DNA from: Bacteroidota bacterium
GTDB taxonomy: Bacteria; Bacteroidota; Bacteroidia; JABEUT01
DNA length: 43,266 bases
Reading direction: 5' to 3'
Assembly (NCBI GenBank): GCA_013289395.1
Contig: JABCZY010000006.1
Coordinates: 1-43,266, forward strand
Notes under the pieces: model-generated
The model's database searches: none
What the model saw: only the letters and a program-made list of their open reading frames with translations
Told to the model about the DNA's origin: nothing
Shown here: positions 1 to 43,266 of the stretch, piece after piece
Position numbering within the stretch: position 1 is the stretch's first letter
Layout: each line of letters opens with the position of its first letter
Position numbers and translations under genes: made by a program

Positions 1-111
1 CTTCTTTTTAGCTTAATTCAATTCAACAAAAATGAAACCAATGAACAATTTTTTGTGAATAATGTATCTTTTTACGCAAAGCCGCATTATAACAATAGCC
101 CTTATTTTTTA

Positions 112-119
112 TAGCTTTG
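112..119 (+). promoter_or_regulatory. Candidate -7 element for the MORN-repeat gene
   Basis: TAGCTTTG matches the Bacteroidota -7 consensus TAnnTTTG and ends 9 bases before the ATG at 129. No TTG is found at the expected 19-base spacing, so only half of the promoter is supported. If used, the transcript would have a leader of only a few bases. The rest of positions 1-128 is AT-rich and shows no gene. Confidence 0.35.
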
Positions 120-128
120 TAAAATAGT

Positions 129-1013
129 ATGAAGAAGATCGTTTCGTTTAAGCTTATTCTTTGCCTGATAGTGTTACTGGCCTTTACCGGCTATAGGGCC
201 TCAGCTCAAACACAACCACAGGATACTACCGTGCTTATTGCATTAGATACCTTACGCATAGTTTATATATATGCCGATACCGGCAAGGCCCTGAACAGGC
301 TCGATAAATTCGGGCATAAACAAGGGCTTTGGGAACAGAAATGGTCGAATGGTAAGATCAGGTATAAGGGACATTTTAAGGATGATAAACCCGTGGGTGT
401 TTTCAAATACTTTTACGATAGCGATAGCCTGAGGATACTTTCTGTTTATTCAGAAAACGGAAAAGTGGCAAGGGTGCATGAATATTATTCTACAGGCGTA
501 AAGGCCAGCGAGGGCAAGTACGTTGATCAGCAGAAGGACAGCATATGGAAAACATACGATGACCGCCAAAGCTTGCGCAGCAAGGAACAATATGATAAGG
601 GGAAAAAAGAGGGAAAATCAGTAATGTTTTACCCTGATGGCAATGTTGTGGAAACCAAAATGTGGCACAATGATAAAGAGAATGGTAAATGGCAGCAATT
701 TTTTGAGGACGGAACGCTTAAAATGGAGGGCAACTTCGTAGATGGAAAAATGGAGGGCCCCGCAAGTTTTTACAACGATGAGGGTAAATTAGAAATAAAA
801 GGCAGCTACCATAACGATGTTAAAGATGGCAAATGGATCTATTTCAATGACAGCGGAGTAGCTAAGGATTCGTTAGTATATAAAAACGGAAGAGTGCTCG
901 AGCCTCGTAAATTTATTCTTACCCAGCACCAGTTAGATTCTATGAAAAATGCTAACCAGCAGGAACAGCAGAACAGGCCAAAGAATATTGGTGAAGACGA
1001 TTACGAGAACTAG
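129..1013 (+). CDS. Secreted MORN/YwqK-like repeat protein
   Basis: The 294-residue protein begins with a signal peptide (lysines at 2-3, hydrophobic core to about residue 24, ending ASAQ). It then carries tandem repeats of the MORN-2/YwqK type: NGKIRYKGHFKDDKPVG, DGTLKMEGNFVDGKMEG and GKLEIKGSYHNDVKDGKW, spaced about 22-24 residues apart. These proteins are common in Bacteroidota and are often annotated as 'YwqK family antitoxin', but no toxin lies beside it, so I do not infer a toxin-antitoxin role. The acidic C-terminus is low complexity (QQEQQN). The gene converges with the gldE-like gene, the two reading frames overlapping by 4 bases at their stops. Function is unknown; an envelope or surface location is likely from the signal peptide. 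Confidence 0.8.
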   Translation: MKKIVSFKLILCLIVLLAFTGYRASAQTQPQDTTVLIALDTLRIVYIYADTGKALNRLDKFGHKQGLWEQKWSNGKIRYKGHFKDDKPVGVFKYFYDSDSLRILSVYSENGKVARVHEYYSTGVKASEGKYVDQQKDSIWKTYDDRQSLRSKEQYDKGKKEGKSVMFYPDGNVVETKMWHNDKENGKWQQFFEDGTLKMEGNFVDGKMEGPASFYNDEGKLEIKGSYHNDVKDGKWIYFNDSGVAKDSLVYKNGRVLEPRKFILTQHQLDSMKNANQQEQQNRPKNIGEDDYEN

Positions 1014-2344
1014 TCGTTAACCTGTTGGGGAACTTGGTCCTTTATGGTCACTTTCACACGTTGTACGGTTCGTTTATCGGCCGCTTCAATACTAAAAACC
1101 ACTGGAGGGAAATCGATCTTTTCGTACTTTTCAGGTATGCGGCCGCATACTTCAATTATAAACCCTGCTAAGGTATCGGCCCCGCCCTTTTTTTCCTGGA
1201 AAACAGATTCATCAATGTTAGCCTTGCGGCAAAAATCGCCAAGCGTTATTTTTCCTTCAAATACAAAATTATGGTCATCGAGTTTTGAATAAACAATGTT
1301 CTCCTCGTCAAACTCATCATTTATTTCTCCGAGTATTTCCTCAATAATATCCTCAAGGGTTACAATGCCCGATGTGCTTCCAAACTCATCAACCACTATA
1401 GCCAGGTGTATTCTTTTCTTCTGAAAATCTTCCAACAGGTCATTAATTTTTTTGCTCTCGGGCACAAAAAAAGCTTTGTGTTGCAAATACTTCCAGTTGA
1501 AGGTATCGTCTTTATCAGAATGGGCCAACAAGTCTTTGGTAAAAAGTAAACCGGTAATAGAATCAATAGATGCCCTGTATATAGGTATACGTGAAAACCC
1601 ACATTCTACAGCCTTTCTAAGCAATTCAGTAAACTTAAGGTTATCATCAAGGGCAATAATGTCAATACGGGGTTTCATAATTTCCTTCACGTCCTTATTG
1701 GCAAGCTGAATTATATCGCGCAATATTTTTTTATGTGTTTGCGATATTTCCGAAGAAGTAATTTCCAGCGCATCGGAAAGATCGGCAGCCGACAGTACCT
1801 GCTTTTGTCGGAATATGTACTTATCCATAAACAAGGTAGAGAGCGTAAGTAACGAAGCAAAGGGATAGAACAGTGCGCGGATGATATAAATAAATAATAA
1901 CAGGCTCATGGCAACCTTAAGTGCATGCCCTGAGGCGTAAACCTTGGGTATAATGTCGCATGCCAATAGCAATATAAAGGTTATAGCAATGGTTTGTATA
2001 AAGAACGCCAGTATAGGGTGCGTGTAAATATTTATGGTCCTTGCGGTAAGGTAAGCAGACAGAACCACAATGCTGATATTGAAAAAATTGTTTGACACAA
2101 CAAGCGCGGCAAGCAGGTGTTTCGGGTTTTGTAATAGTTGCCCTATCTGCTTTTCTTTTTTATTTGCAGAGCGCTGTAGTACTTCTATTTCTGCCGCCGG
2201 AATTGAAAAAAGTGCTGTTTCAGACGAAGATACCAGGGCTGAAAGAATGATGAATACTCCTATTAAAAGCAATACAAAACCAGCGCCGAGAAACGAGAAA
2301 ACAGATAATATTTGAAAGTGAAGAAGTATTAGTAGGGGGTCCAA
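1010..2344 (-). CDS. gldE: GldE-like CNNM/CorC (HlyC) family membrane protein
   Basis: The 444-residue protein has the family layout. A DUF21/CNNM transmembrane domain covers about residues 15-190 and contains the SSSETALFS motif. A CBS-domain pair covers about 210-335, including VDEFGSTSGIVTLEDIIEEI, and a C-terminal CorC_HlyC domain follows. CNNM proteins act in divalent cation (Mg2+) transport or its regulation. In Flavobacterium gldE encodes such a protein next to ssb and is tied to gliding and T9SS function. The same ssb-to-gldE order on one strand (68-base gap) supports the GldE assignment. The usual partner gldD is not seen downstream, where a MORN gene converges instead. A second family member lies at 4524-5783. 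The family is certain; GldE orthology is inferred from context. Confidence 0.8.
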   Translation of the reverse strand: MDPLLILLHFQILSVFSFLGAGFVLLLIGVFIILSALVSSSETALFSIPAAEIEVLQRSANKKEKQIGQLLQNPKHLLAALVVSNNFFNISIVVLSAYLTARTINIYTHPILAFFIQTIAITFILLLACDIIPKVYASGHALKVAMSLLLFIYIIRALFYPFASLLTLSTLFMDKYIFRQKQVLSAADLSDALEITSSEISQTHKKILRDIIQLANKDVKEIMKPRIDIIALDDNLKFTELLRKAVECGFSRIPIYRASIDSITGLLFTKDLLAHSDKDDTFNWKYLQHKAFFVPESKKINDLLEDFQKKRIHLAIVVDEFGSTSGIVTLEDIIEEILGEINDEFDEENIVYSKLDDHNFVFEGKITLGDFCRKANIDESVFQEKKGGADTLAGFIIEVCGRIPEKYEKIDFPPVVFSIEAADKRTVQRVKVTIKDQVPQQVND

Positions 2345-2412
2345 TTTTTTAAAGTATAGTTAAAGAACAAAAGCTCCGGTATTATCGGAGAATTTCAAAC
2401 AAATGTAGTAAA

Positions 2413-2826
2413 TCAGAATGAAAGGTCAGCCGGAGGACTTACTTCCATATCTTCAGCCGAAGCTGAAATGGTTTCGCCATTTTCTCCTAAAGCGTTCTTA
2501 CGGCTCAAAATAGTAAGGTTTTCACCCACAATTTCAGTAGCCCTTTTTTTAGAACCGTCTTTATCCTCCCATGAACGGGTACGTAAGCGGCCTTCAACAT
2601 AAACCTGCATACCTTTTTTCAAGAGTTTTTCTGCCACTTCAGCCAATCCTCGCCACAACACTACATTGTGCCATTCGGTTGACTCTACTTTTTCACCCGC
2701 CCTGTTCTTATGAACTTCGGTAGTGGCCAATGGAAAATTAGCCACCGCAATTCCGCCTTCAAGGTAGCGCACTTCTGGGTCTTTACCTAAGTTACCGATA
2801 AGTATTACTTTGTTAACTCCCGACAT
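2413..2826 (-). CDS. ssb: Single-stranded DNA-binding protein
   Basis: The 137-residue protein starts [20 protein letters not shown], the canonical N-terminus of bacterial SSB. An OB fold with [18 protein letters not shown] and [19 protein letters not shown] follows. The C-terminus is short, ending in PPADLSF rather than the classical DDDIPF, but keeps the terminal Asp-Leu-x-Phe flavour. SSB coats single-stranded DNA in replication, repair and recombination. The start at 2826 was chosen because the frame remains open for 77 codons upstream of the conserved N-terminus without resembling protein, and because a strong promoter lies at 2857-2886. It is followed by the gldE-like gene, an order known in other Bacteroidota. 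Confidence 0.95.
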
Positions 2827-2856
2827 GATTATTAGGTTTTGTTGTATACTAAGTAG

Positions 2857-2886
2857 CAAATGTAATAAAAGGAAAATTGATTTCAA
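2857..2886 (-). promoter_or_regulatory. Primary sigma (TTG-N19-TAnnTTTG) promoter for ssb-gldE
   Basis: Read on the minus strand this is TTG (2886-2884), exactly 19 bases, then TACATTTG (2864-2857), a full match to the Bacteroidota housekeeping promoter. It lies about 30 bases before the ssb ATG at 2826 and so also decides that start over the longer open frame. Confidence 0.7.
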
Positions 2887-2953
2887 AGCATTTGGTGAAA
2901 AATGTATTGCCTTAAAACCACGACCAATTACTACAATATCGGGACGATTTCTA

Positions 2954-4114
2954 TCAAGGATCGATAGCGCCTGCAAAAACATCAATGTTTTTGAGGTATT
3001 TGGCGGCACGTGCCAGGTAACTATGAGCAGGCTCAGGAGCTGATAAACCTGTGTCATTCAATAACTTAGTATTATCGAAGATCTGGCCCAGTTCGGCAAA
3101 TTCAAGGTATGGGTCAAGTGCAGCAAGCAAGATCCTCATTTCGTTGGTATCGGTAAACCTGTCCTTCCAGTAATCGAGGTAGGTATTGTATTCGTATAGC
3201 TTACTACCTTCAGGTAATTTTCCTTTAGCCCACAGTTTAATCTCCTTCATCATCTCTTTATCTATAAACTTAAAGGGAGGAAGTTCAGGAAATTCTTTTG
3301 CTATGGCGCTGGTAATCAATTCAGAACTTGTAGACGAAGCTGTTCCTGAAGTTATATGGTAAACAGAATGGTTTCGTTTGCAGAACATGAGTGATGTTAT
3401 TGCCTTTGAAGCAAAATCAATAGGTATTACATCAAGGGCCGATTTACCATTTACAGGAACCAGGCGAAGCAGGTTTACGGTTTCAATTGCCCAAAGGATG
3501 ACATAAGAACGGGGAATCCAATCACGGCTATCGCCCATAATAATAGAAGGCCTTACAATAAGTATTTTTTCTTTTGGTAATGCTTTGGCAAGCATTATCT
3601 CACCCATCATTTTGGTATAGGTATATTTTACCACATGGTGCGCCTTAGTGTTTGGCGATTCTTCTTCTTTAACTACCCTGTTAACAATATCCTTACCGCA
3701 AATGGTTGCAGTACCTATGTAAACAAATGTTTCGAGGTTAGTAAGTGTTTGCGACCATTTTATAAGTTCACTTATACCGGTAATATTTACCTGTTCTACT
3801 ATCTTGTCGTATATTTTTGAGAAAGAAGTGTTTGCAGCTGAGTGAACAATCACAGTAGTATCGCTAAGTGTCTTGTTTGCAATAAGCATCTTAGCAAAGT
3901 CGTGTTCACCTAAATTGCCAAGTACCGGAATAATTCTTTTCGGATCGAATTCGTCGCCATGCAATTCAAACACATGTTTCAACCTGAGTATAGCATGCTC
4001 TTCAGAAAGGGCACGAACAAGGCAATATATCTTATTTACCTCTTTTCGTTTTGCCAGATCAACAAGCAATTCGCCTCCTAAAAAACCGGTGCTACCCGTT
4101 AAAAAAATATTCAT
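2954..4114 (-). CDS. Thioester-reductase/male-sterility-type SDR (NAD_binding_4)
   Basis: The 386-residue protein opens with a Rossmann motif, [12 protein letters not shown] (residues 6-17), of the extended SDR type. The YxxxK active-site pair is Tyr164/Lys168 (YTYTK). The sequence [16 protein letters not shown] after the first beta-alpha unit is typical of the NAD_binding_4 branch (fatty acyl-CoA reductases and carboxylic-acid/thioester reductase domains). Such enzymes reduce acyl thioesters, or in related branches act on sterol-like or sugar substrates; the substrate here is unknown. There is no adenylation or carrier domain and no carrier protein beside it. The gene follows the SMR exporter by 12 bases and is probably co-transcribed with it. 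The frame ends inside the untranslated open frame upstream of ssb, 127 bases before the ssb start. Confidence 0.75.
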
Positions 4115-4126
4115 ACTCTTATTTTA

Positions 4127-4441
4127 TCATACAAGTTCAAGGCCTAGTATGCCAAGTATTATTAAAAGTATGGAGGCTACTTTAATAACGGTTACAGGTT
4201 CTTTAAACCAAATCATTCCAATAATTGCGATCAATGCAGTTCCGGCGCTTGCCCAAATGGCATATACAGTACTTATTTCGCCATTCTTTTTTAATACCAT
4301 AACCAGGCTTGCAAGTGCAAGGCCATAAAAAAGAAACACTAATAAAGAAGGAACCAGCTTGCTGAAACCTTCAGCGGGCTTCATGCAGATGGTACCCAGT
4401 ACTTCAAAAACTATTCCTATTGCTAACCAGAGCCACTGCAT
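4127..4441 (-). CDS. Small multidrug resistance (SMR/EmrE family) exporter
   Basis: The 104-residue, four-helix inner-membrane protein has normal SMR length. The conserved helix-1 glutamate of EmrE (Glu14) is present as Glu13 in GIVFEVLGTICMK. The helix-3 motif YAIWASAGTALIAIIG and a final helix ending LGLELV are also typical. SMR proteins work as antiparallel dimers exporting cationic drugs, quaternary ammonium or guanidinium compounds, driven by protons; which type this is cannot be read here. A CAAAGATA stretch at 4459-4466 (TATCTTTG on the minus strand) is a candidate -7 element without a clear -33 TTG. It precedes the SDR gene by 12 bases. Confidence 0.9.
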   Translation of the reverse strand: MQWLWLAIGIVFEVLGTICMKPAEGFSKLVPSLLVFLFYGLALASLVMVLKKNGEISTVYAIWASAGTALIAIIGMIWFKEPVTVIKVASILLIILGILGLELV

Positions 4442-4523
4442 TAGTCGAAAAATTCTGTCAAAGATAAACGGATTATTATTTTAAAGCTTCTTTATTTCCC
4501 CTTTTATGCAGGTGCCTGCTATT

Positions 4524-5783
4524 TTACCCGTTAGTTTTCACCATCAGGTTAACTTGTTCTATCCGGGTGGCAGACGATGAAAGAATTTTAATATGAAAAT
4601 CATTTATGGTAATAATTTCGTTTGTTTTGGGTATAGAACCTGTATTGTGTAAAATAAAACCACCCAATGTTTTATAGTCGCCCGAGCCGGGTATATTTAA
4701 ATGATATTTCTGATTCAGGTCGTCAATATCAAGCCTTGCTGAAAGTATATATTCATTAGGCCCGACCTGTTTTTCCATAAAGTCTTCTTTGTCGTATTCA
4801 TCATGTATCTCTCCGAATATTTTTTCGATAATATCTTCTGTAGTAAGCAGACCTGAATTCACACCAAACTCATCGACAATTACAGCCATGCTTTTATGTT
4901 GTTGCATAAATATACGCAATGCATCTTTTGCAGGCATTGATTCAGGTATGACCGGAGCCGGAAGCAATACCTTCTGTATGTCAGCAGCTTTCGAAAACAT
5001 TTCATGGTAATGCACATAGCCAACCACATTATCCATATTGCCACTGTAGATCAAAATGCGTGAAAGCCCGGTTTGCTGAAATTTTTCTTTCAGTTTAGCA
5101 AGGCCGTCATTTATATCAACTGCAATTGCATCAACCATAGGCACCATACAATCGCGCACTTTGGCATCGGGAAAACTAAGTGCATTGCGGAATATCTGTA
5201 CTTCATGTTCTACTTCCTGGGTATCGGTGGTTGCAGTAGTATGTTCCTGTATATAGCTATGCAGATCAGTTTTTGTAAAGCGGCTTTGGTAGCGAAACAC
5301 ATTTACCCTGCCAATGCGTTTCATTAAAAAATAAGCAATGTTAAGTACAACTGTTGTAAAGGGCAGAAGCATATAATATAATACCATGCTCGGGAATGAG
5401 AATAATTTAAGTATACGGTTTGGGTTCGAGCGGAAAATTGTTTTAGGAATGAAATCGGCCACAACTAAAATAACGCTTGTAGATACTATGGTTTGTATAG
5501 CAAGTATTTCAAATTGTGAATGAATATATCCATTCAGCATATTCTCCAACACATCTGACATAAAGATACTGAACACCACAATGGCAAGGGTATTGCCCAA
5601 TAAAAGCGTAGTAAGAAAACGAACAGGGCTTTGTGTAATGCGTGTAAAAACTCTTCCCGTCAGGCTTTCTTTCTGGCTTTCAATGCGTATTTGTAATTTA
5701 TTTGAAGATACATACGCTATTTCAAGACCCGAGAAGAAAAACGAGAACGAAAGTGAAATTAGTATGACGAAAAAAGTAATCAA
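4524..5783 (-). CDS. CNNM/CorC (HlyC) family transporter, second paralogue
   Basis: The 419-residue membrane protein has the CNNM layout. The N-terminal DUF21 helices carry FFSGLEIAYVSS (residues 16-27), which corresponds to SSSETALFS in the gldE paralogue. A CBS pair includes VDEFGVNSGLLTTEDIIEKI, and the C-terminal CorC_HlyC domain carries GDYKTLGGFILHNTGSIP. It likely acts in Mg2+/divalent cation handling at the inner membrane. Only 4 bases separate its ATG from the lptC stop, so it is the last gene of the coaX - outer-membrane protein - lptC - corC operon. It is clearly distinct in sequence from the other copy, so this is an old duplication. Confidence 0.88.
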   Translation of the reverse strand: MITFFVILISLSFSFFFSGLEIAYVSSNKLQIRIESQKESLTGRVFTRITQSPVRFLTTLLLGNTLAIVVFSIFMSDVLENMLNGYIHSQFEILAIQTIVSTSVILVVADFIPKTIFRSNPNRILKLFSFPSMVLYYMLLPFTTVVLNIAYFLMKRIGRVNVFRYQSRFTKTDLHSYIQEHTTATTDTQEVEHEVQIFRNALSFPDAKVRDCMVPMVDAIAVDINDGLAKLKEKFQQTGLSRILIYSGNMDNVVGYVHYHEMFSKAADIQKVLLPAPVIPESMPAKDALRIFMQQHKSMAVIVDEFGVNSGLLTTEDIIEKIFGEIHDEYDKEDFMEKQVGPNEYILSARLDIDDLNQKYHLNIPGSGDYKTLGGFILHNTGSIPKTNEIITINDFHIKILSSSATRIEQVNLMVKTNG

Positions 5784-5787
5784 GTGT

Positions 5788-6351
5788 CTATTTCTTTGTA
5801 TCGTTAAGCATTACGGTTCCGTGGAGCGAGGTAATCTTGTAGTCAGTAAAATCTTCGTTAGACTGCAGCCCATCGCCATCTAGTATTTCGGTTGCTGTAG
5901 TTATGGTAACTGCTTTATTTGTGTAAATAATATGTTTTGTTTCATCCCAATAAAGCTGTTCGGTATTCAGCCGCTCACCTTTTTTATTTACTACCACTAC
6001 ATTTCTGTCGGCTTCCATAAGCTTATTGTTCTTGTTATTATGCATTATGGCTGAGTCGGCTGTTACATGACTGCTTATATGCATAGAGTCGTCGTAAAAA
6101 TCTACTTTCATACCCTTGCGGAACAAGTCGTACGGATCTTTTCCTCCATAACTTTCAATAACCGGTGCTGTAAGCTTAAGTTTTGACCGGGCTGAATCGG
6201 TATAAAATATAGTGGCGTTATTCTCAACCAGTAATGGCGTATTATCTTCTGCTGTAATAAGGTCAACAGTTTTCATATTGTTTTCGCACGATACAACACC
6301 TAACAAGGAAATTAAAAGGAGCAATGTGTATGCAATGCGAAAGTGATTCAT
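5788..6351 (-). CDS. lptC: LptC, LPS export periplasmic protein (lipoprotein form)
   Basis: The 187-residue protein begins with a hydrophobic segment followed by VVSCEN, a lipobox whose Cys22 would be the lipidated residue. After it come the LptC features: a short N-terminal stretch, then the beta-jellyroll with NNATIFYTDSARSKLKLTAP, DDSMHISSHVTADSAIMHN and GERLNTEQLYWDETKHIIYT. LptC receives LPS from the LptBFG ATPase at the inner membrane and passes it to LptA. In E. coli LptC is anchored by a transmembrane helix; a lipoprotein anchor is the usual Bacteroidota form. It lies in a four-gene minus-strand run from coaX to corC. Confidence 0.88.
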   Translation of the reverse strand: MNHFRIAYTLLLLISLLGVVSCENNMKTVDLITAEDNTPLLVENNATIFYTDSARSKLKLTAPVIESYGGKDPYDLFRKGMKVDFYDDSMHISSHVTADSAIMHNNKNNKLMEADRNVVVVNKKGERLNTEQLYWDETKHIIYTNKAVTITTATEILDGDGLQSNEDFTDYKITSLHGTVMLNDTKK

Positions 6352-6388
6352 TGAAAAAATAAATCGGTTAGCACAAATATACAGAAAC

Positions 6389-7750
6389 CTATTGGTAAAG
6401 GTGTTTCTGGAACCACCTGCTGTTAAATGTAAATGCTACCAGGAATTTGGCATAATCCTGACGGATAAGATCATTAGAAGTTGTACCTAACGAGCCAAAT
6501 TGCATGCCAATATTAAGTATACCCAATTGCGTATTGATAGGTGGAGCAAAAGGCGGACCTATTGGAATACCTAAGCCGAGTGAAACGCAATTATCATTAA
6601 CCGGGTAATTGTTGATATTTAAATAGGTATGGTTGTATGAATATCCTATACGATAATGTATTCTGCTGAAAAAGGAGGTGTTTTTATGCGGAATAAATTG
6701 TATACCAACATTATATTGGGTACTGTTATTCAGGTTTTCTGTTTCACCGGGTATAGTAGACCTGCTCCAGTTTTGTACGGCGTGGTCAAAAGAAAATGTC
6801 CATTGGTTATTATTGTCCTTATCGCGTTTCACAACGGTAATTCCTAAGCCACCGGATATGGGAAGCTTTATTTTCCCCGAACCGCCTTCGTTATCTATGG
6901 TGTCTACATTAGTTTGCGGAGTACCTGGTACATAACCAACTGAAAGCATATTATAATCTGCAAATAAACTACCACCAAGTGTACCCGTTGCACCCAATAT
7001 AACCTGTAAACCGCTATCGTGAGTTCTACCTATAGTATACATAATGCCATAGTCAGAAGTAAAACCATGTACATTAATATTTTCCATGGTCTGGCTGTTT
7101 ATGGCAAGTATGTTAGGAGAATACTCCACATTTTGCGTGTAATTCAAGTAACCGAACATAAATGAAGCATTGGCACCTATTGAAAGGTTCCTGTTCTTAA
7201 AGAAACTTGGTGCCCAGGCCAAACCAACATGTAATTGATTAATTCCACCTGTGCCAATATATTGGTTTGTAGTGGTACCAATAGGTGTTGAATTGCCGTT
7301 TTTGTCAATACTATCAATATTTGCAGTGGTGTTTATATTGTACCCAACACTGCTCATAGGGCGCAACCCGAAACTTGCTCCGAAGCTTTTGCTTACCGGA
7401 AATGCAATGGCAAAATATCCGAAGTAAGTATTGTTGTTATAGTGGCTCTGTCCCTCGGTTGCGAGCATAATGTTATTATTCAGCAGGCCTGCTTCATATG
7501 TAGTTACCTTATTATAAAAGTACGATGCAGGATTTTTCAGTGTTATAAAATAAGGTGTAAGCGTATCGTTATGTAGTGCTATGCCTGTATTGCCCATTGA
7601 AAAACTTTGCACACCATTCTGGTTTTGCAGATCGCCAATACCATAACGCGAATAGGGCGATACGGTAGCTGACTGAGCCAAGCCCGATACTTTACCTAAT
7701 GTAAGTAAGAGTACCGATAAAAATAAAATACGCGTATAGAATGATTTCAT
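6389..7750 (-). CDS. Outer-membrane beta-barrel protein of unknown function
   Basis: The 453-residue protein has a signal peptide (MKSFYTRILFLSV... GLAQS, cleavage about residue 26). The mature part starts TVSPYSRYGIGDLQ and is a series of amphipathic, aromatic-rich beta strands ending with an aromatic-rich C-terminal strand. NTGIALHNDTLTPYFITLKNPASY is typical of a Bacteroidota family often encoded between coaX and lptC. It resembles FadL/OmpP1-like barrels in outline, but I see no diagnostic residues. It is co-transcribed with coaX (25-base gap) and lptC (37-base gap), so a role in envelope biogenesis is possible but inferred only from neighbourhood. Confidence 0.7.
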   Translation of the reverse strand: MKSFYTRILFLSVLLLTLGKVSGLAQSATVSPYSRYGIGDLQNQNGVQSFSMGNTGIALHNDTLTPYFITLKNPASYFYNKVTTYEAGLLNNNIMLATEGQSHYNNNTYFGYFAIAFPVSKSFGASFGLRPMSSVGYNINTTANIDSIDKNGNSTPIGTTTNQYIGTGGINQLHVGLAWAPSFFKNRNLSIGANASFMFGYLNYTQNVEYSPNILAINSQTMENINVHGFTSDYGIMYTIGRTHDSGLQVILGATGTLGGSLFADYNMLSVGYVPGTPQTNVDTIDNEGGSGKIKLPISGGLGITVVKRDKDNNNQWTFSFDHAVQNWSRSTIPGETENLNNSTQYNVGIQFIPHKNTSFFSRIHYRIGYSYNHTYLNINNYPVNDNCVSLGLGIPIGPPFAPPINTQLGILNIGMQFGSLGTTSNDLIRQDYAKFLVAFTFNSRWFQKHLYQ

Positions 7751-7775
7751 AAATATGCTGAGCCCTGTTGTTGTG

Positions 7776-8513
7776 TTATGCTTTCTTTTTTTCTAAAGAA
7801 GCCGTCAAAATTACATTAAGTCCTTTAAGTGCCAAGAAAGGTTGAGGATTTATTTTTTCCTTAATGCTTTTCCTGAGCCATGATAGCGAGCCTCCCGACA
7901 TAATAATTTGTAAGTCGGGGTATTTGGCTTTATATGCCTTTATAGTGCCCTCAATTTCCTGTATCATGCCTTGTTGCACGCCTGAACGTATGCTTTCCTC
8001 TGTATTTCTTCCCACCAGATTTCTGTAGTTTGTATCAGCTTCAACTAACGGCAGCTTGTCGGTAAAAGTATGCAGCGCATGAAAACGCATGTATAAGCCC
8101 GGTGATATAGCACCACCCTTATATACTCCTTTGGTCACCAAATCATATATAATGCAAGTTCCCGCAGTTACAGATAGCACATTCTTACCTTGGTAAATTG
8201 CATTTGCTCCTATAGCAGCTGCAAGCCGATCTTTACCTAAGGTGGCAGGTGTAAGGTAAGCGTTCTTAATAGGTAAAGGAGTTTTTTCAGTCAGTTCAAT
8301 AAGACGAAACTTAGTATTTAAATAGCTTCTCCATTCATCCGGGTAATCCCGTACTGTACAAAGAATAACATTCTCGATGCCGTTATTTTCACTTACAATT
8401 TCCTTTAAGGTAGAAAGTGTAAAAGAAGAATGTATAGAGGCCTTAGAAATTGTATTCCGCTTAAAAAGTGCAGTTTTTACACTTGTATTGCCTATGTCGA
8501 TGGTTAAATTCAT
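7776..8513 (-). CDS. coaX: Type III pantothenate kinase
   Basis: The 245-residue protein begins MNLTIDIGNTSVKTALF, the ASKHA-fold phosphate-1 motif DxGNT of CoaX. Further family motifs are TLGKDRLAAAIGAN, TAGTCIIYDLV (phosphate-2) and KGGAISPGLYMRFHALH. CoaX phosphorylates pantothenate at the first step of coenzyme A biosynthesis, in the cytoplasm, and is normally a dimer. No biotin-protein ligase is fused or adjacent. The gene starts a four-gene operon with an outer-membrane protein, lptC and corC, and has a perfect TTG-N19-TAnnTTTG promoter at 8527-8556. Confidence 0.93.
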   Translation of the reverse strand: MNLTIDIGNTSVKTALFKRNTISKASIHSSFTLSTLKEIVSENNGIENVILCTVRDYPDEWRSYLNTKFRLIELTEKTPLPIKNAYLTPATLGKDRLAAAIGANAIYQGKNVLSVTAGTCIIYDLVTKGVYKGGAISPGLYMRFHALHTFTDKLPLVEADTNYRNLVGRNTEESIRSGVQQGMIQEIEGTIKAYKAKYPDLQIIMSGGSLSWLRKSIKEKINPQPFLALKGLNVILTASLEKKKA

Positions 8514-8526
8514 TTGAAAACGTTGT

Positions 8527-8556
8527 CAAATCTACTAAATACAATGTACGTAACAA
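8527..8556 (-). promoter_or_regulatory. Promoter of the coaX operon
   Basis: On the minus strand this reads TTG (8556-8554), exactly 19 bases, then TAGATTTG (8534-8527), a full match to the Bacteroidota primary-sigma consensus. The -7 element ends 13 bases before the coaX ATG. It is back-to-back with the promoter at 8588-8617, with about 30 bases between the two -33 elements. Confidence 0.7.
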
Positions 8557-8587
8557 TTATATAACAGACGATTATTTAGCTAAATGC

Positions 8588-8617
8588 TTGTAGGTCTGAA
8601 AAAAATATATACTTTTG
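8588..8617 (+). promoter_or_regulatory. Promoter for the PAS-SpoIIE gene and its leader
   Basis: TTG (8588-8590), 19 bases, then TACTTTTG (8610-8617) is a full consensus match. The expected transcription start is near 8624. That leaves a leader of about 175 bases before the ATG at 8802, containing a 35-codon ORF and a perfect 9-bp inverted repeat. Confidence 0.7.
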
Positions 8618-8633
8618 TCGCACATTAAGTAAA

Positions 8634-8741
8634 ATGAAACAGGTAATAACAAATATCCAAATCAATCAATCCTACCGAATTATCGGCATGGGTATGGGTA
8701 TTCACTGCTTTACACCAACCTGCTTCACCTATTGTATCTAA
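8634..8741 (+). CDS. Possible 35-residue leader ORF
   Basis: The ATG at 8634 lies about 10 bases after the predicted transcription start, and the frame runs for 35 codons to a TAA at 8739-8741. The product (MKQVITNIQINQSYRIIGMG then a Cys/Thr/Phe-rich tail with three cysteines) resembles no family I know. The frame is the same as that of the PAS-SpoIIE gene, and no other stop lies between the TAA and the ATG at 8802. It may be a regulatory leader peptide, an N-terminal extension interrupted by one stop, or chance. No strong coding bias is visible. Confidence 0.25.
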   Translation: MKQVITNIQINQSYRIIGMGMGIHCFTPTCFTYCI

Positions 8742-8749
8742 TACAATAG
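8729..8749 (+). repeat. 9-bp perfect inverted repeat, 3-base spacer
   Basis: CTATTGTAT, then CTA, then ATACAATAG. The stop codon of the short leader ORF overlaps the spacer and the first base of the right arm. It lies in the transcribed leader 53 bases before the PAS-SpoIIE ATG, so it could be an operator or a weak RNA hairpin. Confidence 0.5.
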
Positions 8750-8801
8750 ACCGCCCCCAAAAAGTTTCTTAGCCCTTCTTGAACTTCTTAAATCTTTACT
8801 T

Positions 8802-9974
8802 ATGTTACGCGTATTTAATTCTGTGCTTCAGCAACTCAACAACCTGGTGGTTGTGGTAGACTCTTTAGGAGAAGTTGCGTATGTTGGTCCATCTGCCGAG
8901 CGGATGCTTGGCTTTAAAACAGGTGAACTGATGGGTGATAAATGGTGGACAAAGACCTGCCATAACATTGCCGATCCGAAACAACGTAAAACAGAGGTTA
9001 GCAATTTGATGAGACAAATAGCTAATGGCAAACCTATTGTTGCACCTGTAGAGCACAAGATAAATACTGCAACCGGTGATGCAAGATGGTTTTCGTGGAA
9101 CCTTTCTGCCGGGCCTGATGGGTCATTGGTTCAGATAGGGTATGACATAACTGAAAAAAAGCAGAGGGAGCAGGAGCTACTTGGCAAGAACAGGGAGCTG
9201 GCTAGCCGGAACAAGGAAATATTCGATAGCCTTGAATATGCACGCAACATACAGCAGGCGATATTGCCATCGGCTGAAAAACTGAAGGGAAATTTTGCTG
9301 ATGTATTTACATTGTATCAACCCAAAGATGTGGTAAGCGGAGATTTTTACTGGGCATATTTTGATACGGAACAAAATACTTCATACCATGCAGTTGTTGA
9401 TTGCACCGGCCACGGTGTACCGGGTGCACTTATGACCATAATGGCTAACTCTTTGTTGAAAGACATAGTGGTTAAAAGAAAGATAACTGAGCCTAAGGAC
9501 ATATTGAGCGCATTGGATGAAGAACTGCAGCAAATGATAAACGCCCAGGGTAATAGGGTAAAAGCCAGCGATGGTATGGACCTGGCTGTTTGTAAGTACA
9601 ACAGAACTAAAGGAGAAATAACCTACGGTGGCGCTTTCAGGCCAATGGTGGTGGTAAGCGAAGGTGTGTTAACTGAATATTTGGGTTCAAGATTCCCGAT
9701 AGGCTTTTTCCACAACGTGCAAAAGACCTTTGAGCAAACAACTGTAGCAGTGAAACCTAATGATATGGTTTATTTTTTCACCGATGGTTTTGCCGATCAG
9801 TTTGGGGGAGAAAGAGGCAAAAAGTTCAATAAAAAGAACTTTAAAGACCTGTTGCTTTCAATGAACGACATGGAATTAGAGGTTCAGCGGTCCTTTTTGG
9901 AGTATTCTTTACTGAATTGGAGGCAAAAAGAGCCACAAACTGACGATGTATTGGTAGTGGGCTTTAAAGTTTAA
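8802..9974 (+). CDS. PAS-domain SpoIIE/RsbU-type PP2C serine phosphatase
   Basis: The 390-residue protein has an N-terminal PAS domain (about 8-118) with VDSLGEVAYVGPSAERMLGF and the PAC end SLVQIGYDITEKKQ. A coiled-coil linker (about 115-150, REQELLGKNRELASRNKEIF) and a SpoIIE-type PP2C domain (about 155-390) follow. Metal-binding and family motifs are present: SGDFYWAYF, VDCTGHGVPGALM, GMDLAVCKYN, FFTDGFADQFGG and the closing TDDVLVVGFKV. Such proteins dephosphorylate serine phospho-anti-sigma antagonists or act in other partner-switching modules, with PAS giving signal control. No STAS or RsbW-type partner is encoded nearby, so the target is unknown. It is divergent from coaX with its own consensus promoter. 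The ATG at 8802 is the only standard start between the in-frame TAA at 8739 and the PAS domain. Confidence 0.88.
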   Translation: MLRVFNSVLQQLNNLVVVVDSLGEVAYVGPSAERMLGFKTGELMGDKWWTKTCHNIADPKQRKTEVSNLMRQIANGKPIVAPVEHKINTATGDARWFSWNLSAGPDGSLVQIGYDITEKKQREQELLGKNRELASRNKEIFDSLEYARNIQQAILPSAEKLKGNFADVFTLYQPKDVVSGDFYWAYFDTEQNTSYHAVVDCTGHGVPGALMTIMANSLLKDIVVKRKITEPKDILSALDEELQQMINAQGNRVKASDGMDLAVCKYNRTKGEITYGGAFRPMVVVSEGVLTEYLGSRFPIGFFHNVQKTFEQTTVAVKPNDMVYFFTDGFADQFGGERGKKFNKKNFKDLLLSMNDMELEVQRSFLEYSLLNWRQKEPQTDDVLVVGFKV

Positions 9975-10091
9975 GGGCCTCCCCAACCCCTCCAAAAGAG
10001 GGGCTTACCGGATGCAGAGGGTAGAAGTGATAAAGCTGACTATTGTGAAAAGAAACGCTCTCCCCGCTTGGGGAGAGCAGGGAGTGGGGTA
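9975..10091. repeat. REP-like extragenic element with two hairpins
   Basis: Directly after the PAS-SpoIIE stop the sequence shows CCCCTC-CAAAA-GAGGGG (9987-10003). A perfect 9-bp hairpin, GCTCTCCCC-GCTT-GGGGAGAGC (10057-10078), follows. The outer parts (CCTCCCCAACCCCTCC at the left, AGGGAGTGGGGT at the right) are roughly complementary. GC-rich units of this CCCCAACCCCTCC...GGGG form recur between genes in many Bacteroidota genomes, so this is probably a dispersed repeat; it may also stop transcription of the upstream gene. Confidence 0.5.
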
Positions 10092-10104
10092 GATTTATGG
10101 TGAA

Positions 10105-10136
10105 TTGCGCATAGTAAAACAATTTTGTTATTTTTG
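10105..10136 (+). promoter_or_regulatory. Candidate promoter of tRNA-Phe
   Basis: TTG (10105-10107), 21 bases, then TATTTTTG (10129-10136) followed by CGCC. The -7 is a full match; the spacer is 2 bases longer than ideal. It lies 14 bases before the tRNA. The repeated tRNA 3' half at 12371 has no such promoter. Confidence 0.5.
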
Positions 10137-10150
10137 CGCCCCTGTTTAAC

Positions 10151-10269
<119 letters not shown>

Positions 10270-10322
10270 TTTGCCCAAATAGAGTAAGAGCGCTTGTGTA
10301 AATTTGTGATTAACTAGACCAC

Positions 10323-10382
10323 GTGAAAAAATTCTTTCCCTTTTTTTGCATCTTTTTCACTACTATTTTTTCTCAGGCGTAG
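10323..10382 (+). pseudogene. Vestigial signal-peptide ORF (19 codons)
   Basis: Starting from GTG at 10323 the frame reads MKKFFPFFCIFFTTIFSQA (GTG as Met) and then TAG. This looks like the lysine-plus-hydrophobic signal peptide of a secreted Bacteroidota protein cut off right at the cleavage site. No continuation with clear homology was found in the other frames. It may be the remains of a cargo gene start; chance cannot be excluded because the DNA is T-rich. The remaining bases of 10270-10489 show only the promoter for the next gene. Confidence 0.25.
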
Positions 10383-10442
10383 CAAATTGGAGGGTATATT
10401 GGTTACCATCTATTGCATGGCTAGGATATAGTGTTTCGACGA

Positions 10443-10473
10443 TTGTAGAAACTTAAAAAATTCTATACATTTG
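10443..10473 (+). promoter_or_regulatory. Promoter of the T9SS cargo gene
   Basis: TTG (10443-10445), 20 bases, then TACATTTG (10466-10473): a near-ideal Bacteroidota promoter, with the -7 element 16 bases before the ATG at 10490. The cargo gene is therefore expressed from inside the repeat-bounded segment and does not depend on the tRNA promoter. Confidence 0.6.
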
Positions 10474-10489
10474 AATATCTAAATTCATA

Positions 10490-12271
10490 ATGATGAAAAA
10501 GTTACCACTCTTTATTTCATTTTTAGTTATTAGCACTTCTGTTTTTTCACAACCATGGTTATGGGGGATAAAAGGTGCAGGATTAGGGACTGCTTATGGA
10601 AGTGTTGAAAGTAATTCTGTTACTATTGATGCTAAGGGTAATGCTTACCTTGCTGCCGATTTTGTGGATTCTGTAATGTTTGGAAGTTATAAGATAAAAT
10701 CTAAAATTATGAGTTTACCCAACAAATATGAGGGCGATATTTTTTTGATAAAAGTTGATAGCATTGGAAATATTTTATGGAGCGCTCAATCAAACAGAAG
10801 TAGTAATAATAGTTCAATTGGCATTGATAATGGTTTCCCTGGGACTAGTTTAATAACCACAGATAAAAAAGGCAATTCTTATTTAACCGGTTTTTTTTCT
10901 GATTCAGTCTATTTTGGTTCATATCTATTGACAGGATTATATGTTGAAGCATTTCTTGTAAAGTATGATGTAAATGGTAATGTATCATGGGCTGTGCAAT
11001 CTGCTATCGCTTCTCATAGTTTTTCCTATGTACATGGTAATTCTATTATTACTGATGAAATTGGTAATGTGTATCTGGCCGGCGAATTTCAGGATACAAT
11101 TGCTTTTGGTACCAGTAAGTTATATAGTAAACAACCCTCTTTCTTTTTGACTAAATACGATTCGAGCGGTAAAGTTATTTGGGCTAAACAAACCAAAGAA
11201 AGTAATTATTATAGGCTATCGACAAATATATTACCCTCAATCGCGATTGATAAGATGAACAATATTTATATGACCGGTTATTTTGATGACACTATCAATT
11301 TTGGTTCATCTACTTTAGTATCACCTAATCCTGCCTACAACTTTGCAGCATTTCTAACAAAGTACGATTCTTCAGGTAATGTTATCTGGGCAAAACAATC
11401 AGGAACAATTGCAGATTCAAGTCGAGCGGAATCATTTTCTGTAATTACAGATAATGCGGATAATATATATATAACCGGTTTTTTTAACGATACTGTTACT
11501 TTTGGCGCGGATACATTAAAAAGATCAGCTATAAGTCCAAGACGAGTAAGTTACGGAAGTATTTTCCTTGTAAAATATGACCCTGACGGGAATATAATAT
11601 GGGCCAAACAATCAAGGGGTGATACTGCGGAATATGGTTGGAGTGGGTGGTCGTTGAAAGCGGACAGTTTAAATTATATTTATTTGGCTTGTGGCAGTTA
11701 TAAATATTGGCTAAGAACCGATAGTTTAATTTTCCTGAATGATACCTTTCCTTATACTGCCAGCTACTCAGAGCCAAGCTTTGTTGCCAAACTTGATACT
11801 GGGGCTAATGTTTTATGCAGTTCTTTAATAGTTGCCGGTGGCGATGACCAGAATGCCATAGCTGTATCCCCCTCTGGAAAATATGTTTACTTAGGAGGAG
11901 ATATTCATACCACCGTGGTTTTAGGGAATGATACCTTGCATGAATGCCCGGCATGTGAAAACTCATTTATTGCACGATGGGAACCATGTTACAAAGGACT
12001 TATAACGGAGGTAAGTGAAACAAAACCCGATCTTAATATTATTAATGTTTATCCGAATCCTTTCTCAGTCAGTACCAATGTGGTATTTAATAACAATGGG
12101 AAACATTATTTGGAGTTAAACGATATGACAGGGAGGAGATTGAAAAGTATAATATGTGAAGGTAGTCAATATGCTTTGCATCTTAACGATATTGCAACTG
12201 GGATTTATTTTATCTATTCTCACGACAGTGAAAATAGCCCTGTTTCAGTAAAAAAAATAATTATTGAATAA
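10490..12271 (+). CDS. SBBP-repeat secreted protein with T9SS type A sorting domain
   Basis: The 593-residue protein has a signal peptide (MMKKLPLFISFLVISTSVFSQ). It is followed by at least five beta-propeller-like SBBP repeats built on a core such as YDSSGNVIWAKQS, each preceded by NIYITGFFNDTVTFG-type strands. The last about 75 residues are a T9SS type A sorting domain (VYPNPFS..., ...GIYFIYSHDS..., ending VKKIIIE), which directs export across the outer membrane and attachment to the cell surface. The gene is the only full-length gene between the tRNA-Phe direct repeats and has its own promoter. It looks more AT-rich than the housekeeping genes left of the tRNA. Function is unknown; a surface-displayed repeat protein is what the sequence supports. 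Confidence 0.85.
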   Translation: MMKKLPLFISFLVISTSVFSQPWLWGIKGAGLGTAYGSVESNSVTIDAKGNAYLAADFVDSVMFGSYKIKSKIMSLPNKYEGDIFLIKVDSIGNILWSAQSNRSSNNSSIGIDNGFPGTSLITTDKKGNSYLTGFFSDSVYFGSYLLTGLYVEAFLVKYDVNGNVSWAVQSAIASHSFSYVHGNSIITDEIGNVYLAGEFQDTIAFGTSKLYSKQPSFFLTKYDSSGKVIWAKQTKESNYYRLSTNILPSIAIDKMNNIYMTGYFDDTINFGSSTLVSPNPAYNFAAFLTKYDSSGNVIWAKQSGTIADSSRAESFSVITDNADNIYITGFFNDTVTFGADTLKRSAISPRRVSYGSIFLVKYDPDGNIIWAKQSRGDTAEYGWSGWSLKADSLNYIYLACGSYKYWLRTDSLIFLNDTFPYTASYSEPSFVAKLDTGANVLCSSLIVAGGDDQNAIAVSPSGKYVYLGGDIHTTVVLGNDTLHECPACENSFIARWEPCYKGLITEVSETKPDLNIINVYPNPFSVSTNVVFNNNGKHYLELNDMTGRRLKSIICEGSQYALHLNDIATGIYFIYSHDSENSPVSVKKIIIE

Positions 12272-12286
12272 TCACACTTCCCTATT

Positions 12287-12367
12287 ATGCAGATACAGAT
12301 CAACGCGCTGGCCATTATCAAAATGTCATCTGCCGCTCCTGCAGTTCAACGAAGCCTCGTGCATTGA
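12287..12367 (+). other. Short right-end stretch of the repeat-bounded segment
   Basis: The roughly 100 bases between the cargo stop and the right repeat look richer in GC than the cargo gene. They contain a 26-codon ATG frame (MQIQINALAIIKMSSAAPAV...) ending TGA at 12365-12367. It matches nothing I recognise and overlaps other open frames. It may be the remnant of an element end or of a lost gene; I do not call it a gene. Confidence 0.2.
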
Positions 12368-12370
12368 TAA

Positions 12371-12456
12371 GAAAATCCTTGTGTCGCTGGTTCAATTCCA
12401 GCTGGTACCACACTCAGAAATAAAAAAGCCCTTGCAGAAATGCAGGGGCTTTTTTA
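12371..12456 (+). repeat. Right direct repeat: partial tRNA-Phe (3' half) plus terminator (att-like)
   Basis: This is the second copy of 10184-10269, 68 bases exact then two mismatches. It contains only the 3' 40 bases of tRNA-Phe, from the anticodon loop onward, and lacks the acceptor 5' strand, D-arm and promoter, so it cannot give a tRNA. It marks the right boundary of the inserted segment. Confidence 0.85.
12422..12455 (+). terminator. Rho-independent terminator in the right repeat
   Basis: AAAAAAGCCCTTGCA, loop GAAA, TGCAGGGGCTTTTTT: a stem of about 15 bp with one G-U pair and a stable GNRA-type loop. It can end transcription from the cargo gene at 12271, and through its A tract possibly also minus-strand transcription from the ATPase gene. 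Confidence 0.8.
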
Positions 12457-12557
12457 ATGTTTGAGGTGTGGAAGTTTCCGGTTTTGTGGTCCTCTGCTAT
12501 TCATCTGAGATAATAGGAAAACTATTTATTAGAGGAGTTTTATAATCTGTTTTCTTT

Positions 12558-14132
12558 TTAGTTAAGTATCTCCTCAGTCAGAATGATACGTCTAATACTT
12601 CTTTTATCGTCAAATGGAACAATAAATTCATCTCCCTCAACTCTTTCATCTATATCTAAGAGTTCGAGTTCTGGTTTCTTTGCCGTAGTTATTAAATCAA
12701 CGTAGGTTCCGTAATCTAATCCAAATACATTATATCTATTCCCAGGATTATCTTTATCTGCATATCCTCTCTTTATTAGGTGAATTACACGAGCATCAAA
12801 TAGCTTCTGTAAATTTTCATGTTTTTCTAACTCTCTTGAAACAAGAAAGGAACGAGCTTTCCTTTTACCTATTACTTCATCGACTATTTTTCTTAAAATT
12901 TCAGTAAGATTATCATCAAGATTATGAGCCTTATCTTTTTCAAACCATTGTCTGGAAGACTCTATTACAGACTTTTTATCAATTTTACTCTTACCTTGTC
13001 TTTGTGAATCAAAAAATGCTAATGTAAAAACGTTTATCATGTCTCGTATAACACCTTCAGAAGCTCTTACAAGCTCTTGAAAGTTATTGGAGTCAGTTAA
13101 AACCAGACGAATAAAATCTCGACCATCGTTGATCCCATAAACCTTTTTCAGGTAATCTCCTTCTAGTTCATTTTTTACGTGTTTATAAAGAATCTCTGTA
13201 AAGTTATTTGTTATAGCTTCTGGATTTCTGTCAAAAACATAATAATCATCTAAATCGAGATTTGTTGAAATATCACTTCCTAATTCAAACCCAATATGAT
13301 TATTTTTTTCTTGCTGAATTGTAAAGTTTGACCTATACTCCAGAGCTGCTATTTTAATCGTAACTTGTGGTATTGGAAGAAAGCTTTTCTTTAGAAACTC
13401 TGCTAGAAATGGTTGTAGGTCAAAGGGCAATGATGACCATTCATCAATTAAATAATATATCTGAGTACCAGTATAATCACAAAATTTCTTTATCCAATGG
13501 TTTAAATCTGGAAACAAGATTTTTTCGATATTTATAATATTGTATTTTGTAGTTTTCTCAACATCAGTTCCCTTACTATCTTTATCTCCAATGCTTAAAC
13601 TGATTAAATCTCTTGGGTTTATAGAGAAAGTTGTACCACCTTCATTTTGGGATTTATTAAGAGTTCTTTCAGTTACTTCTTTTGAAGGAGCTTCATCTTT
13701 TTTAAACCTACTTGCTAGAGATATATTATCTAAGGCTTCAAATGCCTTTTCTGTATCCTTTGGAGCTTCATTAACAAGAAAATTCAAAGCTTTCTCACAT
13801 AATTCATCGACTATGTCTTTAAAAAGGGAAAAGCATCTCTTCTCTATTGGAATAGAAATATCATTAAAGTCACTTGCACTACCTAATGTTCTACAATCTA
13901 TATAGATTACTAAATTTTTCGGATTTGATTTCAATTCATTTTCTAAATATCTAAATAAATGGGTTTTTCCTGTTCCCCTTCTTCCATATATGATTTGATT
14001 GTTTTGATTAACTATTTGGGGTAAGATACCTACTTCAACGTAGGTTTGTATTATCTTATTTTCATCAAGTATTCTTTCTGCTCTTTGGGCAATACTAGAG
14101 ATTGCTTTTGAAATATTGGAGTCTGTTAACAT
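12558..14132 (-). CDS. ORC/Cdc6-like AAA+ ATPase of unknown function
   Basis: With the start at 14132 (MLTDSNISK) the protein has 524 residues; an in-frame ATG at 14162 would add ten residues that look unlike the domain. Walker A is GRRGTGKT (50-57) and Walker B is YYLIDEW (about 226-232, with Asp230/Glu231). A sensor-like ALEYRSNF and a sensor-2-like ASEGVIRDMINVF (about 357-369) follow. The C-terminal about 110 residues look like a winged helix (HLIKRGYADKDNPGNRYNVF). This is the plan of ORC/Cdc6-type AAA+ proteins, which in bacteria occur as orphan accessory genes with unknown roles, some possibly in defence. A charged insert (about 125-195) separates the Walker motifs. No obvious partner is adjacent. 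It lies just outside the right tRNA-Phe repeat, in an accessory-looking AT-rich region. Confidence 0.6.
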   Translation of the reverse strand: MLTDSNISKAISSIAQRAERILDENKIIQTYVEVGILPQIVNQNNQIIYGRRGTGKTHLFRYLENELKSNPKNLVIYIDCRTLGSASDFNDISIPIEKRCFSLFKDIVDELCEKALNFLVNEAPKDTEKAFEALDNISLASRFKKDEAPSKEVTERTLNKSQNEGGTTFSINPRDLISLSIGDKDSKGTDVEKTTKYNIINIEKILFPDLNHWIKKFCDYTGTQIYYLIDEWSSLPFDLQPFLAEFLKKSFLPIPQVTIKIAALEYRSNFTIQQEKNNHIGFELGSDISTNLDLDDYYVFDRNPEAITNNFTEILYKHVKNELEGDYLKKVYGINDGRDFIRLVLTDSNNFQELVRASEGVIRDMINVFTLAFFDSQRQGKSKIDKKSVIESSRQWFEKDKAHNLDDNLTEILRKIVDEVIGKRKARSFLVSRELEKHENLQKLFDARVIHLIKRGYADKDNPGNRYNVFGLDYGTYVDLITTAKKPELELLDIDERVEGDEFIVPFDDKRSIRRIILTEEILN

Positions 14133-14310
14133 AAATATTGAGAATAGATGAGTAAGTAGCAATATTAGTAATTAATAGGCTTTTCTGCAACATTATGTAG
14201 AATGCCCAAAATATAATCGTACATTTGAAATGTTTTAAAATTATGGGTGCAGCTATGATCTATAAGCATATAATTAAGAATGAAATACTAAACAACTAAT
14301 AAATAGAACC

Positions 14311-14415
14311 ATGAAACAGCTTGTAAAGAAAAATATAAAAAGGAAAAAACGCATTGTGAAAAAGGAAGCGAAGATGAAAGCCTTGAAACTTCAATCAAAA
14401 AAGAAGAAAGCATAA
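14311..14415 (+). CDS. Very basic 34-residue small protein candidate
   Basis: An ATG at 14311 opens 34 codons ending TAA at 14413-14415. About half of the residues are lysine or arginine (MKQLVKKNIKRKKRIVKKEA, then KMKALKLQSKKKKA). A strong rho-independent terminator starts 7 bases after the stop, and TACATTTG at 14220-14227 is a candidate -7 element about 85 bases upstream, without a clear TTG. The composition resembles nucleic-acid-binding or ribosome-associated peptides, but I recognise no family (it is not the ribosomal THX protein). The dedicated promoter-like and terminator signals argue for a real transcription unit; if it is not coding, it could be a small RNA. Confidence 0.45.
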   Translation: MKQLVKKNIKRKKRIVKKEAKMKALKLQSKKKKA

Positions 14416-14421
14416 TCGTAT

Positions 14422-14455
14422 AAAAAAGCCCCTGCATTTTTGCGGGGGCTTTTTT
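14422..14455 (+). terminator. Rho-independent terminator after the small basic ORF
   Basis: AAAAAAGCCCCTGCA, loop TTTT, TGCGGGGGCTTTTTT: a long GC-rich stem with flanking A and T tracts, so it probably works in both directions. It would also stop minus-strand transcription of the gene ending at 14489. It resembles the tRNA-Phe terminator (29 of 35 positions) but shares no tRNA sequence. Confidence 0.85.
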
Positions 14456-14488
14456 CTTGACATCAGCACAAGAGATCAGATTAGCTAT

Positions 14489-15184
14489 TCACTTCACCGG
14501 AACCGGGTCTCTCATTGGTTGCCATGGTCCCCATTTCTTTCCATCCCATATCTCATCTACGTATGTTAGTTGCTTGTTATTAGCATCAAATGTATACGTC
14601 CATCTTTCAACATTTTCCCATTGTTTGCCATCCCATCGTTGAGATAGCTGGCATATTATATTACCCCTTGTATCGTGTGTAAGCGTTTGCTGAACACTGT
14701 TTACCCATTGTATACTATCCCATACCTGACTTAATTGCAGTGCGGGGCTAATTGTGGTTCTTGACTTATTAACCCATTCGCTATTTGTCCAATGTTGAAT
14801 AATTTCCCCGGTCTTAGTATTATTACTATCGTAGGTGTAGAAGTATCGTTCGGTATTAACGTACACACTATCGTACTTATACTGTCGGGTAAAGGTTAGT
14901 AAGTTGTTCCTTGCATCGTAGGTAAAAAAGTTTTGCCAAATTGGAGAAATAAACCATGTAGCCTTATTGGCTGTATTATAGGCTGTCTTTTCCGTTTCAA
15001 TAGTTGTCCACCTATTATTGAGGTACTCCTGCTCAATATCACATATTTTGTTGTTTCTGTCATCGTACGTAATCACATGGCGAAAACCGTTATACACTGG
15101 AGTTATTTCAGTATGCTCTTGTTGGGCAAAAGCAGCTCCGCCTGACAGCAATAAATAGCATATAGATATAATCAGCCTTTTCAT
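14489..15184 (-). CDS. Secreted protein with YD-like Trp/Asp repeats
   Basis: The chosen start at 15184 gives 231 residues with a signal peptide (MKRLIISICYLLLSGGAAFA, then QQ); an ATG 11 codons further upstream would spoil it. The mature protein is made of about five degenerate repeats of some 35-40 residues with cores such as YTYDSNNTKTGEIIQHWTNS, LTHDTRGNIICQLSQRWDGK and YTFDANNKQLTYVDEIWDGK. This YD-repeat-like pattern is common in Bacteroidota secreted proteins. There is no T9SS sorting domain at the C-terminus, which ends in DPVPVK. It follows idi on the same strand with a 42-base gap and ends at the bidirectional terminator, so it may be the tail of the biosynthetic operon. No function can be assigned. 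Confidence 0.65.
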   Translation of the reverse strand: MKRLIISICYLLLSGGAAFAQQEHTEITPVYNGFRHVITYDDRNNKICDIEQEYLNNRWTTIETEKTAYNTANKATWFISPIWQNFFTYDARNNLLTFTRQYKYDSVYVNTERYFYTYDSNNTKTGEIIQHWTNSEWVNKSRTTISPALQLSQVWDSIQWVNSVQQTLTHDTRGNIICQLSQRWDGKQWENVERWTYTFDANNKQLTYVDEIWDGKKWGPWQPMRDPVPVK

Positions 15185-15226
15185 GAAGTAAATGTATGAT
15201 TTTGCTCCCTTTTGCAATTTTATTTA

Positions 15227-15724
15227 TCAGAAAAGATCAATGGCGATCTTCAACCACTCGGTAAATTCTTCGGGCTGTAGCTTTATTTCATTTTTTAATT
15301 CCCTAATTCCAACCCATCTGTATTCCGAGGCTTCTGAGAGGTTAAGGTTTGGTTGTCCATTATACCGCCCAATAAATACATGATCAAATTCGTGTTCTGT
15401 AAGGCCATTATCAAGTTTTGCCTGATATATAAAATCAAACCTTTTCTCCAGGTCTATATCAATACCCATTTCTTCTTTCAAACGGCGCTTGGCGGCATCA
15501 AGAGTATTTTCTTGTGGGTACGGGTGGCTGCAACAGGTATTGGTCCAAAGTTTTGCTGAGTGGTATTTATTGTTTGCTCTGCGCTGTAAAAGCAATTGCC
15601 CAGCATCGTTAAAAACAAAAACAGAAAATGCCCTGTGAAGCAGCCCCTTTTGGTGTACTTCAAGTTTATCCATACTACCAATGGGCTCATCTTTTTCGTT
15701 CACTAAAATAACATGGTCTTTCAT
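15227..15724 (-). CDS. idi: Isopentenyl-diphosphate delta-isomerase, type 1
   Basis: The 165-residue protein is a type 1 (Nudix-fold) IPP isomerase. It shows LLHRAFSVFVFNDAGQLLLQ (about 28-47), the active-site cysteine motif TCCSHP (Cys65), a Nudix-like helix NTLDAAKRRLKEEMG, and the metal/acid residues of LTEHEFDHVFIG (Glu110, Glu112). It converts IPP to DMAPP, the starter and prenyl donor for isoprenoids. It lies 17 bases after the flavoprotein gene as the last biosynthetic gene of the five-gene run that includes a UbiA prenyltransferase, which suggests it raises prenyl donor supply for that pathway. Confidence 0.92.
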   Translation of the reverse strand: MKDHVILVNEKDEPIGSMDKLEVHQKGLLHRAFSVFVFNDAGQLLLQRRANNKYHSAKLWTNTCCSHPYPQENTLDAAKRRLKEEMGIDIDLEKRFDFIYQAKLDNGLTEHEFDHVFIGRYNGQPNLNLSEASEYRWVGIRELKNEIKLQPEEFTEWLKIAIDLF

Positions 15725-15741
15725 TTCCCTCAGGTTATTTC

Positions 15742-16854
15742 TTAAAATGGTTTTCCATGTGTTTGTTTAATTACACCTTTTGCCAACGCAGGAAATACAT
15801 TAAAAAGATCGATAGTTCTCCTGGTTAAAAACGAATATTCAGAAAGCTTTTGCAGGTAACGGCTTAGCTTTATACGTGATGAAAATTCTTTTCTCCAGAA
15901 GCCTTGGTAATTATCAGCCAGCTCATGCTTCGTTATTTTACCTGAAAAATAGTGGTCTATAGTATCTGCTAATACGGAAGCCGACCTAAGCCCCATGCTC
16001 ATGCCATTACCTATAATAGGCGCCATGCTTCCCGCCGCATCACCCAAATAAAATGAATCATCTGTTACGGGTTCCTTAATAAGAAAGTTGATGCCACTTA
16101 CCGTGACAGGCTCATTAAAAACAAATTCAGCAGCGGTAAATATTTTTTTCAAGTTTTTATTTTTAAACAAATAGGTTTTTTCTAATTCAGGTATCGAGTT
16201 GTTTACCTTGTTCAGGTACTCTGAGTTGACTATATAACAAAGGCATGCCTTATCATCCTCAATGTTCGATATACCGCAATACCCACCAGGGAAATTATGT
16301 ATTTCAATTAAATCAGCATTTCGAGGAAGCTTTACATGATACTTAATACCCACATAGTTAGGGCCTTTATGCGCTTCAGTTTTGCCAGGAGTCCGTAGGT
16401 TCGATTTTCTGCCGGTGGCATTGCATAGCAATGATGCTGTTATGTCACCCTTATTTGTTTTAATAACATACTCTTCGCCAACGTTGTTAATATCCTGCGC
16501 TTTAGTGTTCAGCATAAATACAACTCCAAGTTTTTCGGCTTCTTTAAATAGCATGTCTTCTAACAGGTAACGGCTGATACCAAAACCACCAAGGTCGAGC
16601 TTTGTGGTAAACTCCTTGTTGTCGCCTGAAGTCAGTTTAAAATTACTAATGACTGGTAGCTTAAGTTCAGTTAACGCAGGGCAAACGCGTTGTAAGTAAG
16701 TATACGATTCCATGGAAATATACTCGCCACATACCTTATGCCTCGGGTAATTGCCCTTTTCAATTACTGCAACATTGTACCCACGCTTTTTAAGGTCAAT
16801 AGACAAAGGTAATCCCGCAATTCCGCCACCAATTATAGCTACATCGTACTTCAT
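15742..16854 (-). CDS. FAD-dependent oxidoreductase (geranylgeranyl-reductase-like)
   Basis: The 370-residue protein begins with the FAD-binding DVAIIGGGIAGLPLSIDLKK (GxGxxG) ending in the acidic residue of VIEKG, then PRHKVCGEYIS, a geranylgeranyl reductase/FixC-group marker. The second FAD motif GDAAGSMAPIIGNGMSMGLR lies about residue 270. Relatives either reduce prenyl chains or hydroxylate aromatic polyketides; SrsC of Streptomyces is a flavoprotein acting after a type III PKS. Its stop overlaps the ATG of the methyltransferase gene upstream in the ATGA manner (4 bases), so the two are translationally coupled. In this operon it could hydroxylate/oxidise the phenolic ring to a quinone or reduce the prenyl chain; the sequence does not decide. 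Confidence 0.82.
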   Translation of the reverse strand: MKYDVAIIGGGIAGLPLSIDLKKRGYNVAVIEKGNYPRHKVCGEYISMESYTYLQRVCPALTELKLPVISNFKLTSGDNKEFTTKLDLGGFGISRYLLEDMLFKEAEKLGVVFMLNTKAQDINNVGEEYVIKTNKGDITASLLCNATGRKSNLRTPGKTEAHKGPNYVGIKYHVKLPRNADLIEIHNFPGGYCGISNIEDDKACLCYIVNSEYLNKVNNSIPELEKTYLFKNKNLKKIFTAAEFVFNEPVTVSGINFLIKEPVTDDSFYLGDAAGSMAPIIGNGMSMGLRSASVLADTIDHYFSGKITKHELADNYQGFWRKEFSSRIKLSRYLQKLSEYSFLTRRTIDLFNVFPALAKGVIKQTHGKPF

Positions 16855-17549
16855 TCAGTGGCAATTACTATGTACCGGAAGGCCCAGCTCCATGTTACTG
16901 AATATTTTGTAAACCCGGCCTGTTTCAATAATTCTATCAGTTCTTTTCTCCTGAATCCTCGCTTTACTGAAAGTGGGGCGTCGTTCTTTACTAAATACGA
17001 TTTCGAAAAAAGGGCAGTAAGGAACTTGATACTATAATAGGCCAGCCAGTTGCGATGCAGATCGTTAGCCAGTATAATACAATTGTGGGCTTTACCAAAT
17101 TTAAATAAACCAATAATCTCTGCATCGGTAAGGTGATGCAAAAACAAACTGCAATGAATAACATCTATCTTATTAAGAAGCTCTGCCGATATGTTCCGGT
17201 AGTCGTCGCAAATAAGTTGTTTGTTGGTTAAGGCAACAAGGTTCTGTTCTGCATATTCTACGCAATCTCGTTTTAAGTCTACTCCGTAAAAAGACAAATC
17301 AGCATTTCTTTTATCAGAAAGCCGTGATAGCTGCTTGATAGAATCTCCACCGCCAAAGCCAATATCTAAAACATTGCGTACAGCTTTACCTTTGCCTAAA
17401 ATAGTTCCTAATCCTTTTAAAGAAGCATTGTATCCACCAAGGTATTTATTAATAATGTCTAATTCCACCAAATTGCGGTACAAGTCAGCTGTTGCAATAG
17501 AATCACCGTCGAGGTACTCCTTATCGTTCGATCTATGCTTCAACGACAT
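16851..17549 (-). CDS. SAM-dependent methyltransferase of the type III PKS cluster
   Basis: The 232-residue class I methyltransferase has motif I VLDIGFGGGDSIKQLS (about 66-81), an acidic residue at the end of strand 2 (GVDLKRD) and motif IV-like KIDVIHCSLFLHHL. The N-terminus RSNDKEYLDGD...LYRNLVELDIIN is typical of methyltransferases paired with type III PKS genes. It overlaps the PKS gene by 17 bases upstream and the flavoprotein gene by 4 bases downstream. In the Streptomyces srs and Bacillus bps systems, neighbouring methyltransferases act on polyketide phenols or pyrones; an O- or C-methylation of the PKS product is the natural inference. Confidence 0.82.
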   Translation of the reverse strand: MSLKHRSNDKEYLDGDSIATADLYRNLVELDIINKYLGGYNASLKGLGTILGKGKAVRNVLDIGFGGGDSIKQLSRLSDKRNADLSFYGVDLKRDCVEYAEQNLVALTNKQLICDDYRNISAELLNKIDVIHCSLFLHHLTDAEIIGLFKFGKAHNCIILANDLHRNWLAYYSIKFLTALFSKSYLVKNDAPLSVKRGFRRKELIELLKQAGFTKYSVTWSWAFRYIVIATE

Positions 17550-18681
17550 GATTACGGTTAGTATGATTAGGCTTATGTTGGGTGTTGGTATCTACCGATG
17601 AAAGACGCAGCATTTCAATATTAAGGCCGGGGCCGAAAGCGCAGGAAAATATATTCTTATTCTGCTGCTCATTCGCTTTTATTTTATTGAAGATACTGTC
17701 AAGTATAAAAAGAATAGTAGGCGAAGACATGTTACCATATTGCTCCAATATGCTCATCGAATCAGCCACATTATTATCTGTCAAATGCAGGCCCTCCTGA
17801 ACGGCTTCTACAATTTTTACTCCACCAGGGTGAATCGCCCAATAATCAGTTTCTGTTGAATGGTTTCCCAAAAAATTAGTTACGACCTCATGAATATTCT
17901 CTTTTATGGCCTCTACTACCTTTGGGCTCAAATGCATACGGAAAGCGGTGGAGCTAAGATTCCAGGTCATAAGGTCGGCGGTATGGGGAATAAATCCTGT
18001 ACCTAGATCATCGATCTGCAAAACCAATTTGTTTTCGGCCAACTTATTCTTGTTTCCACATATAACTACTGTTGATGCACCGTCGGCAAATAATAAATTG
18101 GCAATAATATCTTCCTCTTCAGCTGAAGGATAAAAATGCAATGAACAAAGCTCGGCACAAACAATTAAAACACATGCTTGTGCGTTCGATTGCGCAATGT
18201 AATGCGCCTGCTTAATAGCTTTTAAAGCAGCATAGCAGCCCAGAAAATTAACGGCAGATTTCTCGGTATGTTGCAGTCCGTATTGTTCGGCTATCATAAA
18301 CTCGAGCCCGGGAGCCATTAAACCTGTGCAACTTACGGTAATAAGATGTGTTATATCATCATGTTTAATATCCGATTGGGCAAATAATTTATCAATCGCA
18401 GCTGTTACCAGTGGCATAATTTTCTTCCGGTATAGCTCCATTCTTTTTTCTACCGGTTGTTTGAAATTATTATCAGTATAAAGCTCATACGCATCTCCTT
18501 TGTAATCGGGTAAACAACTGTAACGCGAATTGATCTTTGTTTTTTTATTTAAAAAATTCAGTTTCTTAACAAGATCATTTCCATCTCCTTCTGCAAAGGC
18601 CTGTGTATAAAATCGCATCAGGTCATTGCTTTCTATCTTATGTTCGGGTACAGCAGTTGATATGTTGAGTATGTATGACAT
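17533..18681 (-). CDS. Type III polyketide synthase (chalcone/stilbene synthase family)
   Basis: The 382-residue protein has the thiolase-fold triad: Cys149 in NFLGCYAALKA, His284 in YWAIHPGGVKI and Asn317 in EQYGNMSSPT. A late FSCAFGPGLNIEMLRL loop resembles the GFGPG loop. Length and motifs fit bacterial type III PKSs that extend an acyl-CoA with malonyl-CoA to make alkylresorcinols, alkylpyrones or other phenols. The starter is not readable; the early TVSCTGLMAPGLEF is conserved. It lies between a UbiA prenyltransferase (6-base gap) and a methyltransferase (17-base overlap), a tight operon. The C-terminal about 18 residues (NTQHKPNHTNRNHVVEA) are polar and lie in the overlap region. Confidence 0.92.
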   Translation of the reverse strand: MSYILNISTAVPEHKIESNDLMRFYTQAFAEGDGNDLVKKLNFLNKKTKINSRYSCLPDYKGDAYELYTDNNFKQPVEKRMELYRKKIMPLVTAAIDKLFAQSDIKHDDITHLITVSCTGLMAPGLEFMIAEQYGLQHTEKSAVNFLGCYAALKAIKQAHYIAQSNAQACVLIVCAELCSLHFYPSAEEEDIIANLLFADGASTVVICGNKNKLAENKLVLQIDDLGTGFIPHTADLMTWNLSSTAFRMHLSPKVVEAIKENIHEVVTNFLGNHSTETDYWAIHPGGVKIVEAVQEGLHLTDNNVADSMSILEQYGNMSSPTILFILDSIFNKIKANEQQNKNIFSCAFGPGLNIEMLRLSSVDTNTQHKPNHTNRNHVVEA

Positions 18682-18687
18682 GTGGGA

Positions 18688-19536
18688 TTATTTTAAAAGT
18701 AAAATGACAAAAAAGAGATTATTGAGCAAAGATGACATAACAAGCATGATCATGGTATTTTTAAAATTCACCTGCGCAACATTTTTGAAAGAGTGTAATG
18801 CCCACAACAAAAAATAGACTGTAGATGGTAGCATGATAATATTGAAGAGCCAGAAGTTGTTGATTTCGTTTTTATGGAACGACAGGTAAACGAATATATT
18901 GGCAATAGTGAACATGAGTGCTGAAAAAAGGAACGTGCCCTTTATGCCCAATAACATGCTTAATGTCTTCACGCCATCTTTACTATCTGACTCGTGCTGG
19001 TATATTTGAGTTAAGGGGTAAATGGTAGCGATAAAAAAGGATGAGGCAATGGCTGAAAACAATACAGATGGGTTTGAAAATAAAGTAGTAGATGATAAAG
19101 CAAAAATATTGGCGCAAAATATCCATGCACCCTGGAAGATAAAAACAACTAAAAAGCCAATAACCGGGAATTTTTTGAGGCGGATGCTCCTGTTACTATA
19201 AAGGCGGGAAGCAATTATATAACCAGCCACAAATAATGCAAAATATACATTAACCAAGAATGACAATGCTATAGCTACACTGTCCATAATTGTTGATACA
19301 TACAGGAGCAATTTTGTTGGTTTGGGTGGCGAGGCCAAGCCTCCAATTGGGCCTTCATCCCTGTCATTGTAGCTATTGTATCCATTACTGGATGGGAATA
19401 CCAGCAAATGCCAAATGGCTATAACCAGGATAAATTGATAAGTAATTGCCGGATGAATGTAGAAAAAGGAAAATAAAGAAACTGGCAATAAGAATATTGA
19501 AAATGGAAATCGCAGAAGTTTAACTGTGTCTTTCAT
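18688..19536 (-). CDS. UbiA-family prenyltransferase
   Basis: The 282-residue integral membrane protein has about eight hydrophobic helices and the two Asp-rich motifs expected of UbiA enzymes, in altered form: NSYNDRDEGP (about 54-63, for NxxxDxxxD) and ESDSKDGVKTL (about 188-198, for DxxxDxxxG). Family members attach a prenyl group from a prenyl diphosphate to an aromatic or other acceptor at the membrane. As first gene of the operon with a type III PKS and IPP isomerase, the acceptor is plausibly the PKS product. The motifs are divergent, so an altered substrate or function is possible. A promoter lies at 19626-19654. Confidence 0.8.
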   Translation of the reverse strand: MKDTVKLLRFPFSIFLLPVSLFSFFYIHPAITYQFILVIAIWHLLVFPSSNGYNSYNDRDEGPIGGLASPPKPTKLLLYVSTIMDSVAIALSFLVNVYFALFVAGYIIASRLYSNRSIRLKKFPVIGFLVVFIFQGAWIFCANIFALSSTTLFSNPSVLFSAIASSFFIATIYPLTQIYQHESDSKDGVKTLSMLLGIKGTFLFSALMFTIANIFVYLSFHKNEINNFWLFNIIMLPSTVYFLLWALHSFKNVAQVNFKNTMIMLVMSSLLNNLFFVILLLK

Positions 19537-19625
19537 TTGGGCAGGAGGATTATCAAGCTAAATCTACGCTAATATTTAGTTTGTTCACACTTTTTTCTGC
19601 CAAATTGTTTTTTTTAATAGTCAAA

Positions 19626-19654
19626 CAAAGTTAGAATATAACGGTGCAGAGCAA
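19626..19654 (-). promoter_or_regulatory. Promoter of the UbiA-PKS-methyltransferase-flavoprotein-idi operon
   Basis: On the minus strand: TTG (19654-19652), 18 bases, then TAACTTTG (19633-19626). The -7 is a full consensus match and the spacer is 1 base short. The leader to the ATG at 19536 would be about 80 bases. It sits immediately after the yceI stop, so the biosynthetic operon can be transcribed apart from yceI-doxX. Confidence 0.6.
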
Positions 19655-19655
19655 T

Positions 19656-20189
19656 TTATTGTTTTGTAACCGGCACTTCGAGATATACAGTAACCTTCTT
19701 ACTTGAATCATTCACAGTATAGTCGTGAGAATCCATAGTAAACTGACCTTTAAAAACAGCACCCGTGCTTGTCCTTGTAAAAGTGAAAGGTATTTCTATT
19801 GTCTTGGTTACTGTTTTTATAGTTAAATCTCCTGTAACAATATAGCCCGATGGTGCTTTCTTGATTTGTTTGGATTTAAAGAAGATAAGGGGGTATTTAG
19901 ATGTATTGAAAAACTCTTCTTTCTCCCGCAAGTGTGTGTTCCGTAATGAAATACCGGTTGATATGGTATTAGGGTTTAAAGTAACCACCATTGAACTTGA
20001 TTCAGCCTTATTTGAATCAAATACTATAACAGCTTTTATGCCGCCAAGGTTTCCATCTACTTCTCCTAAAGGGCCACTGGTTACAAATTTTATTGTCGTT
20101 TTGGCAGTATCTACCTTCCAGCTAATAGACTGAGTAACCCCAGCAATGGTCAATAACATTAAGAGAACAAAAGCCAATCTCTTTTTCAT
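19656..20189 (-). CDS. YceI-family (polyisoprenoid-binding-like) periplasmic protein
   Basis: The 177-residue protein has a signal peptide (MKKRLAFVLLMLLTIAGVTQ). The YceI lipocalin-like fold follows: WKVDTAKTTIKFVTSGPLGEVDGNL, then RNTHLREKEEFFNTSKYPLI and the middle TGDLTIKTVTKTIEIPF. Characterised family members (E. coli YceI, Thermus TT1927b) bind isoprenoid quinones or polyprenyl compounds in a hydrophobic pocket. It follows doxX (27-base gap) and directly precedes the promoter of an operon with UbiA, type III PKS and Idi. A role in carrying the hydrophobic product is therefore attractive but inferred from neighbourhood. Confidence 0.88.
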   Translation of the reverse strand: MKKRLAFVLLMLLTIAGVTQSISWKVDTAKTTIKFVTSGPLGEVDGNLGGIKAVIVFDSNKAESSSMVVTLNPNTISTGISLRNTHLREKEEFFNTSKYPLIFFKSKQIKKAPSGYIVTGDLTIKTVTKTIEIPFTFTRTSTGAVFKGQFTMDSHDYTVNDSSKKVTVYLEVPVTKQ

Positions 20190-20216
20190 ACTAATTTAAT
20201 TGGATACTAAGTTAAG

Positions 20217-20579
20217 TTAAATACCTCTGGCATAAGCCACAAACAGAGCCATAAGCAAAAACAATACATTTATAATTGCGTGCTGGTATTCTTTACGTCT
20301 GATGTGAACGTTTACTGAACCTGTCATTATCAATGCAATACAGGCAGCACCTATAAAAGTTAGGTAATGCCCATGCCCCAATAACCTGGGCACTATAACC
20401 AAAATTCCACTGATAAGTTCTGCCCCGGCAATTGTTTTAATTATTATCGGTTCAAAATCTTCGGCCCATGTACCACCACTTGCAATAATTTTTTCTTTGG
20501 TTTGAAAGAATTTAAAACTGCCCGTCATTACAAAGATTAATCCCAGTAAGCCCTCTACAATCCAAAGTGCTATTACCAT
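20217..20579 (-). CDS. DoxX-like four-helix membrane protein
   Basis: The 120-residue protein has four predicted membrane helices. The N-terminal helix reads WIVEGLLGLIFVMTGSFKFF, typical of DoxX/DoxD-like proteins, followed by AGAELISGILVIVPRL, also characteristic. The name comes from archaeal thiosulfate:quinone oxidoreductase subunits; most bacterial members are uncharacterised. It is the first gene of a doxX-yceI pair. TACATTTG on the minus strand (20606-20599) is a candidate -7 element 19 bases before its ATG, with no TTG at the right spacing. It is divergent from the lipid kinase gene. Confidence 0.75.
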   Translation of the reverse strand: MVIALWIVEGLLGLIFVMTGSFKFFQTKEKIIASGGTWAEDFEPIIIKTIAGAELISGILVIVPRLLGHGHYLTFIGAACIALIMTGSVNVHIRRKEYQHAIINVLFLLMALFVAYARGI

Positions 20580-20692
20580 AGTGTTTTAATTTATGTATCA
20601 AATGTATGAAATATGTTTTGAGAGATGGTAAGTCCTCCACAATCCCAAGCGATATTTCTTTATTTTATATGTTTGCCGGCAAGAGTTATAAA

Positions 20693-21607
20693 ATGAAGAG
20701 AATCGCCTTTATCATTCATGGTAAGATCAAGAGAAAGCGGGATATAATCTGTAAGCTCGAATCTACCTTTCAAGGTAATTACAAACCTTACTTTCTCATG
20801 TCTGAATATTCAGGTCATGCGATCGACCTTTCCTGTAAAGCAGCATCAGAAGGTTTTAATTATATAATTAGCTTGGGTGGTGATGGAACCTTAAATGAAG
20901 TTGTGAATGGTGTTATGCAGGCAAGGAATTTGAATCCAAAGCTTGAAATAAAGGTGGGCGTACTACCATTCGGCACCGGAAATGATTTTGTAAAAACAAT
21001 TAATAGTCCGCACTCTTTTTCAGGAATAAAAAAATTAATGGATGAAGATTTGTCAAAGGAAATTGATCTGGGCCTCGTTCAATTTAAAAATGAAAAGGGT
21101 GCGGACAGCAGCAGGTATTTCATCAATATTGCTGATATAGGCCTGGGCGCAGTAGTAGTGCAAAATATCAGGAAATATTCCAGGGTATTAGGCCCTAACC
21201 TGGCATACTTCGTACTTGTTTTTAAAACACTGTTGTCGTACCGAAATCAAATGATAGATGCAAAAGCGGAGGAGTTTATATATGAAGGTAAGGTGAAAAA
21301 TTTTGTCATTGCAAACGGGAAATATTTTGGAAGCGGAATGGGCATTGCACCCGATGCCGAGGTACACGATGGAAAATTTTCTGTAGTTATTTTAGCAGAT
21401 GTTACTTTATTTCATTTCCTGAAATTTTCATCGACTTTGAAGAAATGCAGGAAAGTAACCCATCCCCAAGTTATGTATAAAACTACTAAAGAAATTATCA
21501 TTGGTTCTACGTCGACTCCTCAACCTATTGATATGGACGGAGAATTTATTGGATATACACCCATGAATGTAAAAATTAAACCAGGGGTTCTTACTTTTCT
21601 TTGTTGA
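20693..21607 (+). CDS. Diacylglycerol/lipid kinase (DagK/YegS/SphK family)
   Basis: Starting at 20693 the protein has 304 residues, beginning MKRIAFIIHGKIKRK, the usual first strand of the DAGK catalytic domain. A longer frame from 20606 adds 29 non-conserved residues, and a TATGTTTG -7-like element at 20668-20675 lies inside that extension, favouring the shorter start. The nucleotide-binding motif SLGGDGTLNEVVNG (GGDGT at 62-66) and LPFGTGNDFV (about 91-100) are present. Family members phosphorylate diacylglycerol, phosphatidylglycerol, sphingoid bases or similar lipids. It diverges from doxX-yceI. The lipid substrate is unknown. Confidence 0.88.
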   Translation: MKRIAFIIHGKIKRKRDIICKLESTFQGNYKPYFLMSEYSGHAIDLSCKAASEGFNYIISLGGDGTLNEVVNGVMQARNLNPKLEIKVGVLPFGTGNDFVKTINSPHSFSGIKKLMDEDLSKEIDLGLVQFKNEKGADSSRYFINIADIGLGAVVVQNIRKYSRVLGPNLAYFVLVFKTLLSYRNQMIDAKAEEFIYEGKVKNFVIANGKYFGSGMGIAPDAEVHDGKFSVVILADVTLFHFLKFSSTLKKCRKVTHPQVMYKTTKEIIIGSTSTPQPIDMDGEFIGYTPMNVKIKPGVLTFLC

Positions 21608-21800
21608 GTTAAGTGAAAGGCATTTGTATTTAGAACCCTAGTATCAGGGCTTCAATTCTAACTTGTGTTACAACAGAAAAGAACGTATAATTTCTACGGG
21701 TGCTTTTTTACTATATTTATCACTTTTAATATCCACTAGTTGTTAAACTCAATTCCTTATAAATAGAAAGTATACACATAGGTTCTGGTTTTATGTTGTA

Positions 21801-23711
21801 ATGGTAGTATTTGCTAGTTTGTACTATACTATCGCCATTACAGATCATTATCTTTTCCGTACGTATGCTTTTGATTACGGACCATACAATTTTGCTTTCT
21901 GGGATTATTCTCATTTTCATATTACAAATTGCCGTATTTATAATATAATTCATGCAAATAAGACTTTTTTTCAAGATCATTTTTCCCTTACATTAATATA
22001 CCTTGTTCCCATTTACTGGCTTTTTAATTGGCTCACTGGCACATACACACTTATACTTATTCAGGTAACATTAGTGTTATTTGGCGGCTGGGGTATATAC
22101 CGACTGGTTTTATTAAAAACTAACGATGGCTGGTTGGCAGTTTGTGCAGTATTATATTATTTTCTATTGCAAGGCCATTATAGCATGTTTGGTGGCGATT
22201 GCAATATTTTGGTAATGGCATCAAGTCTGTTAATTTTGTTTGTATATTTTTTTGAAAAGGAAAAGTACATTCCAGCGACCATATTTTTTTTGCTGGCTCT
22301 TATATCAAGAGAAGATATACCATTATGGATAATATTTATCTGCATAGTTCTGCTGACATGGCACAGAAATGAGCGAACGAAAATATATACAAACCTTATA
22401 CTTATTGCGGTATCATTAACATACTTTATCCTGATGTTTAAAGTATTCATTCCGGGCATTGAAACACCTGGAGAACAATACAGTCTTTTTAATTACACTG
22501 CCCTTGGTAAAACACCATCCGATGCGTTTTCGTTCATTTTGCATAACCCCTTTAGAATATTCGGTATGTTGTTTTATAACTTTTCAAATGATGCGAATTA
22601 TAATGGAGTGAAAAAGGAATTTTACTTGGTTTATCTTATTTCAGGCGGATTTCTATTGTTCTTACGGCCTCGTTACTTTATCTGGTTTATTCCTGTTATA
22701 TTACAAAAGATGCTTAACGATGGACCCATGAGATGGAGTATTGAGTGGCATTATTCAATACAAATGACAACCTTATTGCCTATTTCGGTCTTTTTAATTA
22801 TTTCAGAAATAAAACAATCCAGACTTAAGTACAGGCTTTCTGTGATAGTGTGTTTTTTAACATTGTGTACAACAGTGTATAAGATGAATCCTGTACACCA
22901 TCGAATGTATTGGAGTAATATTACGAAAGCGAACCCATTTACAAAAAAATTTTTCACGCATGATTTTAATGCAACGCAAGTACACAAAGACCTTGAACTC
23001 ATTCCGCCAGATGCTTCGGTATCTGCCTCGGCAGCCGTTCTTTCTCATCTTGCTCAACGGAAATATATTTGTGAGTTTCCGAATATTTACGATGCACAAT
23101 ATATTGCGGCTTTCGCTTATTCAGATTATTATGAAGTTTCTCAACAGGATTACAACACCGAGTTTTATAAATATGTTTTTAGCCCAGATTGGAATATAAT
23201 AAATGACGATTCTCCTTTCTTCATTTTTAAAAAGGAGCCCAATAAATCGCCATTCATAAGGTACGACAGTATAGTATGCAATGCAGAAACAATTAGCGCA
23301 GACAAGCAATTCTATATTGCATCAAATGGAGATAAACTTGATCATGCCGAAACGAGAGACAGTGCAATAGTAAGACACGGGAAGTATTCTATGCGGTTAG
23401 ATAAGGACCACTCTTATGAGATGGTTTATAGCAAAGAATTTGGAAATGAAAATAGCATTGTACAGGTGACCGTTTGGTGTTATTCTAAAAAAAATAATTT
23501 TGGTTATTTTGTCGCAGGTACAGAAAGTGGGATATACATGCCTTTTCAGAGTGATATTAATACTGACACTAATGGTTGGAAACAGGTGGTTATATATTTA
23601 GCTATATCTAAATATACCCACCATTTTAATTTTTATTTATGGAATAAAGACCAGGAACCTATTTGGTTCGATGATTTGAAATTTGTTACGTTTAAGAGAA
23701 AGTCTGAGTAA
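21801..23711 (+). CDS. DUF2079-type polytopic membrane protein (GT-C-like)
   Basis: The 636-residue protein has about nine to ten membrane helices in its first 400 residues and a soluble C-terminal part. The pattern YAFDYGPYNFAFWDYSH and then HANKTFFQDHFSLTLIYLVPIYWLF corresponds to the DUF2079 signature FDLGxxxQxxW...DHFSPxxxLLxPLYxLF. DUF2079 proteins are thought to be related to GT-C glycosyltransferases, but no reaction is known. From about residue 480 the C-terminal section is a beta-rich domain of carbohydrate-binding look (DSAIVRHGKYSMRLDKDHSY ... WKQVVIYLAIS), unusual for the family. The ATG at 21801 is the first standard start, but the frame stays open for 18 codons upstream to a TAA at 21744 with a basic/aromatic stretch. 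The 190 bases before it show no other gene. Confidence 0.65.
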   Translation: MVVFASLYYTIAITDHYLFRTYAFDYGPYNFAFWDYSHFHITNCRIYNIIHANKTFFQDHFSLTLIYLVPIYWLFNWLTGTYTLILIQVTLVLFGGWGIYRLVLLKTNDGWLAVCAVLYYFLLQGHYSMFGGDCNILVMASSLLILFVYFFEKEKYIPATIFFLLALISREDIPLWIIFICIVLLTWHRNERTKIYTNLILIAVSLTYFILMFKVFIPGIETPGEQYSLFNYTALGKTPSDAFSFILHNPFRIFGMLFYNFSNDANYNGVKKEFYLVYLISGGFLLFLRPRYFIWFIPVILQKMLNDGPMRWSIEWHYSIQMTTLLPISVFLIISEIKQSRLKYRLSVIVCFLTLCTTVYKMNPVHHRMYWSNITKANPFTKKFFTHDFNATQVHKDLELIPPDASVSASAAVLSHLAQRKYICEFPNIYDAQYIAAFAYSDYYEVSQQDYNTEFYKYVFSPDWNIINDDSPFFIFKKEPNKSPFIRYDSIVCNAETISADKQFYIASNGDKLDHAETRDSAIVRHGKYSMRLDKDHSYEMVYSKEFGNENSIVQVTVWCYSKKNNFGYFVAGTESGIYMPFQSDINTDTNGWKQVVIYLAISKYTHHFNFYLWNKDQEPIWFDDLKFVTFKRKSE

Positions 23712-23731
23712 CTTATGCTTTCCACTCAGTA

Positions 23732-24238
23732 TTACAAATTCATTATCTCCAACTTCTTTTTACAACGATCTATTGATTCCTTGGCAGTGTCAAGATTTTT
23801 GTTGTTAAATGTGGTAGTTGCATAATTTTTGTACGCATCAATGGCTTCTTTCAATTTTCCCTGTGTTTCATACATAATTCCAAACTCATTATGCAGGGTG
23901 CCCCTGTTTATACCAGGTACGGTAAGGCCTTTATTTAACAATGCAATTAAATCATCCCAACGTTGCAATACCGAAAGCACGGCTGCATAATTGTAATATA
24001 CAGCAGGGTATTGCGGAGAATACTGCAATGCTTTTTTATAATTGTTCTCAGCATTTACGTAATCCTTATACTGGGTTTCATATATCCAGCCAAGGTGGTT
24101 ATATGCCTTGCCAAATTCCGGCGCTTCTTGTATAATTGAATTCAGCATATTCATTCCTTCAGCAATTGCTTTTTCATTCAAAAGGCGATCTGCTTCCTGA
24201 AACATGCTTTCTATGCGGATCCGTGCTGTCTCTTCCAT
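23732..24238 (-). CDS. Tetratricopeptide (TPR) repeat protein
   Basis: The 168-residue cytoplasmic-looking protein has no signal peptide. Three to four TPR-type helical hairpins are visible, for example GKAYNHLGWIYETQYKDYVN, AENNYKKALQYSPQYPAVYY and FGIMYETQGKLKEAIDAYKN with the canonical Ala/Gly/Tyr spacing. TPRs mediate protein-protein contacts; no catalytic domain is present and no partner can be named. It converges with the DUF2079 gene (20-base gap) and diverges from the collagen-like gene across a 410-base intergenic region. No consensus promoter was found in front of it. Confidence 0.75.
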   Translation of the reverse strand: MEETARIRIESMFQEADRLLNEKAIAEGMNMLNSIIQEAPEFGKAYNHLGWIYETQYKDYVNAENNYKKALQYSPQYPAVYYNYAAVLSVLQRWDDLIALLNKGLTVPGINRGTLHNEFGIMYETQGKLKEAIDAYKNYATTTFNNKNLDTAKESIDRCKKKLEIMNL

Positions 24239-24648
24239 TGGTATTAATTTATACGAACGAAATTAATAAAATATGCCAATATAAATTGGTGTGCGTGAAT
24301 GATGTAATATATTATAAATGTTATATAACACTAAGAAGAACATTCCCGTACACCTTTGTCGCCGAAACGGCAAATTAGTACGTATATATACTTAGTCTTA
24401 AAAAAACGACAATTCATATTACTGGTCGGTGTATCTGCCTCTATTTTGCAAAATATTAATCTAGATTAAGCTCTATTGGCACTGTATTTAGGAGATTTGC
24501 TGATACGCAAAAAGTATGGAATAAAAAGTTTTTACCAATCGTCGAGTGAAAGCTACCATTCGTCGGTTAGTAGTAACAGACCCTTTAATAACTACGTAAT
24601 ATTACCTAGAAGTTAATTGATATATAACCGGAAGCGATAATATACAGA
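24239..24648. other. 410-base AT-rich intergenic region with three perfect palindromes
   Basis: No coding sequence is visible on either strand. It holds TGTTATATAACA (24319-24330), GTATATATAC (24382-24391) and TTAATCTAGATTAA (24456-24469), each a perfect palindrome. Two similar 13-mers are present around 24535-24575 (ACCAATCGTCGAG and ACCATTCGTCGGT). No full TTG-N19-TAnnTTTG promoter was found; CACCTTTG at 24351-24358 differs from the -7 consensus in its first base. It separates the divergent TPR and collagen-like genes, and probably carries the control region of the surface-protein genes. Confidence 0.5.
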
Positions 24649-26616
24649 ATGATGAAGCACACATATATAAGTAAGACAAAAAAGGCTCTGTTAATTGTAC
24701 AATTCATTTTTATAGGAAGCCGATTAATTGGTCAAGGAGTAGGTATTGGTAGTACATCTATTACACCTGATGCTTCATCAATTCTTGAACTAAGATCAAC
24801 AAGTCAGGGGTTATTGATTCCTCGCTTGAACACTGTTCAAATGAATTCAATTACAAGCCCGGCTGCAAGTCTTATTATATATAATACTGATTCTGCATGT
24901 TTTTGTTTTTATAATTCAACTGCCAGTTCATGGCAATCTTTGTGTCGTGTTGCTTTTGGCCCGATTGGTCCTACTGGTGCCACTGGCATAGCAGGAACAA
25001 ATGGTACGAATGGAACCAATGGTGCCACCGGCGCTACAGGTGCGACCGGTACAGCAGGCACTAATGGTACAAATGGCGCAGTAGGGTCTACAGGCCCTAC
25101 CGGTGCTACGGGTATTGCAGGTGCAAATGGTACAAATGGAACCAACGGTGCAGCAGGTGCGACAGGCCCTACAGGTACAGCAGGAACAAATGGAACCAAT
25201 GGTGCAGCAGGTGCTATAGGTCCAACAGGAGTTACAGGAGCAACCGGTACAGCAGGAACAAATGGTACAAACGGGACCAACGGTGTAGCAGGTGCTACAG
25301 GCCCAACAGGAGTTACAGGAGCTACTGGTACAGCAGGCACAAACGGTACAAATGGAGCAACTGGCCCAACAGGAGTTACCGGAGCGACTGGCACAGCAGG
25401 CACTAACGGTACAAATGGAGCAACAGGTCCAACAGGAGTTACAGGAGCTACTGGTACAGCAGGCACAAACGGTACAAATGGAGCTACAGGTCCAACAGGA
25501 GTTACAGGAGCCACTGGTACAGCAGGAACTAATGGTACAAATGGAACAACAGGTCCAACAGGAGTTACAGGAGCTACAGGTACGGCAGGTACTAATGGTA
25601 CAAATGGTGCAGCAGGCGTAACAGGCCCTACAGGAGCCACCGGCACGGCAGGGGTGACTGGTCCTACGGGAGCAACCGGAGCAACTGGTTCAGGTTCTGT
25701 ATCTTCTTTTAGTGCGGGTACATTATCTCCCTTATTTACTACGGCAGTAGCTACTCCAACAACAACACCTGCTTTATCATTTACATTAAGTACAGCGGCA
25801 AAATATACTATACTGGGTAATAATACAGCAGCAACGGCTGCTCCAACATATTTTGCTCCAACCTTAGCTTCTGCATTATTTTCTAATCAGGGAACTACAA
25901 CAACTGTTTTGCATGGTAATGCTGCAGGTAATCCATCATGGTCGGCAATAAGTTTAACAGCTGATGTAACAGGTATACTGCCGTTGGCGAATGGAGGCAC
26001 GAATGCAAATCTTACAGCAAGCAACGGCGGTATATTTTATTCAACTGCAACAGCAGGTGCAATACTTGCAGGTACTGCAACAGCTAATAAGGTATTGCAG
26101 AGTGGCGCAAGTGGTGCACCAACCTGGAGTACTGCTACATACCCTGCAACAGCTGGTACTAAAGGAAACTACATGATATCAGACGGAACAAATTTTATTT
26201 CAGCAGGGCCCAATGCATCACAAACAAATGTAGCATCAATAACCGGTGCAAATAAAACAGCAGCATTAATGCAAGGCCTGGGTGCTACTATAACACCTGG
26301 CTCAAGTGGAAAAATACTGGTTGTTATTTCGGCACAAATATCAAATAGCACGCTTAACGATGGAGGCAGAATACAAGTGTATTATGGTACGGGAGGTGCT
26401 CCTGCAAATGGTGTTGCCGTAACGGGAACTGCAGTGGGCGGTACTATTGAATACGGCGATGTAAAAACTGCCGGTAATTTTTATCCAATATCTACTAATG
26501 TTATTATTACAGGGTTAACTACAGGAACAACATATTGGGTTGATCTGTCTTTAATAGCCCTTACAGGAGGAACAACATCACTTTCAAATGTCAGTGTTTC
26601 TATTATAGAATTATAA
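24649..26616 (+). CDS. Secreted collagen-like (Gly-X-Y) fibre protein
   Basis: The 655-residue protein has a signal peptide-like N-terminus ([20 protein letters not shown], ending near GQGVGIG). A head of about 80 residues, [20 protein letters not shown] with [12 protein letters not shown], resembles the N-terminal module of Bacteroidota fibre proteins. Residues about 105-347 are an unbroken Gly-X-Y run of some 80 triplets built from GAT, GPT, GTN and GTA, at its end in 63-bp tandem repeats. The C-terminal about 300 residues are Thr/Ala/Gly-rich and beta-predicted, with phage-tail-fibre-like segments ([20 protein letters not shown]). No T9SS sorting domain is present. Collagen-like runs form trimeric rods; a surface or appendage fibre is likely. 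It is followed after 25 bases by a T9SS cargo gene. Confidence 0.8.
25300..25614 (+). repeat. 63-bp tandem repeat (five units) in the collagen-like gene
   Basis: Units begin at 25300, 25363, 25426, 25489 and 25552, each starting GGCCCAACAGGAGTTAC or GGTCCAACAGGAGTTAC and encoding the 21-residue unit [20 protein letters not shown] plus one variable residue. The units differ by only a few bases, mostly third positions, so the array is young and likely to change length between strains in steps of seven Gly-X-Y triplets. Confidence 0.85.
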
Positions 26617-26641
26617 GTAATCGGTACCTACGTAAAGAGAA

Positions 26642-28534
26642 ATGGGCAAGAGCAATTACCATATACGCAATAGATTTATAAGGGCAGTTTCCGCCTGTAC
26701 TATTATAGTTGTGCTATCAGCATCAAACTGCCTAGCACAAGTAATGAATAATAATGGAGCAGTTATTACTGTTAACGGAAGTACAACGGTTGCAGGTGGT
26801 AGTTTAACCAATACCTCAGGTACAATTTCAAATGCCGGTACAATAACTCTCTCAGCCAATTATTTGAATACAGGAAATGTTATTGGTAACGGCACTTACA
26901 ATGTTGGTGGTAATTGGACGAATAGTGGAATTTTTACCGCCGGCAACAGCACGGTAACTTTTAACGGAGCATCATTACAAACACTTAATGGTTCGGTACC
27001 AACAGCATTTAATAATATCACCGTAAACGGATCGGGAATAAATCTTTCTCAAAATACAAGCTTTACAAAAGTACTTACACTTACAGCCGGTACTATTAGT
27101 GGTAGCGATACTATGACATTAATATCAAACGCCAACGGCGATGGAATGATAGCACCGGTTGGAGCAAGTGTATCACAATCATCTGTTACGGCAACATTTA
27201 CAATTCAGCGATTTGAGAACACCCGTACAAAAGCAAATTACGCTTCACTGTCATCTCCGGTGTTAAGTACAACTATTGGAGATTGGAATATAAATAACAG
27301 AACCCCGAAATTTTATATGAGTGGCGTTGGCGGTCCGGACGGAAATTCAGGTTCGTATGTTTCTGTAAAAAGATTCAATGAAGTTACAAATGGGTATGTC
27401 AATATTACAGCATATACTACACCCGGTATTAATTACGTAATCAGGCAAGGAGAGGGAATCTATCTTTGGGAAGGAACAAGTCTGACTGCAATGGTAACAC
27501 CATTTTCTTTTAATACACACGGAAGGCCAACAATAGGAAATGTAAGTATAGCAAGCACATATACATCAGGTAAAGGAAACGGCTTTAATATTTTGGGTAA
27601 CCCGTATGCAGCACCAATAGATTGGGTTACTTTTCTTACATCGAACCCAACTTTGCAAAGCAGTTATTATATTTTTGAGCAAGATGGAACATGGCACGTT
27701 TTCTCAAGCGGCAGCATTCCTATGGAGCAAGGCTTCGGTGTAAAAACTACTTCCGCTGCATCAATTAATTTCATGGAATCGCAGAAAACAATGCTTGATG
27801 CCAACTTGCTAAGGCCCATTAATCCCTCCGATGATGTAAATACAGCAACATTTGTTTTATCAGACAATGCAAATGAATTTTCGTGTCCTACAATTGTTTC
27901 ATTTGCACCGGGTTACGTAAAAAATTACAACCCTTCTGAGGATGCTTCTTACATTGAAAGCTATATTGAAGAAGTACCTAAGTTATTTACTGTGAGTGAC
28001 GATAAAGAGAATTTAATGCTTAATAAACTGCCTGATGCAGATAATACTATTGATGTTCCGCTTACTGCTGTTGCCGGTGTGCAAGCTGATTATACCCTAA
28101 CGGCGCAAAATCTTGACAACATCACTTCGTATGATTGTATTATGCTTATAGATGCAGCTACGGGTGCACCGTTAAATAATTTTAAGGATAACCCAACATA
28201 CAATTTCACTACAAGTGCACCTGAAAGCAAGAATTTTCTATTGCGGTTTACACGACTTACAGCAGGTCAAAGTTGCAATCCGGTAAATAGTAATGCAAAC
28301 GAAGGCGTCGAAATATATCCCTCAACTTCAGGTGCTTTTGTGAGCTTTCATTTATTGCAAAGCGAAGACGCTGTAATAGAGGTATATAACCTGCTTGGTC
28401 AAAAAATATCTACTGTATCACGTACTACTCAAAATGATATTATCAATGTTCCTTTCCCGGCTATCGAGGCTGTTTATATCGTTAGGGTAGAAACCAAATA
28501 CGGTATATTTACGCAAAAGGTATATCACAAATAG
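26642..28534 (+). CDS. Secreted surface protein with T9SS C-terminal sorting domain
   Basis: The 630-residue protein has a signal peptide (MGKSNYHIRNRFIRAVSACT, core VVLSA, ending CLAQ). The N-terminal third is a beta-helix-like stretch of Asn/Gly/Thr-rich strands (ITVNGSTTVAGGSLTNTSGT, TLNGSVPTAFNNITVNGSG). A middle domain with LGNPYAAPIDWVTFLTSNPT and EGIYLWEG is widespread in Bacteroidota T9SS cargo. The last about 75 residues are a sorting domain (VEIYPSTSGAFVSF..., AVIEVYNLLGQKIS, ending FTQKVYHK). The product is therefore expected at the cell surface or released. It lies 25 bases after the collagen-like gene and 69 bases before the GloVer-repeat gene on the same strand; a joint surface layer or fibre function is inferred only from that. 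Confidence 0.8.
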   Translation: MGKSNYHIRNRFIRAVSACTIIVVLSASNCLAQVMNNNGAVITVNGSTTVAGGSLTNTSGTISNAGTITLSANYLNTGNVIGNGTYNVGGNWTNSGIFTAGNSTVTFNGASLQTLNGSVPTAFNNITVNGSGINLSQNTSFTKVLTLTAGTISGSDTMTLISNANGDGMIAPVGASVSQSSVTATFTIQRFENTRTKANYASLSSPVLSTTIGDWNINNRTPKFYMSGVGGPDGNSGSYVSVKRFNEVTNGYVNITAYTTPGINYVIRQGEGIYLWEGTSLTAMVTPFSFNTHGRPTIGNVSIASTYTSGKGNGFNILGNPYAAPIDWVTFLTSNPTLQSSYYIFEQDGTWHVFSSGSIPMEQGFGVKTTSAASINFMESQKTMLDANLLRPINPSDDVNTATFVLSDNANEFSCPTIVSFAPGYVKNYNPSEDASYIESYIEEVPKLFTVSDDKENLMLNKLPDADNTIDVPLTAVAGVQADYTLTAQNLDNITSYDCIMLIDAATGAPLNNFKDNPTYNFTTSAPESKNFLLRFTRLTAGQSCNPVNSNANEGVEIYPSTSGAFVSFHLLQSEDAVIEVYNLLGQKISTVSRTTQNDIINVPFPAIEAVYIVRVETKYGIFTQKVYHK

Positions 28535-28603
28535 TATTTGCGGCTCAGTATAAAGTAACGTTTTACTACTTACTTCGTATTACTTGGTAGCATACACAGT
28601 GGA

Positions 28604-31528
28604 ATGAAAAAAAGGTACATAAAATATTCATTTGTTATTCTTTCATTTTTATTCTTTGCAAACGTAAAGGGTCAAAGAGTTGGTCATTTGTATGGCATGA
28701 CACCATCAGGTGGTAACCCTGCAGCAGGTGTACTTTTTGATTACAATGTGCAACAGGCACATGACAGTGTGTTATATCAATTTCATGTGAATCCGTCCCA
28801 ACCACTATATAATAATCTTATACATGCCTTCGATGGTTATCTGTACGGTATGACCGATTATGATAACGGATCTGGGTATGGAACTATTTTCAGAACCGAT
28901 ACCTTGGGAAATGTTTTTGTATTACATGTTTTTGATGACTTGAATGATGGTGGAAGTCCTGAAGGGAGTTTAATGCAGGCTCCGGATAGCTTGCTGTATG
29001 GAATGACATACCAAGGTGGAGTAGGCGGAGCAGGTACTATTTTTAAATGCACAACTTCAGGTATAGTTTCTACACTCTATAGTTTCACGGGTGCCTCAGA
29101 TGGTGGAAACCCTTACGGCGGCCTTATTATGGGTAATGATGGCAACCTGTATGGAATGACATACAAGGGTGGAGTAGGCAGTGCGGGCACTATTTTTAAA
29201 TGTACCACAACGGGTGTGTTAACTACACTGTGTAGTTTTACGGGTGCTTCAGATGGTGGGAATCCATATGGTAGTTTAATCCAGTTAACTGATGGTATTC
29301 TGTATGGAATGACGTATCAGGGGGGAGTTGGCGGAGCAGGTACTATTTTTAAATGCACAACTTCCGGAACGCTTACTACCCTATACAGTTTTACGGGCGG
29401 AGCAGATGGGCAAAGCCCTTTTGGTAGCCTTATTCAGGTTAATGGCAAGTTATACGGTATGAATAGTAACGGAGGTGCGTCTGGTTATGGTACCATATTT
29501 AAATGCGATACACTTGGAAACTTTAATACGCTATACGGTTTTACAGATGGAGCAGATGGTGGCGAGCCATATGGTGATCTGATTCTGGCAAGCGACGGCA
29601 AGTTATATGGAATGACGAATAATGGAGGTGATTCAGGTAGTGGTACCATATTCCGATGCGATACATTGGGAAATGTAGCTACAATATATTCTTTCAAAGG
29701 ACATGCCGATGGCCTTAACCCTTATGCAAGTTTGGTGCAGGTGAAAAATAATTTATATGGCATGACAAGTGCAGGTGGGCAATATGGCAATGGAAATATT
29801 TTTAGTTGCACTCCTGCAGGGGCCGAAAATAATTTGTTTGATATGGGTGCACCTATCGTTAACGGTAACAATCCTTTCGGACATATCATTCAGGGATTCG
29901 ATGGTTCGTACTATGGAATGAACTACCAGGCAGGTGATAGTGGAGCAGGTATTATTTTCAACTATTCATACTCGGGAGGCTTGAAAGCGCTTTATAGTTT
30001 TGATGGAGCAGCAAGCGGTGGAAACCCTTATGGTAGCCTTGTTCAAGGGAAAGATAGCAACCTGTATGGTATGACCTCGCAAGGCGGAACATCAGGAAAA
30101 GGTACTCTTTTCAAGTGTTCAACTTCAGGTATTTTAACCACACTGTATAGTTTCACGGGTGGTTCAGATGGTGGAGTTCCCTACGGTAACCTTATACAAT
30201 CAAACTCCGGAAACTTGTATGGTATGACTTCAAGCGGAGGTAATTCCGGCGACGGAACCATATTTAAATCTTCAATCTCAGGTTCCATTACTATCCTTCA
30301 CGCTTTTTCCGGTACCGATGGCACACAACCTTTCGGAAGTTTGATACAAGGTACTGATGGAGAATTATATGGTATGACAAACAATGGAGGTAGCAATGGC
30401 CATGGTGTTATATTTAAATGCGATACAACTGGAAATTATAAGGTCATATATAATTTTATGAGCGGCACCGATGGAGGCTCGCCCTATGGCAGCCTTATTC
30501 AGGCTGTTGATGGTAACCTATATGGCATGACAAATAGTGGTGGAACAACTGGTTATGGTACCATATTTAAGTGTGACACATCAGGGAATCTTACAACTGT
30601 ATATACTTTCAAAAATACCGGCGATGGTGGTATTCCTTATGGTAGCCTTATACAAGCATCGGATAGTAATTTTTATGGTATGACCTATAGTGGAGGAACA
30701 TTTAATAATGGAACAGTATTTAAGTTAAGCAAGTCAGGTGCTTTTGATACGCTATTCGGTTTTAATTATTTGAATGGGGCAAGTCCTGAGTACAATGATC
30801 TGTATGAGGGAATGAGTGTATCTATTCTTACTCCTGTACTTTCTTGCTCCGGTTATTCGCTTACTGCAACGGTTGCAGGTGGTGGTTTTGGTACGCTTAA
30901 ATACAGTTGGTCAAATGGTGCAACAACATCAACTATCGATAGTATTACTTCTGGCGGAACGTTTACCTGTACAGTTACGAATTCGAAAGGCATTACACTT
31001 TCTTCAAACATAACTGTGCCTTCATTCACTGTTCTTAATGTTTTTTTGAATATGACTAATTCAACTGCACTATGTGTAGGTGGTGCAGCAGTAACCTTAG
31101 GTGGTGGAATCCCAGGTGGTGGATCATATAGCGGAACAGATGTAAGTGGCGGCCAATTTAATCCGGTGTCTTCAGGTACATTCCCGATAACCTATACGTA
31201 CACCAATGGAAGTGGTTGCACTGATTCTGCAACGCAAAATATCACAGTAAGTATTTGTACCGGAATAGGGAATCAGGCTACTAACAATAACTTCAATATA
31301 TATCCTGACCCGAGCAACGGAAGTTTCGTAGTTACTCTTGGTGGCTATGGTTACCAATCAATGGCTATTTATAATGAAACAGGCAAGCAAATACTTTTCT
31401 ATAAACTTGATGGAAATATTTCAGGCAATACGCTTTCAGTTGACATGACCATGTATGCCAAAGGCTTGTATTATGCGCGTATAATTACTGCGCAGGGTTG
31501 TCAGTTCAGGAAGATAGTGCTACAATAA
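28604..31528 (+). CDS. GloVer tandem-repeat surface protein with T9SS sorting domain
   Basis: The 974-residue protein has a signal peptide (MKKRYIKYSFVILSFLFFAN, ending VKGQ). About fourteen repeats of roughly 50 residues follow, with core LYGMTxxGGxxGxGTIFKC, then LTTLYSFTGGxDG and NPYGSLIQ. This is the TIGR03803 'GloVer' repeat, a probable beta-propeller-like unit. Variants include LYGMNSNGG and YYGMNYQAG. After residue about 740 come one or two Ig-like/PKD-like domains (SCSGYSLTATVAGGGFGTLK) and a T9SS type A sorting domain (IYPDPSNGSFVVTL ... ARIITAQGCQFRKIVLQ). Neighbouring repeats are very similar at DNA level, for example near 29014 and 29328. Function is unknown; these proteins are displayed on the surface. 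It converges with the SanA/YdcF-like gene with a 7-base gap. Confidence 0.88.
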   Translation: MKKRYIKYSFVILSFLFFANVKGQRVGHLYGMTPSGGNPAAGVLFDYNVQQAHDSVLYQFHVNPSQPLYNNLIHAFDGYLYGMTDYDNGSGYGTIFRTDTLGNVFVLHVFDDLNDGGSPEGSLMQAPDSLLYGMTYQGGVGGAGTIFKCTTSGIVSTLYSFTGASDGGNPYGGLIMGNDGNLYGMTYKGGVGSAGTIFKCTTTGVLTTLCSFTGASDGGNPYGSLIQLTDGILYGMTYQGGVGGAGTIFKCTTSGTLTTLYSFTGGADGQSPFGSLIQVNGKLYGMNSNGGASGYGTIFKCDTLGNFNTLYGFTDGADGGEPYGDLILASDGKLYGMTNNGGDSGSGTIFRCDTLGNVATIYSFKGHADGLNPYASLVQVKNNLYGMTSAGGQYGNGNIFSCTPAGAENNLFDMGAPIVNGNNPFGHIIQGFDGSYYGMNYQAGDSGAGIIFNYSYSGGLKALYSFDGAASGGNPYGSLVQGKDSNLYGMTSQGGTSGKGTLFKCSTSGILTTLYSFTGGSDGGVPYGNLIQSNSGNLYGMTSSGGNSGDGTIFKSSISGSITILHAFSGTDGTQPFGSLIQGTDGELYGMTNNGGSNGHGVIFKCDTTGNYKVIYNFMSGTDGGSPYGSLIQAVDGNLYGMTNSGGTTGYGTIFKCDTSGNLTTVYTFKNTGDGGIPYGSLIQASDSNFYGMTYSGGTFNNGTVFKLSKSGAFDTLFGFNYLNGASPEYNDLYEGMSVSILTPVLSCSGYSLTATVAGGGFGTLKYSWSNGATTSTIDSITSGGTFTCTVTNSKGITLSSNITVPSFTVLNVFLNMTNSTALCVGGAAVTLGGGIPGGGSYSGTDVSGGQFNPVSSGTFPITYTYTNGSGCTDSATQNITVSICTGIGNQATNNNFNIYPDPSNGSFVVTLGGYGYQSMAIYNETGKQILFYKLDGNISGNTLSVDMTMYAKGLYYARIITAQGCQFRKIVLQ

Positions 31529-31535
31529 TGTAGGA

Positions 31536-32189
31536 TTATATTTTTACTTTTTGCCCGAGGAAATGTGGCGCTGTATGCAATACATACAGATCGAGCACAG
31601 CTTTTGATTTGGCAAAGTATTCGCGCACATTGGTTTGAAACGAAAATGCGGGTGAAGGGTCCAATGCATTAAATGCTACGGCGTGCATTTTATAATAGTT
31701 GGCAATAAAAATGGCGCGCTCATTATGAAAGGCCTGTGAAATTACGGTAACACTATCCTGCCCGAAAACTTCAAGGCAGCGCACCATGGAATCGAGCGTT
31801 CGAAAACCTGCATAATCAAGCGTAATGCACGAATCGGGTATACCCTGTTTTATTAAAGAGTCTTTCATGTCCTTTGCTTCATCATAATAACTTAAATGAT
31901 TGTCTCCGCTTACTATAATGTGTTTTATTTTTCCGGCTTTAAAAAGATCGACGGCCGCCGTTATGCGATATTTAAAATAGGGGTTTTCGCCACCATGCCA
32001 CGATTTATTTGTTCCTAGCAGCAAACCAACTTTACGAAAAGGCAAACTATTTATATCGCCATACAACTGGCTTTGTGTAGATGATACTACCCAATGATTA
32101 CATATACCTGCACATATAGCCAGGAATACAACTATGGCGCTCAGCCATTTTACAAGTTTGGACTTAAATATTCGTTTCAAAAAAGACAT
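31536..32189 (-). CDS. SanA/YdcF-like DUF218 envelope protein
   Basis: The 217-residue protein has a single N-terminal membrane anchor (about residues 12-30) and a DUF218 domain. Family motifs are VGLLLGTNKSWHGGENPYF, YRITAAVDLFKAGKIKHIIVSGDN and VTVISQAFHNERAIFIANYY. SanA of enteric bacteria affects envelope permeability and vancomycin sensitivity; YdcF binds SAM. The catalytic role of this family is not settled. The gene converges with the GloVer gene and diverges from the ECF sigma gene across a 130-base region with an inverted repeat. Confidence 0.82.
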   Translation of the reverse strand: MSFLKRIFKSKLVKWLSAIVVFLAICAGICNHWVVSSTQSQLYGDINSLPFRKVGLLLGTNKSWHGGENPYFKYRITAAVDLFKAGKIKHIIVSGDNHLSYYDEAKDMKDSLIKQGIPDSCITLDYAGFRTLDSMVRCLEVFGQDSVTVISQAFHNERAIFIANYYKMHAVAFNALDPSPAFSFQTNVREYFAKSKAVLDLYVLHTAPHFLGQKVKI

Positions 32190-32244
32190 GCTGACCAGGG
32201 TGCTTTAATATGTAAGGTGAATATACAGTAATTTTCGTGTTTCA

Positions 32245-32266
32245 TATACTATATACAAATAGTATA
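32245..32266. promoter_or_regulatory. 8-bp inverted repeat between sanA-like and ECF sigma genes
   Basis: TATACTAT, six bases (ATACAA), then ATAGTATA: a perfect 8-bp dyad suited to a dimeric regulator, located 54-75 bases before the sigma gene and 56-77 bases before the sanA-like gene. Its role is inferred from position only. Confidence 0.4.
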
Positions 32267-32319
32267 AAGATAATGAAGGTTTTAGTAAACTTAATCGTCA
32301 AATAGGGTAAGGTTACTCC

Positions 32320-32904
32320 ATGCCTATAGAAATAGATATACAAGCGCTTAAAGCGAAAAATGAAGATGCCTTCAGGCAGCTTGTTAATGCATACGGTAAA
32401 GATATCTATAATGTATGCCTGGGTATTATACCTACTACAGAGGATGCAGAGGACCTTTCTCAGGAAGCATTTGTAAAAGCGTTTAACAGTATTGATTCGT
32501 TCAGGGAAGATGCCCAGATAAAAACCTGGTTGATAAGAATAGCAATTAATTTGTGCTATGATCATTTAAAGTGGAGCAAAAGGAAGAAGAGGCACGCGAT
32601 AATGCAACCGCTGTTTAACCGCGAAGATGAACCTATTGAGATACCCAGTAATTTTCAGCACCCGGGTATAGCCTTGGAAAATAAAGAGCATGCTAAGGTA
32701 TTATATGCTGCACTGGAAACACTGCCGGAAAACCAGCATACGGCCTTTTTATTATATGAAATGCAAGGCTTGAATTATAAAGAAATAGCCGAAACCATGG
32801 CGGTAAGTGTATCTTCGGTGGAGGCGCTATTGTTCAGGGCACGGGCAGCGCTGCGCAAAAAACTTCATACATATTACAGCGATTACGCAAGTTTTAAAAA
32901 GTAA
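32320..32904 (+). CDS. ECF-type RNA polymerase sigma factor
   Basis: The 194-residue protein has sigma region 2 (about 10-85: FRQLVNAYGKDIYNVCLGII, TTEDAEDLSQEAFVKAF, FREDAQIKTWLIRIAINLCY) and region 4 (about 125-185: LETLPENQHTAFLLYEMQGL, NYKEIAETMAVSVSSVEALL, FRARAALRKKL). There is no region 3, as expected for group 4 (ECF) sigmas. It is followed after 20 bases by a small membrane protein in the position of an anti-sigma factor, then by His-rich and CnrX/Spy-like proteins and an outer-membrane receptor. It therefore probably drives its own operon in response to an envelope or metal signal. ATCGTCAAAT occurs before both this gene (32294-32303) and the next (32906-32915). Confidence 0.93.
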   Translation: MPIEIDIQALKAKNEDAFRQLVNAYGKDIYNVCLGIIPTTEDAEDLSQEAFVKAFNSIDSFREDAQIKTWLIRIAINLCYDHLKWSKRKKRHAIMQPLFNREDEPIEIPSNFQHPGIALENKEHAKVLYAALETLPENQHTAFLLYEMQGLNYKEIAETMAVSVSSVEALLFRARAALRKKLHTYYSDYASFKK

Positions 32905-32924
32905 CATCGTCAAATTGCTTATAA

Positions 32925-33269
32925 ATGGAAACGAATAACAACATAGAACAGGATATTGAGAACGTTCTGGCGGCGGCAAAAAATGTAAAGCCCGTTGATG
33001 CCCCGTTGCTATTTACGGAAAAAACAATGCAGCGTATACGCGCTGAAAAACAGGAACAGGGATTCTCACTGTATTCAGTATTGAAAATTGCTGCAGTAAT
33101 TGTTCTGGTTGGCCTTAATATATATACCATATCGCGTGTGCTTGAAACCCCATTGCAGCAGTCAGAGCCTGTTAAAGTTTCTATGGATGACCTGGTAAAC
33201 GATTACCAGATTACAGATGTAAGTAACGACTGGCTTAACAATAAAACATTGCAAAATGAACAACCCTAA
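32925..33269 (+). CDS. Probable membrane anti-sigma factor
   Basis: The 114-residue protein has a charged cytoplasmic N-terminus (about 1-45), one membrane helix (about 50-70: LKIAAVIVLVGLNIYTIS) and a short periplasmic tail. That topology and its position directly after an ECF sigma gene fit an anti-sigma factor. I see no ZAS zinc motif (HxxxCxxC) and no other known anti-sigma signature, so the call rests on context. Its end overlaps the start of the next gene by 14 bases, suggesting translational coupling. Confidence 0.55.
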   Translation: METNNNIEQDIENVLAAAKNVKPVDAPLLFTEKTMQRIRAEKQEQGFSLYSVLKIAAVIVLVGLNIYTISRVLETPLQQSEPVKVSMDDLVNDYQITDVSNDWLNNKTLQNEQP

Positions 33270-33492
33270 GCTTACAAACATATTACTGATCGCACTTATA
33301 GCCTGCAATATTTTGATCTTTGCAGGAGTGCATATTTCAAGGCATCATCACCGTATGAATTACGCGTATAACAATTTTCGTGGAGGGAAGCATGGCAGTT
33401 TTGGGTCCTTCCATCGAGGTTTCGGAGCTTACCGTGGAAATTATGGAGGTTTTCACGGGAGCTTCAGAGACTGCAATTGCAGAAATTTATAA
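33256..33492 (+). CDS. Small membrane-anchored His/Gly-rich protein
   Basis: The 78-residue protein has one N-terminal hydrophobic helix (about 6-24) with no obvious cleavage site. A stretch ISRHHHRMNYAYNNF follows, then Gly/Phe/Arg/His-rich repeats (FRGGKHGSFGSFHRGFGAYR) and a terminal Cys-x-Cys (DCNC). The clustered histidines and cysteines could bind metal ions in the periplasm. It is unknown to me as a family. It overlaps the anti-sigma candidate by 14 bases and precedes a Spy/CnrX-like gene by 10 bases, so it belongs to the same regulatory operon. Confidence 0.6.
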   Translation: MNNPKLTNILLIALIACNILIFAGVHISRHHHRMNYAYNNFRGGKHGSFGSFHRGFGAYRGNYGGFHGSFRDCNCRNL

Positions 33493-33502
33493 ACAGAATT
33501 AG

Positions 33503-34018
33503 ATGAATACCCGAATAACAAATACAATACTTATAGTAATGCTGGTGCTGAACCTTGCATTTATAGGTACCTGGTGGATGAGCAAAATGAAACAGCACAA
33601 CCGTATGCATCATGCCGGTGACTTTCACAATATGGGTTTGCATGATAAGGGAGGAATGTTCCTTACCAGGCAATTGAATTTCGATTCCAGTCAAAGTGCG
33701 AAGACAGAAAAGATATTCCATGAGCATGCTGACAGAATGCACAAATATGAAATGGAAGTAAACCGCCTGCAAAGAGATATTTTTAAATGCATGTCACAAG
33801 ATTCACCAGATAGTATACATGCGTTCGTGTATGCTGACTCGGTGGGTATACTGCGAGTTGCAATCCAAAAGGAATTCTTCAGAAGTTCTATAGCAATCAG
33901 GCAGTTATGTACTCCCGAACAAAAGAAGAAATACGATGATCTGATGCAAAATATGACCAGAAGGATGAACCATTCATTGGATAATCATGCGGGTGCAGGA
34001 CATCATGATTCTTTGTAG
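33503..34018 (+). CDS. Periplasmic heavy-metal sensor-like protein (CnrX/Spy group)
   Basis: The 171-residue protein has an N-terminal membrane anchor (about 7-27). A His/Met-rich linker (HNRMHHAGDFHNMGLHD) and a long helical domain of the CnrX/Spy/CpxP type (LTRQLNFDSSQSAKTEKIFH, ADRMHKYEMEVNRLQ, LCTPEQKKKYDDLMQNM) follow. The tail is again His-rich (HSLDNHAGAGHHDSL). In Cupriavidus CnrX senses Ni/Co and signals through CnrY to the ECF sigma CnrH; Spy/CpxP relatives are chaperones or stress sensors. Position behind an ECF sigma and a membrane anti-sigma candidate favours a sensor role here; the metal is not known. Confidence 0.72.
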   Translation: MNTRITNTILIVMLVLNLAFIGTWWMSKMKQHNRMHHAGDFHNMGLHDKGGMFLTRQLNFDSSQSAKTEKIFHEHADRMHKYEMEVNRLQRDIFKCMSQDSPDSIHAFVYADSVGILRVAIQKEFFRSSIAIRQLCTPEQKKKYDDLMQNMTRRMNHSLDNHAGAGHHDSL

Positions 34019-34043
34019 ATTTGCAGACCCTAAAACTCCAGTT

Positions 34044-36812
34044 ATGAAAAGGCTTTCAATTGTAAACGTACTCGCACTGTTCCTTGTATCACTTACCGTA
34101 AATGCCCAAATGATGGGCGGTATGGGTGGTGGATCAGGTGCCATGAAAAGCCAAATGAACTCTGGCCACTTTTATGGTAAGGTAATTGACAGTGCCACTG
34201 GAAGTGTTATTCCTTTTGCAGCAGTTCAACTTACTGCACCTATGTGGGATTCGGCCTCACAAACTATGAAAGTAAAAATTATTGCCGGCCAGCTTACAAC
34301 CGATAACGGAGAGTTCAGCCTTGAGAAATTGCCGGTTATGGGTCCTATGTTCTCACCTGTACAATATACCCTGCAAATTAGCTCTATAGGTTATAATATG
34401 TACACGCGAACCCTAACTTTTGATATCAGCAAGATGGCAAAAGCTGCAAAAAAAATGAAAGCTGCCCAAAGTAATGCCGATATGAGCAATCCTACTGCAG
34501 GCCTTGAAGGTGTGATTGATATTGTAGATAAAGACCTGGGTAATATTAAAATGAGTTCTTCTTCTCAGCAATTAAAAGCAGTTACAGTGAGCGGAGATCC
34601 ACCACAGGAGGAAATAAAACTTGATAAGAGAATTTTTGATGTAGGCAAAAGCCTTACCAGTGCAGGCGGAACCGCCGAAGATGTGTTGAAAACAATTCCG
34701 GCCGTGAATGTGGATATTGATGGAAACGTAACACTGCGCAACTCATCACCGCAGATATATGTAGATGGAGTACCAAGCACATTAACCATTGACCAGATAC
34801 CGGCAGATGGAATTGATAAGATAGAAGTGATCACGAATCCATCAGCAAAGTATGATGCCTCAGCAGGTTCGGGGGGTATTATAAATATTGTGATGAAGCA
34901 TAACCGTAGCATGGGCTACAGCGGTGATGCCCGTGGTGGAATTGATGAGTACGGCAAACTTAGCGCAGGTGGAGATATTAATTTGCGCCAGAATAAAATG
35001 AACTTTTTTGCCAATGTGTTCTATAAGGCAATGGAACATAAAATGTATGGAAGCGAAACAAAAATGGCTGATACCGCTACCAGTGCTTCAAGAGCCGCTG
35101 ATGCAATACCTACAAATACCTGGCAGCACGACACCAATACGATGAACGGCTATTTTGCATTTGCACGCGGTGGTTTCGATTATTTTATTGATAACCGTAA
35201 TACACTTACAGTTACAGGTACATATGGAACAGGACATTTTAATTCACTTGACCTGTTACATACCACAACCGATAGCTTAGAGCCTAAAGGCAAGTATCCG
35301 GTAGCTGGTACTTCTCCAATGTCGTGGACCTATGAAAATTCAAACTCGAACAGGATATTTAATAACGTGGGTGGTTCATTACTATTCAAGCATCTTTTCC
35401 CTAAGGACGAAGAAAATATTACAGCTAACATTACGGCCAATGAAGGAAGCACAACCGGAACGGGCAACTATGATATTACAACATCAAACATAAATGGCGT
35501 AATGTTTACCATACCGGAAGTGCAGCAAAGTAATGGTTCAAGCTCATATTATGTTGGTAAGGTAGATTTTACTGATCCGGTAACAACTAAGTCGAAAATT
35601 GAAAGCGGTGTTATGGCTACCGTAAATGGTGTTAATAGTGTCAATACTATTTTAGCAGATAATTTTGAATTAGGTAAAGAAAGCAATACCACTACATACA
35701 ACTCAGAGATATATGCGGCGTATTTTAGCTATAGCCACGATTTTGGTGCTAAGTTAAGCACTCAGGCTGCAGCAAGAGTGGAGCAATCTTTTTACAGTGG
35801 ACAAGTTGTTGATACTACTACTACATTAAAACTTGCACCACAAAATCTTTTGTATTTTTTCCCAAGTGCATTTGCCACCTATCATCTAACAGATAATGCT
35901 GACTTGCAATTTAGCTATACTACACATATTACCCGTCCGAATTTTAGCCAGTTGGTGGTGAACAATTACTCTAATTCTGAAAATGTGCAGATAGGCAACC
36001 CTAACCTGAAACCTGCGTATCAAAACTCTTTCGAATTGAACCTGATAAAGAATTTCGATAAAAGGAATAATATTCTTATTTCAGCGTACTACAAGATCAC
36101 TTACAACATTATTGCAACACAATTAGATTCAGAGGTGAATAATGAACAGTTGAGACAAGTACAGTATTTCAGCACCTATGAGAATGCCAATTATGCATAT
36201 TCAGAGGGATTGGAACTTACATCTCAAAACTCATTCGGATCTTTAGATGTAACAGGTAACATCAATCTGTTTGAATCTGGTATTAATGCTACTAATCTTA
36301 ATATTCCTGATACGGCTAAAAAATTCCTCAGCTATTTCGCTAAACTTAATCTTTCATACAAATTTCCTAAGGGCTTTAGTTTACAGTTAAATGGCAATTA
36401 CATGTCTAAGGCAGAAGTTGCACCGGGCGGTGGTGGTGGTGGCCGCTGGGGCGGCGGCGGTATGATGGGTGGCGGTGGTATGGGTGGTGGCATTACACCT
36501 TCTGCCAGTGGTTACATTGACCCAAACTATTCTGTGGATGTTGCTTTGAAAAAGGAGTTTTTTAAGAATAGTAAACTATCTCTTACCTTCAATATAAAAG
36601 ACGTATTTGGTACATCTGTTTCAGGAACCAACGTATTGGCTGCTAACCCAGTTGGTGTTCCACTTTATTATGAAACAACCTCACGTCGCAGAGACCCTCG
36701 TTTCTACCAGCTTACATTCAGCTATAAATTCGGGCAAACTGACTTTACACTCTTTAAAAGGAAGAACAATGCTGTTGATACCGGACCTGATATGGGTGGT
36801 GGCGAGCAGTAG
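34044..36812 (+). CDS. Outer-membrane beta-barrel receptor (TonB-receptor/OMP_b-brl_3 type), Met/Gly-rich
   Basis: Starting at 34044 the protein has 922 residues. An upstream ATG at 33987 would add 19 residues before an obvious signal peptide (MKRLSIVNVLALFLVSLTVN, then AQ) and would overlap the previous gene. The mature N-terminus is Met/Gly-rich (MMGGMGGGSGAMKSQMNSGH). A CarboxypepD_reg-like beta-sandwich (about 35-140), a plug domain (AEDVLKTIPAVNVDIDGNVT, IDKIEVITNPSAKYDASAGS) and a large barrel of the family found in Bacteroidota SusC-like and 'outer membrane beta-barrel family' proteins follow. A late extracellular-type loop is Gly/Met-rich (RWGGGGMMGGGGMGGG). No TonB box was identified. 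Met-rich segments often bind Cu(I). With the ECF sigma and CnrX-like sensor this suggests metal or metal-peptide handling. Confidence 0.85.
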   Translation: MKRLSIVNVLALFLVSLTVNAQMMGGMGGGSGAMKSQMNSGHFYGKVIDSATGSVIPFAAVQLTAPMWDSASQTMKVKIIAGQLTTDNGEFSLEKLPVMGPMFSPVQYTLQISSIGYNMYTRTLTFDISKMAKAAKKMKAAQSNADMSNPTAGLEGVIDIVDKDLGNIKMSSSSQQLKAVTVSGDPPQEEIKLDKRIFDVGKSLTSAGGTAEDVLKTIPAVNVDIDGNVTLRNSSPQIYVDGVPSTLTIDQIPADGIDKIEVITNPSAKYDASAGSGGIINIVMKHNRSMGYSGDARGGIDEYGKLSAGGDINLRQNKMNFFANVFYKAMEHKMYGSETKMADTATSASRAADAIPTNTWQHDTNTMNGYFAFARGGFDYFIDNRNTLTVTGTYGTGHFNSLDLLHTTTDSLEPKGKYPVAGTSPMSWTYENSNSNRIFNNVGGSLLFKHLFPKDEENITANITANEGSTTGTGNYDITTSNINGVMFTIPEVQQSNGSSSYYVGKVDFTDPVTTKSKIESGVMATVNGVNSVNTILADNFELGKESNTTTYNSEIYAAYFSYSHDFGAKLSTQAAARVEQSFYSGQVVDTTTTLKLAPQNLLYFFPSAFATYHLTDNADLQFSYTTHITRPNFSQLVVNNYSNSENVQIGNPNLKPAYQNSFELNLIKNFDKRNNILISAYYKITYNIIATQLDSEVNNEQLRQVQYFSTYENANYAYSEGLELTSQNSFGSLDVTGNINLFESGINATNLNIPDTAKKFLSYFAKLNLSYKFPKGFSLQLNGNYMSKAEVAPGGGGGGRWGGGGMMGGGGMGGGITPSASGYIDPNYSVDVALKKEFFKNSKLSLTFNIKDVFGTSVSGTNVLAANPVGVPLYYETTSRRRDPRFYQLTFSYKFGQTDFTLFKRKNNAVDTGPDMGGGEQ

Positions 36813-36863
36813 TAATACATCTAAGAGATATTATCTTATTACCTGATAATCAGAATAATCATT

Positions 36864-36903
36864 TATTTTTACACAGGAAATGAAATTCAATTCATTGAAT
36901 TTC
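36864..36903 (+). promoter_or_regulatory. -7-like element followed by a 22-bp perfect palindrome
   Basis: TATTTTTA (36864-36871) is one base from TAnnTTTG. GAAATTCAAT-TC-ATTGAATTTC at 36882-36903 is a perfect 10-bp dyad with a 2-base spacer and ends 13 bases before the ATG at 36917. The position across the expected transcription start fits a repressor operator; the 2-base spacer makes an RNA hairpin unlikely. Confidence 0.45.
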
Positions 36904-36916
36904 GATAAAATCAAGC

Positions 36917-38593
36917 ATGAAGAAGTATTTTATATTTCTGAAAATATCGAACCTGATATTAGGCCTTGTTTTAATTGTATGTGTATTTAAGAACATTTCG
37001 TATCCACTGTTTTGGGCCGATGAGAGTATGACCATTATGGGAACTGAAAGAGTTTTGCAGTATGGTTATCCAAAATCTCACGATGGTAAAAATACATTGA
37101 ATGATTTGTATTGCACTGACCCGAAAATGGCTGTGAATGAAGAAGACGATGCATTTATAGGAGGTGCCAGTTGGGGGCAGTATTATTACGGCACGATAGG
37201 TTATGCTCTTGCAGATAAAGCAGATGATATGTACACTAAAACAGGTATAGTCAGATCTACCTTTGCCTTTATAGGTATAGCCGGTATATTTTTATTAATA
37301 TACTTTATGTCAGGACTTTTTACAAACGGATTTACAAAACAGATTTTCATTTTCATCTTTCTGTTATGTGAGTTTACTTCTTGCACTTTACTTCTTCATT
37401 TGAAAGAGGTGCGATATTATTCAATTGCGTTTTTCATAAGTGCGTTTCTACTCTCAATATATGTTCGCTATAGGTTTTATAAACCATTCAATAATATACT
37501 TTTCATTTTCCTGCTTTCGGCCTCTTCCTGGTTATTGTTTAATACCTTTTCTCCTTTGTATTTTATTTTTTCTTTAAGTATAGGGTTATCAGAAATTATT
37601 ATGATGGTATTCGAGTATGTTAAAACTAAGAAACTCATGGACTCATTTAAAAAGTCATTGCCCGTTATTGTTTCTCTTGCAATTGCTTTTTTTGCTGTTT
37701 CTCCCTTGCTTATATATTTCAAGACATTTGCAAGAGCAGAGGTTAATTATAGTGATCTTAACTTTAATTTCTCAGTTTATAAAACATACTTGGCTCTTGT
37801 TATAGGGTATTTCGAAAACCGTGAATTATTCTGGCTTGCCCTGGCTATGAGGATTGGCATTCTGCTGAATATTAAAAAAGTAATGACTTTAAATAGCCCG
37901 CTTTTTAAAGCCTCAAACTATTTTACCCTGTTATTTATTGTTTTTGTTTTCAGTATTCCTAAAATTCCAACAGGAATATTCTCCAGGTATCTTATATATA
38001 TGCAACCTGTTTTATGTCTTTCGGCAATCTTTGACTTTTTTCTTCTGTTCAAATTATTCTTAAATGACCAGAAGAACATATTTAATGCCAAAACAGTAGT
38101 TCTCATAATTACATTTAGTGGTTTATTTTCTTACACGGTTTTAATGAATTTGCCGTATTTAAGATCGCACTTATTTGAAATGACACATCAATATAAAGGG
38201 CCACTGGATTATACAATTCCATTTATAAAATCAAATTTCACTGAAACAGATAAGTTGGTTATTGCCACTAATTACGAAGAAACATCTTACATGTATTACT
38301 TAAAAAGTAAGGTGATAGTTGGCAATATGTGTAACAATATTGCCTCAGATTCTCTATTGTCTCCCGATATTATTTCTCGACGATATGCATTAACCATGAT
38401 GCCGGGAGTTTTTGATAAATTCCACAAACAAGCAGTATACGATACAATTGTATTTCCCTTAAATGATGCTACGGTTAATAATATTCCTGAGTTATACACT
38501 GAGCCTCAGCATAAATTTGTGTCGGATACGAGCTCAAATGGGCAGAACGGACAGGTTATTTTGTACGTAAAAAAGGGTTTACGTAATCGCTGA
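36917..38593 (+). CDS. Polytopic membrane protein, GT-C glycosyltransferase-like
   Basis: The 558-residue protein has about ten membrane helices. A first extracytoplasmic loop begins FWADESMTIMG (Asp35-Glu36), the position of the catalytic acidic pair in GT-C enzymes such as ArnT or PMT. The loop continues with GASWGQYYYGTIGYALADKA, a typical substrate-loop pattern. The C-terminal about 130 residues are soluble. GT-C enzymes use polyprenyl-phosphate sugars as donors; neither donor nor acceptor can be read. The N-terminal helix is preceded by lysines, consistent with the start at 36917. It is flanked upstream by a 22-bp palindrome and downstream, after 45 bases, by the M1 peptidase gene. Confidence 0.6.
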   Translation: MKKYFIFLKISNLILGLVLIVCVFKNISYPLFWADESMTIMGTERVLQYGYPKSHDGKNTLNDLYCTDPKMAVNEEDDAFIGGASWGQYYYGTIGYALADKADDMYTKTGIVRSTFAFIGIAGIFLLIYFMSGLFTNGFTKQIFIFIFLLCEFTSCTLLLHLKEVRYYSIAFFISAFLLSIYVRYRFYKPFNNILFIFLLSASSWLLFNTFSPLYFIFSLSIGLSEIIMMVFEYVKTKKLMDSFKKSLPVIVSLAIAFFAVSPLLIYFKTFARAEVNYSDLNFNFSVYKTYLALVIGYFENRELFWLALAMRIGILLNIKKVMTLNSPLFKASNYFTLLFIVFVFSIPKIPTGIFSRYLIYMQPVLCLSAIFDFFLLFKLFLNDQKNIFNAKTVVLIITFSGLFSYTVLMNLPYLRSHLFEMTHQYKGPLDYTIPFIKSNFTETDKLVIATNYEETSYMYYLKSKVIVGNMCNNIASDSLLSPDIISRRYALTMMPGVFDKFHKQAVYDTIVFPLNDATVNNIPELYTEPQHKFVSDTSSNGQNGQVILYVKKGLRNR

Positions 38594-38638
38594 AAGGGAT
38601 TTTTCCTATTTTCGTTGTTCTTATAATTATTCCCTTTT

Positions 38639-40729
38639 ATGAAAATAGCATCTACAATTACGATTTTATCATTGGTAATAAGCGGCCATTTGGCTAAGGC
38701 CCAAAACAATAGTAAAGACACCCAGAAGGTTAAAACTGTTACAAGTGGCACATTAGATACCTCTAAAGGAAAGATGCGCAGAGCAAGAGGCTCATTCGGA
38801 AATTTTGTAGATAAGACACAAACTCCGGGGTACATACCACATGAAACATTCGATCCTACTTTTATGTACGAACCCGGTCAACCATACCGCAGTGGTAGTG
38901 GTGCTCCTGGGCCAATGTATTGGCAGAACAGAGCTGATTATAAAATAGCAGCCACTCTGGATACGAATACAAAATCTATTATCGGTACAGTTGAAATAAC
39001 CTATACCAACAATAGCCCCGATGAACTGAATTATCTGTGGCTACAGCTCGATCAGAACCTTTTTTCAACTTCTTCACGCGGGCATTTTAAAACCCCTATT
39101 GGTGGTGGCCGTTTTGGTAATGTTGAATTCTCAGGAGGAGATAGTATAAGTTCAGTAAGCATAGTAAAGAATGGTGCTAAAGGACCTGAAACTACAGCCA
39201 TTACTGATTATGTAATTACTGATACCCGTATGCAGATAAGACTTAAAACTCCTATGAAAGCCAAGGGAGATAAGATGACCATAAAGATTGCATATAGCTT
39301 TAAAATACCACCTGATGGTTCTGACAGAATGGGAATGACAGAAACACAAAAGGGCAGAATATATGAGATCGCACAATGGTACCCACGCATGTGCGTGTAC
39401 GATGAAGTAGAAGGCTGGAACATTGAACCTTATTTAGGTGCTGCTGAATTCTACCTGGAATACGGCGATATTGATTTTTCTGTTACCGTTCCTTCAGATA
39501 TGATCGTAGCAGGTTCAGGTGAATTGCAAAACCCAACTGAGGTACTAACACAAACTGAAATAGACAGGCTTAATAAAGCCAAAGCAAGTGATGCAAAGGT
39601 TACTATTGTAGGTGTTGACGAAATCGGAAAACCATCCACTCATTTGAAATCGAATGGCAATGTAACATGGCATTATAAAATAAGTAATACGCGTGATGCT
39701 TCATGGGCTTGCTCAACAGCATTTATATGGGATGCTGCCAGAATTAATCTACCTACCGGCAAAAAATGTATGTCAATGTCTTTCTACCCTATTGAGTGTA
39801 AAGACGATTCAAGCTGGGGCAGATCAACAGAATATGTAAAGGCCTCCATTGAATTTTATTCAAAGACATATTATGTGTTTCCTTGGCCATGTGCGTCAAA
39901 CATTGCCGGTAATGTGCATGGCATGGAATATCCTGGTATAGTATTCTGCGGATGGAAATCGAAAATGTCGCAACTATTTTTTGTTACTACACACGAATTT
40001 GGACATAACTGGTTCCCTATGCTGGTGGGTTCTAACGAACGTAAATATGCATGGATGGATGAAGGCTTTAACACCTTTATAAATATATACTCAGGCCAGA
40101 ACTTTAATAAAGGTGAGTATAATAAGGCACAAACTCCCGATCAGTTAATTGGCTTTGCTAAACGCGATAGCAATGTTGTAATGACGTATGAAGATTGTAT
40201 GCCACAAAGAGATATTGGTATGCTATGTTACTTCAAACCCGGTGAAGCATTGTATTTGCTGAGAGAATATGTGGTAGGACACGACCGCTTTGACTATGCA
40301 TTCCATAGTTACATTAATCGTTGGGCATTCAAACACCCTACACCAAAAGATTTTTTCCGCAGTATGAATGAAGGTACAGGTGAGGACCTGAACTGGTTTT
40401 GGAAAGAATGGATATTCAAGAGCTGGCAGTTGGACCAATCGGTAAGCGAGGTTAAGTATTCTGCAGGCGATACTGTAAATGGAACCAAGGGAGCAGAAAT
40501 TACTATTAAGAATAATAAACAAATGGTAATGCCTGTGATTATTGAAGTGAAAGAATCAAACGGCCATACCGGCAGAGTAACCTTGCCGGCTGAAATATGG
40601 CAGGCCTTGGGTGTATGGAAGTTCCACTACAATTCTACCAGCACCATTACTTCAGTAACCATTGACCCTGATAAGGTAATGCCGGATGCCGACCGCAGTA
40701 ACAATACATGGCCCGCAACAACCAATTAA
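38639..40729 (+). CDS. M1-family zinc metallopeptidase (aminopeptidase N-like)
   Basis: The 696-residue protein has a signal peptide ([20 protein letters not shown], then AQ). An N-terminal beta domain with [20 protein letters not shown] is followed by the M1 catalytic domain: the GMEN-equivalent HGMEYPG (His427-Glu430) and the zinc site HEFGH (452-456), with the third ligand Glu475 in WMDEGFNTF, exactly the HExxHx18E spacing. Later [16 protein letters not shown] and [11 protein letters not shown]-like residues (NWFWKEWIF) match the helical domain. It is a secreted or periplasmic peptidase, without a T9SS domain, that would trim peptides. It lies 3 bases before cysC on the same strand. Confidence 0.92.
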
Positions 40730-40732
40730 CGA

Positions 40733-41332
40733 ATGCCCGGAAATAATATTTTTCCTATATTCGATAAAGTACTGGATAGAAGCAAGAAGGAAGCGCTTCT
40801 TAAACAACGCGGAATAGTTATTTGGATGACGGGCCTTTCAGGCTCAGGCAAAACAACACTTGCTATAGGGCTTGAAAAATACCTGAACGATAAAGGCCAT
40901 TTAACTTATCTGCTCGACGGTGATAATGTTCGCTCAGGCATTAATAAAGACCTTGGTTTTTCAGAAAAGGACCGGGTAGAAAATATCAGGCGCATTGCTG
41001 AAATAGCAAAACTATTTGTAAACGGGGGAGTGATAACCATCAACTCTTTTGTTAGCCCATCGGAAGAATTGCGCCAGCTTGCAAAAAATATAATTGGTGA
41101 AAAAGATTTTAATTGCGTGTATGTAAATACACCCTTGGAAGAGTGTGAAAAGAGAGATACCAAAGGCTTGTACGCAAAAGCCCGCAAAGGCGAAATAAAA
41201 GACTTTACGGGTATTTCCGCTCCATTCGATGCTCCTCTTTCTCCCGAATTGGAAATAGACACGCATAATCATTCGTACGAAGATTGCCTGAAAAAACTTA
41301 TTGAGTTTGTGGAGCCTAAAATAAAATTGTAA
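40733..41332 (+). CDS. cysC: Adenylylsulfate (APS) kinase
   Basis: The 199-residue protein has Walker A GLSGSGKTT (34-42), the substrate motif LLDGDNVRSGINKDLGFSEK and DRVENIRRIAEIAKLF, and the late GLYAKARKGEIKDFTGIS, all diagnostic for APS kinase. It makes PAPS from adenylylsulfate and ATP, in the cytoplasm. The length is that of stand-alone CysC. No cysD/cysN or sulfotransferase gene is seen in the window, so here it may supply PAPS either for sulfate assimilation or for sulfation of surface molecules. Its start follows the peptidase stop by 3 bases, probably one transcript. It converges with the next gene (6-base gap). Confidence 0.93.
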   Translation: MPGNNIFPIFDKVLDRSKKEALLKQRGIVIWMTGLSGSGKTTLAIGLEKYLNDKGHLTYLLDGDNVRSGINKDLGFSEKDRVENIRRIAEIAKLFVNGGVITINSFVSPSEELRQLAKNIIGEKDFNCVYVNTPLEECEKRDTKGLYAKARKGEIKDFTGISAPFDAPLSPELEIDTHNHSYEDCLKKLIEFVEPKIKL

Positions 41333-41338
41333 AGTATT

Positions 41339-41824
41339 TTACCTGTAACGGATCGTAGCTTTATATATCCTAGTAAAGTAAAGGAATCCTATTAGTGAGG
41401 CACAGATAGGTATTACAAAATCAAGCGAAATATCGTATTTGTCCATATCCTTGAATCCATTTAGAATATCCATTATGGCTATTATAATTGCTCCCGAAAA
41501 GAAAATATAATATAGCCTTCTTGCACCAAGCAGTTTTGAATATAACCTGAATGCAGCCAGCAATAAAATGCTATAAAGGCACCACCGGTACCAATAGTGA
41601 ACAAGATATGCAAGGGTAACATCTCCACACGATGCACATTTTAAATGATCTATAAATGGCATAACGGTAAGCCCGATATAGGTAACACTAATAATTACTG
41701 ATATAGAAGCAATTACAATGTTAATGGAGTAGGGGTAAGTCTTTTTCAATAGTCTGTAGTCTAAAGAATGGAGGTTTTGTGAATCAATGAATACAAGAAT
41801 ATGAAAAAAAACAGATACCTGCAA
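41339..41824 (-). CDS. Four-helix membrane protein of unknown function
   Basis: The 161-residue hydrophobic protein has about four membrane helices (KKTYPYSINIVIASISVIIS, the helix before RLYSKLLGARRL, IFFSGAIIIAIMDILNGF, FVIPICASLIGFLYFTRIY) and a Cys-x-x-Cys (CASC) in the first extracytoplasmic loop. I recognise no family. The first about 25 residues look unlike the rest and the true start may be internal. It follows the DUF4919 gene on the same strand with a terminator-like hairpin between them; no consensus promoter was found. Confidence 0.55.
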   Translation of the reverse strand: MQVSVFFHILVFIDSQNLHSLDYRLLKKTYPYSINIVIASISVIISVTYIGLTVMPFIDHLKCASCGDVTLAYLVHYWYRWCLYSILLLAAFRLYSKLLGARRLYYIFFSGAIIIAIMDILNGFKDMDKYDISLDFVIPICASLIGFLYFTRIYKATIRYR

Positions 41825-41859
41825 GGATTTGTGTCACAAATTCAAATGTGTTACTTGGC

Positions 41860-41882
41860 AAAAAGGATCATTTATCCTTTTT
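41860..41882 (-). terminator. AT-rich hairpin at the end of the DUF4919 gene
   Basis: AAAAAGGAT, 5-base loop, ATCCTTTTT: a perfect 9-bp stem with A and T tracts on both sides, overlapping the stop codon of the DUF4919 gene (41868-41870). Only four GC pairs hold the stem (counted as GG/CC), so termination may be partial. Confidence 0.45.
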
Positions 41883-42554
41883 CTTGAACATATCGTCAAG
41901 CTGTTTAAGCGTTTCAGAAGTATCGAAGTAAATGTTTTTGGCATCAAAATACTTAGCCGATTTAATGTCGAACATATCACAATCGCCAACCAGGTATTGT
42001 GTTGTTTCTTCAATTTCGAAATAGCGAATCAGGTCATATTCGTCAGGAACAAAAATAGTTTTGAATGCGGTTTCACATGTAAGTCCGTTACCTGTTGATA
42101 ATACTGCATCCCGCAAGCAGTGATAACGCCATTTCCATTTATTGTATTCACTTCTTTCATCAGGGCTCATGGTATAAAGTACCACCAGCTTTACAAGATT
42201 AGCCGATAGCGAAACAGGCATGCTTTTAAGAACAGAATCGGAAAGATTTAAGGCAGCAAGGTATTTTTTATCGTCGAGCAGCTTATATATTTTTCCCTTT
42301 TCAGTACTTCCATAAGCGGAATAACCGTTATCAAATACATAACCATAATATAACAAGCGGTAATCGGTGGGAGTTAAGGTTGTGTCAAACTCATTCAGGC
42401 GCTTTAGTAGTTTGGAGTAATAGGTAGGCTTTGCCGGATCGGATATAGCAGCCTTTACCGAATCGCGATTTACTTTATAAAAATGAACACTATCCTGCCC
42501 CTGACTAAAAGAAAAAAACAGTAGAAAGAGGAGTGCCCATACAGGATTTTTCAT
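41868..42554 (-). CDS. DUF4919-family secreted protein
   Basis: With the start at 42554 (MKNPVWALLFLLFFSFSQGQ, a good signal peptide) the protein has 228 residues and begins 8 bases after the aldehyde dehydrogenase stop. An ATG at 42578 would add eight residues and overlap that gene by 16 bases. The motif LTPTDYRLLYYGYVFDNGYS, then YHCLRDAVLSTGNGLTCETAF and a C-terminal YFDAKNIYFD, fit DUF4919, a Bacteroidota family of unknown function. It lies on the same strand as the dehydrogenase and is probably co-transcribed with it. It ends at an AT-rich hairpin. Confidence 0.75.
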   Translation of the reverse strand: MKNPVWALLFLLFFSFSQGQDSVHFYKVNRDSVKAAISDPAKPTYYSKLLKRLNEFDTTLTPTDYRLLYYGYVFDNGYSAYGSTEKGKIYKLLDDKKYLAALNLSDSVLKSMPVSLSANLVKLVVLYTMSPDERSEYNKWKWRYHCLRDAVLSTGNGLTCETAFKTIFVPDEYDLIRYFEIEETTQYLVGDCDMFDIKSAKYFDAKNIYFDTSETLKQLDDMFKKKDK

Positions 42555-42562
42555 CAGTGTCT

Positions 42563-43266
42563 TTACAGTTTTATGCAAACATTTTTAGGTTCGGTAAAAA
42601 AGCGCAATGCTTCCCACCCACCTTCGCGGCCAACACCTGAGTTCTTACTACCACCAAATGGCGTACGCAGGTCACGCAGTAACCAGCAGTTGATCCATAC
42701 TATGCCGGAACGTAACTTAGCCGCCAATGTATGTGCACGTGTAAGGTTTTCGGTCCATAGCATTGAGGTAAGCCCATATTCTGTAGCATTAGCGTATTTC
42801 AATGCTTCTTCTTCTGTTTCAAATGGCATTATAGTAACAACAGGGCCGAATATTTCTTCCATATTGGTTCGGCAGTTGTATGTCAGTCCTTCAATAACAG
42901 TAGGTTCAATATACCAACCATCCTTTTGTTCGCCTTGCAGCTTCAGTGAATTTCCACCACAAAGTATGTTCCCACCTTCCTGTTTTGCAAGTTCAATGTA
43001 TGATAATATTTTATCGTAATGCGGTTTTGAAACAATAGCGCCTAGCCTGTTACTATCATTCATCGGGTCACCAACCTTAAGCGCTTCTACTTTTTCGGTA
43101 AATTCTTTTTTGAATTTTTCGTACACGCTTTTCTCAACCATTATGCGCGAACCACACAGGCATATTTCGCCTTGGTTGGTAAAAGAAGAATTAACAGTGG
43201 TCTTCATCATTTTATCCCAATCGCAATCAGCAAAAACCATTACAGGGTTTTTACCTCCTAATTCCA
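42563..43266 (-). CDS. Aldehyde dehydrogenase, C-terminal half (cut by window edge)
   Basis: The reading frame runs off the right edge, so the N-terminal NAD-binding part is missing. The visible part starts at ELGGKNPVMVFADCD, holding the general-base glutamate of the ALDH superfamily. The catalytic cysteine follows in NQGEICLCGSRI (codon at 43160-43162). EEIFGPVVTIMPFETEEEAL and the C-terminal FGGSKNSGVGREGGWEALRF are also diagnostic. The QGEICL motif points to the ALDH8 or 2-hydroxymuconic semialdehyde dehydrogenase-like branch, but the substrate is not certain. The ATG at 43240 is internal and not the start. The DUF4919 gene follows. Confidence 0.93.
   Translation of the reverse strand, partial: ELGGKNPVMVFADCDWDKMMKTTVNSSFTNQGEICLCGSRIMVEKSVYEKFKKEFTEKVEALKVGDPMNDSNRLGAIVSKPHYDKILSYIELAKQEGGNILCGGNSLKLQGEQKDGWYIEPTVIEGLTYNCRTNMEEIFGPVVTIMPFETEEEALKYANATEYGLTSMLWTENLTRAHTLAAKLRSGIVWINCWLLRDLRTPFGGSKNSGVGREGGWEALRFFTEPKNVCIKL

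Follow-up and report, generated by a model that had tools for sequence, protein, structure and literature searches.

The five-gene locus at 15227-19536 of the window (the whole stretch of 43,266 nucleotides that was analysed), encoded on the minus strand in an uncultured Bacteroidota bacterium, is probably an operon that makes a meroterpenoid, namely a prenylated phenolic lipid of the methoxy-(hydro)quinone type. The observations behind this assignment are the gene content, the catalytic triad of the type III polyketide synthase (PKS), the co-inheritance and fusion of the PKS with a UbiA-superfamily protein, and a hydroxylase that stands in for the flavoprotein. The gene set is conserved over much of the Bacteroidota phylum. 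The five genes, followed by two possible companions, are as follows.

18688..19536, minus strand: putative UbiA-superfamily membrane prenyltransferase, 282 aa (PF01040, predicted fold, motifs)
17533..18681, minus strand: type III PKS, 382 aa (PF00195/PF02797, triad C149/H284/N317)
16851..17549, minus strand: class-I SAM methyltransferase (MT), 232 aa, a relative of PRK06202 and distantly of UbiG
15742..16854, minus strand: FAD-dependent oxidoreductase of the GR2/PHBH fold, 370 aa, predicted ring hydroxylase
15227..15724, minus strand: type 1 isopentenyl-diphosphate isomerase Idi, 165 aa, optional cluster member (TIGR02150)
19656..20189, minus strand: YceI-family protein, 177 aa, possible companion and lipid/isoprenoid carrier (PF04264, 94.6 bits)
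20217..20579, minus strand: DoxX_2 membrane protein, 120 aa, possible companion (PF13564, 64.4 bits)

All five ORFs were recovered at the positions and on the strand given by the first-pass annotation, and they overlap or abut as it had described: a gap of 6 nt separates UbiA from the PKS, the PKS and MT overlap by 17 nt, MT and the flavoprotein by 4 nt, and 17 nt lie between the flavoprotein and Idi. Its claim of one promoter for all five genes gained no support: a scan of the locus for sigma-70 promoters and terminators gave no more sites than shuffled sequence. YceI lies 119 bp upstream of UbiA and DoxX 27 bp upstream of YceI, both on the same strand, and the transcript may therefore exceed the five genes.

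Of the 80 best-matching UbiA relatives in public genomes, 79 have the PKS next to UbiA or fused to it. Across a sample of 395 genomes of the phylum, this UbiA family was found in 60, all of which (60/60) encode the PKS, and the PKS overall was present in 100 of the 395. Nine of ten Dyadobacter loci encode UbiA and the PKS as one protein of 652-654 aa with both Pfam domains in a single ORF. Co-conservation and gene fusion indicate a joint function of UbiA and the PKS, and adjacency, co-occurrence and fusion rule out a chance grouping of neighbours. Where the strong form is carried, the two genes were within about 250 bp of each other in 20 of 26 genomes; the 6 of 26 sampled genomes in which they are not adjacent count against the joint-pathway explanation. 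The expectation that the genes would be kept together was thus borne out for UbiA and the PKS, but the conserved unit comprises four genes (UbiA-PKS-MT-flavoprotein) and not the five originally proposed, since Idi is present only sometimes.

On sequence grounds the PKS is a type III enzyme of the chalcone/stilbene synthase superfamily, predicted to synthesize a polyketide. It passes both Chal_sti_synt domains (PF00195 and PF02797, Pfam), and the triad Cys149, His284 and Asn317, already read as intact in the first-pass annotation, stands at exactly those native positions and is invariant in 95 UbiA-associated PKSs. The nearest solved structures are Steely1, PKS18 and Ectocarpus PKS1, and the cavity residues are C179, H182, W240, F247 and M249. 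We considered reading starter and chain length from this cavity. W240 and H182, which by the printed alignments presumably correspond to G256 and T197 in CHS numbering, would narrow a CHS-type cavity, but Steely1, which we take to be the same enzyme as SteelyA, shares Trp and His there. As SteelyA makes the pentyl-bearing MPBD (PMC4164351), chain length is not to be called from these residues.

The UbiA protein scores 64.6 bits against PF01040 (cut-off 34.2, Pfam), and its AlphaFold model (pLDDT 95.6) resembles the archaeal UbiA 4tq4 with a TM of 0.72 (Foldseek). It does not carry the complete canonical NxxxDxxxD and DxxxD motifs. Motif 1, by profile alignment to 4od4, reads N54xxxD58xD60 with the final Asp missing, and motif 2 is Q180xxxD184 instead of DxxxD, with Gln for the first Asp in 88 of 88 homologues. 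Judged by these motifs it is a variant of the superfamily and not a canonical aromatic prenyltransferase, and as one Asp is gone from each motif, prenyltransferase activity is not to be assumed. A search of PDB sequences with a 10-row UbiA profile returned no match, and a 39-row profile matched DGGGP synthase and ApUbiA, weakly. Plasmid carriage was also considered, and no match to UbiA was found among 72,556 plasmid records. A second UbiA protein of the same genome, on contig C62, has canonical motifs (NDYGDAVKGTD and RDIDND) and is tentatively taken as MenA, which makes it less likely that the cluster UbiA is the MenA of this genome.

The MT matches the class-I families Methyltransf_25/11/12 (Pfam) and shows weak similarity to UbiG. 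This similarity fits a special case of the prenylated phenolic lipid, possible though doubtful, in which the product is a true redox-active quinone (a polyketide benzoquinone with a prenyl tail) that carries electrons in the membrane or acts as an antioxidant. UbiA with methylation and hydroxylation resembles the logic of ubiquinone, and the YceI and DoxX neighbours, as well as DM13 or di-haem peroxidase in some loci, would suit such a role. YceI occurs near the cluster more often than expected (6 observed against 1.0, p about 0.007), but the association is modest, the occurrence of the cluster is patchy inside one genus, and the MenA-like protein with canonical motifs encoded elsewhere suggests menaquinone as the probable respiratory quinone.

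The flavoprotein (AlphaFold pLDDT 90) has phenol-acting flavin halogenases and monooxygenases as its top Foldseek matches, with geranylgeranyl (GG) reductases close behind, and the TM reaches 0.78-0.79 for reductases and hydroxylases alike, which separates neither. Its best NCBIfam match, TIGR02032 of the geranylgeranyl-reductase superfamily, is also matched by all 37 members of the flavoprotein family. This match, the GG reductase structures in the Foldseek output and the dihydrogeranyl group of the agq product of Actinoplanes (PMC3569393) would be expected if the flavoprotein were a prenyl-chain reductase (GGR/MenJ-like) and the product a reduced-prenyl phenolic lipid, not a quinone, with that Actinoplanes group as the analogue. 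We consider this unlikely, as the flavoprotein scores 94.2 bits against TIGR02032, under the cut-off of 158.8, and phenol-acting enzymes lead the structural matches. Moreover, in seven loci the flavoprotein is replaced within the cluster by an aromatic-ring hydroxylase of ~540 aa (PF01494 and Rng_hyd_C), which argues that the oxidation most likely takes place on the ring, and the flavoprotein family also accompanies PKS and MT without UbiA in Flavobacteriaceae-type loci, which makes the ring a likelier substrate than a prenyl chain. We therefore retain the phenolic ring as the most likely target of the enzyme in this slot.

In the proposed pathway to the prenylated phenolic lipid, the PKS would take a starter carried on CoA or ACP, extend it by malonyl units and cyclise the product to a resorcinol-type ring, the class-I MT would methylate this product and the flavoprotein would hydroxylate the ring to give a hydroquinone/quinone-type headgroup. 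UbiA, which probably receives the polyketide straight from the PKS, would prenylate the phenol at the membrane, and Idi may raise the DMAPP share in the MEP-derived pool. The earlier prediction of a phenolic polyketide that is prenylated, methylated and oxidised gains support where UbiA acts with the PKS (co-conservation and fusion) and where the ring is oxidised (hydroxylase swap); the quinone end state we infer, along with the order of steps, the starter, the prenyl length, C- versus O-prenylation and the biological role. As a tentative extension, the cluster may make a phylum-wide and so far undescribed polyketide-derived prenyl (hydro)quinone lipid by direct hand-over from the PKS to a UbiA with a Gln-for-Asp metal site; the product, carried by YceI, would serve in the membrane as an accessory lipid with a redox or protective role.

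Judged by enzyme classes, the nearest solved example is the phenolic-lipid pathway of the four-gene set agqA-D (PMC7692728) of Actinoplanes missouriensis, which yields 6-alkyl-4-O-dihydrogeranyl-2-methoxyhydroquinones (PMC7692728, PMC3569393, PMC4044012, PMC10896814). It likewise combines a type III PKS with three tailoring genes, its product is methylated, hydroxylated and prenylated, and a UbiA-related membrane enzyme O-prenylates the polyketide. The Bacteroidota locus holds the same set of type III PKS, MT, flavoprotein and UbiA together, but it belongs to another phylum, and the likeness is drawn at the level of enzyme classes. The other two agq genes reportedly (Awakawa, 2011) encode a methyltransferase and a flavoprotein, and we know of no Idi, YceI or fusion in agq. 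The first-pass annotation knew of no characterised product for this layout in Bacteroidota; a literature search on type III PKS with UbiA in Bacteroidota found none, which is weak evidence with subscription journals mostly outside the search, but Actinoplanes provides a precedent with the same enzyme classes. In the los locus of Micromonospora endolithica (loseolamycin), genes for UbiA, a methyltransferase and a type III PKS also lie together, with an acyl-CoA dehydrogenase in between (PMC7587189, Table 1), and the title of that paper calls the products alkylresorcinols.

The parallel first drawn with srsABC of Streptomyces griseus, whose PKS, methyltransferase and monooxygenase modify alkylresorcinols, is loose, as SrsB is an isoprenylcysteine-carboxyl-type (ICMT) methyltransferase (PMC6669644) and the Bacteroidota locus encodes a class-I enzyme; srsABC also has no UbiA. 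The hidABC (hierridin) operon of cyanobacteria and the MT-oxidoreductase-PKS operons of planctomycetes hold the same three classes in one operon with an alkylresorcinol product shown (PMC10896814, PMC8086630), usually without UbiA, though one Raphidiopsis cluster holds a prenyltransferase gene (PMC8086630). Such three-gene clusters, common also in other Bacteroidota, would suit a non-prenylated alkylresorcinol or alkylquinone pathway with UbiA as a mere neighbour, which is highly improbable given the UbiA-PKS co-occurrence in 60/60 genomes and the fusion. Four points are new: the form of the pathway that occurs phylum-wide in Bacteroidota, the fusion of UbiA with the PKS, the exchange of the flavoprotein for a hydroxylase, and a UbiA in which Gln takes the place of the first Asp in motif 2.

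With at least 588 confirmed places of the UbiA family in public genomes, the pathway is common, and a corresponding class of membrane lipids or signals would be expected in cultured carriers among Dyadobacter or Chitinophagaceae. In plant cannabinoid and related meroterpenoid pathways, a UbiA-superfamily membrane enzyme also prenylates a type III PKS product; the genes are separate, the tailoring differs, and we know of no relation by descent to the Bacteroidota cluster. For the direct hand-over of a product between a soluble PKS and a membrane prenyltransferase, which matters in engineered cannabinoid-type pathways, the naturally fused UbiA-PKS protein offers a model, and the UbiA motif variant bears on whether the Asp-rich motifs are essential.

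Idi passes both TIGR02150 (137.5 bits, cut-off 105.8) and NF002995 (172.3, cut-off 127). DXR was found in 8 of 11 genomes of the genus and Idi in 4 of 11, and genome G006, 99% complete, has DXR and lacks Idi, which disfavours Idi as a housekeeping gene parked at the locus. As the MEP pathway in the genome makes both IPP and DMAPP, Idi is dispensable and a role in supply fits, so its proposed boosting of the prenyl donor is plausible, but as an optional add-on and not a core function; it lies within 1.5 kb in 13 loci.

The five genes lie on the minus strand of the window at exactly the positions assigned by the first-pass annotation, and their ORFs and families were confirmed.

Genes of the cluster (each family confirmed by Pfam/NCBIfam)
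19536-18688, minus strand, UbiA, membrane prenyltransferase
18681-17533, minus strand, type III polyketide synthase (PKS)
17549-16851, minus strand, class-I SAM methyltransferase
16854-15742, minus strand, flavoprotein
15724-15227, minus strand, Idi, IPP isomerase

The locus is a real, conserved biosynthetic operon whose junctions are gaps of 6 nt (UbiA-PKS) and 17 nt (flavoprotein-Idi) and overlaps of 17 nt (PKS-methyltransferase) and 4 nt (methyltransferase-flavoprotein). As YceI and DoxX are encoded immediately 5' of UbiA on the same strand (YceI-UbiA gap 119 bp), the transcript may begin before UbiA. The single promoter proposed earlier for the five genes remains putative, a sigma-70 scan having given no more sites than shuffled sequence. 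A candidate -7 box, TAACTTTG, is present upstream of UbiA (19633-19626, minus strand) with an imperfect -33 box; the Bacteroidota -7 consensus is TANNTTTG. The window spans contig C6 (43,266 bases) in full; its genome, 52% complete and assigned to Bacteroidota through named relatives, carries a further partial UbiA-superfamily ORF with the motif RDMSHD at the end of contig C95, and no second PKS of this type was found in it.

When the UbiA alignment was searched against public genomes, at least 588 places were confirmed. Among the best 80 of these, the PKS was beside UbiA or in the same ORF in 79, and in most the methyltransferase and then the flavoprotein followed in the order of the window. 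The conserved unit is these four genes, Idi being present only sometimes; it was encoded no more than 1.5 kb from the cluster in 13 of the 80 loci. The sole UbiA locus of the 80 lacking an adjoining PKS was L120 (5177-6133). The carriers included the Chitinophagaceae genera Niastella, Paraflavitalea, Flavisolibacter and Ginsengibacter, as well as Dyadobacter, Emticicia and MAGs of Spirosoma, Fluviicola and Mariniphaga. In a sample of 395 genomes of the phylum (UbiA at E <= 1e-30, PKS at E < 1e-100), the UbiA family was detected in 60, all 60 of which had the PKS, against 100 of 395 overall (Fisher p = 2e-44, kinship ignored; 34 of the 60 belong to the single family f66, whose UbiA is more distant and unlinked to PKS). 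In the window's own class, strong UbiA and strong PKS were found in the identical 23 genomes, and the two were adjacent in 20 of the 26 genomes carrying strong UbiA. The UbiA label changes just twice on the PKS tree (a quick search with some long branches). The grouping of UbiA with PKS exceeds chance, and its patchy distribution inside the window's genus is as expected for an accessory pathway. Two diverged UbiA-PKS-methyltransferase-flavoprotein clusters, one near that of the window and the other near that of locus L027, lie ~22 kb apart on contig CAIRRW010000513.1 (31.7 kb; L046, L094), and a Bacteroidota-like cluster in a record labelled Candidatus Sericytochromatia (L079) may reflect contamination or transfer.

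The strongest support here for the PKS product being the acceptor of this UbiA is a single, practically linker-free UbiA-PKS protein of 652-654 aa encoded in nine of ten Dyadobacter loci, with both Pfam domains complete in all three examined. As the nine records span different species, sequencing error is a very unlikely source of the fusion. The AlphaFold model of UbiA (pLDDT 95.6) was closest to solved archaeal UbiA homologues (TM 0.72), and N51, N54, S55, D58, D60, Q177, Q180 and D184 were invariant in 88 homologues. In alignment with A. pernix UbiA, Q180 occupies the first-Asp position of DxxxD, and NxxxDxxxD is without its last Asp. This change is a variant shared by the whole clade and does not reflect decay. 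The distant f66 proteins (L166-L173, L176), encoded apart from PKS, carry the Gln too, and a Thioredoxin_9 gene adjoins them in the neighbourhoods checked (L166, L168, L170, L171).

The PKS has C149, H284 and N317 of the predicted triad. The UbiA-linked PKSs keep C179, H182, W240, F247 and M249 with almost no exceptions, and these are mostly not kept in Flavobacteriaceae-type PKSs (a name inferred from group code f49). Profile search placed Steely1 and PKS18 as the nearest solved structures, Steely1 having the matching His and Trp; these cavity residues and this match do not predict starter or chain length.

The best family model of the flavoprotein was the geranylgeranyl-reductase superfamily, with a score below cut-off. 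As its AlphaFold model (pLDDT 90) matches phenol-acting flavin halogenases/monooxygenases and geranylgeranyl reductases about equally, the fold leaves its role undecided. Ring hydroxylation is favoured, as seven loci without the flavoprotein encode instead an aromatic-ring hydroxylase of ~540 aa with PF01494 and Rng_hyd_C domains, directly 3' of the methyltransferase in five and a few genes further in two, and as the flavoprotein family occurs with methyltransferase and PKS in Flavobacteriaceae-type clusters that lack UbiA.

No characterised Bacteroidota product of this gene layout was known to the first-pass annotation, nor did the literature search find one. Outside the phylum, the closest solved example is agqA-D of the actinomycete Actinoplanes missouriensis, whose two genes other than those for the PKS and the prenylating enzyme reportedly encode a methyltransferase and a flavoprotein. 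Published accounts describe four genes, agqA-D (PMC7692728), AgqA as a type III PKS (PMC10896814), O-prenylation of the polyketide by a membrane UbiA-related enzyme (PMC4044012) and 6-alkyl-4-O-dihydrogeranyl-2-methoxyhydroquinones as products (PMC3569393). In terms of enzyme class, agqA-D is a published pathway with a matching gene set and a known product, and it counts in part against the novelty proposed in the first-pass annotation. The earlier parallel with srs is looser, as SrsB is a different type of methyltransferase from that of the window (PMC6669644). The product is most likely a prenylated, methylated and hydroxylated phenolic lipid, and this kind of pathway is already known from actinomycetes. 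Within the scope of the search, no earlier description was found of the Bacteroidota version, its variant UbiA, the UbiA-PKS fusion or the exchange of flavoprotein for hydroxylase, and these are regarded as new.

Ten of the 13 Idi-linked loci are from Dyadobacter, so these occurrences are non-independent. Idi is dispensable: of the 11 genus genomes, 8 had DXR of the MEP pathway and 4 had Idi, and one member that is 99% complete encodes DXR but lacks Idi. The location of Idi next to the cluster suggests a supply role. YceI was near the cluster six times against 1.0 expected (p about 0.007). A predicted membrane protein of ~155 aa is encoded just 3' of the flavoprotein or hydroxylase in L025, L046, L048, L050, L051, L053, L107 and L112, its L046 copy having no Pfam match. 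In L026, L029, L077 and L098 a small ORF adjoins the cluster; the four ORFs belong to one family, whose L026 member is a DM13 electron-transfer domain protein, and three of these loci also have YceI.
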